DNA of 64,000 bases from Mesorhizobium sp. (lineage in GTDB: Bacteria > Pseudomonadota > Alphaproteobacteria > Rhizobiales > Rhizobiaceae): contig NZ_SUHQ01000033.1 of NCBI RefSeq assembly GCF_004962245.1, positions 1 to 64,000 of the forward strand. The letters run 5' to 3'. Positions 1 to 64,000 of this stretch are shown piece after piece. The translations under genes were made by a program, and so were the position numbers. Within the stretch, counting starts at the first letter, position 1; every line of letters begins with the position of its first letter. The notes beneath the pieces are model-generated. The model made no database searches and was not told the origin of the DNA. It saw only the letters and a program-made list of their open reading frames with translations.

Positions 1-280
1 GCGCTCGCGAGCGGCTTCGCTATCGCCGACCTACACCACGCGGTGGGACACGACCCGACGTGACCCGACGTGGCAATCGAGGCGGCGTCGACGACATGGC
101 TTTCGATCCCCTCGGCCTCCAGGATTCGATGGATCCAGAAGCCGTCGAGACCCGCCTCCTGAATGACCACAAGCGCAAAGTGCCGGCCGGCGCGCGCCGG
201 GCCTTGTCCTGAAGCTGGGCGCCAAGATCGGTGCGGATAGCGGCAGGCGCCGCAGACCGATCGGCTACAACACGCATGAT
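1..280 (-). pseudogene. IS110-family transposase remnant
   Basis: Minus-strand frame reads ALVVIQEAGLDGFWIHRILEAEGIESHVVDAAS, typical of the IS110 N-terminal domain; surrounding frames are broken. Confidence 0.6.
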
Positions 281-398
281 TGGCCTCCACAGAGTTGTTG
301 GTCAGCAACCCCACTCTGCCAGAGCGCAAGTCGCTATCCACCACCGGTCATGGGATCTTTGATGGGGCATCTTTATCCTCCGAATCAAAGGATGCACT

Positions 399-1386
399 AT
401 GGGCCAGGTTCTTCATGGGAGCGCCACGACGACAGAGGCGATCCGTCGAGCGATACAGCATAGTCAAGAGAGCCTAGGGCGCTGGCCAAACGCTATGGGA
501 TAAACCAGAAGACCGTCGCCAAATGGCGGGAGCGGGCCTCGGTGGCCGATCTGCCGACCGGTCCGAGAGAGCCGAGATCGACGGTGCTCTCGCCCGAGGA
601 GGAGGCCGTCATCGTCGCCTTCCGACGCTACACTCTGTTGCCGCTCGATGACTGCCTCATGCCTTGCAACCGACGATCCCACACCTGACGCGCTCGTCAC
701 TGCATCGTGTCTGCAACGCCATGGCATCAGCCGCCTGCCGGACGTAGAAGGCGACAAGCCGGCGAAAGAAGTTCAAGAGCTATCCGATCGGCTACTTCCA
801 CATCGACGTCGCCGAGGTGCTCACCGAGCAGGGCAAGCTCCACATGTTCGTCGCCATCGATCGAACTCGAAGTTCGCCTTCGTCGAACTGCATGAGAAGG
901 CCACCACTGCCGTCTCCAGAGACTTCCTGCTGCGCCTGGTCGCGGCCGTCCCCTACAGGATCCACACTGTGCTCACCGACAATGGCATCCAATTCACGAC
1001 GCCCGGCGGCCGGCGGTTCGGCCGTGCCATTGATCAAGGAGGCCATCGCAAACGGCGAACGCTTCTGGGCCCATGCCTTCGAATACGCTTGCGCCACGAA
1101 CGACATCGAGCACCGGACGACCAAGGCAAGGCACCCGTGGACCAACGGCCAGGTCGAGAGGATGAACCGGACCATCAAGGATGCGACCGTCAGGCGCTTC
1201 TACTATGAGAGCCATGATCAGCTGCGCCAGCACCTTGCCGACTTCATCTCGGCCTACAACTTCGGCCGCAGGCTCAAGACCCTCAAAGGCCTCACGCCCT
1301 TTGAGTTCATCTGCAACGCTTGGGCTGCACAGCCCGAACGCTTCAAGCTTAATCAGCTCCAGCAAATGCCGGGACTTAACATCTAG
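399..1386 (+). pseudogene. IS481-family transposase, frameshifted
   Basis: ATG at 399 (MGQVLHGSATTTEAIRRAIQ), LAKRYGINQKTVAKWRER HTH, then in another frame the integrase-core C-terminus (HRTTKARHPWTNGQVERMNRTIKDATVRRFYYESHDQLRQHLADFISAYNFGRRLKTLKGLTPFEFI). Confidence 0.85.
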
Positions 1387-2031
1387 AGTCAAGGGCCGAT
1401 GGGCGGTTCGTCGCCTGTCATGTGCGCGCTCCGGCCACAGATATCCCGGCCCAGTTAACTGTTGTGGCGGATTGTTCGCTCACCGGGGCATAACCGCATA
1501 CCGTTTCAACTGCGATCGAAAACTGACAGGGAGCCGCTGACACTAACACTAACATTATGCCGAGTACGGCAAGAAGAAGATGAAGGAGAAGCCATGAAAA
1601 ACCACTCACACCGAACGTTATTCTCCGGTCGAGCGGCAGGATCGGTATGATTTGGTTGGCTCGATTGCAACGAATGTTGCGGACGGCTTCACAATGGTAG
1701 CAGAATCGGGGATCTCATTGTCGCGGATAGCTACAATCCCGGTATCGGCGACGTCGTTACCACCCTGCGGGATCTTGCTGTGACGTTGGCAACATGGGCG
1801 GCGCTTAGTGACACGCCGGCAAGCGGTCGACTGATGGATCGCCCATGCCCGCATAACCCCAAACCAGCCCTTTCGGCGCCGATCCCTAGCTTTCCTGCCC
1901 GCAAAACAATCGGGTTGAGCAGGTAAACGAGCCTTGTAACGCGTGAAAAAAAAGGCCTTTATGGACGCGCACTAGGACCAGCGTTGAGGCGTGGCAAGCC
2001 GACATTGGCGCTTCTTACAAGTGGATATTGG

Positions 2032-3114
2032 TTAGGCTCGGAACTGACTCGAACCGGGCCTCGTACGTTCCCGTCGACCACGATAAGCGCTCGGGGCCTT
2101 GCCGAAAACTTCGCGGAAGCACTTCGAGAAATGGGAGGGCGAAACGAAGCCGCATGCGACTGCAATTTCAATAAGCGGCATCTCCGTCTGCTCGATTAGG
2201 CGCCTGGCCCATTCAAGCCTCAGGCGCAGATAGTACCGCATGGGTGAGCAGGAGACGTAGCGCTCGAACAGCCGCTCGATTTGACGCGGCGAAAGTCCGA
2301 TGCATTTCCCGATGTCGTTCATGGGAATCGGGTCTTCGATGTGCTGTTCCATCAGGCGGACGACTTCAGCGAGCTTCTCGCTCATTCCTGCATGTTGAGC
2401 GCCGCTCGCCCATTGCCTTTCGGAACCGGAGCGCCACTGGCCGGCGGTCGTATGTCTAAAAACGGCCGATGCGCCTTCTTTCCCGAGGTTTTCGGAAATC
2501 AGTTCCAGCGCCAGATCGAAGGACGCGAACTCACCCGCGCAGGTCACCACGTCTCCATCCCGCACAAACAGGCTGTCTGTGACACGGAGGCGACCAAAAG
2601 TTTCGGAAAGTGCAGGCAGCTTCTCCCAATGGATTGTGCAGGCATTGTCGTTCAGAATGCCAGCCTCCGCGAGCAGCCAGGTTGCCGTGCCCAGCGCCGC
2701 AATCGGAATTCTGTGGCGTCTTGAGAGGCGCAGGAGCTTCATAAGCGAGGCCGGTGCCTGGTTTTCGACCCCTTCACCGGCGCAGACCACTATCATATCG
2801 GGCCTGTCGCTGCTCCGCAGGTCCGCCGCCACTCTGGCAAACATGCTCTTAGCAGACACAGATATGCCGCTGGCGCACTCAACTGGCCTGCCGTCCGAAC
2901 TCGACACCAGCCATTCGAAGAAAGTGCGATCCGAGATCGAGTTCGCGACCCGAAGCGGGTCAACGAACGATGATAGAGTCAACTGCGAGAATCCGGGAAC
3001 GAGCAGGATGACAATGCGACAGACAGTCGGCTCGGGGCGGGGAATGATGCCCTGCACTCTGCTGTCCCAGTCAAACGCATGCGTGTGGCCAATCGGCGGA
3101 AACATTGCATTCAT
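2032..3114 (-). CDS. GlxA-family transcriptional regulator (DJ-1/PfpI-like domain plus AraC HTH)
   Basis: 360 aa; N-terminal IVILLVPGFSQLTLSSFVDPLRVAN, C-terminal AraC HTH (GLSPRQIERLFERYVSCSPMRYYLRLRLEWARRLIEQTEMPLIEIAVACGFVSPSHFSKCFREVFGKAPSAYR). Confidence 0.9.
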   Translation of the reverse strand: MNAMFPPIGHTHAFDWDSRVQGIIPRPEPTVCRIVILLVPGFSQLTLSSFVDPLRVANSISDRTFFEWLVSSSDGRPVECASGISVSAKSMFARVAADLRSSDRPDMIVVCAGEGVENQAPASLMKLLRLSRRHRIPIAALGTATWLLAEAGILNDNACTIHWEKLPALSETFGRLRVTDSLFVRDGDVVTCAGEFASFDLALELISENLGKEGASAVFRHTTAGQWRSGSERQWASGAQHAGMSEKLAEVVRLMEQHIEDPIPMNDIGKCIGLSPRQIERLFERYVSCSPMRYYLRLRLEWARRLIEQTEMPLIEIAVACGFVSPSHFSKCFREVFGKAPSAYRGRRERTRPGSSQFRA

Positions 3115-3321
3115 TCAGCACTCACACTCGGATGCCCGCCACCGATCGCCACCGGGCTCGCCGAAGTTGACCTGCTTGTAACTTTGCTAGTCTGGATGTC
3201 ATCGAACTGCAGTGCGTGGAGGATAGTATTTCCCGACTGAAACAGGAGAGACGGCCGAAACGATGCCGGGCTATCTGGGCAGGAAGCATGAGGACCATGA
3301 TCTGGTCAGAGGGGCCCGTCA

Positions 3322-5841
3322 TCACCGATCAGCCGGCTTTGCGGAGAAGGCCGCTCTCAGCTCGAAGGAGACGAGATCCTCCGCTTTGTGCCATTCACCT
3401 TTCACCCGGGTTCGACCCGCGTCATAAAAGCCCTTAAGCGACGCAACCGCCGGGTATCTTTCACCTGCAATCTCGATCTCGAAAGTTCCGTCGGAGAGCC
3501 ATTGCGGGCTTACGCCGGTCTCGGCGTTCAGATAGCCCATGCCGATCCCACACCCGACGGTATGGCCGAAACCGGCCGATCGGAGATATCCGACAAGCGT
3601 TCCGTTGCGCCAGACAGGCTCCGTGCCGAACATCAGGGGCGCTGCGCCCGACACGGCAAGCTGGACAAGGCGGCGCCGTGGCGTTTTGCCGCGCTGGGCC
3701 TCCAATGCTGCGCGACCGATGAAGTCTTCCGCCTTGTTCCACGCAACCGTGAAGCCGAGCCCCGACTCCAGCGGAGAGTCTTCGTCCCCCACGTCGGACC
3801 CCCAGTCACGGTAACCGGCTTCAAGGCGCAGCGTATTCAGCGCCACATAGCCGGCGTGACGGAGGTCGAGGTCGCGGCCGGCGGCAACCAGCGCGTCATA
3901 GATTCCCAGGGTCTGCTCGGTCGGGACATGAAACTCCCACCCGAGCTCGCCGACGAAGGTCATGCGGAATGCCAGTGCCAGACCATAGCCGATTTCGATC
4001 TCGCGTGCCGTCGCGAACGGGAAGTTGGCTTCGGAGAAATCGGCCGGGCTGACACGGGCCAGCAGCTCCCTGGACCTCGGGCCCATCACCGACAGGGTGG
4101 CATAGCCTGAGGAGACGTCCGTGACGGCCACGTTGCCGGCACCCTTGGCATGCATCCTCAGCCACGCGAGATCTCGGATGCGCTGGACGGCCGCGGTGAC
4201 GATGAGAAACTCCTCGTCGCCGATCCGCGCGATCGTCACGTCCGACTCCATGCCGCCGCGCTCGTTCAGCCAAGGTGTGTAAACGATTCGGCCGACCGGC
4301 ACGTCGATGTCGTTGCTCGACAGTCGCTGCAGCAGCGCAAGCGCGTCGTTGCCCTGGACAAGAAGGTGGGCGAATGAGGTCTGGTCAAACAGCGCCACGC
4401 CAGACCGTGTCGCGTCGTGCTCCTCCCCGCTCTGCCCGAACCACTCGTCGCGAGTAAACGTGGCGTGGGAAGCCGGCGCCGAGTCGTTCGGTCCAAACCA
4501 TTGTACCCGCTCCCAGCCTGCGACTTCACCGAAGTTTGCTCCCGCTTGTGCCAGTCGGTCATGCAACGGCGAAACACGCACTTCGCGGGCAGTCCTCGGG
4601 GACTTGTGCGGCCAGTGAAGGTTCCAGAGGTTGCCTACGGCCTCTTTCGTGCGGTCGTAAAGATACTTGCGGTTGCGTTGGAACGGCATGGCACGACGCA
4701 CGTCCATCTCCCAATAGTCATTGGCGGGAACGCCGGTCGACATCCACTCCGCCATGACCTTGCCGGCGCCACCTGACGACTCTATGCCACAGGAATTGAA
4801 ACCCGTGGCGACGAAAAGACCGGCAATGTCCGGAGCCGGTCCAAGCAGGAAGCGGTTGTCCGGGGTGAAGCTTTCTGGACCGTTGAAATTCAATTGCAGT
4901 CCAACATGCGCCAGCGCCGGCATGCGCGCGATCGCGGCCGCAAGGTAAGGCTCTATGTGGTCGAAATCTTCCGGCAGAGAATCGAAGCTGAAATCCCGCG
5001 GGATGCCGTCTATGCCCCATGGCTTGGCATGCGTTTCGAAGAACCCGACGAGGAGCTTTCCTGCGTCCGGCTTGGCATAGACCTTTCCGTCCATGTCACG
5101 GATCGTCGGCAGATCCGTGGGCAGACCGGGGATCGCCTCCGTCACGATGTAGAAGTGCTCCGCGGCATGCAGCGGAACCGTCCAGTTCAGATCCGCAGCG
5201 ACATTCCGGCTCCACAGGCCCGTGCAGATGACGGCCTTCTCGGCACGGACCAAGCCTTCAGCGGTTTCGACACCGAGGAATCGCCCCTTCTCAACCACGA
5301 TCCTTGTCACCTGGGATCGTTCCAGGATTTTCGCGCCACCCGATCGCGCGCCGGCGGCGAACGCCCGCGCCGTGTCGATGGGGTTGGTCATGCCGTCAGA
5401 AGCAATCCACGCCGCGCCGAGCACGTCAGTTATGTCAAGCAGTGGTACGCGTCTCTGAGCTTCGGCCGCGTCAATCATTTCGACTTCCAGGCCGAAAGAC
5501 CTTCCCATCGAGGAGCCGCGTCTCAGTTCCTCCATGCGTGAAACCGTCGACGCGATCGTGATCGAGCCACTTTGCCGGAAGCCGGTCGGCTGACCCGTCA
5601 ACTGCTCCAGATCCCGGAACAGTTCCGCTGAGTACTGGGCCAGCTTCGCCATGTTCTCGTTCGACCGAAGCTGCGTAACCAGCCCGGCCGCATGCCATGT
5701 TGTGCCACACGTCAGCTGGTCGCGCTCGAGCAGCAGGACGTCCCGATGGCCCAGACGTGTCAGATGATATGCAATCGAAAGGCCTATAATACCGCCGCCG
5801 ACGATAACGTACTCTGTGTGTGAAGGCAGTTTGCTTTGCAT
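3322..5841 (-). CDS. FAD-dependent oxidoreductase with GcvT-like aminomethyltransferase domain (dimethylglycine/sarcosine dehydrogenase family)
   Basis: 839 aa; N-terminal Rossmann motif YVIVGGGIIGLSIAYHLTRLGHRDVLLLERDQLTCGTTWHAAGL; C-terminal GcvT-type domain. Confidence 0.9.
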   Translation of the reverse strand: MQSKLPSHTEYVIVGGGIIGLSIAYHLTRLGHRDVLLLERDQLTCGTTWHAAGLVTQLRSNENMAKLAQYSAELFRDLEQLTGQPTGFRQSGSITIASTVSRMEELRRGSSMGRSFGLEVEMIDAAEAQRRVPLLDITDVLGAAWIASDGMTNPIDTARAFAAGARSGGAKILERSQVTRIVVEKGRFLGVETAEGLVRAEKAVICTGLWSRNVAADLNWTVPLHAAEHFYIVTEAIPGLPTDLPTIRDMDGKVYAKPDAGKLLVGFFETHAKPWGIDGIPRDFSFDSLPEDFDHIEPYLAAAIARMPALAHVGLQLNFNGPESFTPDNRFLLGPAPDIAGLFVATGFNSCGIESSGGAGKVMAEWMSTGVPANDYWEMDVRRAMPFQRNRKYLYDRTKEAVGNLWNLHWPHKSPRTAREVRVSPLHDRLAQAGANFGEVAGWERVQWFGPNDSAPASHATFTRDEWFGQSGEEHDATRSGVALFDQTSFAHLLVQGNDALALLQRLSSNDIDVPVGRIVYTPWLNERGGMESDVTIARIGDEEFLIVTAAVQRIRDLAWLRMHAKGAGNVAVTDVSSGYATLSVMGPRSRELLARVSPADFSEANFPFATAREIEIGYGLALAFRMTFVGELGWEFHVPTEQTLGIYDALVAAGRDLDLRHAGYVALNTLRLEAGYRDWGSDVGDEDSPLESGLGFTVAWNKAEDFIGRAALEAQRGKTPRRRLVQLAVSGAAPLMFGTEPVWRNGTLVGYLRSAGFGHTVGCGIGMGYLNAETGVSPQWLSDGTFEIEIAGERYPAVASLKGFYDAGRTRVKGEWHKAEDLVSFELRAAFSAKPADR

Positions 5842-6185
5842 TGAGGTCTCGGAAACTCGTGAACCGGTGGCTCTGCGGCTGGATCCGCATATTCTGCAAA
5901 ACTATCAGGACGCGAGGATGATTTTCGCCGTTTTGGGAGGCGGAAAGCCGCAATTCTGCGTCTTTGACGGATACAGCGAAGGTGTTGGTCTTGTAAGTGT
6001 AGGCTGGCGAGGCTAAATAACGAGCGCTGGAGCATGCTGTATTCGCAGCAGGCTTCAATTGGGTCAGGGATTACGCTGGACCGAGATCCTTGCATCCACA
6101 GAACACGCGTCGCTATCGTAAGATTGCCGCACGAGCGATTGGAATCGGGCATTGAGATATCTGCCCTAGCAGTGGAAGGCCCTTT

Positions 6186-6662
6186 ATGAACTATGACCGG
6201 ATCGATGCTCGCATCCTTGAGCTTGTACAGAAGAACAATCGGCTGACATCCGAGGTCATCGGCGAGCAGGTGGGGCTTTCCGCAACCGCGTGCCAGAGGC
6301 GTCTAAAAAGGCTCCGCGCGGAAGGTATCATCGAAGCGGATGTCTCGATCGTCTCCGCAAAAGCGGTTGGCAGGCCGATTCAAATGATCGTGTTCGTCAC
6401 CCTTGAGCGCGAGCGCGCAGATATCATCGATCGGTTCAAGAAAGAGATTAAGGCCACGCCCCAGATCGCCACTGGATTCTACATCACCGGCGAGTCCGAC
6501 TTCCTGCTGTATATCACCGCGCGCAGCATGGAGGACTATGAGGAATTCACGCGCCATTTTTTCTATCAGAACGCCCATATAAAGAGCGTCAAGACAATGG
6601 TCATTGTCGACCGGGTCAAGATCGGCTTCGGCGTTCCGGTCGAGGATGGGATGGACGTCTGA
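6186..6662 (+). CDS. Lrp/AsnC family transcriptional regulator
   Basis: 158 aa; IDARILELVQKNNRLTSEVIGEQVGLSATACQRRLKRLRAEGII HTH plus RAM-type domain. Confidence 0.93.
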   Translation: MNYDRIDARILELVQKNNRLTSEVIGEQVGLSATACQRRLKRLRAEGIIEADVSIVSAKAVGRPIQMIVFVTLERERADIIDRFKKEIKATPQIATGFYITGESDFLLYITARSMEDYEEFTRHFFYQNAHIKSVKTMVIVDRVKIGFGVPVEDGMDV

Positions 6663-6886
6663 AGAGCAGTCCTGGGCCGGCGTGGATAGCTGAGACGCTT
6701 CTCTATTCGGCGTGTTGAGGTCAAGCGCTACCGAGCTTTTCAGTGTCTCCGGCATTTTAACGTCTTCCGCAGGGCCTTGCTTCTCTCCGGGATCGGCGTT
6801 TCGCCCTCCCAATAAGTTTGGGTTGTCTAATCGCCGCTGGGACGTCAAGCATGTAATTGCGTCGAGACGACGCTGCCGGGTGCATG

Positions 6887-6939
6887 GTTGTCTTCGCGGT
6901 CGACATCATGCGGCAACCGATGTTGACCGCGAAGACAAC
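6887..6939. repeat. 20-bp inverted repeat (hairpin) in intergenic DNA
   Basis: GTTGTCTTCGCGGTCGACAT (6887-6906) and ATGTTGACCGCGAAGACAAC (6920-6939): one mismatch, 13-nt loop. Confidence 0.9.
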
Positions 6940-7203
6940 CCGACACACGCACGGATACCCTGCACGACTGCGAGCACTTCCTTCTCCGCAAATCGCGCAA
7001 GCCCGGCGTCAGTGTACGCCCCATACCAAAGAAGGGCCCGCGCCCGAAAGCGCTGATCTTGAGCCGATCGGTACAGGATTCAGTTGCGATGCGCTCAAAT
7101 ACGCCCGAAATCGGCATTAGGATTTGTGATAATCGCGGCAAGCTGGCTGTAGGCGGTGAGCCTTGGCCGGATTTATTCTGCGACAAATCCGAGGGAGTTA
7201 TGT

Positions 7204-8373
7204 ATGGGAGTAGTTAAAGGTCCACAGGTATTCCCGCGCTCGGAATATCTGCGCAGGCTCGCTGCGGTGAAAGCGAAGATGGCTGAGTGTGATATCGCCG
7301 CGGTTGTCATCACCGACAATGCACATATCACTTACCTCACGGGTTCCGTGGCTCACTCTTATGACACGCGCGGTGTCGTCATCCTAGCTTCGCGGGAAGA
7401 GCCGGTCTTCATCCTACGGTGGATGGACGTTGCCGCGGCCGTGCAGGAGACGTTCATGGGACGCGACAGCATCATCGGCTACTCGGAAGAGTTGATGGGC
7501 GATCCCGACAAGAACGGCTACGACGCGGTGATCGATTTCCTGCTGGATCAGGGTCTTGGACAGAGCGGCCTTGGATTCGAGTTTTGCAACCTGACAGTGG
7601 ATTCGGCGGAGAAGTTCAAGGGCCGCCTGCCGCAGGCGCGCATCGTTGACTTCTCGAACGTAGTCACCCGCATCCGTGCCCTCAAGTCCGACTTCGAAAT
7701 TGCCGTCATGCGCGAAGCAGCGGCGATTTCGGACGCTGGTGTGCTCAGGGCTGCGGAGGTTATGCGCCCGGGCATGCGGGAGGCAGATGCCATCGCCGAA
7801 ATTGTCGGGACGCTCGCCCGCGGAGCGAACGGCAAACCCGGAACTTGGATCGCAACACCTTATCTCTGCGCCACGTCCCGGATTGGAAATCCGCATACCA
7901 CCTGGAGCGAAGACACCCTCAGGAAAGGTTCACAGGTCAATCTTGAGATCGCCGGCGTCCGGCATGACTACTACGCTCCGATCTGCCGGACCTATATCCT
8001 CGGCAAACCGTCCGATCGCTTGCTGCGCATCCATGAAGCGCAGCTCGCCGGCCTCGAGGCGGGGCTGAATCTAATCCGTGCCGGCGCCGTCAGCGGCGAA
8101 GTGGCCAAAGTGATTCACAACACAACCGAGAAACACGGATTCAAGAAGCGGTCGCGCGCCGGATATTCCATCGGTATCAACTGGATGGAAAAGACGACCA
8201 GCCTCAAGCTGGGCGATTCGACGGTTCTCGAGCCGAACATGACCTTCCACTTGCATCTCGGTTCATGGGTTGAGGAAGATTTCGGCTACGTGCTTAGCGA
8301 GAGTATTCGCGTCACCGAATCCGGGGTCGAGGTTATCACAAAGGCGCCGCGGCAACTTTTCATACTCGGCTGA
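7204..8373 (+). CDS. M24 family (Xaa-Pro peptidase-like) hydrolase, DoeA/EutD-like
   Basis: ATG at 7204 inside the longer ORF; creatinase/prolidase-like N-terminal domain (ITYLTGSVAHSYDTRGVVIL) and pita-bread domain ending FHLHLGSWVEEDFGYVLSESIRVTESGVEVITKAPRQLF. Confidence 0.85.
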   Translation: MGVVKGPQVFPRSEYLRRLAAVKAKMAECDIAAVVITDNAHITYLTGSVAHSYDTRGVVILASREEPVFILRWMDVAAAVQETFMGRDSIIGYSEELMGDPDKNGYDAVIDFLLDQGLGQSGLGFEFCNLTVDSAEKFKGRLPQARIVDFSNVVTRIRALKSDFEIAVMREAAAISDAGVLRAAEVMRPGMREADAIAEIVGTLARGANGKPGTWIATPYLCATSRIGNPHTTWSEDTLRKGSQVNLEIAGVRHDYYAPICRTYILGKPSDRLLRIHEAQLAGLEAGLNLIRAGAVSGEVAKVIHNTTEKHGFKKRSRAGYSIGINWMEKTTSLKLGDSTVLEPNMTFHLHLGSWVEEDFGYVLSESIRVTESGVEVITKAPRQLFILG

Positions 8374-9069
8374 GCCCACGAACAGCATCCCTCGATTGCT
8401 CTCAACTCGGAGCTAGGCCCGATGTCATTCATGAGCATGATTGCTTGCGAGGGAGCGGGCGCAGATGGTCGAGGCGTTCTTTTTCACCGCGGGTGACTCT
8501 GATATCGCGACATTCACCTCGTAGTGGCGGCGGCGCGGAACTAACAGTGCACTTCCCTCTTCGGGCAAATAGAAGTCCATAGACGGCATTGCCTTTTGCC
8601 CGAGCCTGCGCGACCTGTTCTGCGACCACCTTGGCATCTACATGTAGCGCCGAAAGGTATCGTAGGGATCTCTCGGCATTTGCGTCAATGATCTGCGCAG
8701 CGATGTCCGGTGAGAGCATCGATAAGAGGGCGACCCTGTCGGCGGCTACCCTTTGCGCTGTGATAACGTTCGTACGACACGGACGCCAACGTCAATGCGA
8801 TAAAGGTCCGGTTATGTCGCAGACGGGCAGTTCTGTGGCGCTGCGGATCGCTGGTGTGACCAACGGAAATGCCGTGCATTCGAACAGGAGTCCGCGATTT
8901 CCGCATGCGCTGCGCGGAGCCGAGCAACGCAGGCCTTGATATCGGCCATGTTGATCGGCGGCCCGTCATTTATTTGCGGCATGAGCCCCGCATTCAAGTC
9001 CTGCAACAACTTGCTCCCGTCGATGCCGCCAATAACCACCCGCGCCCGATCGGTCGGATCAACGAATTC

Positions 9070-9705
9070 CTCCTCGCCGCCACCGCACAGAACCTAAAAA
9101 GGCTTGCAAGGTTGAGATCACTCATCCAGGCCGGACCGGCACCGGCCGGATGCGCCGAACTGGTACGATACACCGGCATAAAGCACAATGTTCCGTGCTG
9201 TTCCTGCTGGCGTGGCCTGCTCGACAATGGGAAGCCGCGCTGCATAGCCTTCGGCGGACTGCATCTAAATGATGCAATTGAGGAAGCACTCCTGCGTGTC
9301 GTCGAGCAGGGCGCGATCGCTGCCGCCGACGCCAAAGCACAAGCCGCCGTCATCAGGTTCGCGACGCGCTGATGCGCGATCTCGAAGCCGCCCGCTCCCG
9401 TGCCGACCGGGCCTTCCGGCAATATAATGCCGTCCGAGAACCGGCTGGTCGCGGCGGAACTGGAACAGCGCTGGAACCGGTCGCTCATTCATGTCAGCGA
9501 GATCGTGAGCAAGATCGCCGCGTACGATGCCGCCACTCCAAGGCCATCACCTGTGTTGGCGACGGACATCACGGCACTGGCTACAGACCTGTGGGCTGTC
9601 TGGTCGGCGCCGACGACTGATGACTACACTCTTGGTGCAGGCCCACAGGTCGAGATCTGGGACAACGAATTCGCTGCCTTGGCAGCCCGGATGGTCGTCG
9701 GGTAG
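9070..9705 (+). pseudogene. Large serine recombinase remnant (zinc-ribbon/C-terminal part)
   Basis: Frames reading RCIAFGGLHLNDAIEEALLRVVEQGAIAAADAKAQA, MRDLEAARSRADRAFRQYNAV and ENRLVAAELEQRWNRSLIHVSEIVSKIAAYDAATP; frameshifted. Confidence 0.65.
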
Positions 9706-9894
9706 CCAATCCTGCTGCACACTCACTCAAGCGTTGCCACGACCATCTTCGCCGCGGTAGCTGGGCAAGTAACGGGAGAGGTGTCCACGATCGTGAGAAC
9801 ATGCAGTTTCTTGCCCGTTGCGAGCTGTCGTGCACGAATTCCATTTACCAAACGTCACCTCGCCGGTGCGGCGAGGTAGAGCCTCAGGTTGTTC

Positions 9895-11118
9895 TTATTC
9901 GCCAAGAATCGGAAATGGTGTGATCGACCAATCGATTAAGTCGACGGCACGCTGAAGTATCGCCTCGGTCTCAGTAAGGCTGGGTGAAGTGGCGACGACA
10001 TATCCCATACAGTCTCGGTAATCGCCTTTCCTGACGATCGGCGTCTTGGGTTCAATATAGAATTTGACCTCGGCGACACCTGGTATAGCAGCCGCCTGAC
10101 TGTGGCCATCGATCCAATCAAGCGTGCCATCGCGATCAGCAATCAGGTGCCGCACGGCCGCAGTGTGCGTATGCCTTCTGCGCAAATTGCATTCCTCGCC
10201 GATGACAAGCTTGATGTGCTCGGTGACGGGATCGATACCGTAGGCCAGCTCGACCATCTGAGGAGTGGGTGCACCCGCAAGGCGCGGGTTGACTTCAATG
10301 ACGACTGGGCCAAGCTCCGTCCACCGGAATTCAATGCAGGTTGGCCCCCAGCCAAGGCCGAGAGCTTGCAAACAGTTCAGCGAAACATCGGCGATATGTT
10401 TATGCTCGTCATCCCTTAGCGAGGCCGGATAGGTGAACTCACGATAGACGAAATGCGGTGGGCTGCCGAAGTCACCGGTGAAAATCCCAATGACCTCATC
10501 TCCCATTATGTCGGCGCAATAGTAGAGGCCTCGTGCGAATTCTTCGACCAGTATCCTCGGCGAAGACGCCCATATGTGCTTCCCGCCCAACAGATAGGTC
10601 GTATGCTCGGCTAATTCATCGACGTTGCGGCACAGTCGGACACCCATGCTGCCGATGCCTACAGCTGGCTTAAGAATCACCGGCAGGCCGATCTCCGCGG
10701 CAGAGCGTTCTACGTCCGTCGCATTCGCTGCTACGCGATAAGCAGGTATTGGAACGCCGGCCTCGGCGAGGAGTTGACGTTGAGCGAATTTGTCGCAGCA
10801 TCGTTCAATCGACTCGGGATTCGGTCCGGGTAGATCGAAGTACCGGCAGAGCTTGCCGACTGTCGCATAGACCGACTCCTGGGCACTGGTTATGCCAGCA
10901 ATGTCATACGTCGCAAGTAGCCGGGAACATTCGTGGATTAGCGCATCGAGATTGTCTGTATCGACACGGACTACCTCAATTCCTCCCGCTGCAAGATAGT
11001 CGTACTTAGCTGGATCAGCCAACAGGGTAATTGGATGAAGCGCAAGACGTTGGGCCGCTTGGACGTATCGCAGCATATTGCTTGCGCCTTCGACCAGGAT
11101 GAGCGCTCTTGTTGCCAT
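9895..11118 (-). CDS. ATP-grasp domain carboxylate-amine ligase-like protein, copy 1
   Basis: 407 aa; ATP-grasp core (GLPVILKPAVGIGSMGVRLCRNVDEL, ILVEEFARGLYYCADIMGDEVIGI, CIEFRWTELGPVVIEVNPRLAGAPTPQMVELAYGID); close paralogue of 38750..40072. Confidence 0.88.
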   Translation of the reverse strand: MATRALILVEGASNMLRYVQAAQRLALHPITLLADPAKYDYLAAGGIEVVRVDTDNLDALIHECSRLLATYDIAGITSAQESVYATVGKLCRYFDLPGPNPESIERCCDKFAQRQLLAEAGVPIPAYRVAANATDVERSAAEIGLPVILKPAVGIGSMGVRLCRNVDELAEHTTYLLGGKHIWASSPRILVEEFARGLYYCADIMGDEVIGIFTGDFGSPPHFVYREFTYPASLRDDEHKHIADVSLNCLQALGLGWGPTCIEFRWTELGPVVIEVNPRLAGAPTPQMVELAYGIDPVTEHIKLVIGEECNLRRRHTHTAAVRHLIADRDGTLDWIDGHSQAAAIPGVAEVKFYIEPKTPIVRKGDYRDCMGYVVATSPSLTETEAILQRAVDLIDWSITPFPILGE

Positions 11119-11559
11119 TGGATTTGACTCTCCGTTGCGTGCTTTGCGGCGGCCTGAGCGTAGTCGGCATCAGCTTATTCAGCCGTGCCTGACCTCAGAC
11201 CTTGCGGTTAAGTACCATTGTCAGTGATTCCCGTTCGCAAAGATCCTGTAAATTCATTTGAAGGATCTGTTGCAGCGTTTGCCTAAGAGCCCGTGTGCCA
11301 TCGAGCGTCTGAATCAATTTCGGAGGACAAATTGCATGTCACAATTCATTCGCGCGATCTTTGTAACTGCACCGGCGACTTACAGGCCGGTATCAAAGCT
11401 CTGGAACCTGATCGTGCCCTCGGCTACCCGGTTGCAATTGGGTTTCCCGATGATGCAGGGACTGAGTTAGTCTATTTCCGGCCTGGAGCTTACGAGCAGT
11501 TCAGGATGTTATGCTTGGCATCCTAACGCCCAAGCGGCTGGTCCGTGAGGCGTCGTGCT

Positions 11560-12011
11560 GAGCGCAGTCCGGACACAGAGCACGACCGGCATGCCAAGAG
11601 CGGGGCGAAGACGTGGATGAACATCGTCAAGCAGGTGAGCGGCGCCATCAGGCCGCCGGCACCCTCCACGGTCCGGTGAAATACCGGCCTGCTCGCAGGC
11701 AAACAGCGTGACCTCGTCGGAGATGAACAGGGTTAGATAGGATTCGGCGATGCACTTCAGTTCGGCCAGTTCGCGGGCGGGTACATCCGCATGCCGCCGG
11801 CGCCTAACACCAGCGGCTCGACAATGATCACCGCAGCCCTTTGGTTGCGGGTGAACGCCTCGAAGGCGCCGAGCGATCCACCATGCCGACGGCCAGAAAG
11901 GGGATTGTGTCGACCTCGAAGAGCAGCGCTCATAGCGGGATTGAAGGCGCCACGTGCACCGACGCTCATCGCCCCGATAACGTCCCAGGAGAGGTGACGG
12001 CTATCCGCCAA
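11560..12011 (-). pseudogene. bioA (DAPA aminotransferase) remnant
   Basis: Minus frames read DVIGAMSVGARGAFNPA..., LGAFEAFTRNQRAAVIIVEPLVLGAGGMRMYPPA and further SYLTLFISDEVTLFACEQAGIS, resembling BioA; disrupted. Confidence 0.6.
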
Positions 12012-12428
12012 GCCGCTCGATCAAGAAAATGGCGTATGGAATTGACCGTTATGTGTTCGGTGGCCGCTTAGCAGGTTTTCAGTCGCGCGCAAGCTTCGAT
12101 GCTGTGATGAACGTTGGGCGGAGCGGGATTCTACTGTCGGTCGCTGGCGGATAAATTTGCATCTGCGCTTGCGAAGATGTTCACGTCCGTGAAGCTCTCG
12201 GGCGTCGATGCCGTTTAAACTGCAGAGCCACCATTAGAAACGATCAGGCCTTGGCTTGGCAGGTTGCAGCGAGGTGACTGTCGTCCAGACCCTAGCCATC
12301 TGAAAACGCGATGGCGGGGTCCGGGACATTATATTGGCGAACTGAACGGCAAGTGGCGCATACTTAGCTTAGCGAGCAGCCGATCGAACTGCATCCGCCC
12401 GTCAACGCCGTCCGGAAAATTGAGCGAA

Positions 12429-13685
12429 GTGAAAGTGCACATCCAAGACATCCTTCTCGCGCCAGGTAGTGGCGCATTTTTCTATGACGACCAGGCTGCG
12501 ATCGGCGCCGGCGCAACCCAGGATAGTCTCATTTATCCGGGCGAGCCGATAACGCCTGGGTTCACGTCAATTCGCGTTCCGGCATCTTCGCTCAGCATCG
12601 GGCTTGTTCTCACCGACGGCACCGTTGTTTGGGGCGACATGATGGGCGTTCAGTACTCTGGTGCCGGCGGACGTGATCCTTTGTTCGAAACTGCTCAAAT
12701 CTCGGATTTGACGTCGCGGGTTGTGGTGCCCCGGCTTCTCGATGTCGACGTCTCTCGTTACCTCGATGCCTGCGTGAAGGTTTTCGAGCCCCTCGAGCAC
12801 AAGCGGTTACCTCTCGCGATTGAGTATGGCGTCAGCCAGGCGCTCCTTCGCGCAACGTCCCATCTTCACCGTACGACGATGGCGGAAGTCGTATGCAGTG
12901 AATTTAACCTACCGCTACCAACGCGTAGGGTCCCGATCTACTGTCAGAGCGGCGATGCTCGCGAAATTAACGTCGATAAGATGATTCTGAAGGCCGTGGA
13001 TGTGCTTCCCCACGGCCTGATCAACTCACGGCAGAAATTCGGCGTAGACGGCCAAACCTTCATGGGGTTCGTGAAGTGGGTTGCAATGCGTACGCGCGAA
13101 ATCGGCCGCCCGGGGTACCATCCGGTGCTGCATTTCGATGTGTACGGCTGGATCGGCCAGGAAATCGGCCTGGAGCCGCAACGGATCGCCGATTTTATCT
13201 GCAAGGTTGCTGATACCGTCCCGGGGTTCACGCTCAACATCGAGTGCCCGGCGGATTTTGGTTCGAAGCAAGCTCAAATTGAGAACTACGCCAAGATCGT
13301 ATCGAGTTTGGACAGCCGGGGTTCCAGTGCTCGCATTGTCGTGGATGAGAGATGCAACACGCTTGAGGATATTCGGCTCTTTGCCGAAGCGAGGGCCGCG
13401 CATCTCATCCAAATCAAGACCCCCGATGTCGGCTCATTGGCTGACACGGCACGCGCCGTGCTTCTGTGTAAGGAGAACAGGGTAGGGGCGTATGTCGGTG
13501 GAAGCTGTACCGAGACGGATCTCTCTGCTCAGGCATCGGTCCACATATCGGTGGCGACCCAGGCGGACATGATGCTGGCAAAGCCCGGAATGGGTGTTGA
13601 CGAGGCGTTCTCGATTGTAGGCAATGAACAAAACCGGTTGCTGGCGATGCTGAATCGTCGGACGCAGGCCGAAAACGTTGGATGA
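12429..13685 (+). CDS. mal: Methylaspartate ammonia-lyase (enolase superfamily)
   Basis: GTG start at 12429 within longer ORF; family motifs HFDVYGWIGQEIGL, VVDERCNTLEDI, LIQIKTPDVGSLADTARAVLLCK, VGGSCTETDLSAQASVHIS; general-base Lys (KTPD) and His (HFDVYG) present. Confidence 0.93.
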   Translation: MKVHIQDILLAPGSGAFFYDDQAAIGAGATQDSLIYPGEPITPGFTSIRVPASSLSIGLVLTDGTVVWGDMMGVQYSGAGGRDPLFETAQISDLTSRVVVPRLLDVDVSRYLDACVKVFEPLEHKRLPLAIEYGVSQALLRATSHLHRTTMAEVVCSEFNLPLPTRRVPIYCQSGDAREINVDKMILKAVDVLPHGLINSRQKFGVDGQTFMGFVKWVAMRTREIGRPGYHPVLHFDVYGWIGQEIGLEPQRIADFICKVADTVPGFTLNIECPADFGSKQAQIENYAKIVSSLDSRGSSARIVVDERCNTLEDIRLFAEARAAHLIQIKTPDVGSLADTARAVLLCKENRVGAYVGGSCTETDLSAQASVHISVATQADMMLAKPGMGVDEAFSIVGNEQNRLLAMLNRRTQAENVG

Positions 13686-13701
13686 AAAAGCACGGTGTCG
13701 C

Positions 13702-14853
13702 ATGCAGAACTCTCTTGAGGGGATCACCGTCGTTGCTGTGGAGCAGGCTGTGGCCGCGCCCTATGTCTCATCTCGTCTTGCGGACGCGGGCGCCCGGGTC
13801 ATCAAGGTCGAAAGGCCCGAAGGGGATTTTGCTCGAAACTACGATAAGTTGGTGCGGGGACAGAGCGCTTACTTCGTTTGGCTCAACCGAGGCAAGGAAT
13901 CGGTTTGTTTGGACCTTAGGTCGGAGGCGGACCGTGCCGTTCTGGACTCACTTGTTGCTGCTGCTGACGTCTTTATCCAGAACCTGAAGCCGGGCAGTAT
14001 CGAGAAACTGGGTTTCGGGTCTGCGGATCTGCGCCGACGCTTTCCGCGGCTGATCACCTGCGACATTTCGGGGTTTGGGGAGGGGGGGCCATTTTCCCAC
14101 CTGAAGGCTTATGATCTCATCGTCCAGGCCGAAACTGGTCTGTGTGCTATCACCGGTACGCATCAGGGGCCCGCCCGGGTAGGGGTTTCGGTTTGCGACA
14201 TTTCGGCAGGCATGACAGCACATAGTGCCGTCCTACAAGCGCTGTATCACCGCGAGGTCACCGGCGAGGGGACTAGCATTCAGGTGTCACTGTTCGATGC
14301 CGTCGCCGACTGGATGAATGTACCGGTTCTGCAACACGACTACAGCAGCTACCATACGGTGCGCGCGGGCGTCAAACACCCCTCACTGGCGCCGTATGGC
14401 GCCTATCGCTGCGGCGATGGCAAGGACGTCATCTTCTCCGTCCAGAATGACCGGGAATGGGTGAATTTCTGCGAGAAATTCCTGAAGCGGCCTGAACTCA
14501 CACGTGCACTTGGTTTCGCCGACAACATGGAGCGCCTCGGTCACCGTCCGCAACTTGATGCGATCATCGAAGCGCGTTTCTCCAAACTGTCCAGCGAGGA
14601 GGCGATGCAGGAGCTTGAGGCGGCCGGTTTGGCATATGGGCGACTGAACGAAGTGGCGGATATTTCAAGGCATCCACATGTTCGCAGGGTTGAGATTGGT
14701 ACCCCTGAAGGAACCGTGGAGGCGATAGCCCCGGCTGCGATCTTCAACTCTGAGCGACCCTCATTACGGCCAGTTCCGGCTCTTGGCGCCCATACAGACG
14801 CTGTCCGAGAGGAGGTTCGAGCAGGTTTGCGCGGAAGAGCCGCGTCAGCATGA
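13702..14853 (+). CDS. CaiB/BaiF family CoA-transferase
   Basis: LEGITVVAVEQAVAAPYVSSRLADAGARVIKVERPEGDFARNYDKLVRGQSAYFVWLNRGKESVCLDLRSEADRAVL, class III CoA-transferase signature. Confidence 0.92.
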   Translation: MQNSLEGITVVAVEQAVAAPYVSSRLADAGARVIKVERPEGDFARNYDKLVRGQSAYFVWLNRGKESVCLDLRSEADRAVLDSLVAAADVFIQNLKPGSIEKLGFGSADLRRRFPRLITCDISGFGEGGPFSHLKAYDLIVQAETGLCAITGTHQGPARVGVSVCDISAGMTAHSAVLQALYHREVTGEGTSIQVSLFDAVADWMNVPVLQHDYSSYHTVRAGVKHPSLAPYGAYRCGDGKDVIFSVQNDREWVNFCEKFLKRPELTRALGFADNMERLGHRPQLDAIIEARFSKLSSEEAMQELEAAGLAYGRLNEVADISRHPHVRRVEIGTPEGTVEAIAPAAIFNSERPSLRPVPALGAHTDAVREEVRAGLRGRAASA

Positions 14854-14989
14854 GCGTGCCTCTTTTCGGGAAGGGAGCGCGATCGCGATTTACAGAGTGC
14901 ATGCCTAGTCCTGCGTCCTCCGAGTGCCACGGCCGCCCAGCAAGCTCACTGACACCGCCCGCGCTAGAATCGACCGCAGAGGCGACTTC

Positions 14990-15901
14990 ATGAACGACGC
15001 CGTTCAGGCCGTTGAAAGCCCGATGTCTGTTCCCCGCTGGAGATCTCTCCTCTTCGTTCCTTCTCATGTTCCGCGTTTTGTGGAGGCCGCTCATGAGCGC
15101 GGGGCAGATGGCATCATACTCGACCTCGAGGACTCCGTTCCCCAGGATCAAAAAGATGAGTCACGAAGGCAGCTTTCTGCGTCCGTGACAAAGGTGGGCC
15201 GCAAGGGCGGATATGTTTTAGTTCGCGTGAATCGTGGTTTGCGCGCCTTGGCGGCAGATCTCGATGCAGCCGTGATTGCGGGTGTTGATGCACTCGTTCT
15301 TCCGAAGACGGCTTCGGCAGAGTGGGTATCAGAGATCGCGAATGCGGTTTCGGAACTTGAACGAGAAAGAAATCTTGCCCAGGGACGCATTCGATTCGTT
15401 GCCCAAATAGAGACTCCTGGAGCATTGCAAAGTCTCTCAGCCATTGCGTCGGCCCATCCCAGGATGGTTGCAATGGCGCTGGGTCCTGAAGACTTCAGTG
15501 CCTCTGTTGGCGGTGCCCCGGAACTCGACCTTCTTTTGACACCGAACCTTTCTGTTCTGTTTGCCGCTCGCGCCGCAGGCTTGCTACCGCTTGGCTTCGT
15601 AGGAAGTATCGGCGAGTTCTCAGACAATGATAGACTTCGTGAAGCCGCGGCGCATGCGCGGCGGCTTGGCTTTGCCGGAGCTTTGGCGATCCATCCAAAC
15701 CAGGTTGCCATATTCAATGAGGCTTTTTCGCCAAGCCCACAGGAACTCGAATGGGCCCGTCGTGTCCTCGCGGCGGAAAAAGATGCGACGGCGCAGGGCA
15801 GAGGCGCGTTCGCCTTGGACGGAAAGATGGTCGATCCACCGGTTATCCGAAGGGCACGAGAAATCATCGCCACGGATCCGGGCACCGAGTTGGCCGTTTG
15901 A
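14990..15901 (+). CDS. HpcH/HpaI / CitE-like (citramalyl-CoA or malyl-CoA type) lyase
   Basis: RSLLFVPSHVPRFVEAAHERGADGIILDLEDSVPQDQKDESR; FVAQIETPGALQSLSAIASAHPRMVAMALGPEDFSASVG. Confidence 0.9.
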   Translation: MNDAVQAVESPMSVPRWRSLLFVPSHVPRFVEAAHERGADGIILDLEDSVPQDQKDESRRQLSASVTKVGRKGGYVLVRVNRGLRALAADLDAAVIAGVDALVLPKTASAEWVSEIANAVSELERERNLAQGRIRFVAQIETPGALQSLSAIASAHPRMVAMALGPEDFSASVGGAPELDLLLTPNLSVLFAARAAGLLPLGFVGSIGEFSDNDRLREAAAHARRLGFAGALAIHPNQVAIFNEAFSPSPQELEWARRVLAAEKDATAQGRGAFALDGKMVDPPVIRRAREIIATDPGTELAV

Positions 15902-16039
15902 GGCCTCAGCAGGTTGGTCAAACCAGATTGGGACGACACGACAGCAAGGCGTCATGCAGCTCGGCACAATTATTGCTGTCGCGCCATCACATTTCGAGAT
16001 AGATTACGTCAATTGCAGTCCGCCCTCGGAAGAGTACCC

Positions 16040-16966
16040 GTGGAAATCAGGCAGTTAAGATACTTCGTTGGCGTGGTCGAAGCAGGCAGTTTCACGAAGG
16101 CCGCTGGCTTTCTGAATGTCGCCCAGAGTGCGCTGAGTCTGCATGTGCGCCAATTGGAGGAAGGCTTCGGGACTCAGCTGCTGATACGCGACAGGACCGG
16201 CGTGAGCGTGACGGCGTCAGGAGCCAAACTGCTCGAGCGGGCGCGGGCAATTCTCAAAGAAATTCGACTTACCGAGGTGGAATTGACCAACACAGCCGCT
16301 TCCCCTGCCGGGGAGGTGACTATTGGCATTCCGTCTGGAGCTGCTCGCGTCCTGAGCGGTCCGCTGCTTGAGGCGGTGAGAAACGAACTGCCCAAGGTTT
16401 CCCTCAAGATGGTCGAGGGCATGACGGGACCGTTGGAGGAGTGGATGGCCGCTGGACGCTTCAATCTGGCGGTTCTGTACCGCACCGCAGACAGTGTGGG
16501 GCGAATGACGGTGCTAGCGCGCGAAGACCTTTGTCTGGTGGTTCCGTCCGGCGAGCCACCGTTTGAAGATGCGATATCTCTGGCTGACCTGCATGCATTC
16601 CCCCTGGCGGTTCCCATGCGCAACAACAATGTCAGGCGTTCGGTGGCTGATGTCGTCGCACAACACGGTTGCGCGCTGGACGTCAAGTTTGAAGTGGACT
16701 CCCTCTCAACGATCATCAACATGGTCGTAGAGGGAAAAGCGCATTCTATTCTCGCCCCGTCTGCGGTTCAGAAAGAAGCCTCCCAAGGGCTGGTCCGGAC
16801 TGTCAAGATCGTCGATCCGGTGATTACCCGCTCCGTGGTGCTTGCTGTAAATCCCAAAGATGAGCGTTCTGCGGCCGTTTCTGCGGTCCGCAAGCTCATT
16901 CCGAAGGTCGCCAGAGCATTGATTGAAACCCGGGACTGGGCAGCGGTGGCGCCTGAGGCGACCTGA
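16040..16966 (+). CDS. LysR-family transcriptional regulator
   Basis: GTG at 16040; VEIRQLRYFVGVVEAGSFTKAAGFLNVAQSALSLHVRQLEEGFGTQLLIRDRTGVSVT. Confidence 0.92.
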   Translation: MEIRQLRYFVGVVEAGSFTKAAGFLNVAQSALSLHVRQLEEGFGTQLLIRDRTGVSVTASGAKLLERARAILKEIRLTEVELTNTAASPAGEVTIGIPSGAARVLSGPLLEAVRNELPKVSLKMVEGMTGPLEEWMAAGRFNLAVLYRTADSVGRMTVLAREDLCLVVPSGEPPFEDAISLADLHAFPLAVPMRNNNVRRSVADVVAQHGCALDVKFEVDSLSTIINMVVEGKAHSILAPSAVQKEASQGLVRTVKIVDPVITRSVVLAVNPKDERSAAVSAVRKLIPKVARALIETRDWAAVAPEAT

Positions 16967-17162
16967 CAACCTAACCTGTAAAGCTGGGCATAATCTTTTG
17001 CGGCCATCAGGACCAGCCCGATCTGGATTCGAGATGGATTTCGGCAATATTCGATATTTGACCCGCCGCGACCATCGCGATGAAACTGGCTCAAGCGAGT
17101 TCAGCAGTTTCGATATCGAAACTGCGCTCGTATGGCAAGAATTCAGTCAAGTGGAGCCCGCG

Positions 17163-18596
17163 ATGTCCGACGCTAAGAGTTACGAGCTCTTCATTAACGG
17201 CAAATGGCGAGCCGGTGGTAGCCGAGCCACTTTGCCGGTGATCAACCCGGCGACGGAGGAGGTATTTGCCTCAGTGGCCTCGGCTACGGTTTCAGACTTG
17301 GATGAAGCTCTTGCTTCGGCAGAACGCAGCCGCAGGGCGTGGTCCTCACGACCCGCCAAAGAGCGTGGCGAGATCCTCGTCTCTGCCGCCAGCATTCTGG
17401 CAGAGAAAGCTGGCGCCGCAGCCAGGGACCTGTCGTGCGAACAGGGAAAGACGATTGCCGAAGCGACAGGAGAATACGCGCGCGCAGTCGAAACGCTGGA
17501 ATGGAATGGCCGGCATGCCGATGAGTTGTCGGCCCCGATTCCGTTGGGCTCGAACAGGATGATAGCCCCCGAGCCGCTCGGTGTCGTCGCTGCATTTACG
17601 CCATGGAACTATCCGGCCGTTCTTATCGCCCGCAAGCTCGCCCCCGCGCTGGCGGCAGGCTGCCCGGTGATCCTCAAAGGGGCCGAGGAGACGCCAAGCG
17701 TGGCTGTCCATATCGTGGAATCTTTGCGTCAAGCAGGGATACCGGAAGGCGTGGTCAACCTGGTGTTCGGTGTTCCTGTGCATATATCGCGGCATCTGCT
17801 CAGTTCGCCAATTGTGAAAGTCTTGACGTTCACGGGGTCGACCGCTGTTGGAAAACAGCTGGCCACGCTGGCCGCGAATAATTTGCAGCGCTGCATCCTT
17901 GAGCTCGGTGGACATTCCCCGGTTATTGTGTGCGAAGATGCGGATCTGGCAAAGGTGATACCGGCTATTTCGGAATACAAATTCGAGTGCGCGGGCCAGA
18001 GTTGTAATGCGCCCAGCAGGATTCTTGTCGCCCGATCCCGCTGGGAGGAATTCCTGTTCCGGATGACGGAGGCGGTCCGAAAAATCAGGATCGGTCCACC
18101 AGATGACCCTGCAACGCAAATGGGGCCAATGGCAAACGCGCGGCGAATCGAGGCCATGCAACGCCTGACCAAAGATGCGGTAGAGGGCGGCGCCCGCATC
18201 GAGACCGGTGGCACCCCCCTTGACCGACCGGGGTTTTACTGGCCGCCAACCATCCTGACGGGCGTACCGAAGGAAGCGAGAGTGCTTCATGAAGAGCCGT
18301 TCGGACCGATTCTCACCGTGGCGCCTTTCGATACGATCGAAGAGGCGATCGAGGAAGCCAACGCCACCGAGTACGGGCTGGCCGCCTACTTGTTCACTGG
18401 CGTTGCCGATACGCAAGAGAAGCTTATCAATGGTCTTTCTGCGGGCGCTGTTAGTGTGAATTACCTGAAAGGGGTTTCCGCTGATGCCCCTTATGGAGGA
18501 GTCAAGCAAAGCGGCTATGGATATGAAGGCGGCGAGCAGGGGGTGCGAAGCTTCCAAATCCTTAAAATGGTGAATGGCCTCGGTTCATTTGGATAA
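17163..18596 (+). CDS. NAD(P)-dependent aldehyde dehydrogenase (succinate-semialdehyde dehydrogenase-like)
   Basis: FTGSTAVGKQLATLAANNLQRCILELGGHSPVIVCEDADL and catalytic Cys region FECAGQSCNAPSRILV. Confidence 0.93.
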   Translation: MSDAKSYELFINGKWRAGGSRATLPVINPATEEVFASVASATVSDLDEALASAERSRRAWSSRPAKERGEILVSAASILAEKAGAAARDLSCEQGKTIAEATGEYARAVETLEWNGRHADELSAPIPLGSNRMIAPEPLGVVAAFTPWNYPAVLIARKLAPALAAGCPVILKGAEETPSVAVHIVESLRQAGIPEGVVNLVFGVPVHISRHLLSSPIVKVLTFTGSTAVGKQLATLAANNLQRCILELGGHSPVIVCEDADLAKVIPAISEYKFECAGQSCNAPSRILVARSRWEEFLFRMTEAVRKIRIGPPDDPATQMGPMANARRIEAMQRLTKDAVEGGARIETGGTPLDRPGFYWPPTILTGVPKEARVLHEEPFGPILTVAPFDTIEEAIEEANATEYGLAAYLFTGVADTQEKLINGLSAGAVSVNYLKGVSADAPYGGVKQSGYGYEGGEQGVRSFQILKMVNGLGSFG

Positions 18597-18602
18597 AATC
18601 CG

Positions 18603-20147
18603 GTGGGAAATAGAACACGGACCATCGCGGGCAAGGACATCACAAGAAGCGTCGCCGACGCCCTTCAGTACATCTCATACTACCACCCTCCAGATTATAT
18701 CCGGTCTCTTTCTCACGCATACACGCGAGAACGGAGCCCGTCGGCGAAGAACGCCATAGGTCAGATTCTGCTGAACTCCCGCATGGCGGCCTTTGGGCGG
18801 CGCCCGATCTGTCAGGACACCGGACTTGTGGTGGTCTTCGCAAAGGTCGGCATGGATGCCCGCATCAAGTCAACCGCCAGTTTCGCTGATCTTGTGAATG
18901 AGGGCGTACGCCAAGCCTATCTCGATCCGGACAATCCCCTTCGGGCATCGATCGTTGCGGATCCGCTCGCCACACGGATCAACACCCGCGACAACACACC
19001 GGCAGTTGTCCATGTCGACCTGGTGCAAGGTAACCAGATTGAGATCACCATCGCCGCGAAAGGCGGCGGGTCGGAGAACAAGGCACGTTTTACCACCCTC
19101 AATCCCAGCGCCTCCGTTTCCGACTGGGTGGTCAATACCGTTTCGACCCTTGGCAGCGGGTGGTGTCCACCTGGACTGATCTCTGTCGGCATCGGTGGTA
19201 GCGCTGAAAAGGCGATGCTGCTGGCCAAGGAAGCCATGAACGAGCCCATCGATATGGCGGAACTGATCGCAAGGGGGGCGATAAGCCCAGAAGAGGGACT
19301 GCGGATTGAGCTTTATGAGCGGATCAATGCGCTTGGCATCGGCGCCCAAGGCCTTGGTGGTCTGACAACAGTCGTTGACGTCAAGGTTGCGACCTATCCT
19401 ACTCATGCGGCTTCCAAGCCCGTGGCGCTCATCCCGCAATGCGCCGCCAACCGGCACCTGAAGTTTACTTTGGACGGCTCTGGACCCATCAGCCTCCAGC
19501 CGCCCGATTTGCGCGAATGGCCCGACATCGGAGCCGACGAATTGAACCCAGCCGGCGTCCGGCGGGTCAATTTAGATACGCTGACGAAGGAAGAGACGGC
19601 ATCGTGGCGCTGCGGTGAAACGCTCCTGCTGTCTGGAAAGATACTGACGGGCCGTGACGCTGCCCACAAACGAATGATCGAGCTGCTCGATGCCGGCAAG
19701 CCGCTTCCGGTCAACCTGCGGGGACGCGTGATCTACTACGTCGGCCCCGTCCGGGCAGTGAGGAATGAGGTCGTTGGACCCGCTGGTCCAACAACCTCCA
19801 GCCGCTTGGACGATTTTACGGACAAGGTGCTCGCCGAAACCGGCCTTTTCGCGATGGTCGGCAAAGCGGAAAGGGGACCGGCGGCCATCGAGTCGATTGT
19901 AAGACACAAAACGCCCTATCTTGCTGCAGTGGGTGGCGCTGCGTACCTGATTTCAAAATCGATTAAGAAGGCGCGGATCGTTGCCTTTGAAGACCTGGGC
20001 ATGGAAGCCATCTATGAATTCGATGTGCAGGACATGCCTGTTATCATGGCCGTCGATGTTGAGGGAAACTCCATTCACAATTCCGGGCCTCTTGAGTGGC
20101 GTAAGCGTATGGCGGCCGACAGCATCGCACGCAACATCGGCGTTTGA
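18603..20147 (+). CDS. Class I [4Fe-4S] fumarate hydratase family; candidate mesaconase
   Basis: 514 aa; three expected Cys motifs (RPICQDTGLVVVFAKVG, GSGWCPPGLISVGIGG, LIPQCAANRHLKF), GGGSENKARFTTLNPS. Confidence 0.9.
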   Translation: MGNRTRTIAGKDITRSVADALQYISYYHPPDYIRSLSHAYTRERSPSAKNAIGQILLNSRMAAFGRRPICQDTGLVVVFAKVGMDARIKSTASFADLVNEGVRQAYLDPDNPLRASIVADPLATRINTRDNTPAVVHVDLVQGNQIEITIAAKGGGSENKARFTTLNPSASVSDWVVNTVSTLGSGWCPPGLISVGIGGSAEKAMLLAKEAMNEPIDMAELIARGAISPEEGLRIELYERINALGIGAQGLGGLTTVVDVKVATYPTHAASKPVALIPQCAANRHLKFTLDGSGPISLQPPDLREWPDIGADELNPAGVRRVNLDTLTKEETASWRCGETLLLSGKILTGRDAAHKRMIELLDAGKPLPVNLRGRVIYYVGPVRAVRNEVVGPAGPTTSSRLDDFTDKVLAETGLFAMVGKAERGPAAIESIVRHKTPYLAAVGGAAYLISKSIKKARIVAFEDLGMEAIYEFDVQDMPVIMAVDVEGNSIHNSGPLEWRKRMAADSIARNIGV

Positions 20148-20645
20148 GTCTTCCCAGTTGGGCGATTTCGGCCAGACTCCAGCGTCAAATTGTTGGGCAC
20201 ACCGTAAGACGAGCGGCATTTGCGGTGCCTTGCGCCTCGGCGAGCCGGACGAGCAAGGCCTTCAATTCACCCCAATAGCTGAATGTGCCACTGAATACTG
20301 CATTGAGTATGCCGTCCACGCGATCGAGGCTCGAATGCTGTCGCGCGTCTATCAAGTACGGCAGCGGAGATTCAAGAAAATGGGTTATCTATTTATTCGG
20401 AGGTCTCCGCCGCCGCCGACTATTCTCTCCAGCTGCATCATTGCCCCGTTAGGCGTCGGGGCGATAGCCAAAGTACTTCTGCAGCTTTTCTCAGCGGATC
20501 GCTCTCCCTCAGCTGATTGCCGTACCCATTCTGGCACATCTCGGGCCGAGAACGGATGCCTTCCACTACTACATTCGGTCATTCAAGATGGATAGAATTG
20601 ATCGGCGCACAACGCGCTGTCATCGCTGCTTGAGAGCAACAGGTT

Positions 20646-21143
20646 ATGAAGTCGAAACCCGATCCCGTGCAACTCGACAGTTGGGACGTCCGGATTCTCT
20701 CCGAGATTCAGGCAGACGGTCGGATTTCAAAAAGTGAGCTTGCAAAACGAGTTCATCTTTCGGCGTCGGCCTGTTCGGAGCGGCTCCGAGCACTCAAGGC
20801 CGCAGGGATTATTGAGGGATTCTATGCGCGACTGAGTCCTGCCCTCATTGGCGGCATGATCTTTGTGATGGTAGAGGTCGTGCTGGATCGCCATCGTCTT
20901 GAGGACCAACGACACTTCGAAACTGCAATCCAAGAGATTCCGGAAATCCTGGACTGCTGGGCAATTGGGGGGCGCGTCGATTATCTGATGCGGGTCGCAT
21001 CTCGTTCTATGGCCGCCTATCAGGATTTCATGGAGGGGCTGCTGCAGGCAGGCTTAGGGATTGATCAATACTATAGCCTTGTCGTTACGAAACCAGTGAA
21101 GTCCAATTCACCGATACCCTTGTCCGCCCTGAGGCAACGGTAA
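20646..21143 (+). CDS. Lrp/AsnC family transcriptional regulator
   Basis: LDSWDVRILSEIQADGRISKSELAKRVHLSASACSERLRALKAAGIIEGFYARLSPALIGG. Confidence 0.93.
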   Translation: MKSKPDPVQLDSWDVRILSEIQADGRISKSELAKRVHLSASACSERLRALKAAGIIEGFYARLSPALIGGMIFVMVEVVLDRHRLEDQRHFETAIQEIPEILDCWAIGGRVDYLMRVASRSMAAYQDFMEGLLQAGLGIDQYYSLVVTKPVKSNSPIPLSALRQR

Positions 21144-21949
21144 AACCCGAAAAGCTTTAGTTTCTACGGCGTTTGGCATGGATCCCGTAGATTCGTTTGC
21201 AAAAAGCGTCCATTCCGACGAAACTCAAGGGACATTTGCGGTATACTAATTGCTGGAAAAGGTGGCCGAGCGCTATCCGCCAGTTGATGGCGAGGAAGGA
21301 CGATGCGCTTGAGCAATCTGGAACCGATCAATTCCAGGAGACGGATCGAAGCAGCCATCGGACGCACTTGGCCAGCACGGTTGCGGCGAGAAGCCAAACC
21401 GGATCGTGCCTGGGGAGGAGGCGTCCATATCTGAGATGCGAAGTGCCGAAAAGTGCCTCTACAGCTATCTCAAGGGGGAACCTTCGCCCTGGATTGGCGA
21501 TCAGTGGCGATTGAGCTTAGTCGCGGTCAGCGCATCCGTGTAGGGGGCGAAATCTACAGCGAGGAATTGGCAAGCCGACGGGTAGCGGGAGTGCAAGCTG
21601 GCCCGCTCGGCCTTGGCGAGCAAACCGGCCCTCGACGCCTGCGGATATTCGGAGATCGCTCCATCTCCTTTTTACGTCGTAAATTCGTTGCTGTTCGAGA
21701 TTAGGAGATTGTCTGTCCTGTTTGACATTGCTGGTCTCCGCAGGCTTCTGAGCGAGGAGCATCGCTGAGCCGCGGTCGCGTAGGTGGGTGACAAGGCCGG
21801 TCACGCCCGCCAGCCGAGTGGTCTTCGAGAAGGTGGAGGTTGCGCTACCGGCTGGAGAGAATGGTGCCAGTTTTCACAAGACAAGGGGTCGCTTAATCGA
21901 ATGGGCGTCTAGTTCATAGATTGCGAACAGATCATGGGGGATTTGAATA

Positions 21950-22537
21950 GTGCTACTGACCGAGGCAGAGCTGAAAAAAGTTGCGAATGCCAGTCGAGGA
22001 CATAGAGCCGCATCGATCGTTCTAAAGGAAGAGATGGCCGCAGCTACAGCTAGATCGTCATTCGACGTTTTTCTGTCACATTCGTTCAAGGACGCAGAGA
22101 TCGTTCTCGGTGTGAAGCGAATTTTTGAGGAGCTTGGGTTCACTGCTTATGTAGATTGGATCGAAGATTCACAATTGGACCGCACAAAGGTCTCCTCTGC
22201 CACTGCCGAGTTGCTGCGGACCCGTATGAGGCAGTCAAAGACGCTAATCTATGTGCATTCAAACAATTCTCCAGGATCCAGATGGATGCCTTGGGAGCTT
22301 GGCTTTTTCGATGGCTTTCGGACCGCGGTAGCAGTTCTCCCCGTGGCAAAAAATTCTTCGGAAACATTCTGTGGGCAAGAATTTTTGGGCCTATACCCGT
22401 ACATCGATGGGACCGGACCTGCAGTCCTGTTTATAAACAGAGGGACCGCGTCTAGCTCAAGACTAGGCTCTGTAAGCTCGACTGCAAACGTTACGTTTGC
22501 CAAATCATGGCTTAAAGAATTTGCTGGCACAAAATAG
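21950..22537 (+). CDS. TIR-domain protein (putative NADase)
   Basis: SSFDVFLSHSFKDAEIVLGVKRIFEELGFTAYVDWIEDSQ... SRWMPWELGFFDGFRTAVAVLPV: TIR fold with conserved W..E catalytic region; GTG start, first gene of compact operon. Confidence 0.88.
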   Translation: MLLTEAELKKVANASRGHRAASIVLKEEMAAATARSSFDVFLSHSFKDAEIVLGVKRIFEELGFTAYVDWIEDSQLDRTKVSSATAELLRTRMRQSKTLIYVHSNNSPGSRWMPWELGFFDGFRTAVAVLPVAKNSSETFCGQEFLGLYPYIDGTGPAVLFINRGTASSSRLGSVSSTANVTFAKSWLKEFAGTK

Positions 22538-22549
22538 AGGTGCTCTGAA

Positions 22550-23410
22550 GTGAAATATCCTGGACTTTATAATAGCGCCGACATGGCGTCTAACGAGCAG
22601 CAGGCGACATTTCTTAGCCTGATCCGGGCAGAGTACGTTCTTCTTTTTTCGGCGTCTGTTCTCTCTTTGGATTTGTGGCCATCAAAGGCCTATTTCGGTG
22701 TGTATGCTGCGGTGTTTCTTTGCTCAATGGGAATCCTAATTTTCCGGTCGGTCACAAAGCCCGAGCAGGTCTGGTATCAAGCTAGAGCTTTGGCAGAGTC
22801 AGTAAAGACATTGACCTGGCGCTTTGCGATGCGAGCACAGCCGTTCGATGACACGCGTGCGGCCGACGCTAGAGCTGATTTTCGCAAGCTCATGGAAGGT
22901 ATCCTTGATAGCAATCGTCACCTTGGCAGCGCGTTGAGCGGCACCGATTCAGCATCCCCTCAAACAACCGACGAAATGATGTCAATAAGGGACTCCCCGC
23001 TAAAAGAACGAAAAGAGCTATATCTGCAGAAACGAATTTGCGAGCAACGTAAGTGGTACGAGAAGAAAGCGCGCTCGAACAAGAGATCCGCAAAAATTTG
23101 GATGGGCCTTGGTGTCATTGCTTACGCTCTGGGGTTCTCGTTCATCGTAGTACGCATCGCTGACCCAGCGATACCAGGCTGGCCGACAGAGCCGTTAATC
23201 GTTATTGCCGCCTCGCTTATCGGGTGGACCCAAATCAAGAAATTCAACGAATTGGCATCGGCTTACACGTTGACAGCTCACGAGATCGGATTGACTGCCG
23301 ACCTTATTACGGACGCCAACTCTGATGAGGCATTCTCCGCAGCGGTGAACGAAGCCGAACTGGCTTTCTCAAGGGAGCACACCCAGTGGGTTGCTCGTCA
23401 AAACAACTAA
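22550..23410 (+). CDS. DUF4231 / SLATT-like multi-TM protein
   Basis: 286 aa with two hydrophobic hairpins (LFSASVLSLDLWPSKAYFGVYAAVFLCSMGILIF; IWMGLGVIAYALGFSFIVV...EPLIVIAASLIGWTQIKKFNELASAYTLTAHEI) and charged linker RICEQRKWYEKKARSNKRSAK; 12 nt after TIR gene. Confidence 0.75.
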   Translation: MKYPGLYNSADMASNEQQATFLSLIRAEYVLLFSASVLSLDLWPSKAYFGVYAAVFLCSMGILIFRSVTKPEQVWYQARALAESVKTLTWRFAMRAQPFDDTRAADARADFRKLMEGILDSNRHLGSALSGTDSASPQTTDEMMSIRDSPLKERKELYLQKRICEQRKWYEKKARSNKRSAKIWMGLGVIAYALGFSFIVVRIADPAIPGWPTEPLIVIAASLIGWTQIKKFNELASAYTLTAHEIGLTADLITDANSDEAFSAAVNEAELAFSREHTQWVARQNN

Positions 23411-23419
23411 GAGACAACA

Positions 23420-23926
23420 ATGGCATACAGCGATCCGACCTATGTAATATTTGACGGCGATGAAGACGCTTGGGCATACCGCTTTATGAAAGGGTGGAAT
23501 GCCAGCGAGAATGTGAGTTTTGAATTCGCGAACGCTCACGATCTGGACAATATGACGAGCCGAGCACAGGACGAAGATTATGTTAAACGCAATCTTCGCA
23601 ACAGAATGAATGGATCGAGCCAGGTACTTGTCCTGATCGGTGAGAAAACGAAAAACCTTTTTCGCTTCGTGCGCTGGGAAATGGAATTGGCCCTTGATCT
23701 AGGTCTGCCGATAATCGCAGCAAACCTTAACGGCTCGCGACAACAAGATGCGAGCTGTCCGCCCATCATCAGGGACAAATGTGTTGTGCACGTGCCGTTC
23801 AAGATGAAGGCTATCAAGCACGCGCTTGCCAATTGGCCGAGCGAATTTCATCGGCTTTCAAACGCTCAGCGTGGCGATGGCGCCAGGAGCTATGGCGAAA
23901 GCACCTATCGGGATCTCGGCTTATAA
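23420..23926 (+). CDS. ThsB-like TIR domain protein (DUF1863/MTH538-like)
   Basis: VIFDGDEDAWAYRFMKGWNAS...NVSFEFANAHDLDNM...VKRNLRNRMNGSSQVLVLIGEKTKNLFRFVRWEMELALDLGLPIIAANLNG; 9 nt after upstream gene. Confidence 0.8.
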   Translation: MAYSDPTYVIFDGDEDAWAYRFMKGWNASENVSFEFANAHDLDNMTSRAQDEDYVKRNLRNRMNGSSQVLVLIGEKTKNLFRFVRWEMELALDLGLPIIAANLNGSRQQDASCPPIIRDKCVVHVPFKMKAIKHALANWPSEFHRLSNAQRGDGARSYGESTYRDLGL

Positions 23927-24379
23927 TCGCCCACTTAAAAGTACTTAGCCGTCAAAACATCCTCGCCATCCGCTGGCGGCGACTAGCCTTAGGAGCGTCC
24001 GCCAGCGTGTTCCGAGCTTGCCGAGCCGATGATAAAAAGAGACGTCCGATTTGCTGAGTTTGGCTGAAGGGTGCAGGTCATGAGCGCAACCATTGGGAGG
24101 AGCCCTGCTCGAAGCATCAGATCGAGTGATCACGTCGGTCGAGGGGGCGCTGGTATCGAGAGGAAAAGGAGCGGCTGCTCGACGTTTGAGGCTTGAGCCA
24201 GGGTTTCAAGACTGCACGATCGGCCGGCATTGATCGAGGCAGCTTTTCAGGCGGCGCAAAGAGTTCATCGGTTCGCCCGCGTCCCGCGAGCCGCAGCTCG
24301 GCTCGCCCTGCGCAGCAACCAAGAATTTGCGATCGCAAGAAGGGCAACACACTGACGACAGAACTTGGCGGCGCTGGTC

Positions 24380-24590
24380 GGCTGCGAATCAAGATGTCGA
24401 TGGCGAGGCGCTCTCGCCGCGCGTCTTTGCCGGGCCGAACCTGCTGGCTATGTTCCTTTGAGAAGTCTGCCGAGCACCAGCCGCTGCACCGACAAAGCGA
24501 TCGCTATGCGCGAGGGCACGACCTCAGCCTATCAGCGCTGGCCAACCAGGTTGGCGCCTGTGCCGCGGCACGGAACCCGTGCCTGCTGAT
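24380..24590 (+). pseudogene. IS66 TnpC remnant
   Basis: FEKSAEHQPLHRQSDRYARGHDLSLSALANQVGACAA resembles FEKFGQHQPLNRQAERYAREGVPLSLSTLADQVGAGAA of the IS66 TnpC at 61430..62224. Confidence 0.75.
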
Positions 24591-24839
24591 CGAGACGAAT
24601 GTGATTTTCCCCCTGATCACCTGCGTTACCCCCTGGGGAAGGGCAAGACCGATCCGGACCATCAGAATGTAAAGGGATGACCGGCAGTTCGGCGGAACAT
24701 GGCCGGCGGCGCTCTATCGTGCCTCGTGCGGCCGGCGGGAACAGCATCCCGAGCGCTATTCATCCTTCAATATTGCCCGTGACCTTGCCCCTCAGATCTA
24801 ATCCGGTTTGAAGTTCGTTCTGGCCCATCGAGAGGACCA

Positions 24840-25110
24840 GGACCGAAACGTAGCCGCTTCTCTGAAGAGCAGATCATCGGAATTTGAAGGAATTTGAGGC
24901 CGGGGTATCGGTTGCCGATCTGTGCCGCACACACCGGGTCGGCGACGCCTCGATTTACAACTGGAAGGCCCGCTTCGGCGGGATGGATGTCTCCGAGGCT
25001 CGGCGACTGAAGGCTCTGGAGGACGAGGACACCCGGCTGAAGCGGCTTCTGGCCGACGCCATGCTCGACAATGCCGCGTTGAAGGATCTTATGGGAAAGA
25101 ATGTATGGTC
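24840..25110 (+). pseudogene. IS3-family OrfA, 5' part of interrupted element
   Basis: RFSEEQIIGI(stop)KEFEAGVSVADLCRTHRVGDASIYNWKARFGGMDVSEARRLKALEDEDTRLKRLLADAMLDNAALKDLMGKN. Confidence 0.85.
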
Positions 25111-25343
25111 CGCCCCGTCCGTGCAAGGGTTCACGACATCGCCGACGACGATTCCAGTTGCATAAATGTATCCGGCCTCTCGCGAGTGGACTGCTGTTGC
25201 AGCCAGGCCATGATGAGATCCGCGCACGCCGTTCCCAATAAATGGTTCGGGCACGAAGCCCGCTTTTTTGCACAGGGCTTACGGCATGCTGATCCACTGT
25301 TTCGTCATCGCTATTCCCGAGCCTTGCAATCGAGCCGGACGCG

Positions 25344-26390
25344 TCAGATGAATACAGGGTCCCTGCGTTCGTAGAGCGCCCCCGGCTTGGTCAGGACAAC
25401 CCAAACAATGCGCGCCATCTTGGCGGCAAGCGCGACAACAGCCTTGTTCGGGTGCATTCGGCTCTGCAGCCCATCAAGCCAGCTTCCCAGGCGATCCCGG
25501 GTTCGATCCAGGTGACGAAAGCAGGATCGCGCGCCATGAACGAGGAGCTTGCGGACGTAGCGGTTCCCGCGCTTGCTGATACCGAGGAGCTTCTGCTTGC
25601 CACCGGTCGAGTGTTCTCGCGGGACGAGGCCCAGCCATGCGGCCAGATCGCGAGCCTTCTGGAACTGGCGTCCGCCGCCAACAGCTGCCAGAAGTGCCGT
25701 GGCACCCAATGCGCCAATTCCTGGAATCGTCATGAGCCGACGGGCAACATCGTCTCCATCTGCGATCGCAGCGATCTCCCTCGTCACATCGCTGATTCGC
25801 TGCTCCAGCCGGCGCAGGTCGGCAAACAAATCCGTGAGCAGTTTGCGCATCGCCGGCGAGAGGTCGTTCGATAGGTCGTCGAGAACCATCGGCAGGTCGA
25901 GCTTGAACAGGCCTGCTCCCTGTCGCAGTGCTATGCCGTATTCCAGGCAGAACGCTCGCATCTGATTAATGAGGCGGGTTCGGGTGCCGATCATCTGGTC
26001 GCGCACTCGATGCAAGGCCTGGAGGTCGGCTTGCTCCTCGCTCTTGATCGCGCGCATTGTTGGTCGCGTGGCGGCTTCGGCGATGGCCTCGGCATCGATG
26101 ATGTCGCTCTTGTTCGACTTCACGTAGGGCTTCACGAACTGCGCCGGGATCAGGCGAACCTTGTGCCCCAACGCATGCAGTCTCCTGGCGATCCATTGTG
26201 ATCCTGCGCACGATTCCATCCCCACGATCGCCGGCGCTGCTCGCTCAAAGAAACGCAGCAACGTATCGCGTCGGAAGCGAGCCCGCTGGACGGGCTCGCC
26301 GCCGCTGTCCAAGCCGACGACGTGGAAGACGTTCTTGCTGATATCGATGCCATAGATGGCCGCAGGGCACGGCGCATTGCGTAGGGACAT
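25344..26390 (-). CDS. IS110-family (IS1111-like) transposase, intact ORF
   Basis: 348 aa; YGIDISKNVFHVVGLDSGG..., IPAQFVKPYVKSNKSDIIDAEAIAEA, Tnp_20 domain TIPGIGALGATALLAAVGGGRQFQKARDLAAWLGLVPREHSTGGKQKLLGISKRGNRYVRKLLVHGARS. Confidence 0.95.
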   Translation of the reverse strand: MSLRNAPCPAAIYGIDISKNVFHVVGLDSGGEPVQRARFRRDTLLRFFERAAPAIVGMESCAGSQWIARRLHALGHKVRLIPAQFVKPYVKSNKSDIIDAEAIAEAATRPTMRAIKSEEQADLQALHRVRDQMIGTRTRLINQMRAFCLEYGIALRQGAGLFKLDLPMVLDDLSNDLSPAMRKLLTDLFADLRRLEQRISDVTREIAAIADGDDVARRLMTIPGIGALGATALLAAVGGGRQFQKARDLAAWLGLVPREHSTGGKQKLLGISKRGNRYVRKLLVHGARSCFRHLDRTRDRLGSWLDGLQSRMHPNKAVVALAAKMARIVWVVLTKPGALYERRDPVFI

Positions 26391-26466
26391 TCCAACCTCC
26401 TTTGCTTGACTGACGAATAATGGGCGGTGAGGACGGGGCGGACCATCCCATCAGAGCGTGATGATT

Positions 26467-27413
26467 TTAGGTTGGGGCATAGCCGGCCTCGGTGAAGTAG
26501 TTGGCGCATTCCTTTGATGTGACGGTGTCGAGGATTTGGCCGATGGCGCTGCAGACGGCGTCGGTGGTGCGTCTGGCGGCCTTTCGCAGCAGGTGCTTGA
26601 GCTTGGCGAAGAGCAGCTCGATTGGATTCAGGTCCGGCGAGTATTTGGGCAGGAAGAAGAGCTTGGCGCCGGCTTTGCGGATGGCGTGCCGGACGGCCTT
26701 GCCCTTGTGCGAGCCGAGATTGTCGATGACGCCGATGTCGCCCGGCTTGAGGGTGGGCAGGAGCACCTTCTCGACGTAGAGCCGGAAGCGCTCGCCGTTG
26801 ATCGGCCCGTCGATGAGCCATGGGGCGTCGACGCGGTCGTGGCGCATGGCAGCTAGGAAGGTCATGGTCTTCCAGCGTCGATGCGGCACCTTGGCTTTCA
26901 GGCGCTGGCCGCGCGGCGCCCAGCCCCGGAGCGGAGCCATGTTGGTCTTGGTCCAGGTCTCGTCGATGAAGACCAGGCGGGAGGGGGCGATCCGGCCCTG
27001 ATGGGCCTTCCACTGCGCCCGCCGACGCGCCACATCGGGCCGATCCTGCTCGGCGGCGATCAGCGTCTTTTTTTGTGCGTCAGCTTCTCGGCACGGACGA
27101 ACTCCCACACCGAGCGGTAGTCGACCTTCAGCCCGCGCTCGGCCAGCTCTGCCACAAGGCCGCGCAGCGTGAAGTCTGTATTGCGGCAGCGCTCGATAAG
27201 CCAGTCGCGGTGCGCACCGGCAATCTTCTTCGGCCGTCGCCCGCCCATCTTGCCGGGCTCCACCATGCCCGTTTCCCGCAGCCGGCGAACCCACCGGATG
27301 ACCGTGCTGATGCCGACCCCAAAACGCGCCGCCGCCTGCCGCCGCGACAGGCCCTCCTGCTCAACCGCACCAACAACCCGCTCGCGCAGATCCATCGAAT
27401 AAGGCTTGCCCAT
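26467..27413 (-). CDS. IS630-family transposase encoded by two overlapping frames (probable -1 frameshift at A7G)
   Basis: ORF1 27060..27413 (MGKPYSMDLRERVVGAVEQEGLSRRQAAARFGVGISTVIRWV...) and ORF2 26467..27294 (LVFIDETWTKTNMAPLRGW... DDE motif); overlap contains A AAA AAA G on minus strand (27074-27067). Confidence 0.9.
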
Positions 27414-27539
27414 CCATGCTGGCCTCCATCCCCAGCCAGTCCCCGCTGATTTGGGAATCCCCCTTCGATTCAGCCTCTCTTCATCCCGCTCTAATGGTGA
27501 CGCCCGCGGCCAAGCGGAAAGCTGTCGCTCGCCTGAAGG

Positions 27540-27850
27540 AAAGCTTCGGGATGAGGAACGGCGGGCATGTAAAGCCATCGGCTGTTGCCGCATGACGGTT
27601 CGCTACGAGACCAGCAGGCCGGACCGCGAGGTTCGCTACAAACCGCGCGGCCGCACTCCCAAATCGCCTGGCAGACACCGGCCGAGTTCGCCAGCACCTT
27701 CAATCCGCGACGGTCGCTCGCGCTGCGCTATGCCAAAGGCTCCGCGCCAGCGCCCGTCGCTTCACCCGCCCAGCAGGGCACAACCCACGCCGGAAACGAA
27801 CTCAAAACTGGATAGAAACTGGCGGCAACGTCAAGCCCAGCCCATCTGGC
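27540..27850 (+). pseudogene. IS3-family OrfB remnant, 3' part of interrupted element
   Basis: RRACKAIGCCRMTVRYETSRPD (OrfB start) and PAEFAS...GSAPAPVASPAQQGTTHAGNELKTG (OrfB end) in shifted frames. Confidence 0.75.
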
Positions 27851-27968
27851 TGCTAGATGGCGCCGATATGCAAACTGAATTTGATTTAAGGCCGTCCGGG
27901 ATTGATCTTGGTAGATACGGTTGCGAGTTGATGTGTACTCATCGCCGGCAAATTTGGGAGCCTCCAAC

Positions 27969-29132
27969 GTGCACAGCGTTCAAACCTTCCGGCACTTACA
28001 TGATGAAGCTACGGCTTGGCGCCGCTATCTCCACCAAAACCCTGAACTGGACTATCGGGTCCATAATACAGCGGCGTTCGTGACCGAAAAACTGGCGTCG
28101 TTCGGCATCAATCATATCGAGACAGGGATTGCTGAGACCGGCATCGTCGCATTGATTCAGGGCGAGGGTGGAGATGGACCCACCATCGGTTTGAGGGCAG
28201 ACATGGACGCCTTGCCGATAGTTGAATCGTCCAACAAATCCTGGTCGTCGAAAATACCGGGAAAAATGCATGCATGCGGGCATGACGGCCACACGGCCAT
28301 GCTGCTGGGAGCTGCGAGGTACCTTGCAAATACGCACAACTTCAAGGGTACCGTGGCCCTGATTTTCCAACCTGCGGAAGAAGATGGCCAGGGTGCTCAA
28401 AGGATGGTTCAAGAGGGCATCATGGACCGATTTGGTATTTCGCAGGTCTTCGGCATGCATAATATGCCGGGCATGGATGTGGGAAAGTTTGGCATTTGCG
28501 ATGGTTCAATCATGGCTGCGCTTGATGAATTCGACATCATCGTGAAGGGGAAGGGGGGGCATGCGGCCGCGCCGCATCTGACCATCGATCCGGTCGTAGT
28601 TGGAGCGCAGATCATCGTCGCCCTGCAAACCTTGATTTCCCGTAACACGAACCCTATTGACGCCCTCGTGATCTCCGTCACGAGGTTGAGTGCTAGTGAA
28701 GCCTACAACATTATCCCGGAGCAGGTCGAATTGGGCGGCACGGTCCGGAGCCTCTCGTCCGCCCTTCGGGACTTCGCGGAGCGACAGATCAAGGCGTGCG
28801 CCGAAGGTATTGCGCGCGGATTGGGCGCGGAGATCGAGTTCAGGTACCGACGGCTCGAACCGCTCACGATCAACCACACGGAAGGCACCAACCAAGCGAT
28901 CAAGGCTGCCCGCGGTCTTGTAGGCCATTGCGCAGTCGACGAGAAGATCAAGCCTCTGATGGGCTCGGAGGATTTCGCGTATATGCTTCAGGCGCGGCCG
29001 GGTGCCTTCATTTTCATAGGCAATGGACCCACCGCCGGGTTGCACAACCCGGCCTATGATTTTGATGATGAGGTCCTGCCTTATGGCATCGGTTATTGGG
29101 TAAACCTTGTCGAAACGGCTCTGGCCCTTTGA
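27969..29132 (+). CDS. M20 family amidohydrolase (hippurate hydrolase-like)
   Basis: GTG start; RYLHQNPELDYRVHNTAAFV, GLRADMDALPIVE, KMHACGHDGHTAMLLGAARYL, FQPAEEDGQGAQRMVQEG, MGSEDFAYML. Confidence 0.93.
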   Translation: MHSVQTFRHLHDEATAWRRYLHQNPELDYRVHNTAAFVTEKLASFGINHIETGIAETGIVALIQGEGGDGPTIGLRADMDALPIVESSNKSWSSKIPGKMHACGHDGHTAMLLGAARYLANTHNFKGTVALIFQPAEEDGQGAQRMVQEGIMDRFGISQVFGMHNMPGMDVGKFGICDGSIMAALDEFDIIVKGKGGHAAAPHLTIDPVVVGAQIIVALQTLISRNTNPIDALVISVTRLSASEAYNIIPEQVELGGTVRSLSSALRDFAERQIKACAEGIARGLGAEIEFRYRRLEPLTINHTEGTNQAIKAARGLVGHCAVDEKIKPLMGSEDFAYMLQARPGAFIFIGNGPTAGLHNPAYDFDDEVLPYGIGYWVNLVETALAL

Positions 29133-29786
29133 GGCGATAGTGAAAATGGGTCGAATGCCATGATGCGGCATTTGTTTCGAACTAGCGATCGAACTCCGAT
29201 CCAATCGCCAACCGTAGCCGCTCCGGGTCAATGTAAGTAAACAGCGCCGGCTCGCGACGGTGGACTAGCTCTTATGACCGTGGTCACGCGTGGTAGATGA
29301 ACCTGTTCCGTCCCATGTCTTTGCCATAGGATGTTTGCCTTTGATGGACAGCCTGGAGACGGGATGAGCCCTTGAGACGACGGTCGACCATGCTCTTATC
29401 CGCGGGTTGGCTACCGCACTTCCGTAATCCGACTTGGGCTATCCTTGTCTAGAATCGGGCGTTGGGCCGAGGCCCAGCCACATAGCTAGCGCGGGAATTC
29501 CCCACCGTGGCCAAATCCCTTCTCCGCTCTGATCGAGCACCCGGCACGTCTCGCCCATGGTGGCGCTAGTCGAGCGTGGATTGTTGGCGTAACTTGAGAT
29601 TGAAGCCGCGTTCAAAAAGCTGACCGGCCAGCGCGTTTGATGGATTTGAGGATGTGGCTTCGCGAGCGTTTTTCCCCCATGACGGCAATGCGGACGGGTC
29701 CGGCGAAACTCGGCAGCAATGCAGCTTCAGGTCCGACTGTCCGCTGCTGTTTTCACGGCAACGACGCCATCTTCGCCTCGTCCCTG

Positions 29787-29815
29787 CATGGCCGATGCCT
29801 TCAGCATCGGCCATG
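29787..29815. repeat. Perfect 12-bp inverted repeat, 5-nt loop
   Basis: CATGGCCGATGC cttca GCATCGGCCATG. Confidence 0.9.
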
Positions 29816-29988
29816 TCGGTAGAAATGTTGATAGGCGGGCGGTATCAGACGAACTGTGTGCATAAAACGGCCAACCTCGCGCATCCAGTGATGCTCCGTT
29901 GCAACTCCGACGAGGCACAGCGGAAGGTTGCCAGCATAACCCACAACCTCAAAACATTTAAGGCAAGGCGGACGACACCGTTGCCGTC

Positions 29989-30450
29989 TTACTTCGAGAT
30001 GCGCATCCGGTAACGCACGTGCCCATCATGCTCGACATAGGAATCATAGAGTTTGCGGGCGCGGGTATTGGCCTCGTAGGCGTGCCAGTAAAGCCGCTCC
30101 CAACCATTCTTTTTGCAGACTGCGACGAGATCGTCGAGGAGCGCTCGGCCGATGCCGAAACCGCGGAAACGCTCGTCAATAAAAAGATCGTCGAGATAGC
30201 AGTCGTTGCTCTTGACCCAAGATGAAGGGTGGGAGAGATAGATAGCGAAGCCCGCAAGCGCACCGTCCTGCTCGGCAACGCGCATGTTGACCGGCGAGGC
30301 GGGATCGAGAATGCGCTTCCAGGTGAACGCGGTCACCTCGGGATCGAGCGGCATCCTATAGAAGTGCACGTGGCGGTCCCAAAGTTTCCGCCAGGCGCAT
30401 TCGTGGTCCGGTTGTGCATCCCTGATCTCAAGCGCCATGGCGATCCTCAA
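29989..30450 (-). CDS. GNAT family N-acetyltransferase
   Basis: 153 aa; LDDLFIDERFRGFGIGRALLDDLVAVCKKNGWERLYWHAYEANTRARKLYDSYVEHDGHVRYRM. Confidence 0.92.
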   Translation of the reverse strand: MRIAMALEIRDAQPDHECAWRKLWDRHVHFYRMPLDPEVTAFTWKRILDPASPVNMRVAEQDGALAGFAIYLSHPSSWVKSNDCYLDDLFIDERFRGFGIGRALLDDLVAVCKKNGWERLYWHAYEANTRARKLYDSYVEHDGHVRYRMRISK

Positions 30451-30799
30451 ATGAAAGAACGGGAAACACCTTCGACCGATGGCTTTCCCTGGGTTGGTTA
30501 TACCGGCGGCTGTTCCGATCGGCTCAATTGTTGCGGCTACGCCGTTTCCATTCTCAGGTATTATATCCTCTGAAGATGCGCAGCGGCGGCGGTCAGAAAT
30601 CGTCTTCCAGCCTCACCTAAGCAAGTGCCCATCAACTTGCTGCACGCCGTTTGGTTCACCAGCTTTCCGCTATTTGCTCACGGCCCGCTTGGCAGTTGTG
30701 CCGATTTGTGCTTCGTTCGTTGGAACATCTTTCGCAACGATGCTTGCGTCAAACACTGTTTGCGTATCGTCGCCCTCTACGATCGAGATGGGCTCGATA

Positions 30800-31090
30800 A
30801 TGCCTGAGATGGCCGATGTCGTTGACGGCGTACGCGCATCGAGGTCGCTAAGGAGATCGTCAGCGGCTTGCCCGTCATGCGTCTGCCCTGCAGGCAGGCA
30901 GATCTTTATAGGCAACCCCTTTGCATCCACCACGGCATGGATTTTAGTTGTGAGAGCGCCTCGGCTTCGACCAAGGCAATTGTCCGGATTTCCCTTCAAC
31001 GTGGCTCAATGCTGGTGTGCTCTGATCGACGTGCTGTCGATCATTTGAATGCCGCGATCGGCACTCCCGGAGATCGCCCCCATTATTCTA
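30800..31090 (-). pseudogene. IS5-family transposase remnant
   Basis: MKGNPDNCLGRSRGALTTKIHAVVDAKGLPIKICLPAGQTHDGQAADDLLSDLDART. Confidence 0.85.
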
Positions 31091-31130
31091 TGACCTAGCC
31101 ATCCCTTCCGCTTTATGGGTCACCACCTAG

Positions 31131-32100
31131 TCACGTGAATTTAAAGTTCGCCACATGAGGACTGCTCTGTTTTTGACAGAAGCGTTTGACTGATGAGAGG
31201 ATCTCGTCGGCGGACTTGGTCCATTTGTAGGGTTTGGGTTTTTCGTTGTGCCGCTCGATGAAGGTGCGGATATCGGCTTCGAGCTGGCTGGTCGAGGTGT
31301 GAACGCCGCGCCGTAGCCGCTTGCGGGTAAGCTCGGCGAACCAGCGTTCGACCTGGTTGATCCAGGAGGCCGACGTCGGCGTGAAATGCACATGATAGTG
31401 CGGCCGCCGCGACCAGCCAGGTCCGGATCGCCGCCGCCTTATGAGTGGCATAGTTATCCATGATGATGTGGACATTGAGACCTTGCGGGACATGGGCGTC
31501 GATCTGCTTGAGAGTCGAGAAACTCGGCCGCGCGGTGGCGCTTGTGGCATTTGCCGATCACGAAGCCCGAGGCGACATCGAGGCTGCGAACAAGCAAGTG
31601 GTGCCGTGACGGATATGCCTATGGGTCCGGCGCTTGGGAATGCCGGGCATCATCGGCAGGACGGGCTGTTCGCGGTCGAGCGCCTGGATCTGGCTCTTCT
31701 CATCGACGCTGAGAACCAGCGCCCTGTTGGGCGGTGACAGGTAAAGGCCGACGATATCGCGGACTTTGTCGACGAACAGCGGATCGCTGGAAAGCTTGAA
31801 TGTCTGCGAGCGATGCGGCTGCAAGCCGAACGCGGTCCAGATCCTGCGGATCGTCGTGTGCAGTGGCATTGCCCGTGGAGCGGATCGACCAGTGGGTGGC
31901 GTCCGCCGGGGTCGATCGCAGCGTGCGCTCGATCACGGCAACGACCTGATCGTCATCGATCGTGCGCGGCCTGCCAGGGCGCGCTTCATCCAGCAGGCCG
32001 TCAACGCGCTCCTTCAAAAAGCGCCGCCGCCACTTGCCGACGGTATGCTATGAACGCCGAGCTCGGCTGCCACGGACTTGCTGGGAAGGCCATCTGCGCA
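31131..32100 (-). pseudogene. IS630-family transposase, frameshifted
   Basis: Frames reading [63 protein letters not shown] and HYHVHFTPTSASWINQVERWFAELTRKRLRRGVHTSTSQLEADIRTFIERHNEKPKPYKWTKSADEILSSV. Confidence 0.9.
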
Positions 32101-32640
32101 CCGCAGAATGGCGGTTTTTGGGGAGGTCGGCGAAGGCCATGCCGTTATCGGTGAGCACGATGTGGCCTGGTAAGGGAAGACCTCGACCACCTTCCTGATG
32201 AAGGCCGAGCCTTCCATCTTGCCGGCGCAGTCGTGGAATTCGACATAGGTGAACTTCGACACGAGGTCGATCGCCAGAAACATAATCAGCTTGCCGTCAG
32301 CATGGCCATGGCGCTGGAGGCAACGGTGCAAGGCGCTCCGGCTGAGGTTGGGATCTCTCAGGCAACCGAGCACATCGTCCAGCGGCAACAGCGTCTTCTG
32401 GCGGAACGTCACCACGATGGCTTCTTCAGCCGGTGTCAGCACCGTGCGCTTGGGCGCCTTGGGTCCCATCGGCGCATCGACCGTCGTGGTCCGCTTGCGC
32501 CACTTGGCCACCGTCTTCGGGTTCAGGCCGTAGCGGGCGGCAAGGGCCGGGTGCTCTCTTGCGACGCTTGGAACTCGGCTCGAAGACACGGCGTCGTGCG
32601 GGCGCTGCCGTGAAGAACACTTCCCATAGCGCATCCTCCT
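32100..32640 (-). pseudogene. IS481-family transposase remnant (internal deletion)
   Basis: ALAARYGLNPKTVAKWRKRTTTVDAPMGPKAPKRTVLTPAEEAIVVTFRQKTLLPLDDVLGCLRDPNLSRSALHRCLQRHG; related to 399..1386. Confidence 0.85.
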
Positions 32641-32753
32641 GCTGACGACTCAGCGTTAATGCTGCACCATCACTCCACGGGACTACACACCTAGGTTCAA
32701 CCCGGACAACCCAAAAGGGGCAGGCCAAGATCATTGAGACCGAGGTTGGCGGG

Positions 32754-34532
32754 TCAGTTCGCGGCACTTGGGATTGGGAACTGAGCTTTTGACTCCGACC
32801 GCTGCCACACCACGCACATGCCAATCAACCAGAGCATAGGCAGAACCGTAAGCAACGACGCCACTGCGGCGAGTGTCGGATCGATCGCGTTTCGTATGTT
32901 CTCCCACATCTTCAGCGGCAGCGTGGTAACGGAAAATCCGCTGACCAACGAGGTGATGACCACCTCGTCGAACGAGTGGATAAACGCCAGGAAAGCGCCG
33001 CCAATAATGCCCGGCCGGATCAATGGCAGCGTTACCCTCGCAAAAGTTTGCAGCGGTCCGGCCCGCATGCTTTGGGCCGCCTGCTCCAGCCGGCGGTCGA
33101 AATTTGCTAGCGTCGCTGAGACGATCACGACGACATAGCTGATGGCACCGATGCTTTGCGCTAGAATAACGCCAGTGCGGGAGCCGATAAGGCCCAAATT
33201 CGCCAAGCCAAAATAACATGCGACTCCCACAACAATAACAGGAATCGTTATCGGTGTGAGGATCACCACGTTCAAGGTGCTGCGAAGGCGCGGGGAAGTC
33301 CTGCTGAGCCCGTATGCGGCAAGCGTACCGACGATCGTTGACAATAAAGCGACGGCAAGACCTATTTCCATGCTGGTCCAGGCGGCACCATACCAAGCCG
33401 TATTGCCGAAGAAGGAACGGTACCACCGCAACGAAAGGCCCGAAGGAGGAAATTCTATATAAGAGCCAGAGCTGAACGACATCACGATGACCACAACTGA
33501 TGGCGCCAATAGGTATGTTAACACAAGCAGTACAAGCACCTTGCCGCCGATCTCCGGCAACCAGCCTTCGCCTCTGGGGCGATAGCGGTGAGCAGTCCAA
33601 CGCTTGGCTCGGAATCCCGTAGAAAATTCAGTAAGAGAACGCGTTAGCCAGCCGATAAGGGATGGTCTAGCAAACCTGGATCTGCGCGGGACCTGCGCCG
33701 CGAGGCCCTGCGTACCGGAAAGGTCCAGCCCGAGTATCGAGAGCACAACTATGGCGATTGCCAGGAGAACGAAGGAGCCGGTAGCGACAGAAACCAAATC
33801 GAACGTAGTCGTCACTTGCGAGGCGAGGAAATTCGATAGCATGACATCTCCCAGCCCGCCGAGAGACGCCGGTATTATATAAAAGCCGAGGCAGATAACA
33901 AACACCAAAAGGGTAGCACTGCGAACGCCCGGGATGCTGAGAGGAAAGAAAACACGACAGAAAGCAGTGAACGGCGGCGCACCCATGCTGCGGGCGGCTG
34001 CCATTAGTGACTTGTCGATTCCCAGCATCACGCTGACCAACGAAAGAACCATCATAGGCAACATGATGTGCACCATCCCTACATAGAGGGCCATGCGATT
34101 GTAGATGAGAAGCAGGGGACTTGAGATAATCCCGAACTGAAGTAAAAGATTGTTTATCAAGCCACTATCGCCAAGGATCATTATCCAGGCGTAAGTCCGA
34201 GCCAACCCGCTGGTCAGATATGGAATCATTACCAGCACAATTAGCACTATGCGCAGACGCTTCGGGGCGGCAACTATCAAATAGGCGGTAGGATAGCCGA
34301 CGATGAGGCAGGCAGCCGTCGCGATGACGCTTATTTGGACGGTCTGGAGAACCACACGTACGTTGGCGGGGTCCTGTAGAAATCTCAAATAGTTAGAGAC
34401 CGAAAACATCGGGGCATTCAGGCTAGTCAGGAAAAGCTGAACGAGTGGTATCCCAAAAACGACAACCAGGACGATGAGAACTGGCAGAGCAAGCCCGATG
34501 CCCGTTAGCCGCTGTTTTTGAAGCGTTTGCAA
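32754..34532 (-). CDS. ABC transporter permease, fused PotB-PotC type (two permease domains in one polypeptide)
   Basis: 592 aa; two MetI-like modules (VHIMLPMMVLSLVSVMLGIDKSLMAAARSMGAPPFTAFCRVFFPLSIPGV; VVVIVSATLANFDRRLEQAAQSMRAGPLQTFARVTLPLIRPGI). Confidence 0.92.
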   Translation of the reverse strand: MQTLQKQRLTGIGLALPVLIVLVVVFGIPLVQLFLTSLNAPMFSVSNYLRFLQDPANVRVVLQTVQISVIATAACLIVGYPTAYLIVAAPKRLRIVLIVLVMIPYLTSGLARTYAWIMILGDSGLINNLLLQFGIISSPLLLIYNRMALYVGMVHIMLPMMVLSLVSVMLGIDKSLMAAARSMGAPPFTAFCRVFFPLSIPGVRSATLLVFVICLGFYIIPASLGGLGDVMLSNFLASQVTTTFDLVSVATGSFVLLAIAIVVLSILGLDLSGTQGLAAQVPRRSRFARPSLIGWLTRSLTEFSTGFRAKRWTAHRYRPRGEGWLPEIGGKVLVLLVLTYLLAPSVVVIVMSFSSGSYIEFPPSGLSLRWYRSFFGNTAWYGAAWTSMEIGLAVALLSTIVGTLAAYGLSRTSPRLRSTLNVVILTPITIPVIVVGVACYFGLANLGLIGSRTGVILAQSIGAISYVVVIVSATLANFDRRLEQAAQSMRAGPLQTFARVTLPLIRPGIIGGAFLAFIHSFDEVVITSLVSGFSVTTLPLKMWENIRNAIDPTLAAVASLLTVLPMLWLIGMCVVWQRSESKAQFPIPSAAN

Positions 34533-34551
34533 TCGCCTTCCCCTTCTGAGA

Positions 34552-35757
34552 CTAAGCCGTCACAAATCGGAGATCGGACCGCAGCCAGTCGAGCCGCACC
34601 TTGTCACCGGGTTTGAATATTTGCTGCCCCGAGGCGACATGCTCGCGTACCACGAGCACGCCGCCCCCGACACGCACATGATATTTCCGCAGCGGTCCGG
34701 CGTAGATCATGTCGTCGACTATGCCGGCGACGTACTGGCGGCGGTCACCATCGGCGCTCTTCGGTGTCGCGGTATTGGCGATGCCGAGACGCTCCGGCCT
34801 GATCATAGGAACAGTGCCGGTCGGCTGCGCTGAATCGGACTCCACCACGTAATCGAGATTTTCGAGAATGTTGGCTTCGCCTAAGAAATTCGCTACGAAC
34901 TGGGTCGCGGGCCGATCATAAAGGGTTTCTGGCGTGTCGGTTTGCTCAATCTGTCCTGCGCGCATGACGACAATCCGATCCGACAGGGTTAGCGCCTCCT
35001 CCTGATCATGCGTGACACATACTGTCGTCTTGCCGAATTCTTTATGTAGGCTCTTGATCTCGCCCTGCATCTCCTCTCGAAGATTTCGATCTAGGGCGCC
35101 GAGCGGCTCATCGAGTAAGAGAATCGGCGGATCAGCAATTAGCGCGCGGGCCAAGGCTACGCGCTGCTGCTGACCGCCGCTTAATTGAGACGGAAAACGG
35201 TCGCCGAAATCCTGAAGGTGTACACGCTCAAGGATGAGTCCGACCCGCTGCGCCCTCTCGGCGACTTTCATGCCTCGCATTTCGAGGGGAAATTCCAAGT
35301 TCCGGCGCACTGTTAGGTGCGGAAACAACGCGTAGCTCTGAAAGACGATTCCTTGATCACGCCGGTAGGCCGGCACAGCGGCCACCGATTTGCCAGAGAT
35401 AAGGATGTCTCCCCTGCTTGGCGCCACAAACCCTGCAAGCAGCATTAGCACGGTGGTCTTGCCGGAACCGCTCGGACCGAGAATGGTCAGGAACTCGCCG
35501 CGCTCAACGGTCAGGGACATGTCACGAACTGCTGCGATCTGTCCATATAGCTTGGTTACCGTACGGAATTCGATCTGCGCGTTGATTGGGCTTTGGTCCA
35601 ATGCGTAATCCTCTACAACTGGCGCCGCCGCGGCATCGCCGACTGCCACCCTGCCGGATACTACCCGTCTCGTCAAAAGACGACTGGCTATTGAAGGCCA
35701 AGGCGTCCGGCATCGCGGCTCCGTCAGATTATCAGGTGGCGGCAAGCTTAGACACAC
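34552..35757 (-). CDS. ABC transporter ATP-binding protein (PotA-like)
   Basis: Walker A GPSGSGKTT, signature LSGGQQQRVALARAL, Walker B LLLDEPLGALD, C-terminal TOBE-like region. Confidence 0.95.
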   Translation of the reverse strand: MCLSLPPPDNLTEPRCRTPWPSIASRLLTRRVVSGRVAVGDAAAAPVVEDYALDQSPINAQIEFRTVTKLYGQIAAVRDMSLTVERGEFLTILGPSGSGKTTVLMLLAGFVAPSRGDILISGKSVAAVPAYRRDQGIVFQSYALFPHLTVRRNLEFPLEMRGMKVAERAQRVGLILERVHLQDFGDRFPSQLSGGQQQRVALARALIADPPILLLDEPLGALDRNLREEMQGEIKSLHKEFGKTTVCVTHDQEEALTLSDRIVVMRAGQIEQTDTPETLYDRPATQFVANFLGEANILENLDYVVESDSAQPTGTVPMIRPERLGIANTATPKSADGDRRQYVAGIVDDMIYAGPLRKYHVRVGGGVLVVREHVASGQQIFKPGDKVRLDWLRSDLRFVTA

Positions 35758-35793
35758 AAAATGGTCGGGTCGCCGCCAAACTGCTATCGGGAT

Positions 35794-36900
35794 CTACTGA
35801 AGTATCCACTGATTCCAGCGCTGAATGAGCCGTTCCACATTAGTCCGCCCATCCGAGCCGACTTCGACGTACCACCCGCCATTTAGGGGAATGCTGTTCG
35901 CCATATATTCAGGGTAAGTGGGGAGTTTGCGGGCTAGGTCTGCAGGTATATGTTTAAACGCGTTTCGGTTCGTGGGGCCTTCGGGGTAGAGCTTGACGAA
36001 CGTCGCCTGGCGATCGCCGCGGGTAGCGAATTCGATGAACTTCTGCGCATTTTCAGAGTTCGGGCAACCTTTCGGGATAACCCAATGAGCCCACGTCATC
36101 TTGGCCTGATTGCGGTTGATTTCGAGCGGCGCCCCAGCGTCGATCGCCGCGAGCGCCCGGCCGTCATAGGACTCCATGACATCGCCACCTCCACTCTGCA
36201 TTAGCTGCTGGATCTCAGACCCACTACTCCACCACTTGCGAATGTGTGGCTTTATCTTGTCCAGACTGGCAAATATGCGGTCTATGTCCATCGGGTAAAT
36301 CTTGTCAGGAGCAACGCCATCCGCCATTAGAGCCTCTTCCCAGGGGCCTTCAGTTCCATATAGCCCGGCCACAAGGTAGCGGACGCCGGGAAACTTCTCG
36401 ACGTCCCAGAATTCAGCCCAGTTAGCGGGACGCGGCTTGCCAGCTGGATATTTCTTGGTATTGTAAATCATATTAAAGGAATAGATCAATTGGCCAGCGC
36501 CATACTTGTCCTTCGCGAAATCAAGGAAGCCGTCCAACTCTTCCTTCTTGTAAAGAGAGTAATCGATTTCCTCAAGAAGTCCTTTTTCTTTCGCAGTAAG
36601 AGTCAAGGTTTGCTCCATACCGGCCACATCCACCGTTACATTTTTCGCTTTCACCATCAACTCAAGCTGAGCCAATGTGAAATCTTGGGTGATTGGAATC
36701 ATCTTGATTCCGGTCTCCGCCTCGAAGGGCTTGAGCAACGTTTCGACGATCGCATCTCCGATTTGGCCGCCATAGACAGAGACACGAAGTTCATTCGAAG
36801 ACGCTGCCAAAGCCCGGCCCGACACAGTCGGTAACGCACCTGCCGCGATAGCGGAAGATGTCGTCTGCATGAAACGTCTGCGATTCATTTGAAAGGTCAT
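35794..36900 (-). CDS. Extracellular solute-binding protein (PotD/spermidine-type), Tat-like signal
   Basis: MNRRRFMQTTSSAIAAGALPTVSGRALA leader; LRVSVYGGQIGDAIVETLLKPFEAETGIKM. Confidence 0.92.
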   Translation of the reverse strand: MTFQMNRRRFMQTTSSAIAAGALPTVSGRALAASSNELRVSVYGGQIGDAIVETLLKPFEAETGIKMIPITQDFTLAQLELMVKAKNVTVDVAGMEQTLTLTAKEKGLLEEIDYSLYKKEELDGFLDFAKDKYGAGQLIYSFNMIYNTKKYPAGKPRPANWAEFWDVEKFPGVRYLVAGLYGTEGPWEEALMADGVAPDKIYPMDIDRIFASLDKIKPHIRKWWSSGSEIQQLMQSGGGDVMESYDGRALAAIDAGAPLEINRNQAKMTWAHWVIPKGCPNSENAQKFIEFATRGDRQATFVKLYPEGPTNRNAFKHIPADLARKLPTYPEYMANSIPLNGGWYVEVGSDGRTNVERLIQRWNQWILQ

Positions 36901-36933
36901 TTCTTGTTCTCCCTCTAGTTTGCCGCGCCAGTC

Positions 36934-38367
36934 TCACGCGACGGCAGCGGTGAAGCTGTTCCTCGCCAAAGAAAAATGTCCCAGGCGGCTTTCGATTGCA
37001 TAAGCCGCTGCAAGAACGGTCGTATCGGAATATCTCGCACCCACCAGTTGGAGCCCAACAGGGAGCTCTTGGTCATCCAGGCCAGAGGGCACGGATGCCG
37101 CTGGCTGCTGTGTCAGGTTAAAGGGATAAGTGAAGGGGGTCCAGTCCATCCACCCATTGAACTCGTCGGGTGCGTTTTGCCCGACCGGGAATGGCGGGAT
37201 AGGCACCGTGGGAGTGACCAGAAGATCATAGTCCTCGTGGAACTTCGCCATGAGGGCGGAAAGCTCAAACCGAACCGCCTCCGCCTCCTGAAGTTCCGCT
37301 AGAGTGATCGTCAGACCCCGTTCTGCTGCCTGCAGAAAGCCGCGGTCTAAGAGCTGCCTTTGCTTCTTGTCTATTCGCGACAGGATACGTGCGACACCGG
37401 CGAACCAAAATGTAACAAATGCCTCGACCGGGTTCGTGAACCCAGGATTCGTCTCGACCACCTCGGCTCCAAGATCCCGAAGTTGGTCAACCGCCTTATC
37501 GATAACTCTTTGAATGTCGTGCGCCACCTTCACATACCCAAGGTCTCGACTGTAGCCGATACGCAGACCCTTGAGAGTTTTTGCGGGATCGAGGTCGATT
37601 CCGGGATAAGCGGGTCCCGCATAACCATCGCGAGAGTCCTTCTGGGCGATGACGCTCATCATGAGGATCGCATCTGCAACCGTGCGGGTCATCGGCCCCA
37701 AATGAGACAGTGTGGTCATGGCGCTGGCGGGCCATTGCGGAACAAGACCGAAGGTCGGCTTGAAGCCGAAGGTTCCTGTGAAGCTCGCCGGTATCCGGAT
37801 TGATCCTCCACCGTCGCTACCCTGATGAAGAAAGCCAAGGTTGAGGGCCGCCGCGACTCCGGCGCCGCCCGACGACCCACCCGGTGTCAGGTCAGGGTTC
37901 CAAGGGTTGCGTGTGATGCCGTAGAGCGGGCTATCTGTAACACCTTTCCAGCCAAATTCTGGAGTGGTTGTCTTGCCTATAATAACTGCACCGGCCTCGC
38001 GAAGTCGCGCCGTAACGGGTGCGTCCGCTGTCCAAGGCCCGTTAACATCACTGGACAGTGACCCTCGCCTTGTGGGCAAACCCCGTGTCAAGGTGAGATC
38101 TTTGATGGTGGCCGGAATGCCATCCAGAACTCCGGCCGGCTCACCTTTCATCCATCGCCCCTCCGAAACCCGCGCAATAGACCTCGCGTTTTCGTGGTCG
38201 ACGACGCAGAATGCGTTCAGCGTCGGGTTGCTAGCATCTATACGGCTAAGACATTCATTGACGATTTCAACGGGCGAGACTTGCCGCCTTCGGTATAGTT
38301 CTAAGCACTCGCACGCCGTCAGGCCGTCAAGAGATGAAGGCACGGATAAACGACTCTTCATTTTCAC
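36934..38367 (-). CDS. Amidase (amidase-signature family)
   Basis: [21 protein letters not shown] and [46 protein letters not shown] amidase signature (Lys-Ser-Ser triad). Confidence 0.95.
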
Positions 38368-38749
38368 AAGGTTCCGCTATATATTCTTCAGGATCACGGC
38401 GGTATCTATTGATATTCTGCGGCCATCTCGGCCTCAGTTGGCGCAGTTGCGTCTCTCTTTCATCGATCGTTAACGAGTCGACAGTGCGCGTCAAATTCAG
38501 TTTGCGTATCATTGTCATCTGGTAACGAGATGGCTTGGAGCCGCGGAAACCGTGGCCAGCGACATCCCGTCAGCTTCCAGACAAGAATAGGGCCAGCTCG
38601 ACGAGAAGAAGACAGCTCGTCAAGCCGACCATGATCATCCGCGTGGCGGCCGGAGAGAGAAAATAATCCTGCCGTCGTATCGACGGACAAAGCTGCGACC
38701 GTTCCGTGATTTTCCTGACTGCGGCACTTCACCTTTCATGGTGTTCCCA

Positions 38750-40072
38750 CTATGGCATCTTCCTTAAGGCGGTAGGTGAGGCCGCGGATTGCTCCTCTTC
38801 GCCAAGGGTCCGCAATGGTGTGATCGACCAATTGATTAAGTCGACGGCACGTTGAAGGATCGTTTCCGTCTGAGCAAGGCTGGGTGAAGCGGCCAGGATA
38901 TGTCCAATGCAGTCTCGATAATCGCCTTTCCTGACGATCGGCGTCTTGGATTCAACATACAATCTGGCCTCGACGACACCTGGTACAGCAGCGGCTCGAT
39001 TGTCGCCCTCGATGCAATCGAGGATGCCATCGCGATCAGGAACTAGGAACCGCGCGGCCGCAGTTTGCGAATGTCTTCTGCGTAAATCCCATTCCTCGCC
39101 GGTGGCAAGTTTGATGTGCTCGGTGATGAGGTCAATTCCGAAAGCCAGATGAACCAGTTGAGGCTCAAGCGCGCCAGCAAGACGCGGATTGACTTCGATG
39201 ACGACGGGGCCACGTTTCGTCCACCGGAATTCTATGTTCGTTGGGCCCCAGCCTAGACCGAGCGCTCGCAAACAACTCAGCGAAACGTCGGTGATATGTT
39301 TGTGCTCGTCATCCCTCAGCGGGGCTGGAAAGGTCGTATTACGGAAGACGAAATGCGGTGGGGCGCCGAAATCAGCGGCGACAATTCCAATGACCTCATC
39401 TCCCATTATCTCAACGCTATAAAAGGGCCCTTGTGCGAATTCTTCGACTAATATCCTCGGCGAAGATCGCCAAATGTGCTTCCCGCCCAACAGATAGTTC
39501 GTGTGTTCGGCTATTTCATCCGCGTTGCAGCACAATCGGACGCCGCTGCTACCGCTGCCTACAATTGGCTTGACAATCACCGGCAGCCCGATCTCCGCGG
39601 CACAGCCATCGACGTCCGTCGCGTTCACTGCCAAGCGACAGGCAGGTGTTGGGACGCCAGCCTGGGCGAGGAGCTGACGTTGAACGAATTTGTCGCAACA
39701 TCGTTCAATGGACACGGGGTTCGGTCCCGGTAGATCGAAATGCCGACACAGTCTTACAACTGTAGCATAGATCGATTCGTCGAAGTCGCTAAAGCCAGTA
39801 ATACCTGCAATGTGATAGTTCCCACGTAGCCCCAAACATTCGCGGATCAGCGCATCAAAATCGTCAGTATCGACACGGATTGCCTCAACCTGTTCCGCCG
39901 CAAGGTAGTCGTAGCAAGCTGGATCAGCCGCTAGGGCAATTGGATGAAGTCCAAGACGCTTGGCCGCTTGTACGTATAGCAGACCACTAGTCCTGTGACC
40001 TTCAACCAGGATGAGCGCTTGTCTTGCCATTGGAATTGTCCTCCGTTGCGTTCTGAGTGGCGGCCTGGGCAC
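38750..40072 (-). CDS. ATP-grasp domain carboxylate-amine ligase-like protein, copy 2
   Basis: Colinear paralogue of 9895..11118; likely ATG at 40030 preceded by GGAGG. Confidence 0.88.
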   Translation of the reverse strand: MPRPPLRTQRRTIPMARQALILVEGHRTSGLLYVQAAKRLGLHPIALAADPACYDYLAAEQVEAIRVDTDDFDALIRECLGLRGNYHIAGITGFSDFDESIYATVVRLCRHFDLPGPNPVSIERCCDKFVQRQLLAQAGVPTPACRLAVNATDVDGCAAEIGLPVIVKPIVGSGSSGVRLCCNADEIAEHTNYLLGGKHIWRSSPRILVEEFAQGPFYSVEIMGDEVIGIVAADFGAPPHFVFRNTTFPAPLRDDEHKHITDVSLSCLRALGLGWGPTNIEFRWTKRGPVVIEVNPRLAGALEPQLVHLAFGIDLITEHIKLATGEEWDLRRRHSQTAAARFLVPDRDGILDCIEGDNRAAAVPGVVEARLYVESKTPIVRKGDYRDCIGHILAASPSLAQTETILQRAVDLINWSITPLRTLGEEEQSAASPTALRKMP

Positions 40073-40377
40073 GAACCGGCATCATTTCTTTGGCCGTTCC
40101 TGACCTTAGACTCTGTGGTGATCTTACAGTGCCTACGATTTGCAATCATGAAAGTTCAATGAATTTAGTTGGAAATTCTATTGCTTTACCGGCCGCATCG
40201 CATGGAGCGCCCCAACTTATTTCGACGCTTTACCACGTTAGCTTCAATAGGTGGGGATCGCATCAGTGCAATGTCTCTCGCGTCAATTTGAATTTTCGAG
40301 CTAAAGCTGCAAATTCGCGGAGGCGATCATCGCGGCTGGGCAATGTTGAACACGTGATACCATTGCTAGGTCGCGAT

Positions 40378-41010
40378 CATGACCGAGACCGCCAGCTCTG
40401 TTGTCAAAGACATTCTGCTGTCGCAGCCTTACGAACTGCGAGGTGATTCCCACCGTGCTGCAGAAAGTGTTCGAGGCCGAGATGGAATAAGGCGCTGTCG
40501 CGCCTCGAAAGGCGAGCGCACGGCCGAGCGCATCAGCTACGCTTGGGTCGATGTTGCCTCACGCCGATTATCGGGTGGGCGAGTTGGAGCTCAGGGATGC
40601 TTCAGGACCAGCACGAGCGCTTCTCCACAGACCTCTTCGGGCGCTTTGGGCGGGCCTTGTGGCGACCTTGGCGGAGATGATGTGCAGGCTTATCTACCCG
40701 CAGGTCAAGGCAATCACTCGAGGGGCTGTGCGGCCACGCCTCCTTTGCGTCTGCCATTTCGGCCATCTAACAACCGGCTCACCAGAGCCTGAAGGGCTTT
40801 GCCTGGAGGCCGCTGCATGAGCTCTTTCCTCATGTCATCCTCGACGCCTGCTACGAGAAGCCGGCGCAGTGCTAATCGCGGTCGGTATCAACTGGAGCGG
40901 CCGGCGCCAGATCTTAGCCGTCGAGATGGCGCGCGGCGAGAGCCGCTCAGCCTGGAAGGAGCTCCTCGTGGCGCTGAAAGGGAAAGCGCGGACGACATCG
41001 ATAAGCGCTG
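40378..41010 (+). pseudogene. IS256-family transposase remnant
   Basis: KGERTAERISY..., RFSTDLFGRFGRALVATLAEMM, AVLIAVGINWSGRRQILAVEMARGESRSAWKELLVALKGK across shifting frames. Confidence 0.8.
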
Positions 41011-41278
41011 GCCAGCTCATATACAATTTCCCCCGGCCCGGTTCGGCCAAGTGACAAGCACGAGAGGTGAACGCGCCGCCACGCAGCCTTATATTGTGGG
41101 TGCAGATCACACCAACGGGCATCCAGCAGCCGCAAACCTACCAACCAAGGTAGGTGCGTGTATTCGTGCTGATTGGTAAATGAAGCACGCGGATCCGTAG
41201 GTCAAATCAAGATTGGTATCGCCACGCTCCTGACTCACATGGATCGCGACACAGTCCGGCCAGATTGGGAAAATACCG

Positions 41279-41830
41279 ATGATCACATATCATACCGAAC
41301 GTTTGATCCTCACCTCCGCCCGACCCGAACACGAGGCGGAATTGTTCAAGCTTCACAACGATCCGCTGGTTCAGACGACGATCTACAGGAATGTGCCGCA
41401 GACCACGGAGGATGTGCGTAAGAGGCTCGTTTGGTTATTGTCTCAGTGGCGCAAGAACGGCTTCGGTGATTGGATGGTCTACGAAAAGGTCAATCATGAT
41501 CCGATTTTTATTGGGCGCTGTGGTTTGCGCGACTACGAGGACACCAATAATCTCGAATTTGCGTTTGCATTTTTGCAAGATAGGGTAGGACGAGGTTTGG
41601 GGCCGGAGGCCGCACGCTTCACAATCACGCATGCCTTACAAAATTCGACCAATGAAAAGGTTATCGCCTTCATCGAACATGGCAATACGCGGTCAGAGAA
41701 GGCGATAACGAAGCTTGGTATGCGCTATGTTGATGACAGATTATACGATGGAAAACTGTGTCAATACTATGAAATGACTCGAGATGACTATCTACTCAGA
41801 GGCCATTTTTGCTCTGGACTCCCAAGATGA
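41279..41830 (+). CDS. GNAT family N-acetyltransferase (RimJ/RimL-like)
   Basis: TERLILTSARPEHEAELFKLHNDPLV... FAFLQDRVGRGLGPEAARFTITHAL...IEHGNTRSEKAITKLGMRYV. Confidence 0.9.
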   Translation: MITYHTERLILTSARPEHEAELFKLHNDPLVQTTIYRNVPQTTEDVRKRLVWLLSQWRKNGFGDWMVYEKVNHDPIFIGRCGLRDYEDTNNLEFAFAFLQDRVGRGLGPEAARFTITHALQNSTNEKVIAFIEHGNTRSEKAITKLGMRYVDDRLYDGKLCQYYEMTRDDYLLRGHFCSGLPR

Positions 41831-42555
41831 AGGATCGCCGGCTTGCGACGTGTTTCCAAACGGTGGTCGAAGCGTTTGGAGAATTTCGTGTGGATGCTGG
41901 CCACCGGTCGCAATCAATAGCCGCGATCACCTGCGTTGCAAGCAGAAGGGACCTGAGCGACGCGGAGTGAGAACTCTTCCTCGCCTACATGCCGCTGCCG
42001 GCCGGTACAGGTCGGCCGCGCAGCGCATCGAGACGACCAACGTCACGTTGGCTTGACGCGCCAGCCTTGATAGCGAGTTGCCGCCGCCATCGCCGGCCGG
42101 ACCCAGAAGTAATCCTGTCTTTTAGTCAACATGTGCCAGATTAGCATGGGCTTGGGCGCTTTGTCGCCAAGGCGGCCTTGATTAGAATGGCGCGGCCATG
42201 GGAGCGCCATACTTTGCTGATCCCCTCATATTGCACGATGCCTAGCCCGCATTTGAGCACGAGCGGATAGAGGCCAAAGTAGCTCGCCAGCTGCAACGGC
42301 TCGCTAGACGGCGGTCGTCGCCGACAGCGGCCATGATGCCGGTGGCGACAAATGCGTTATCGGGACCTGGTCATCATCAGTCGCTTCCCGGGCGATTTCG
42401 CGATCAGATCGTTCTTAACGCGAGCTATCCTTCTTCAACTCTTCAACTGCATCGGATGGGCGACAATCACCCGGTCGACACCGGCCACAGCACGGGCGCA
42501 CCGCTAGCTAGCGTCCTCGATAGCCTCGACAACAACGTTATCCCGTCCGTGGTTT

Positions 42556-42571
42556 TGTCGGGTTCGCGACA
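42556..42571 (+). promoter_or_regulatory. Candidate NifA upstream activator sequence (TGT-N10-ACA)
   Basis: TGT CGGGTTCGCG ACA, about 85 bp upstream of the -24 element. Confidence 0.65.
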
Positions 42572-42656
42572 CTCTCGAACCAAATTTGCGGTTTTGTCTC
42601 GGGTTAAATAGCTGAAATGTGATCAGAAAATTCTGCCAATGCCCGATCAGCCAAAT

Positions 42657-42671
42657 TGGCATAAGATTTGC
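42657..42671 (+). promoter_or_regulatory. Candidate sigma54 (-24/-12) promoter upstream of panD
   Basis: TGGCATAAGATTTGC matches TGGCAYR-N4-TTGC with correct GG-N10-GC spacing. Confidence 0.7.
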
Positions 42672-42970
42672 CCGACTTGTTACGAAGGCTGCGGAGGTTG
42701 CCGACTGGGTGTTCATGTCGTGTAGATGAATGGAGTGGAGGAATATGTCAGGTCAGCGTTGGATCTTATTCTGGGGACAAATGGCAACTGCAGACGGCAA
42801 TGTCTCCGCCTCCTGATGGGGCAACCTCCTCATACGGGCTATGACCACGATCTCCATCGTGGCTGCCGATATGCCACTCTATCGCGGCACATCGACTAAT
42901 CCCCTGCCCCTCGACTAAGACACTCCGGTCGCTCGTCGCCAGTGTCCACAACCGAAAAGGAAACCAGTAG

Positions 42971-43399
42971 ATGAGAAAAGTCGTTGCTGCCAAGCTTCAT
43001 GGCATCATCATAACCGACGCAGACCTGAACTACCACGGTTCAATAACTCTGGATCCCGATCATTGCGACGAAGCGGGTATCCTTCCGATGGAATTCGTTG
43101 ATATCTGGAACAAGGCTTCAGGCGCGCGCATCAGCACGTACGTAATTTACGGTGAGAGGGGTTCGCGTTGCTGCGTGCTGAACGGAGCCGCCGCTCGCAC
43201 GTGCCAGATCGGAGATGAGATAATTGTTTGCTCCTCCACATATGTTGAGGAGCATCGAATCGCAGAGATCAAACCGCGAGTGCTGACGTTCAACCGAGAC
43301 AATTCTGTACGCGACCGCATGTTTTACGATGGCGGGACGAAGGAGGATGGTACAATGACGTTCACGGTTCGCGAAGGCTCGCCTGGCGACGTCTTCTAA
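42971..43399 (+). CDS. panD: Aspartate 1-decarboxylase (pyruvoyl)
   Basis: 142 aa; MRKVVAAKLHGIIITDADLNYHGSITLDPDHCDEAGILPMEFVDIWNKASGARISTYVIYGERGS with Gly-Ser self-cleavage site YHGSIT. Confidence 0.93.
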   Translation: MRKVVAAKLHGIIITDADLNYHGSITLDPDHCDEAGILPMEFVDIWNKASGARISTYVIYGERGSRCCVLNGAAARTCQIGDEIIVCSSTYVEEHRIAEIKPRVLTFNRDNSVRDRMFYDGGTKEDGTMTFTVREGSPGDVF

Positions 43400-44419
43400 A
43401 TCTCCGGTCCTGCCGCTTGCCGTGACGGCAGGCAAGACGCAGTGGTTACATCCATCAGACGAGATCAGCCGGGAGATTTCATATCGGCAAGCAATCTTGA
43501 ACGTTTCAACGTACCGCATCTAACGCTTGATGGCCGGTGTTACGCGGCGTTCTGCAGCGCCGTGTGGCTTGGTGGTGCCTGATGCGAGAGGACGCGTCTT
43601 TTTTCGGATCCGATGATCCGTTGCATGCCCAGGATAGCCGTTGCCCTGGATATGGCCGTCGAGTTCCGCAGGAGCGCCGTGGCGTGCGGGGGAACTGATG
43701 GCGCTGCCTGTGCTCCAAATTGATCGAGGCCTAATCCAAGCAGAGGGGCCAGCGGATGATGGCTCGAGCACCGCCCTGATCCTGCTGGAGTTGTCCCGGA
43801 TGGTGCGTCCCAGCTAGGTCCTGGGTCTGCGCAGGCGACGAAGACCGACTGTCGAGCCGGTAATCGGCCAAATCAAGCGAATAGAATGGGTCGCAACTAC
43901 CTCGTCGGCCGTGAACTATCCGCAAATCGTTGATCTGGCATCCTGGTTAGGGCGGACGTCGGCTTTGGAATTGCAGGATTTGCGGTGTTTGGGCACTGTT
44001 TTCTTGCAATTCGATTTCGATTGATCGGGATAGGGGGACGCCTCGCAGCGCCGCCCCTCCCACACCACCGCCGAGCGACTCGAAGTGGTGGTTGCGCAGG
44101 CCTGTTGGACCGCCGGGTGTACTGAGATGCGCCAGAATCCCGTCGGTGAACCGGCAGCAACCGCGGCCCGGACTTTGGCACGCCATGACGGCGCAGCTCC
44201 TTGTAGCGGTTATGCCCGTTCCCCCATTGCCGCCAAAGATACATGCGTAATCTTTGGCGGGTCCATGCTTTGGCGCGGAACAGACCCTGTTCTCCCGCGT
44301 CGCGCCATTCGCGTGATCTGAGTTCCAAATGTCCGAATCCAGCGATTTCTGCAGAATATCAGCAGCTTCCGAATTCTTCGCGGTTGACGGAAGCCGATCA
44401 GTCGCTGCGACATCCAACT

Positions 44420-45256
44420 TTAGGTCCACCAGAGAACAAGATCAGGCCGGGCAAATCCGAAAAAGCAATTCAGCACCAGGCGACGCTTTCCGTCTGATTG
44501 ACCGGTAACCCCGTGAACGAAGCCGCCATCGATTAGGGCGATATCCCCGGCCTTGAGCTGGAACTCGCGGCAAGGGAAGGCCTCAAGATAGGCTGCCGAA
44601 TAGGGATATCCAGTGGTCTCCACACCCTGCGACTTTCGGTCCGCAACTGTCGGCTTATGGCTCCAGAGCCTCAGATTGCCCCCGTTCTCGGACATGCTGG
44701 GATAGAGGTTGAGCGCTGCGACCGTATTGTGCGCCACCGCAGAAAGCTCGTAATCATCGCCAGCACGTAAGACTTGAGCGACATCGTCGTGGGGATCCAA
44801 GGAAAACGTGCCACTGCCTGACCAACTGAGAGCGCGACAGACGTTGGCCTGACCGCGTTCCGAACGGGCGAGCCGCAATTCAATGCCCTGGTTGTGAAGC
44901 TCTCGCTTCAACGCGCCGAATATTGCTCGGACCGGGTCAACCAAATTCTTAAAAAGGGCCTCGACGTAAGGTCGCGCAGCTTCCGCATCTGCGAAATAGG
45001 TGGCTGCATCCTTCCTGTAGTGAGATGCGCCGACATATTGTCCGGGCACACCATCTCTACGCTCTCTGAGACCGGAGCTTCCAATAAAGTTCGTGGTGAT
45101 CTCCTCGGCTACTTCGGTGCTGAAAGCTTGCTTGACGTGCAGTGCGGTGAGCTCACCTTTCAGGACCGAGATGATCTCCGCCGTGTTGATCGACCCGGTC
45201 CGTTCTTTGATTGAAACCGGGGAGATGGCTGGCACCTGAGTTATCTGCTTAGGCAT
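44420..45256 (-). CDS. 2-oxoglutarate/Fe(II)-dependent oxygenase-like protein
   Basis: SGSGTFSLDPHDDVAQVLRAGDDYELSAV (HxD), then LIDGGFVHGVTGQSDGKRRLVLNCFFGF (distal His/Arg). Confidence 0.7.
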   Translation of the reverse strand: MPKQITQVPAISPVSIKERTGSINTAEIISVLKGELTALHVKQAFSTEVAEEITTNFIGSSGLRERRDGVPGQYVGASHYRKDAATYFADAEAARPYVEALFKNLVDPVRAIFGALKRELHNQGIELRLARSERGQANVCRALSWSGSGTFSLDPHDDVAQVLRAGDDYELSAVAHNTVAALNLYPSMSENGGNLRLWSHKPTVADRKSQGVETTGYPYSAAYLEAFPCREFQLKAGDIALIDGGFVHGVTGQSDGKRRLVLNCFFGFARPDLVLWWT

Positions 45257-46505
45257 TGTCTTGCTCCTGTAGTGCGTGATCAAGGATGGTGATGCCACGA
45301 TCGAGTTCGGCATCGGTGATGGTTATCGGCGGGAGGACTTTGATAACGTCGCGATTTGGCCCCGAGGATTCGATAAGAAGGCCATTTTCGAATGCGACAT
45401 CGTGCACGCGGCCGACAAGTGCCGGTGAACGGCATTTCAGGCCGGCCATCAGGCCGCGCCCGCGCTTTTGTTCGATGTATCTGGGAAATTTCGCAACGAG
45501 GCGATCGAGGTGCGTTTGCAGCCTGACGGCTGTCCGCTCGATACCTGCAGTAAATTTTCTATCCGACCACATCTTGCACATGGCTCCTGCCGTCACGAAG
45601 GCGAAATTGTTGCCTCTGAATGTCCCGCTATGCTCTCCCGGCTTCCATATGTCCAAGTCGGGTCGAATCAGAACGATGGACAACGGACTACCTGAGCCGC
45701 TTAGGGACTTGGAAAGACACACAATGTCCGGTTTGATTTTTGCGGACTCGAATGAAAAGAAATCGCCAGTTCGGCCCGCACCCGCCTGAATATCGTCGAC
45801 GATAAAAACAATGCCGTGAGTACGGCAAATGCGCTGAATTTCCGTGAGCCAAGCTGCAGATGCGGCGTTCATGCCGCCTTCCGCCTGGATCGTCTCCAGA
45901 ATGATTGCGGCAGGCTTTTCTATGCCGCTCCCCGGGTCGCTCAAAACGTGGTCGATGTAACTGGCGGAATCGAAAGCTTGGCTCGGATAGCCGTCATAGG
46001 GAACACGGATCACATCGTGGCGAGCAACGCCTCCCAGTTCCCTGGTTGAGGCCGAGCCCGACACCGCCAGAGAGCCGAGCGACATGCCGTGGAACGCATT
46101 CGTAAAGGCCATCACGCTCGAGCGGCCGGTGTATTTTCGCGCCAGCGCCAGCGCCGCTTCGTTGGCGTTCGTGCCGGTCGGGCCGGGAAACTGAATCTTG
46201 TACGAAAGACCTCTGGGTTTCAGGATCCAATCGACGAACCCTTCAATGAAGCCACGCTTTGCGGCCGTATGCATATCGAGCGACAGAAGAACGTTCTCAC
46301 CGACGAGATATTCAATTGCTGGCGCCATGATATCCGGATTGTTGTGCCCGTAATTAAGCGCCCCGGACCCAACTAGGAAGTCGATATATGCGTTACCGGT
46401 CTCGTCCCAGATGGTCGCCCCAAGTGCCCTCGTAAAGACCGCGGGAAACGACCGTCCATAGCGACGAACGTTGGACTCATGGGCCGTGAAAGGGTCGGTG
46501 TTCAT
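45249..46505 (-). CDS. Diaminobutyrate-2-oxoglutarate aminotransferase-like (EctB family, class III)
   Basis: ESNVRRYGRSFPAVFTRALGATIWDETGNAYIDFLVGSGALNYGHNNP; PLP-Lys region PDIVCLSKSLSGSGSPLSIVLIRPDLDIWKPGEHSGTFRGNNFAFVTA; overlaps the downstream oxygenase gene by 8 nt. Confidence 0.9.
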   Translation of the reverse strand: MNTDPFTAHESNVRRYGRSFPAVFTRALGATIWDETGNAYIDFLVGSGALNYGHNNPDIMAPAIEYLVGENVLLSLDMHTAAKRGFIEGFVDWILKPRGLSYKIQFPGPTGTNANEAALALARKYTGRSSVMAFTNAFHGMSLGSLAVSGSASTRELGGVARHDVIRVPYDGYPSQAFDSASYIDHVLSDPGSGIEKPAAIILETIQAEGGMNAASAAWLTEIQRICRTHGIVFIVDDIQAGAGRTGDFFSFESAKIKPDIVCLSKSLSGSGSPLSIVLIRPDLDIWKPGEHSGTFRGNNFAFVTAGAMCKMWSDRKFTAGIERTAVRLQTHLDRLVAKFPRYIEQKRGRGLMAGLKCRSPALVGRVHDVAFENGLLIESSGPNRDVIKVLPPITITDAELDRGITILDHALQEQDNA

Positions 46506-47638
46506 TTTAAGTCCTCTGCACGTAGGTCGTTCAACGAAGAGTGCGTTAAAGCGCTTGCCGCTCGCGGTAGTTGATCTTCACGGCACATGGAGATCAGAAT
46601 GGCCGGACGGAACTTCTTTGGGTCGGCACTTTTGCGAAGTCGGCTGGTTATGGCCATCCACTTCAAAACGCCATCCGTCGTTACGTTGCGCTCCAAGCCG
46701 TTTCACGGGGAATGCGATGAAACAAACCGTTTCTAGAATTTTTGGGCAAGTACCGATACTACGGCATCGGGTAGTTGACGGATCAGCCCCATCGCTCATG
46801 CAGGCAATTGCGGCCGATGACTCGTAAGCTTAGTGACGATCCGCAGGGTCCCGTCCCCACAGGTTGTATAGCTCGGCGGTAGCGAGCGAGCGGTTTGCGT
46901 GCGGTGGTCGATGTCCCCGATAAAGGTGGGGTTGCGGACACCAATCTGGGTTTGAAGGAACGATTTATGACCTGACATGACGAACCTGCGGGCGCTGTTG
47001 GAAAAGCTGTGGATTCCGATCTCTTGGGCGAGATTCCCGCCGAGCGGCTGATGGATCTGAGGTCGGGCCGCCAAGGGTACCATCTATGGCGAGAAGCCCG
47101 TTGCGCACGGCCCGGGCAAGCTCAGTAATAGCTCCCTTTTCTCGATTCCTCCGAACCGCGTCGCATGGTGACAAGGCGCTGATCTGCATCCAAGAGCCCT
47201 ACGTCCAGGGTCTCTCGACTCGTTCGGTCGACGACAAGGGATGGCCATGGACGGGAGCGGCATCTCCAAAAGCCAGGACAGCAGGCTGTGTGAAGAGACC
47301 GATGGCAAGGCCCAAGCGCTCTCTAAATCCCATAGTTCGGCCATACTTGCCCGCCGCGTTGCTCGGATCGTCTCGGTAGCCGTAACCACGGGCGTCAGCG
47401 TCAACGCGGACTGACGGCGCGAGGTACTGGGGCATGCAGGTAGGAAAGTCCAAGGCCGATGCATAGCTAACCAAATCCGGCCGAAGGTGCGGAAGCTGGC
47501 GACAGTCATGGACGTCGCCGAGCCCGATCTGCTTACCTACATGACTTTCCCAACCTTCAGTGGCCTAATCTCGACGTTGCGACGCTCGAGCGAGTTGGTG
47601 CTGTCGAGCTTGGCGGGGTGTCATCGGCATCTTCATTC

Positions 47639-48385
47639 TTATGGTTCGATAATTCTTAGTTTTAGAGCTTTTACTGCAGCTACCGTTCTGCTGGTCGTGC
47701 CCAGCTTGCGCATCGCGTTTTTTAAATGGAAATCTACGGTATTTGGTGATCTTCCTAGAATAGTCCCTATTTCCCATGACGACTTTCCTCTCGATACCCA
47801 AAAAATGCACTCTATTTCTTTAGGAGAGAGGCCATAAACTTGTTCAGATACCATCGGAGTACCGAGCTTCACAAGCCTCAGATGAAATTGTAGCGCGGCA
47901 ATTTGCAAGTATGTGATGGTTCTATTTTGCAATTCGCAGCCCGAGGACTGAGCGAAACTCATAAACCTAAAGCTGTCAGCAGGGCCATGTAACGGAACGG
48001 TAACGCCTGACCTCAAGCCGAATGTTGCTGCTTCGTCCAGGACACGGCGTTCATCTTCAGTCGTGTTTTCGTCTGTATACACCTCGCTCCATCGAAAGGC
48101 CCCTACCCCCCTTCGACCTTTCTTGATGAGTGGGTCTATTTTGGCATAGCCCATTTTCGAGTAGTGCTCCTGCCATTCGTCAGGGTAATTCCACATCACC
48201 GCAGAATCCTGTCGGGCCGGCTTGAAAACCCGTTGTTCTGATGCAAGTGGGCCATAGGCAATCCACGGGCAATCGAAATTCAGCGCAAACGCAGACAACA
48301 GTTCGAACAACTGTTCGGATTGAGCGATGTCATCAGTTGTGTCGAGGAATAGGCCTAACTCGACCGCTATCAGCCGGAGTCCCAT
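47639..48385 (-). CDS. LuxR-family regulator with autoinducer-binding domain (LuxR solo)
   Basis: Autoinducer-domain residues W/Y/D-P/W (PDEWQEHYSKMGYAKIDPLI...FRWSEV) and C-terminal HTH LSPKEIECIFWVSRGKSSWEIGTILGRSPNTVDFHLKNAMRKLGTTSRTVAAVKA. Confidence 0.9.
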   Translation of the reverse strand: MGLRLIAVELGLFLDTTDDIAQSEQLFELLSAFALNFDCPWIAYGPLASEQRVFKPARQDSAVMWNYPDEWQEHYSKMGYAKIDPLIKKGRRGVGAFRWSEVYTDENTTEDERRVLDEAATFGLRSGVTVPLHGPADSFRFMSFAQSSGCELQNRTITYLQIAALQFHLRLVKLGTPMVSEQVYGLSPKEIECIFWVSRGKSSWEIGTILGRSPNTVDFHLKNAMRKLGTTSRTVAAVKALKLRIIEP

Positions 48386-48815
48386 GATCTCTCCTTCAGT
48401 TTCATTCTCATGGATGCAGAGTTTGCTCCAGCCCAGGATCGCAGCTTGCGCAGGCAATGGGAATCCGAGTCGGAGCTCTTCCGCCACTTGGAGATGGACC
48501 CTCAAGAGTCGTGCCAGCTTGGGAGCAATGCTTTTCCTTCAGATTGTCAAGCGATGGGGGTGAGGTAGGCAGAAGACGAACCAACAGCACTGTCGCGGAG
48601 TGCACAATCCGAGCAATCGATATGGCTGGGAAGTATCCGCGGCGCGTTTATGAATCCGCACCTAAGCCCCGGCCATGTGAGCCTCCACGTGACCCATGAT
48701 AGATAACATGATTATATCAGGACAAAGCCGCCGATGCAGACGGCTATGTCTCAACGTGCTTTTGCAGCTAGAACGGCAAGGAAGCCGCACTGCAGCTGAT
48801 CCTCAGTTGATCGAG

Positions 48816-49090
48816 GCAACGTGTTGCACCACGTGATGATCGACAGCGACTACGGTGCATTCGTGACCCAGCGAACGGATCAGCCGATAGAGACCATAGC
48901 CGGTCGGGCCGGCCTCGTAGCAGAAATGGACGCGATCGAACCTGTTGGCGATCCGTTGGATAAGTCGGCGCATGGTCTCATCCGAGGCGTCGACCTCGCC
49001 GAAGAAGCGAACTTCTCCCTCCCGGCCGGCATCCGCAATCGCGATGGCGTTCCTAAGCTTTGCGACATCGATTCCGACAAATGCTTCCAT
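48816..49090 (-). pseudogene. IS110-family transposase N-terminal fragment
   Basis: MEAFVGIDVAKLRNAIAIADAGREGEVRFFGEVDASDETMRRLIQRIANRFDRVHFCYEAGPTGYGLYRLIRSLGHECTVVA. Confidence 0.9.
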
Positions 49091-49277
49091 ATAATCTGAC
49101 ACGGCTCGTCCTCCTGTGATGAGGATCGGCTCGGCCCGCCCGAGATGGGGTATTCGGCTTGAGCCTTATCTTCGGGCGACAATGCATGGTGGATAGGTGA
49201 AGGTGCTGCGCTTCGAGCTGATGGTTAAACGTGGTCTGCATGCCCGCAGCCACAAGCATCAGAAGGAGAAGCGCAGC

Positions 49278-50312
49278 ATGAAACATTATGCCGGATTGGA
49301 CGTCGCGGTAAAAGAGACCGCGATTTGCATCGTCGACGAAACCGGCAAGATCTGCCGGGAGATGAAGGTGGAGAGCCATCCCGAGGATCTTGTGCGGGTG
49401 CTCTCGGATCCTGCCGGGGCCTTTGAGCGGATCGGGCTTGAAGCCGGGCCATTGTCGCAATGGCTGTTCAGCGGCCTGGCCGAAGCCCTGCCGGTGGTGT
49501 GCTTCGAAACCCGCCACACCAAGGCCTTCCTGGAGGCGCAGCCGAACAAATCCGACCGCATTGACGCCCGTGGCATTGCCCAGATGATGCGGGTCAACCT
49601 GTTTCGTCCGGTCCATGTCAAGACGCTGACGAGCCAGAAGCGCCGGGCCCTGCTGATGGCGCGCAAACTCTTGCAGGATAAGGCGATCGCCATCGAAAAC
49701 GACATCCGCGGGCTGTTGCGCAACTTCGGCCTCAAGGTTGGGATGGTCGGCGCCGTCAAGTTCGAGCACCGCATCCGCGAGCTCACCGAAGGGATGCCAG
49801 ATCTGGCCGAAATCGTCGAACCGCTGCTCGAGGCGCGCAGCAAGCTGCGCGAGAATTTTGCCGCGCTCACCGCAAGCTTCTGGCGATCGTCCGGGATAAC
49901 GAGGTCTGCCGGCGGCTGACGACGATACCGGGCGTCGGTCCGGTGGTGGCGCTGGCCTATACGGCGACCATCGACATTCCGGCCCGCTTCCGCAACTCCA
50001 AGGCGGTCGGACCGATCTTGGGGCTGACGCCGGTGCTCCATGAGTCGGGCGAAAGTCGCCGCATCGGCCGGATCTCCCGCTGCGGCGATGGCATGATGCG
50101 AACGCTGCTTTATGAAGCCGCTCAGACCCTGCTAACGCGCGTGACGAAATGGTCGTGGCTGAAGGCGTGGGCGATGAATGTCGCCAGGCGGCGCGGCCGA
50201 CAGTAGGCCATCGTCGCATTGGCTCGCCGGCTGGCGGTGATCATGCATCGCATGTGGCGCGACGGCACAGAGTTTCGTTGGACGCGACAAGACATCATGC
50301 CGAAAGCCGCCT
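49278..50312 (+). pseudogene. IS110-family transposase with frameshift and premature stop
   Basis: MKHYAGLDVAVKETAICIVDETGKICREMKV... to about 49870, continues in another frame (TTIPGVGPVVALAYTATIDIPARFRNSKAVGPILGLTPVLHESGES...), TAG at 50204 with further similarity AIVALARRLAVIMHRMWRDGTEFRW. Confidence 0.9.
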
Positions 50313-50936
50313 GATTGTGCGCCCGACCTTGCAGCCTGCCGGCGCGCGCAGTGGGCCCGTCAAGGGCAAGTCGCGGCGCGCTGACCTTCGGCCACCCTTG
50401 ACCGACCACTGCGCGCGCCGGCCAAGCCGAAACCAGGTCGGGGACGGCCAAACACGGAGATGAAACATGATCGCAGAGCGAGCGTGACAAGGATCACCCC
50501 GATAAGGTTCCACCAGCCGGTGGAAAGAGCGTCCTTCGCGGAACGATGAATGAGGTGAGTTCGCGAGGGTTGCAGTACCGGTCGCATCACAACGATCAGG
50601 ACGCGTCCGAGATTGTTCCGCCTCATTCTTCGGATCCCCATCAAGGCGACGCCCGAGCGCCGATCCCGCAGAGAAGCAAGACCCCGCGAAAGACGTCACG
50701 CACCGGCGAAGCGGAAAGCTCGACAAGCGCTTGACTTCAACACGCCGAATAGAGAAGCAACCCTCGGACGCGCACTGTAGGGCGAGCCACCTCACCGGCA
50801 GAAGCGGACATACGGTCTTACCATGCAGACGCCCGGCGGGTCGCCGCCATTCCATGGTCGGTAATCGCGGACATAATGAGATGGACGGCCTCCACCGACC
50901 GTCCGATGACGTGCGACAGAAACAGGAGGAATTGTC

Positions 50937-51930
50937 ATGACAATAATCACAATTGGCCTCGACACCTCGAAGAGCTGGTTCCAGGTGCATGGTGTTGACG
51001 AAGATGGGCAGGCTGTTGTCCGACGCAAGCTGCCTCGTAGCAAGGTTTTAAACTTTTTCGCCAACCTTCCGCCTTGCACGATCGGGCTTGAGGCCTGTGG
51101 TGGCGCGCACTACTGGGCACGAGAGTTGGCCAACGGACACATGCCGCGTCTGATGCCGGCCCGCTACGTTCGCCCTTATGTGAAGACAAATAAACATAAT
51201 GCCGCTGATGCAGAAGCCTGTTGCGAAGCAGTCCAGCGGCCGGGAATGCGATTTGTTCCCACAAAGACAGTCGAGCAGCAGAGCATGCTCATGGTGCATC
51301 GCGTTCGCGACTTGCTGATCCGGCAAAGGACCGCGGCGGTAAATGCCCTACGCGGCCACCTTTCAGAATTTGGCATCGTTCGGCCAAAGGGAACAGCTAG
51401 CGCCCGAGAGTTGATGAGCCTCGTGCCACCGATGAGCGCGTTCCACCATGCGCTCGTGAAGCGCTCGATGGACTTGTTGATCAGATCCGCGATACCGAGC
51501 AAAAGATCGCGGCGTTCAATGAGCGGATCGTGTGGCGATGGCTAAAAATGATGACGTCTGCCGCCGTCTTCTTACGATCGGCCCCTTCGTGGCCACAGCG
51601 TTGGTCGCCACCGCCGGTGATCCCAATTATTTTTCCTCTGGCCGACACTTTGCGGCGTGGCTAGGTCTGACGCCAAAGCAACACTCTACAGCCAGAAAGG
51701 AGAGGTTCGGCGGGATCAGCAAGCGTGGCGACAGCTACGTCCGAAAGCTGCTGATCCACGGCGCCCGTGCGACTGTTCACAACATTCGAAGCGGCCGGGT
51801 GAAAGGGGCATGGGTCGCCGGTCGGCTTGCGCGGGGACATTTTAGCGTCGCCACGGTCGCGCTGAATAAGACTGCCAGAATCGCCTGGGCGGTTATGACA
51901 ACAGGTCAGAACTATCGCGTGGCTGTTTGA
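50937..51930 (+). pseudogene. IS110-family transposase, frameshifted
   Basis: MTIITIGLDTSKSWFQVHGVDEDGQAVVRRKL... (50937..51545) then CRRLLTIGPFVATALVATAGDPNYFSSGRHFAAWLGLTPKQHSTARKERFGGISKRGDSYVRKLLIHGARA (51532..51930). Confidence 0.9.
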
Positions 51931-52394
51931 AGAAACGATACGCCAAAGATCGGCAATGCGAGGGCGATTGAAGTGTGATGGCAAACCGGTCGGACCGGAA
52001 TCGACTGAACCCGTTGGACCTATCGGGCGACTGTGCCCGTCAACGTAATTGGGTGTCGATCCGCGTATCTCATCGAGGTCAGCAGCATGCGCTGCACCAA
52101 AGACCGAATAGATAGCAGCAACCGAGAGCTTGTCAGATCGCTACAGCGCACTTGCAGAAAGGAGGCCGTCCATAGCCCAGAGCTGGTCTGTCTTCGTTTT
52201 GCCTACCGAGACGAATGCTCTCAACGACACTGTGTTTTGACGCTAACCGAGCCCGCAACCCATCAACTCATAGAAAAAGGATTCCAACGTTCAACGGTCT
52301 CACTCGGCCATCGCCAACTTGACGCGGCCGATTCACTGAAATCCACGCTGGGAAGAAGGTCGCCTAAAACTCATTAGCGTAACCAAGATTTCCC

Positions 52395-53372
52395 TCAAGT
52401 CGGAGGAGATTGGGCTCTCAGGTCACAGATTCTATCTGGAGCTTCATTGCTCAACAATCTTTCACGCTTTATCACCTCTACAAATGTATCCAAAATCGCT
52501 GACTGTCGCGAAAGATAATCACTGCCCCTGCGCCAAAATACTACGTACTCGTATCTCCTTGCCGGTTGAAAAGGAACGATCTTCACTCCGAACATCTGAT
52601 ATTGCCGAGCAATAAATTCATTATCGATTGCGATTCCTATCCCGTGGGCCACAAACGACACGTCCAAGCCTATTGTGTCCGAGTGGATCTTTGGTCGCAA
52701 CGGAATTTTTCTTTGGCCGTACGATAATAAACCCAGCTTGTTTGAAGTGTATTCTCTCTCTAGAACGATAAGGGGCTCATTTGAGATATCTTCCAAAGTT
52801 ATGATTTCTTTTTGAGCAAGGCGATGGTCTGGGTGCACTACACAGACGCTCTTGCTTTCAGCGACTATCTGCCACTCAAAAAAACGCTCGTCCAACGGCA
52901 GTCGAGAAATTCCGATATCGGCCTCCCCCGTCATCATGCTCTGCGCTATCTCATCGTATCGCTGTGCCCTGAAATGAAACTCCAGAGACGGATCCAGATT
53001 ATCAAGCGCAAGAATGATTTTTGGAATGAGTCTCAACGAGAGTATATGCGGTGCGGCGATCGTCAGGCCGTTTCGCTTGGTGCTGAAAGAGTCGGTGATT
53101 TCCCTCTCGATGTGACTTAGCGTCTCAAAGTATCTGTCAACTCGATTGTAAAGTTCAATTGCTCGTGTGGTTGGAACAAGGCCACGATGATCTCGCGCGA
53201 AAAGCCTCTCACCAACAGCCTCCTCAAACAGCTTGAGATGCTGGCTTACGGCCGACTGAGTAATACCCAGTTCTCTGGCAGCCCGCCTTGTGGAGCCGGT
53301 CCGAATGATCTCCCGGAAAGACTGAGCGCACCTGAACCCAGCCTTGCTGTTTCGGCCTGAAATCTCTTCCAT
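52395..53372 (-). CDS. LysR-family transcriptional regulator
   Basis: MEEISGRNSKAGFRCAQSFREIIRTGSTRRAARELGITQSAVSQHLKLFEEAVGERLFARDHRGLVPT HTH. Confidence 0.92.
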   Translation of the reverse strand: MEEISGRNSKAGFRCAQSFREIIRTGSTRRAARELGITQSAVSQHLKLFEEAVGERLFARDHRGLVPTTRAIELYNRVDRYFETLSHIEREITDSFSTKRNGLTIAAPHILSLRLIPKIILALDNLDPSLEFHFRAQRYDEIAQSMMTGEADIGISRLPLDERFFEWQIVAESKSVCVVHPDHRLAQKEIITLEDISNEPLIVLEREYTSNKLGLLSYGQRKIPLRPKIHSDTIGLDVSFVAHGIGIAIDNEFIARQYQMFGVKIVPFQPARRYEYVVFWRRGSDYLSRQSAILDTFVEVIKRERLLSNEAPDRICDLRAQSPPT

Positions 53373-53821
53373 GGCTTTTCGCTCGAGTTTGCAGCTGCGG
53401 ACCCCCCAAGGGTCCGTTCTGCTGTATATAAACAAATTAATATGGGTGTCACAAAGACTTAATAAATTACTATCTTTGCAATTCCTCTCACCCGCTCGCA
53501 TGCAAGCTAGTGACCAAAACTCGTAAGAGGGAAAACGTCAAATCTGACTCTCAACAACTTCCGAAGGGAATGTGCCCGCCGCCTACCCCGGCAACCTGGC
53601 GCTAAGGCAGCTCATTCCGCTACTCTCCGTGGAGAAACGCTTCCAGCCGGCGTAAATTTATCTAACCTTGCAATCGGTGGGGCCGCTCTTTCAGAGTTGT
53701 AGCCCGCACGGTCTGGTCTGCGCCGGCTGCCAATATGTCGTGAGCGTCACGAGCACCCCAACTTGCCTGAGGGCTATGCACTGGCGAGATTTGCCGCCTG
53801 ATTTGCGAGGAGCGCAGGCGC

Positions 53822-54170
53822 ATGGAGTGGGACGACCCTGATGCCAGTCTTCAAGACAGTCATCAAGGCAGGCATAAAGAGGGTCGCTATCGCCGGATCG
53901 AGGTGATCACCGGCCGCCGGCGGCGGCGCAACTGGACGCCGGCGGAGAAGGCTCGGGTCATCGCGGAGAGTGCGGAGTCGGCCGCCAACATCTCGGCAGC
54001 CGCGCGACATTGGGGCGTAAGTCGTGGCCTTCTTCCCGTCTGGCGGCGACAGTGGTGCAGGCGAAAGCGGCTGCGGAGACGCGTCCCTGCTGATCAAGTA
54101 GATTCGCGGCCTCATAAATGGTACCCATCCGGTGAAGACCGCAGACGTGCGTATCCGGCGGCCATGAGGA
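53822..54170 (+). pseudogene. IS66-family TnpA (OrfA) remnant
   Basis: YRRIEVITGRRRRRNWTPAEKARVIAESAESAANISAAARHWGVSRGLLPVWRRQ. Confidence 0.8.
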
Positions 54171-54192
54171 CCTGAGCACCGGAGTGCTGGCG

Positions 54193-54477
54193 TCAAGTTT
54201 TTGATGGGGAGATGCGATGATATTCTTCGAGGAGGAGTTTGACCTCCTCGATGCCTTCATCGGTGAAGGCCAAGATCCCGTCGTCATCGTTGGTGCCGTA
54301 CACCCAGATGACGCCGTCCTCCGGCTCGAGACCGAGGGTCAAGTCGTGGATGAGCGCTTCGCTGACGCCGAGGTCGCTGGCGACACGGCCGACGGTGTAG
54401 ACGTGATGCACCTTATTGCGCTGCATGATCAGGCGGCAACTGGTTGGGTCCGCAGTTTTGCGGACCTCCAATTCCAC
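54193..54477 (-). CDS. Small hypothetical protein at the 3' end of the IS66 element
   Basis: 94 aa, overlaps the end of tnpC; no family assigned. Confidence 0.5.
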   Translation of the reverse strand: MELEVRKTADPTSCRLIMQRNKVHHVYTVGRVASDLGVSEALIHDLTLGLEPEDGVIWVYGTNDDDGILAFTDEGIEEVKLLLEEYHRISPSKT

Positions 54478-55232
54478 GGCAGCAGATCATCGATCCGATG
54501 GGCCGGATAGGCGGGCAGTCGGGCGAGGACGTCGGCGAGCCAGGCCTGCGGGTCGATATCGTTCATCTTGGCGCTGACGATCAGGCTGTAGAGAACGGCA
54601 GCGCGCTGTCCGCCGCGATCGGAACCGCAGAACAGCCAGGACTTTCTGCCGAGAGCGATGCCGCGCAGGGCTCGCTCGGCTGCATTGTTCGATAGGCAAA
54701 TCCGCCCATCGTCGAGGAAGCGGGTGAAGGATGACCAGCGGCGCAGCATGTAGTTGAAGGCCTTGCTCGGATCGTGTCCGCGCGAAAGCTTGTCGCGCGT
54801 CTCGATCATCCAGCGCTCAAGCTCGGTGACTAAGCGCGCGCTCCGCTCCTGACGCACGGCGTGACGTTGGGCTGGCGACAGGCCGTTGATCTCGCGTTCG
54901 ATATCGAACAGGGCATCGATGCGCTTCACGGCTTCAACCGCCGGCGGATAGACCAGGTTGGGCTTCTCGCCGCGCGCCTTCTTGCGCGCCGCCGCTTCGA
55001 CATCGGCCAGCTCAAACACTTTGCGCCGGCTGCGGGCCCAGCAACTGGCCTCCAGAACAGGCGCCGGCTGACGACCCGTCGCATAGAGATCGCCGTAACC
55101 ACCAAAGGCATCGGCCTGCAGAATGCCGCTCCAGCCGGCGAGATGCGCCGCGGGATGTTCGCCTCGGCGATCGCGGGAATAGTAGAACACTGCCGCCGGC
55201 GGATCGGCGCCGCCGAACGGTCGGTCATCGCG
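54429..55232 (-). pseudogene. IS66 TnpC, C-terminal half (split gene)
   Basis: DDRPFGGADPPAAVFYYSRDRRGEHPAAHLAGWSGILQADAFGGY...LSNNAAERALRGIALGRKSWLFCGSDRGGQRAAVLYSLIVSAKMNDIDPQAWLADVLARL; frame resumes at 61353. Confidence 0.93.
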
Positions 55233-55233
55233 C

Positions 55234-55253
55234 TTATGTAGAGGTCTACATAA
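55234..55253. repeat. Palindrome at IS66 / IS91-type element junction
   Basis: TTATGTAGA GG TCTACATAA, 9-bp perfect stem directly adjoining the IS66 break. Confidence 0.85.
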
Positions 55254-55623
55254 TGCAGAGCGTTTTTAGCTTGGCGTCGCGCAGAAAGGCGGGTGGCGAG
55301 AGCGCACTGAGGCCGATCGCGGCGGTGAGCTAAAAACGTGTTGGACTAAGCCGCCGGCACGGGTGGCCGCTATGGGCGTTCAATCGAGGCGGTGCCCATG
55401 AACAGGCGTCGTGTGGTTTGGGGATGCCGTCGCGGAGGCCGCGATTGCAAGGGTCGCATGCGCCGAAGCGGCACGGATATGGGTTGCGGCAAAGTGAGGA
55501 CCGGCGTCGCGCCCTGCCGGCAGAGGCGGCCGGGGGTGACGGCGCGCAGCTTCGCGGGACCGGCTCGGTTTTCCGGCCGAACGGCTCGTGCGATGCGGTG
55601 ACGGCGAAAGCGGAGCGGTTCTT

Positions 55624-56823
55624 TCATGACGTATCCCAGTATGGCGGGGGGCCAGTGGCGCCGTCGAAGATTTCGACGATGATCATCTGGCCTTGACGAC
55701 AGGCCGGGCATTGCCTGATGCAATGACCGGTGAGATCCTCGTAGCGGTCGCGGTAGTCCCTTTCGGATGAGCCATCCGACGGCTCGGGAACCGGCATGCC
55801 GAGCAGGTCGCGGCAGTGGGCGAGCTTTTGCGCGCGGTAACGATTGCCGAGAAAGCCGTAGTAGCGGATGCGATGGAAGCCCTCGGGCAGGACGTGCAAC
55901 AAGAAGCGGCGAATGAACTCGTCGGCCGCAACGGTCATGACCTTTTGCCGATTGCCGTGCCGGTAGTCCTTCCAGCGGAAACGAACGGCGTTGTCCTCGA
56001 TGTCGATGAGACGGTTGTTGGAGATGGCGACGCGGTGCGTATAGCGCCCGACATAGTCGAGCACCTGTTCGGGTCCGGCGAAAGGCGGCTTGGCAAAGAC
56101 GACCCACTCAGCCTTTCGTAGCGGCGCCAAATAACGCCGGAAGGCGTCGCGCTCGCTCAGATGCTGCAGGCCAGAGAAAAACTGCAACTGGCTGGCGTCG
56201 AAGGCTTTCTTCAGATGTTCCAGGAACAATCGTCGGAACAGGCGTGAGAGCACCCGGATGGGCAAGAAGAAGCCGGGCTTGCAGGCGATCCATCGATTGC
56301 CGTCGGCAGACAGGCCGCCGCCGGCGACGACGCAATGCAGGTGCGGATGATGGAGCAGGTTCTGGCCCCAGGTGTGCAGCACGGCGAAGAAGCCGATCTC
56401 GGCGCCCAGGTGCTTGGGGTCGGCAGCAATGGTGCGCAGGGTCTCGGCGGCGGCACGGAAGAGCAGGCCGTAGACGAGTGCCTTGTTCTGATAGGCGATG
56501 GCGGCAATGTCGCCGGGCAGCGTGAAGACGACGTGAAAGTATTGTGTGTCGAGAAGTTCGGCGCGACGATCCTCCAGCCATTGCGCGCGGGCCAGCGACT
56601 GGCAGCGGGGGCAATGCCGGTCGCGGCAGCTGTTGAAGGCGATGCGGTTATGGCCGCAGTGATCGCACTGCTCGACATGCCCGCCGAGCGCGGCGGTCCG
56701 GCACAGTTCGATCGCCGTCATGACGCGGCGCTGGGCGGTCGACAGCGACGCGTCATGCTGCTCGCGATAGGCTTCGCCGTAGTAGCGGAAGATATCCGCC
56801 ACTTCCGGCCCCGAGCGGGCCAT
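55624..56823 (-). CDS. IS91-family transposase
   Basis: VEQCDHCGHNRIAFNSCRDRHCPRCQSLARAQWLEDRRAELLDTQYFHVVFTLPGDIA, LLHHPHLHCVVAGGGLS, YVGRYTHRVAISNNRLIDIEDNAVRFRWKDYR. Confidence 0.96.
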   Translation of the reverse strand: MARSGPEVADIFRYYGEAYREQHDASLSTAQRRVMTAIELCRTAALGGHVEQCDHCGHNRIAFNSCRDRHCPRCQSLARAQWLEDRRAELLDTQYFHVVFTLPGDIAAIAYQNKALVYGLLFRAAAETLRTIAADPKHLGAEIGFFAVLHTWGQNLLHHPHLHCVVAGGGLSADGNRWIACKPGFFLPIRVLSRLFRRLFLEHLKKAFDASQLQFFSGLQHLSERDAFRRYLAPLRKAEWVVFAKPPFAGPEQVLDYVGRYTHRVAISNNRLIDIEDNAVRFRWKDYRHGNRQKVMTVAADEFIRRFLLHVLPEGFHRIRYYGFLGNRYRAQKLAHCRDLLGMPVPEPSDGSSERDYRDRYEDLTGHCIRQCPACRQGQMIIVEIFDGATGPPPYWDTS

Positions 56824-56833
56824 CGTCGCGCGC

Positions 56834-57715
56834 TCAGAAGTACTGAGGCTTGGCGGGTGGCGGCAGGATGGGCGCCGGACGCGGTAAGAGCTCAAAAGGG
56901 CTCGATGTGGCGCAGACCTTGTTGGTGGCGATCCGCAGGTAATGGGCGGTGGTCGCGAGGCTGCGGTGACCGAGCAGCAGTTGAATGGTGCGCACGTCGG
57001 CGCCGGCCTCCAACAGATGGACGGCGAAGGCGTGCCGCAAACTGTGCGGCGTGACCGGCTTGGACAATCCGGAGAGGTCGCGCGCTTTCGCGCAGGCTTG
57101 TCCCACCGCATCCCTGGTGATCGGCTGGCCAGCACGATCGCCGGGGAAGAGCCACGCCTCTGGGCGGCGCACCTTCCAGTAGGTGCGCAGGATCTCCAAG
57201 AGCTTGGGCGACAGCATCACGTAGCGATCCTTTTGGCCTTTGCCCTGCTCGACGCGGACGACCATCCGCTGGCTGTCGATGTCCGTGATCTTCAGCTGAA
57301 CCGCCTCCGAGATGCGCAAGCCGGCGGCGTAGCAAGTGGTCAGGACGGCGTGGTGTTTGACGTCGAGGATGCAACCGAGGAACCGCTGAACTTCCTCGGG
57401 ACTGAGGACGATCGGCAACTTCTGCGGCTTCTTGGGAAGCGGCAGGACCTCTTCAGGCGCCCAGTCCCTTTCGAGCGTCACACTGTAGAGAAAGCGCAGC
57501 GCCGCAATGGCGGTGTGAATCGAACCGGGCGACAGCTTCTTCTCATTGGTCAGATAGACCTGGTAGGTCCGAATGTCCTCGCGCCCGAGCAAGTCCGGCG
57601 ACTTGCTAAAATAGCGGGCGAACAGCGACACCTGCTGCAGATACGACAGCTGGGTGTTGAGCGCGAAGTTGCGCACCTGCATGTCCTCGCTCATGCGCTG
57701 GCGAAATTGGGTCAT
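56834..57715 (-). CDS. Tyrosine recombinase/integrase paired with IS91 transposase
   Basis: TQFRQRMSEDMQVRNFALNTQLSYLQQVSLFARYF; catalytic LTTCYAAGLRISEAVQLKITDID, TPHSLRHAFAVHLLEAGADVRTIQLLLGHRSLATTAHYLRI. Confidence 0.95.
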   Translation of the reverse strand: MTQFRQRMSEDMQVRNFALNTQLSYLQQVSLFARYFSKSPDLLGREDIRTYQVYLTNEKKLSPGSIHTAIAALRFLYSVTLERDWAPEEVLPLPKKPQKLPIVLSPEEVQRFLGCILDVKHHAVLTTCYAAGLRISEAVQLKITDIDSQRMVVRVEQGKGQKDRYVMLSPKLLEILRTYWKVRRPEAWLFPGDRAGQPITRDAVGQACAKARDLSGLSKPVTPHSLRHAFAVHLLEAGADVRTIQLLLGHRSLATTAHYLRIATNKVCATSSPFELLPRPAPILPPPAKPQYF

Positions 57716-58040
57716 GACAAGCTCCTTTGTCCGATGGAGGGGGCTGCAAGCAGCCACTCCATGCTGACGCAGTCGGAGCTTGTTGTGGACACATGACCAG
57801 CGCGACAGACGACGCGATCAGATCACGCTGTCGGCACTCACCCTCCTTGCCGCTCCGCATTCGCGGAGCGGGTTAGTCCAAGCGCGATTATGCGCACCCC
57901 GTGATTATGCGCAGCTCGCCCGGGACAGTCAGCCAATTTTCTGCGGCAGATCAGTGAGATGGTGGCCGGCACTAAAACTCTGCGGTGCGCATAATCCTGG
58001 TGTTTCCTTCCGGGTCTAATCAACTCGGTAGGAGATCAGC

Positions 58041-59288
58041 ATGCAAAAAGCGATCATCCTTCAGCCACAGCCCCGCGCTTGGCTGGAGGGCAGTATTCTT
58101 CGGCCCTACGTTTCTCAGTACAGGGAGCACTTGCAGCGAAGGCGATATGCGCCGAGCACGCAGCGCGCCTATCTGTGCTGCGTCGCCCACTTCGCCCAAT
58201 GGCTGACTCAGGAAAGGTGCGACCTGGAAGCGATCGGCCAAAGCGCCGTTATGCGCTTTCTCTCGGAACACCTGCCAGCGTGCGCCTGTCCCGACCCGGT
58301 CCGTCGTTTGCGCCATGAGCTGCAGGCGGCGTTGGGCCTTCTTTTGAAGGTACTCGAAGCCGGCGGAGTGGTGCTGAACTATCCGGCCCGCAATCCTTCC
58401 ATCGAACAGGAGTTGACGCACTTCGATACCCACATGCGCGACGTCTGGGGCCTGGCGGAGAACACCCGTCGGAAGCGTTGCAGAGTGGTCGGAGGATTTC
58501 TTGTCGAGCATTTCGGCGAGCAGCCGATCTCCCTGGCGACAGTCAGCGCTGCATCCATCCGCCGCTTCGTCCTTGGTGAACAGGGGCGAAGGCCCACCAC
58601 CGTCGCAGCGATCGGCGTCATCATTGGCTGCTATCTCCGCTTCCGCAGCATGTCCGGCGACAGGGTGAACGAACTGAAGGCCGCGATTCCCCGGGTCGCG
58701 CACTGGCGGTTGGCATCATTGCCAGAGGTGCTGACCGACGCCGAGATCGACGAACTGCTGATTTCCTTTGATCAGTCGTTCCCGTCGCGCCTGCGGGCTT
58801 ATGCGATGGTGCGGTGTCTGATCGATCTCGGTCTGCGATCCAGCGAAGTCGTCAAGCTGCAGCTTGATGACGTCAACTGGGCCGATGGCACGATCAACCT
58901 TGTCGGCACCAAGAGCCGACGCGCTGATGCTCTGCCCCTGCCGTCCGCAACGGGAGCGGCGATTGCGGCCTATCTGCGCGAGGAGCGGCCCGCGACATCG
59001 AACCGGGCCATGTTTGTTCGCCATGTTGCTCCCTACGACGAACCGATCACGACCAAGAGCGTCAAACGCGCGGTGCTGGCCGGCTACCGAAGATGTGGAT
59101 GGACGCGGACCGGTGTCCACATTCTCCGCCACAGCATGGCTAGCCGACTTCTGCGCGCCGGCGCGCCGATGAAGGAGATTGCGGACATCCTGCGGCATCG
59201 AAGCCTCAACACGTCCGCCATCTACGCAAAGGTCGATCTGACCAATCTTGCAGCCGTAGCCCTGCCCTGGCCGGGGAGCGCGCAATGA
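58041..59288 (+). CDS. Tyrosine recombinase, RIT gene 1
   Basis: MVRCLIDLGLRSSEVVKLQLDDVNW, TGVHILRHSMASRLLRAGAPMKEIADILRHRSLNTSAIYAKVD; stop overlaps start of gene 2. Confidence 0.94.
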   Translation: MQKAIILQPQPRAWLEGSILRPYVSQYREHLQRRRYAPSTQRAYLCCVAHFAQWLTQERCDLEAIGQSAVMRFLSEHLPACACPDPVRRLRHELQAALGLLLKVLEAGGVVLNYPARNPSIEQELTHFDTHMRDVWGLAENTRRKRCRVVGGFLVEHFGEQPISLATVSAASIRRFVLGEQGRRPTTVAAIGVIIGCYLRFRSMSGDRVNELKAAIPRVAHWRLASLPEVLTDAEIDELLISFDQSFPSRLRAYAMVRCLIDLGLRSSEVVKLQLDDVNWADGTINLVGTKSRRADALPLPSATGAAIAAYLREERPATSNRAMFVRHVAPYDEPITTKSVKRAVLAGYRRCGWTRTGVHILRHSMASRLLRAGAPMKEIADILRHRSLNTSAIYAKVDLTNLAAVALPWPGSAQ

Positions 59289-60248
59289 CCGGCGCGCGCA
59301 CCATGCTCTCGCTGGCCAAGGACTATTTGTCCGAACGCCGCGCCCTTGGTTTCGACCTCAGGATGGAGGGCCATCAAATCACAAGCTTCGCCCTGTTCGC
59401 CGACGCGCGCGGTCATAGTGGCCCGCTCACCAACGATCTCGTCCTGAACTGGGTGCAGGGTCAGGCCAAACGAGCCAGCCCCTTCTCATGGGCCCGGCGC
59501 CTCGAGGTCCTTCGCCCGTTCGCGAGGTATCTGGCGCAGCTCGATCCCGGCACCGAGTTCCCACAAATCGCGACCTTTGGTCGTTCACACCGCCGCCTCA
59601 CGCCGCACATCTATTCAGAGCAGGAGATCTGCGACCTTGTGGCCGCCGCTTCGCGCCTAGCCCCCAAGGGCGGATTGCGGCCGGCAATCTACGCGACAAT
59701 CTTCGGGCTGATCGCCGCTACGGGTCTGCGCCGATCGGAAGCGCTCCACCTGCGCTGCGGCGATGTCGATCTCGACGGAGCGTTCCTTACGGTTCGGAAC
59801 ACGAAGTTCCCGCAAGTCCAGGCATGTTTCCATACACGCCACCGTCGTGGCCGAGCTACGGCGCTATCTGGCGGTTCGGGCGCGTCATGGTGCGCCCACC
59901 GAGGACTCACCGCTGTTCCTGTCTCCGGCGGGCGGATTCATCGCGAAGCGGAGGATCAATAAGGTTTTCCAGAAGCTTCGCACCAACCTTGGTTGGACCG
60001 TGCGGGGCGGCCATGGCGAGGTGCGCATTCACGACCTGCGCCACACCTTCATTTGCCGCCGTATCCAGCTCTGGCACGAGCATGGCGCCGATATCGACAA
60101 CGCAATGGCGGCGCTCTCAACCTACGTCGGCCACGCCAAGATCTCCGATACCTATTGGTATCTGACCGGCGTCCCGGAACTCATGGCGGTCGCTGGCAAA
60201 CGGTTCCAGCTGTTCGCCTCTATGGTTGGAGGGGATCATCATGACTGA
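59285..60248 (+). pseudogene. Tyrosine recombinase, RIT gene 2, frameshifted
   Basis: Frame of 59285 (AATGLRRSEALHLRCGDVDLDGAFLTVRNTKF) continues in frame of 59763 (RKSRHVSIHATVVAELRRYLAVRARHG...IHDLRHTFICRRIQLWHEHGADIDNAMAALSTYVGHAKISDTYWYLTG); 1-nt insertion near 59807-59812. Confidence 0.9.
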
Positions 60249-61251
60249 TCCCAAGCTGACACCGTCCTTCCCCAGCCTGCTTCAACGCTTTTTCGTCGAG
60301 TATCTCGGCAATCAGCGAGCCGTCAGCTCGCGCACCATCGCCGCCTACCGCGATACCTTCCGATTGTTGCTTGACTTCGCCGAGGCGACGATTGGAAAGG
60401 CGCCCACCCGGCTGACCCTGGCCGACCTCGATGCGCAGTTGATTCTGAGCTTCCTCGACCACTTGGAGAAGGAGCGGAGCAACGGCGTTCGTACGCGCAA
60501 CGCCCGCCTGGCGGCGCTTCGCTCTTTCTTTAAGTATGCCGCCCACTACGACCTGACCGCGCTCTCCGTCATCGAACAGGTGCTGGCCATTCCGATGAAA
60601 CGGTTCGACCGGCCGGTCCTGGGATTTTTGTCACGCGAGGAGATGCAGGCGATCCTTGACGCGCCGGATGCGCGGACCTGGGCGGGTGAGAGGGATCGCG
60701 CACTGTTCAGCCTGATGTACAACACCGGTGCCCGCGTGTCTGAAGCAATCGGCCTGCGCGTCGGCGAGGTCGTCATCGATGGCTCGGCTGTCGCGCACCT
60801 GCATGGAAAGGGGCGCAAAGACCGCAGCGTGCCGCTCTGGCGTACGACCGCCAACCTGATCCGCAACTGGAAGCGCCGGTTGGACTGCGCGGACGAGAAG
60901 AACTTCCTGTTTCCGAACCGGGGCGGAGGATGCATGGCGCGTTCGAACGTCACCCAGCGCCTTGAACTTGCGGTCTCGGCCGCCGAGGAACGTTACCCGC
61001 AACTCGCGCGTCGCTCGATTTCGCCCCACACCATCCGCCACACCACGGCGATGCATCTCCTGCAATCCGGCGTCGATATCAGCGTCATCGCCCTGTGGCT
61101 GGGTCATGAGAGCCCCGCCACGACGCACATGTACCTTCAGGCGGATCTCGCCATGAAGGAGCGCACGCTCAACCGACTGTTGCCCATGACGGCCCGTCAA
61201 GGCCGGTATCGGCCGCCGGACCAGCTCATGCAGTTCCTGATGAGCCTTTGA
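60241..61251 (+). CDS. Tyrosine recombinase, RIT gene 3
   Basis: LMYNTGARVSEAIGLRVGEVV, ISPHTIRHTTAMHLLQSGVDISVIALWLGHESPATTHMYLQADL. Confidence 0.95.
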   Translation: MTDPKLTPSFPSLLQRFFVEYLGNQRAVSSRTIAAYRDTFRLLLDFAEATIGKAPTRLTLADLDAQLILSFLDHLEKERSNGVRTRNARLAALRSFFKYAAHYDLTALSVIEQVLAIPMKRFDRPVLGFLSREEMQAILDAPDARTWAGERDRALFSLMYNTGARVSEAIGLRVGEVVIDGSAVAHLHGKGRKDRSVPLWRTTANLIRNWKRRLDCADEKNFLFPNRGGGCMARSNVTQRLELAVSAAEERYPQLARRSISPHTIRHTTAMHLLQSGVDISVIALWLGHESPATTHMYLQADLAMKERTLNRLLPMTARQGRYRPPDQLMQFLMSL

Positions 61252-61352
61252 ATTATGCGCAGTTCGCCAGCCGGAAATCGTCCGAGAATCCGATGGTTAC
61301 AAGCTCCTGTCCCGGTGAGCTGCGCATAATCATCGGGTGCGCATAATCGCGC

Positions 61353-62224
61353 ACATAGGTCCATAATCGACCGGTATCGGTCTTGCCCTTGGCCAGGACC
61401 GGCACCGTCGTGTCGTCGCCGTGCAGACGTCAAGCGGCCAGCACATGGGCTTCGAGCCGCTTGAACAGCGGCATCAGCGCCGCGGCGCCGGCGCCGACCT
61501 GGTCGGCGAGCGTCGACAGGCTGAGCGGCACACCTTCGCGGGCATAGCGTTCGGCCTGGCGGTTGAGCGGCTGATGCTGGCCGAACTTCTCGAACAGGAT
61601 CATCGCCAGCAAGCCGGGACCGGCCCAGCCGCGCGGGGTGGCGTGGAACGGCGCCGGAGCCTGGCTGATCGTCTCGCAGTCGCGGCAGGTGAACTTCTCC
61701 CGCACGTGCTGGATCACCTTCCATTGCCGCGGCACCACCTCCAGCGTCTCGGTGATATCCTCACCCAGCTTGCGCAGCCGATGACCGCCGCAGCAATGGC
61801 AAGCGGCCGGCGCCGGCTCGACCACGCGTTCGCGCGGCAGGTGCTCTGGAAATGGCTCGCGCGCCGGTCGTTTGCGCACATAAGGCGCCACCTCGGTGGT
61901 CCGGGCCGCGGCCTGTTCGGCGGCGATCTCGTCTTCCGTCGCGGTGCTCTCGAGTTCCTCGAAGGTGAGCTCCATCTGGTCGTGCAGGCGGGCTGAGCGT
62001 TCAGAACTCTGACCATGCAGCGCCCGCTGCAGCTTGCGGATCGTCAGATCCTGATGTGCGATCAGCGCCGCATCATCCGATGCCTTGGCTCTGGCGACCG
62101 CCAGTTCGGCCTCGACCAGCGCAGCGCGCGCGGCCTCATCTTGGGCTCTGGCCAGCGCCGCGGTCAGCGCCGCTCTCAGCGCGCCAATATCGTCCGGAAC
62201 AGCATCCTGGGCGGTGGCAACCAT
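61353..62224 (-). pseudogene. IS66 TnpC, N-terminal half (split, with in-frame stop)
   Basis: LRAALTAALARAQDEAARAALVEAELAVARAKASDDAALIAHQDLTIRKLQRALHGQSSERSARL...; LAA(stop)RLHGDDTTVPVLAKGKTDTGRLWTYVR at the break. Confidence 0.92.
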
Positions 62225-62632
62225 GCCTTGGAGTGAATCATAAAACGCGTCCGCTGACTCGCGGAAAATGGCGCAAACTCAAAGAAAAACTCAGCCCGCG
62301 CGCTTGGGGCGGAACGTGTGAGCGGGTTGCGCCAATCGATCCCGTCGAGCATGTAGGCGAGCTGCGCCGGTGATATGGAAACCGTACCGTCCGCCGGCGA
62401 CGGCCATAGAAACCGGCCCTTCTCGAGCCGTTTCGCATACAGCGACATGCCGAGCCCATCATGCCAGATGATCTTGATCAGATTGCCGCTGCGGCCGCGG
62501 AAGACATAAATATCGCCGGCATGCGGATCCCGGCCCAGCGTCTCCTGAACCTGCAGAGCGAGGCCTTGCATCCCGCGACGCATATCGGTCCGGCCGACCG
62601 CCATCCGCACCTGGCTCGGAACCGGGATCATG
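62176..62632 (-). CDS. IS66 TnpB (C-terminus possibly frameshifted)
   Basis: MIPVPSQVRMAVGRTDMRRGMQGLALQVQETLGRDPHAGDIYVFRGRSGNLIKIIWHDGLGMSLYAKRLEKGRFLWP. Confidence 0.93.
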
Positions 62633-62981
62633 AAACGCCCAGCGCCTTCACCATCGCCGCCGCCAGTGTCGGCGGCGTGGTCAGCGGAATCCGCAGCCGC
62701 ACCTTGCCGGCGACCTCCAGCTCGATCACCGCTGGGGATGCCGCCGGCCGCGAAACGGCGACAGGCTCGTCGGGAGCCACGACAACTTCGGCAAAGCCCG
62801 TCTCGCGGGCTCTCACCGTGCGGCGCCACTTATAGATCAGGCTGGTCGCGACATCGTACTGACGCGCTACCGCCGCCACTGTGGCCCCCGGCGCGAATGC
62901 CGCGGCCAGTATCCGGCACTGATCCTCTTCACTCCAACGCCGCCGCCGCTCCGGCCCGGTCAATAACGTCACATGGCTCAT
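62628..62981 (-). CDS. IS66 TnpA
   Basis: MSHVTLLTGPERRRRWSEEDQCRILAAAFAPGATVAAVARQYDVATSLIYKWRRTVRA. Confidence 0.93.
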   Translation of the reverse strand: MSHVTLLTGPERRRRWSEEDQCRILAAAFAPGATVAAVARQYDVATSLIYKWRRTVRARETGFAEVVVAPDEPVAVSRPAASPAVIELEVAGKVRLRIPLTTPPTLAAAMVKALGVS

Positions 62982-63479
62982 GCTGTGCTGCTAACTTCGC
63001 TCGTAAGGACGACCTTAAGAGCGCAGCCTCGCTACCGTGCCATCCTCCCGCAAGGCGGCCTTCGCCGGAGGCGTACCATAAATGGGTCGGTCGTGATCTA
63101 GGTGCAAACCGTCGATCTCGGCATGGCGCTCTTACAGCGGGACCTGAGTTTTTTCCCTTGAGCTGTGTCGAGGTCGGCAAGTTGGCGCCGATCAGACACC
63201 CGCCCAGTTATCTACGCCAAGCGGTTCAAGCGGGCCAACAAGGCGCTGCGCGTTTCAAGATCTATTTCAGAGCGGGCCATCCGCGAGGTCTGTCACTAGA
63301 TCGCCGGCAATGCCCTGCTGAATGCGCTGTTCAAGGCCGCTCTACCAGGGACTCCAGCCACCATCGCGCTTTTTTGCGCGTGGACCAGATCGAAGCTCGG
63401 CCTTAGCGCTCTGCGCCGAACGTTTCGCACAGGACCGGCGGCGGGCTGCGTTCCGGCCAAGCCAAACGTTGCCGTATCG

Positions 63480-63620
63480 GCCTGAAATCTCTTCCATGCG
63501 TTCGCGCGAACTCACAATCGCGGGAATATTGCTTGCTATATTAGCACATTTAATAGGGTGTCACAAAAACTTAATAAATTGACGATCTTGGGAATCCTTT
63601 CCATCTTTTGGCATGCAAAA
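63480..63620 (-). pseudogene. Truncated second copy of the LysR (52395..53372) start codon and promoter
   Basis: tcggcctgaaatctcttccatg and gggtgtcacaaa-acttaataaatt shared with 53353-53475; encodes MEEISGRY then diverges. Confidence 0.75.
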
Positions 63621-63806
63621 TGGTAACCACGCGCCTCAGGGAAACACGCCAGACTGGGTGTATGGGTTAACGCCCATCCTGGCAATGCAGAGCAGTTTGA
63701 TAGAGGCGGGAGCTTGCTGTGGAGACGGTCTGACTGTTCCGTGTGGTAGGAGCACTTTGTCCGGGCCCAAGCCCCACGCAGCCACTCCAGTGGGCTTGGG
63801 GCAAAC

Positions 63807-64000
63807 ATGAACCTACCGCTAGGATTAGATCCCGGCCGACAAGGGGGGGTATACCGCGAGAGCTGGTACGAGATCGACCTCGGCGCGATTAGGCACAACT
63901 ACCATCAACTTCGTGCGCATCTAGCTGGGACAGTGAAAATATTCGCCTGCTTGAAACGCAATGGATACGGATGTGGAGCGGGGCCTGTAGCCCGGGCTTT
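63807..64000 (+). CDS. Alanine racemase, N-terminal part, runs off the window
   Basis: My translation from ATG 63807: MNLPLGLDPGRQGGVYRESWYEIDLGAIRHNYHQLRAHLAGTVKIFACLKRNGYGCGAGPVARA, matching the alanine racemase N-terminus including the PLP-lysine region. Confidence 0.8.
   Translation, partial: MNLPLGLDPGRQGGVYRESWYEIDLGAIRHNYHQLRAHLAGTVKIFACLKRNGYGCGAGPVARA

Follow-up and report, generated by a model that had tools for sequence, protein, structure and literature searches.

A TIR and tandem-SLATT gene cassette in Mesorhizobium as a candidate Thoeris-like anti-phage system

A three-gene cassette of Mesorhizobium sp. rather probably encodes a Thoeris-like anti-phage system in which, judging by analogy with known Thoeris loci, a tandem-SLATT pore would stand in the place of ThsA and would let the membrane leak upon a nucleotide trigger. 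Of the readings weighed below, we favour the Thoeris-like one, in which the SLATT protein would act as the membrane effector, and from the same analogy we infer signal synthesis, ligand binding, membrane damage and a phage trigger. The family of TIR genes paired with a membrane effector, to which the cassette belongs, is widespread and apparently uncatalogued.

The cassette lies in a stretch of 64,000 nucleotides (the window) and consists of three intact open reading frames on the forward strand: gene 1 (21950-22537, 195 aa), gene 2 (22550-23410, 286 aa) and gene 3 (23420-23926, 168 aa), separated by 12 and 9 nt, exactly as a preliminary description of this DNA had placed them. Pfam, PADLOC and NCBIfam agree on the nature of the three genes. 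That description had also seen borders of decayed sequence and IS debris, and these were found. On the left, an asnC/lrp-type regulator gene (20646-21143, forward strand) forms the anchor of the insertion site and is followed by the decayed 5′ part of an aminotransferase gene (21154-21450, forward strand), of which relatives have an intact copy to the right of the cassette. On the right, reading by eye reveals transposase-like ORFs and IS debris from about 24.8 kb (24767-27593). When the window is compared with four other Mesorhizobium copies, dN/dS for the three genes lies between 0 and 0.42, although some of the comparisons involve few changes; the cassette reading frames are intact and under purifying selection. 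Because these ratios are low and synteny is conserved, chance ORFs can be ruled out. Elsewhere in the window, ORFs on the reverse strand (44420-46505) resemble, by eye, an ectoine hydroxylase and a diaminobutyrate-type aminotransferase.

The middle gene had been likened to DUF4231/SLATT. The SLATT assignment holds (DUF4231, 2e-15), although not as a single domain: Pfam finds SLATT_3 (3.6e-39, 134.9 bits) followed by SLATT_1 (2.6e-31, 108.6 bits), both above the curated cut-off (26.3), and NCBIfam matches both families as well. A profile comparison did not support the two SLATT halves as an internal repeat (hhalign probability 0.5%). Four transmembrane (TM) helices are predicted by hydropathy, all on the forward strand: TM1 (residues 22-40, 22613-22669), TM2 (47-65, 22688-22744), TM3 (183-201, 23096-23152) and TM4 (209-227, 23174-23230), the last being clear only in the family average. 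The AlphaFold2 model, built on an alignment of 48 sequences in which the relatives share 37-95% identity with the window protein, is confident and all-helical (pLDDT 92.1, pTM 0.85). The search for a PDB relative returned only repeat-protein noise by sequence and nothing by fold at E <= 0.001. Against the PADLOC models (2023 library) gene 2 gave no match, and the proposed effector is thus missing from that library.

The residues that are invariant among the 48 sequences lie mostly beside the membrane segments. They include W75, Y76, R79, A80, E83, S84, K86, T87 and W90, within a near-invariant stretch past TM2 (residues 75-90, WY..RALAES.KT.TW; 22772-22819, forward strand) that is a candidate ligand-binding or gating surface, as well as R162, Q166, W169, Y170 and N177. 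Near the C-terminus, F273-S-R-E-H-T-Q-W280 is invariant within a near-invariant motif, FSREHTQWVA (residues 273-282; 23366-23395, forward strand). From this conservation, the helices concerned may house a putative ligand site or gate. In gene 2, neither a macro nor a SLOG domain nor any other known ligand domain was recognised, and since there is also no solved structural relative, signal binding by gene 2 is an assumption that we draw from the conserved helices and from published SLATT predictions.

Both flanking genes were described beforehand as TIR genes, and both calls were borne out. For gene 1, the TIR_2 match (5.5e-6) scores 27.3 bits alone, against a gathering score of 28, and 28.2, above the cut-off, in a separate search; PADLOC assigns the protein to ThsB (PDLC00422, 2.6e-64), and it matches the solved TIR protein 8btn (1.1e-42). 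The genome of the window has just one further TIR_2 match, which lies within a 466-aa frame (G000:C43:95673-95999; L001). Some relatives of gene 1, 48-52% identical to it, belong to or adjoin type I Thoeris genes. On Sinorhizobium medicae pMl2, the order is TIR-SIR2-TIR followed by the gene-1-like gene, and in Indioceanicola the relative adjoins TIR and SIR2 genes; the SIR2 proteins in both are of the SIR2_2 plus STALD kind. Two other relatives sit among other TIR genes without SIR2. On an Acinetobacter plasmid (L202:3923-6769), an operon of the order TIR-TIR-TPR-S protein-TIR begins with a gene-1-like TIR.

Gene 3 had been called a divergent TIR of the ThsB type, and it matches ThsB_TIR in Pfam (1.2e-18) and ThsB in PADLOC (PDLC00429, 5.6e-56). 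Its sequence matches EcThsB2 (8v6t) over the full length including the C-terminal tail (7.1e-23), and EcThsB2 is the best superposition of its model among PDB entries (TM 0.85), such that both the overall fold and the tail are EcThsB2-like. The fold comparison that had been proposed for the cassette thus supports gene 3, while gene 2 is without a PDB relative. The WE-motif glutamate is retained in both TIRs, as the predicted catalytic Glu116 of gene 1 (WMPWELG; 22295-22297, forward strand; aligned with 8btn) and Glu87 of gene 3 (VRWEME; 23678-23680, forward strand). A hallmark of the EcThsB2 class is an active-site tyrosine that forms a hydrogen bond with the catalytic glutamate, and EcThsB2 itself, the closest solved relative of gene 3, showed no NADase activity in vitro (PMC11204291). 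Tyr8 in strand A of gene 3 (23441-23443, forward strand) aligns, in sequence rather than in superposed geometry, with some strand-A tyrosine of EcThsB2 and is a possible counterpart of the active-site residue. In the Doron data set, this class (subfamily 9) is exclusive to TM-macro ThsA systems (PMC11204291), a pairing from which gene 3 departs, as its partner is a SLATT protein. Given that gene 1 has relatives in type I Thoeris operons and that gene 3 is EcThsB2-like, the cassette brings together ThsB types of two Thoeris branches and sets them around an effector of another kind.

These matches supply the ThsB component of a Thoeris system, whereas the adjacent gene, which in Thoeris would encode a SIR2-STALD or TM-macro ThsA, here encodes the tandem SLATT. 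ThsA_Macro (PF20016) was not found in the genome of the window by a family search that was positive in 3 of 399 genomes. STALD was also not found in that genome, in a search that had no positive control and gave no match in the control genomes, so that its absence is weakly supported. Type II Thoeris (ThsB plus TM-macro ThsA, with a His-ADPR signal) resembles the cassette in its membrane-perturbing effector beside one or two ThsB TIRs, including the EcThsB2 kind; the proposed effector of the cassette differs in being a four-TM tandem SLATT without a macro domain. The family of gene 1 provides an extra ThsB in type I operons (ThsB plus SIR2-STALD ThsA), but the cassette locus lacks a SIR2-STALD effector. 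In Pfam searches, none of the three cassette genes matched a protease, as in the caspase-like effector of type IV Thoeris, or a CBASS CD-NTase. SMODS/SLATT and other SLATT conflict systems were reportedly described by Burroughs et al. in 2015, with SLATT as a predicted nucleotide-activated pore; the cassette shares this predicted pore, but its nucleotide source would be a TIR and not a CD-NTase. TIR-SLATT neighbourhoods are already known from firmicute phages, where a TIR gene occurs in a conserved neighbourhood with a 2TM SLATT membrane protein (PMC9503650). The present family differs in carrying the tandem SLATT_3 plus SLATT_1 and in residing on bacterial chromosomes and plasmids. An origin of the cassette from phage was considered and rejected, as this SLATT was unmatched in 50,697 phage records.

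How the pair is conserved was assessed in loci fetched with the gene 2 protein alone. A TIR gene is adjacent to SLATT in 75 of 80 loci, and in 44 of the 48 that remain after removal of loci more than 80% identical. By position in this non-redundant set, TIRs account for 35/47 genes at -1 and 9/45 at +1 (44/92 together), compared to 8/320 at a distance of at least three genes (Fisher 2e-25, which is indicative only, since the loci are related). Most of the 48 loci come from Pseudomonadota. Bacteroidota, Thermodesulfobacteriota, Calditrichota, Myxococcota, Actinomycetota and Verrucomicrobiota contribute a few, and the locus from Calditrichota is among those without an adjacent TIR. All nine partner TIRs sampled from different branches score above the curated ThsB_TIR cut-off. 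Homologues are common on plasmids, and on those of Klebsiella and Vibrio (L198, L199) the TIR gene is convergent with the SLATT tandem and still adjacent to it. In L198, the pair is flanked by IS26 copies.

In the tree, the window groups with L023, L024 and L031, all of which have the gene-3-type TIR downstream of SLATT. Upstream of SLATT stands gene 1 in the window and another ThsB in L024; L023 and L031 have nothing of the kind there. Since these near relatives keep the downstream TIR and differ upstream, the core is a TIR plus the tandem SLATT, and the second TIR is variable. The TIR + SLATT + TIR layout had been put forward as one not recognised among named systems. This needs to be qualified on two counts, in that the conserved unit is the TIR and tandem-SLATT pair and that the TIR-SLATT association as such had been reported (PMC9503650). 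Likewise, conserved three-gene synteny, which was to be looked for, is found widely for the pair, while the triple with gene 1 amounts to one insertion in Mesorhizobium.

A match to gene 2 is present in 31 of 147 Mesorhizobium genomes, in 29 of them at the asnC site according to a comparison of positions with the list of asnC genes. Among the loci seen, only those of Mesorhizobium have the triple with this gene 1, at one site and in 29 of the 147 genomes; as these 29 copies share the site, they count as one insertion. Several copies are frameshifted, and broken ones occur in L026, L041 and, among the searched genomes, G470, G472, G473, G478 and G481. When 399 genomes from the phylum were scanned for the SLATT_3 family, 12 matches emerged, four of them in Mesorhizobium and the rest weak and mostly to other SLATT proteins. 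One genome that has the cassette (G484, contig C144; L207) contains a second, divergent SLATT tandem (47% identical), followed by a gene-3-like TIR.

Across Mesorhizobium, 43 sites between the anchor genes were inspected. The interval is empty in 24 (106-170 bp between the anchors) and holds the TIR and tandem-SLATT cassette in three. Nine sites carry an E2/ThiF-JAB operon of the kind found with multiubiquitin (by Pfam in L146, by matching ORFs in the others), one has ThiF plus Prok-JAB, two have Prok-E2_C/ThiF and one has an AAA_21/SMC-like operon; two hold no recognised system, and in one (L184) the interval has collapsed. PADLOC relates the E1 and JAB proteins at the site to its E1-E2 and JAB models. 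The asnC-aminotransferase interval (20646-21450 in the window; L145-L187) therefore fits the pattern of a defence hotspot, in line with the association with defence islands that the preliminary description had wanted examined.

In rhizobia, the SLATT gene also occurs in a larger setting. In nine loci (L024, L025, L033, L045, L046, L197, L204, L205, L206), PfkB, a TIR-TGT fusion, an OGG-like glycosylase and QueC are encoded near SLATT, usually along with a ThsB TIR carrying MGGG at its N-terminus or close to it. The domains were checked by Pfam in L197 (555-6378) and by similarity to L197 in the other eight; PADLOC names QueC and TGT in the sister loci, and in L033 the QueC block is on the other strand. 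QueC, TGT and OGG are the ancillary genes of type IV CBASS. The sister loci carry the like, but with a TIR plus SLATT core in place of the CD-NTase, and the window holds no remnants of the module. As a matter of speculation, QueC may act on the glycine-rich N-terminus of the partner TIR. In L033 (6871-9717), moreover, SLATT precedes a CAP12/PCTIR-type TIR protein, a TRAFs-binding/TPR-S protein and a ThsB_TIR.

On the Thoeris-like reading, one or both ThsB-type TIRs would detect infection and turn NAD+ into an ADP-ribose-derived signal. The tandem-SLATT protein would bind this signal, whereupon its four TM helices would oligomerise or open, thereby breaching the inner membrane; infected cells would be killed or stalled, and phage production would halt with them. 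We propose these steps because in Thoeris, ThsB makes an ADPR-derived signal and TM-macro effectors perturb the membrane (PMC12847820, PMC11204291), and because SLATT is predicted to be a nucleotide-responsive pore (PMC7159879, PMC9503650). Several observations count against this reading: gene 2 has no recognisable ligand domain, its SLATT had no match among the phage records, EcThsB2 showed no NADase activity in vitro, gene 1 does not adjoin SLATT outside Mesorhizobium in the loci seen, and several Mesorhizobium copies are frameshifted.

It is quite possible, if somewhat short of an even chance, that the working system consists of SLATT and gene 3 only, with gene 1 either a passenger or an extra sensor that Mesorhizobium picked up on one occasion. 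The pair is kept outside Mesorhizobium, where no gene-1 relative lies next to SLATT in the loci seen, such that gene 1 may be non-essential; L023 and L031 make do with SLATT and then a gene-3-type TIR, and TIRs of the gene 1 type are extra ThsB genes elsewhere. However, the intact Mesorhizobium copies examined have kept the reading frame of gene 1, its spacing and its purifying selection, and a second upstream TIR, of another type, is likewise present in L024, L025 and L197, which are sister loci, much as in multi-ThsB Thoeris systems.

That the TIRs are themselves the effectors and act by NAD+ depletion, while the SLATT protein serves as sensor or anchor in the membrane, seems unlikely to us. 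TIR effectors can deplete NAD+ directly (PMC12847820), and the want of a recognisable ligand-binding domain in gene 2 would suit such a role, yet diverse short ThsB-type TIRs around one conserved membrane partner form the pattern of exchangeable signal makers with a fixed effector, and a published prediction makes SLATT a pore that responds to nucleotides (PMC7159879). Still less probable is a cassette that is a decaying remnant, or one that serves the stability of plasmids or islands instead of phage defence. The pseudogenes and IS debris around it, the broken copies in Mesorhizobium and the frequent plasmid homologues would fit this, but in the window all three ORFs are unbroken and show low dN/dS, and at this site the cassette alternates with defence-type operons.

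Beyond the Thoeris-like reading of this cassette, we tentatively suggest, while leaning against it for now, that TIR plus tandem SLATT makes up a distinct and broad Thoeris type. In it, a four-TM helical protein without macro or SLOG domain would be both receptor and pore and would be fed by several exchangeable ThsB subfamilies, EcThsB2-like ones included; rhizobial sisters would add QueC, OGG and TGT as a module similar to the one in type IV CBASS, with QueC perhaps acting on the MGGG stretch of the TIR. Thoeris type III (PMC12390725), whose composition is not given there, could be the same system. The defence-type hotspot and the sister operon bearing QueC, OGG and TGT point to further unexplored modules. 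Since enteric plasmids carry homologues, tests in laboratory strains of E. coli are practical, and the family would make it possible to test directly whether SLATT proteins are nucleotide-gated pores, as has long been predicted. If the proposal is true, TIR signalling immunity would gain a membrane effector without a recognisable ligand-binding domain, and TIRs of the EcThsB2 type would prove to serve another effector besides the macro-domain ones to which they have been described as tied.
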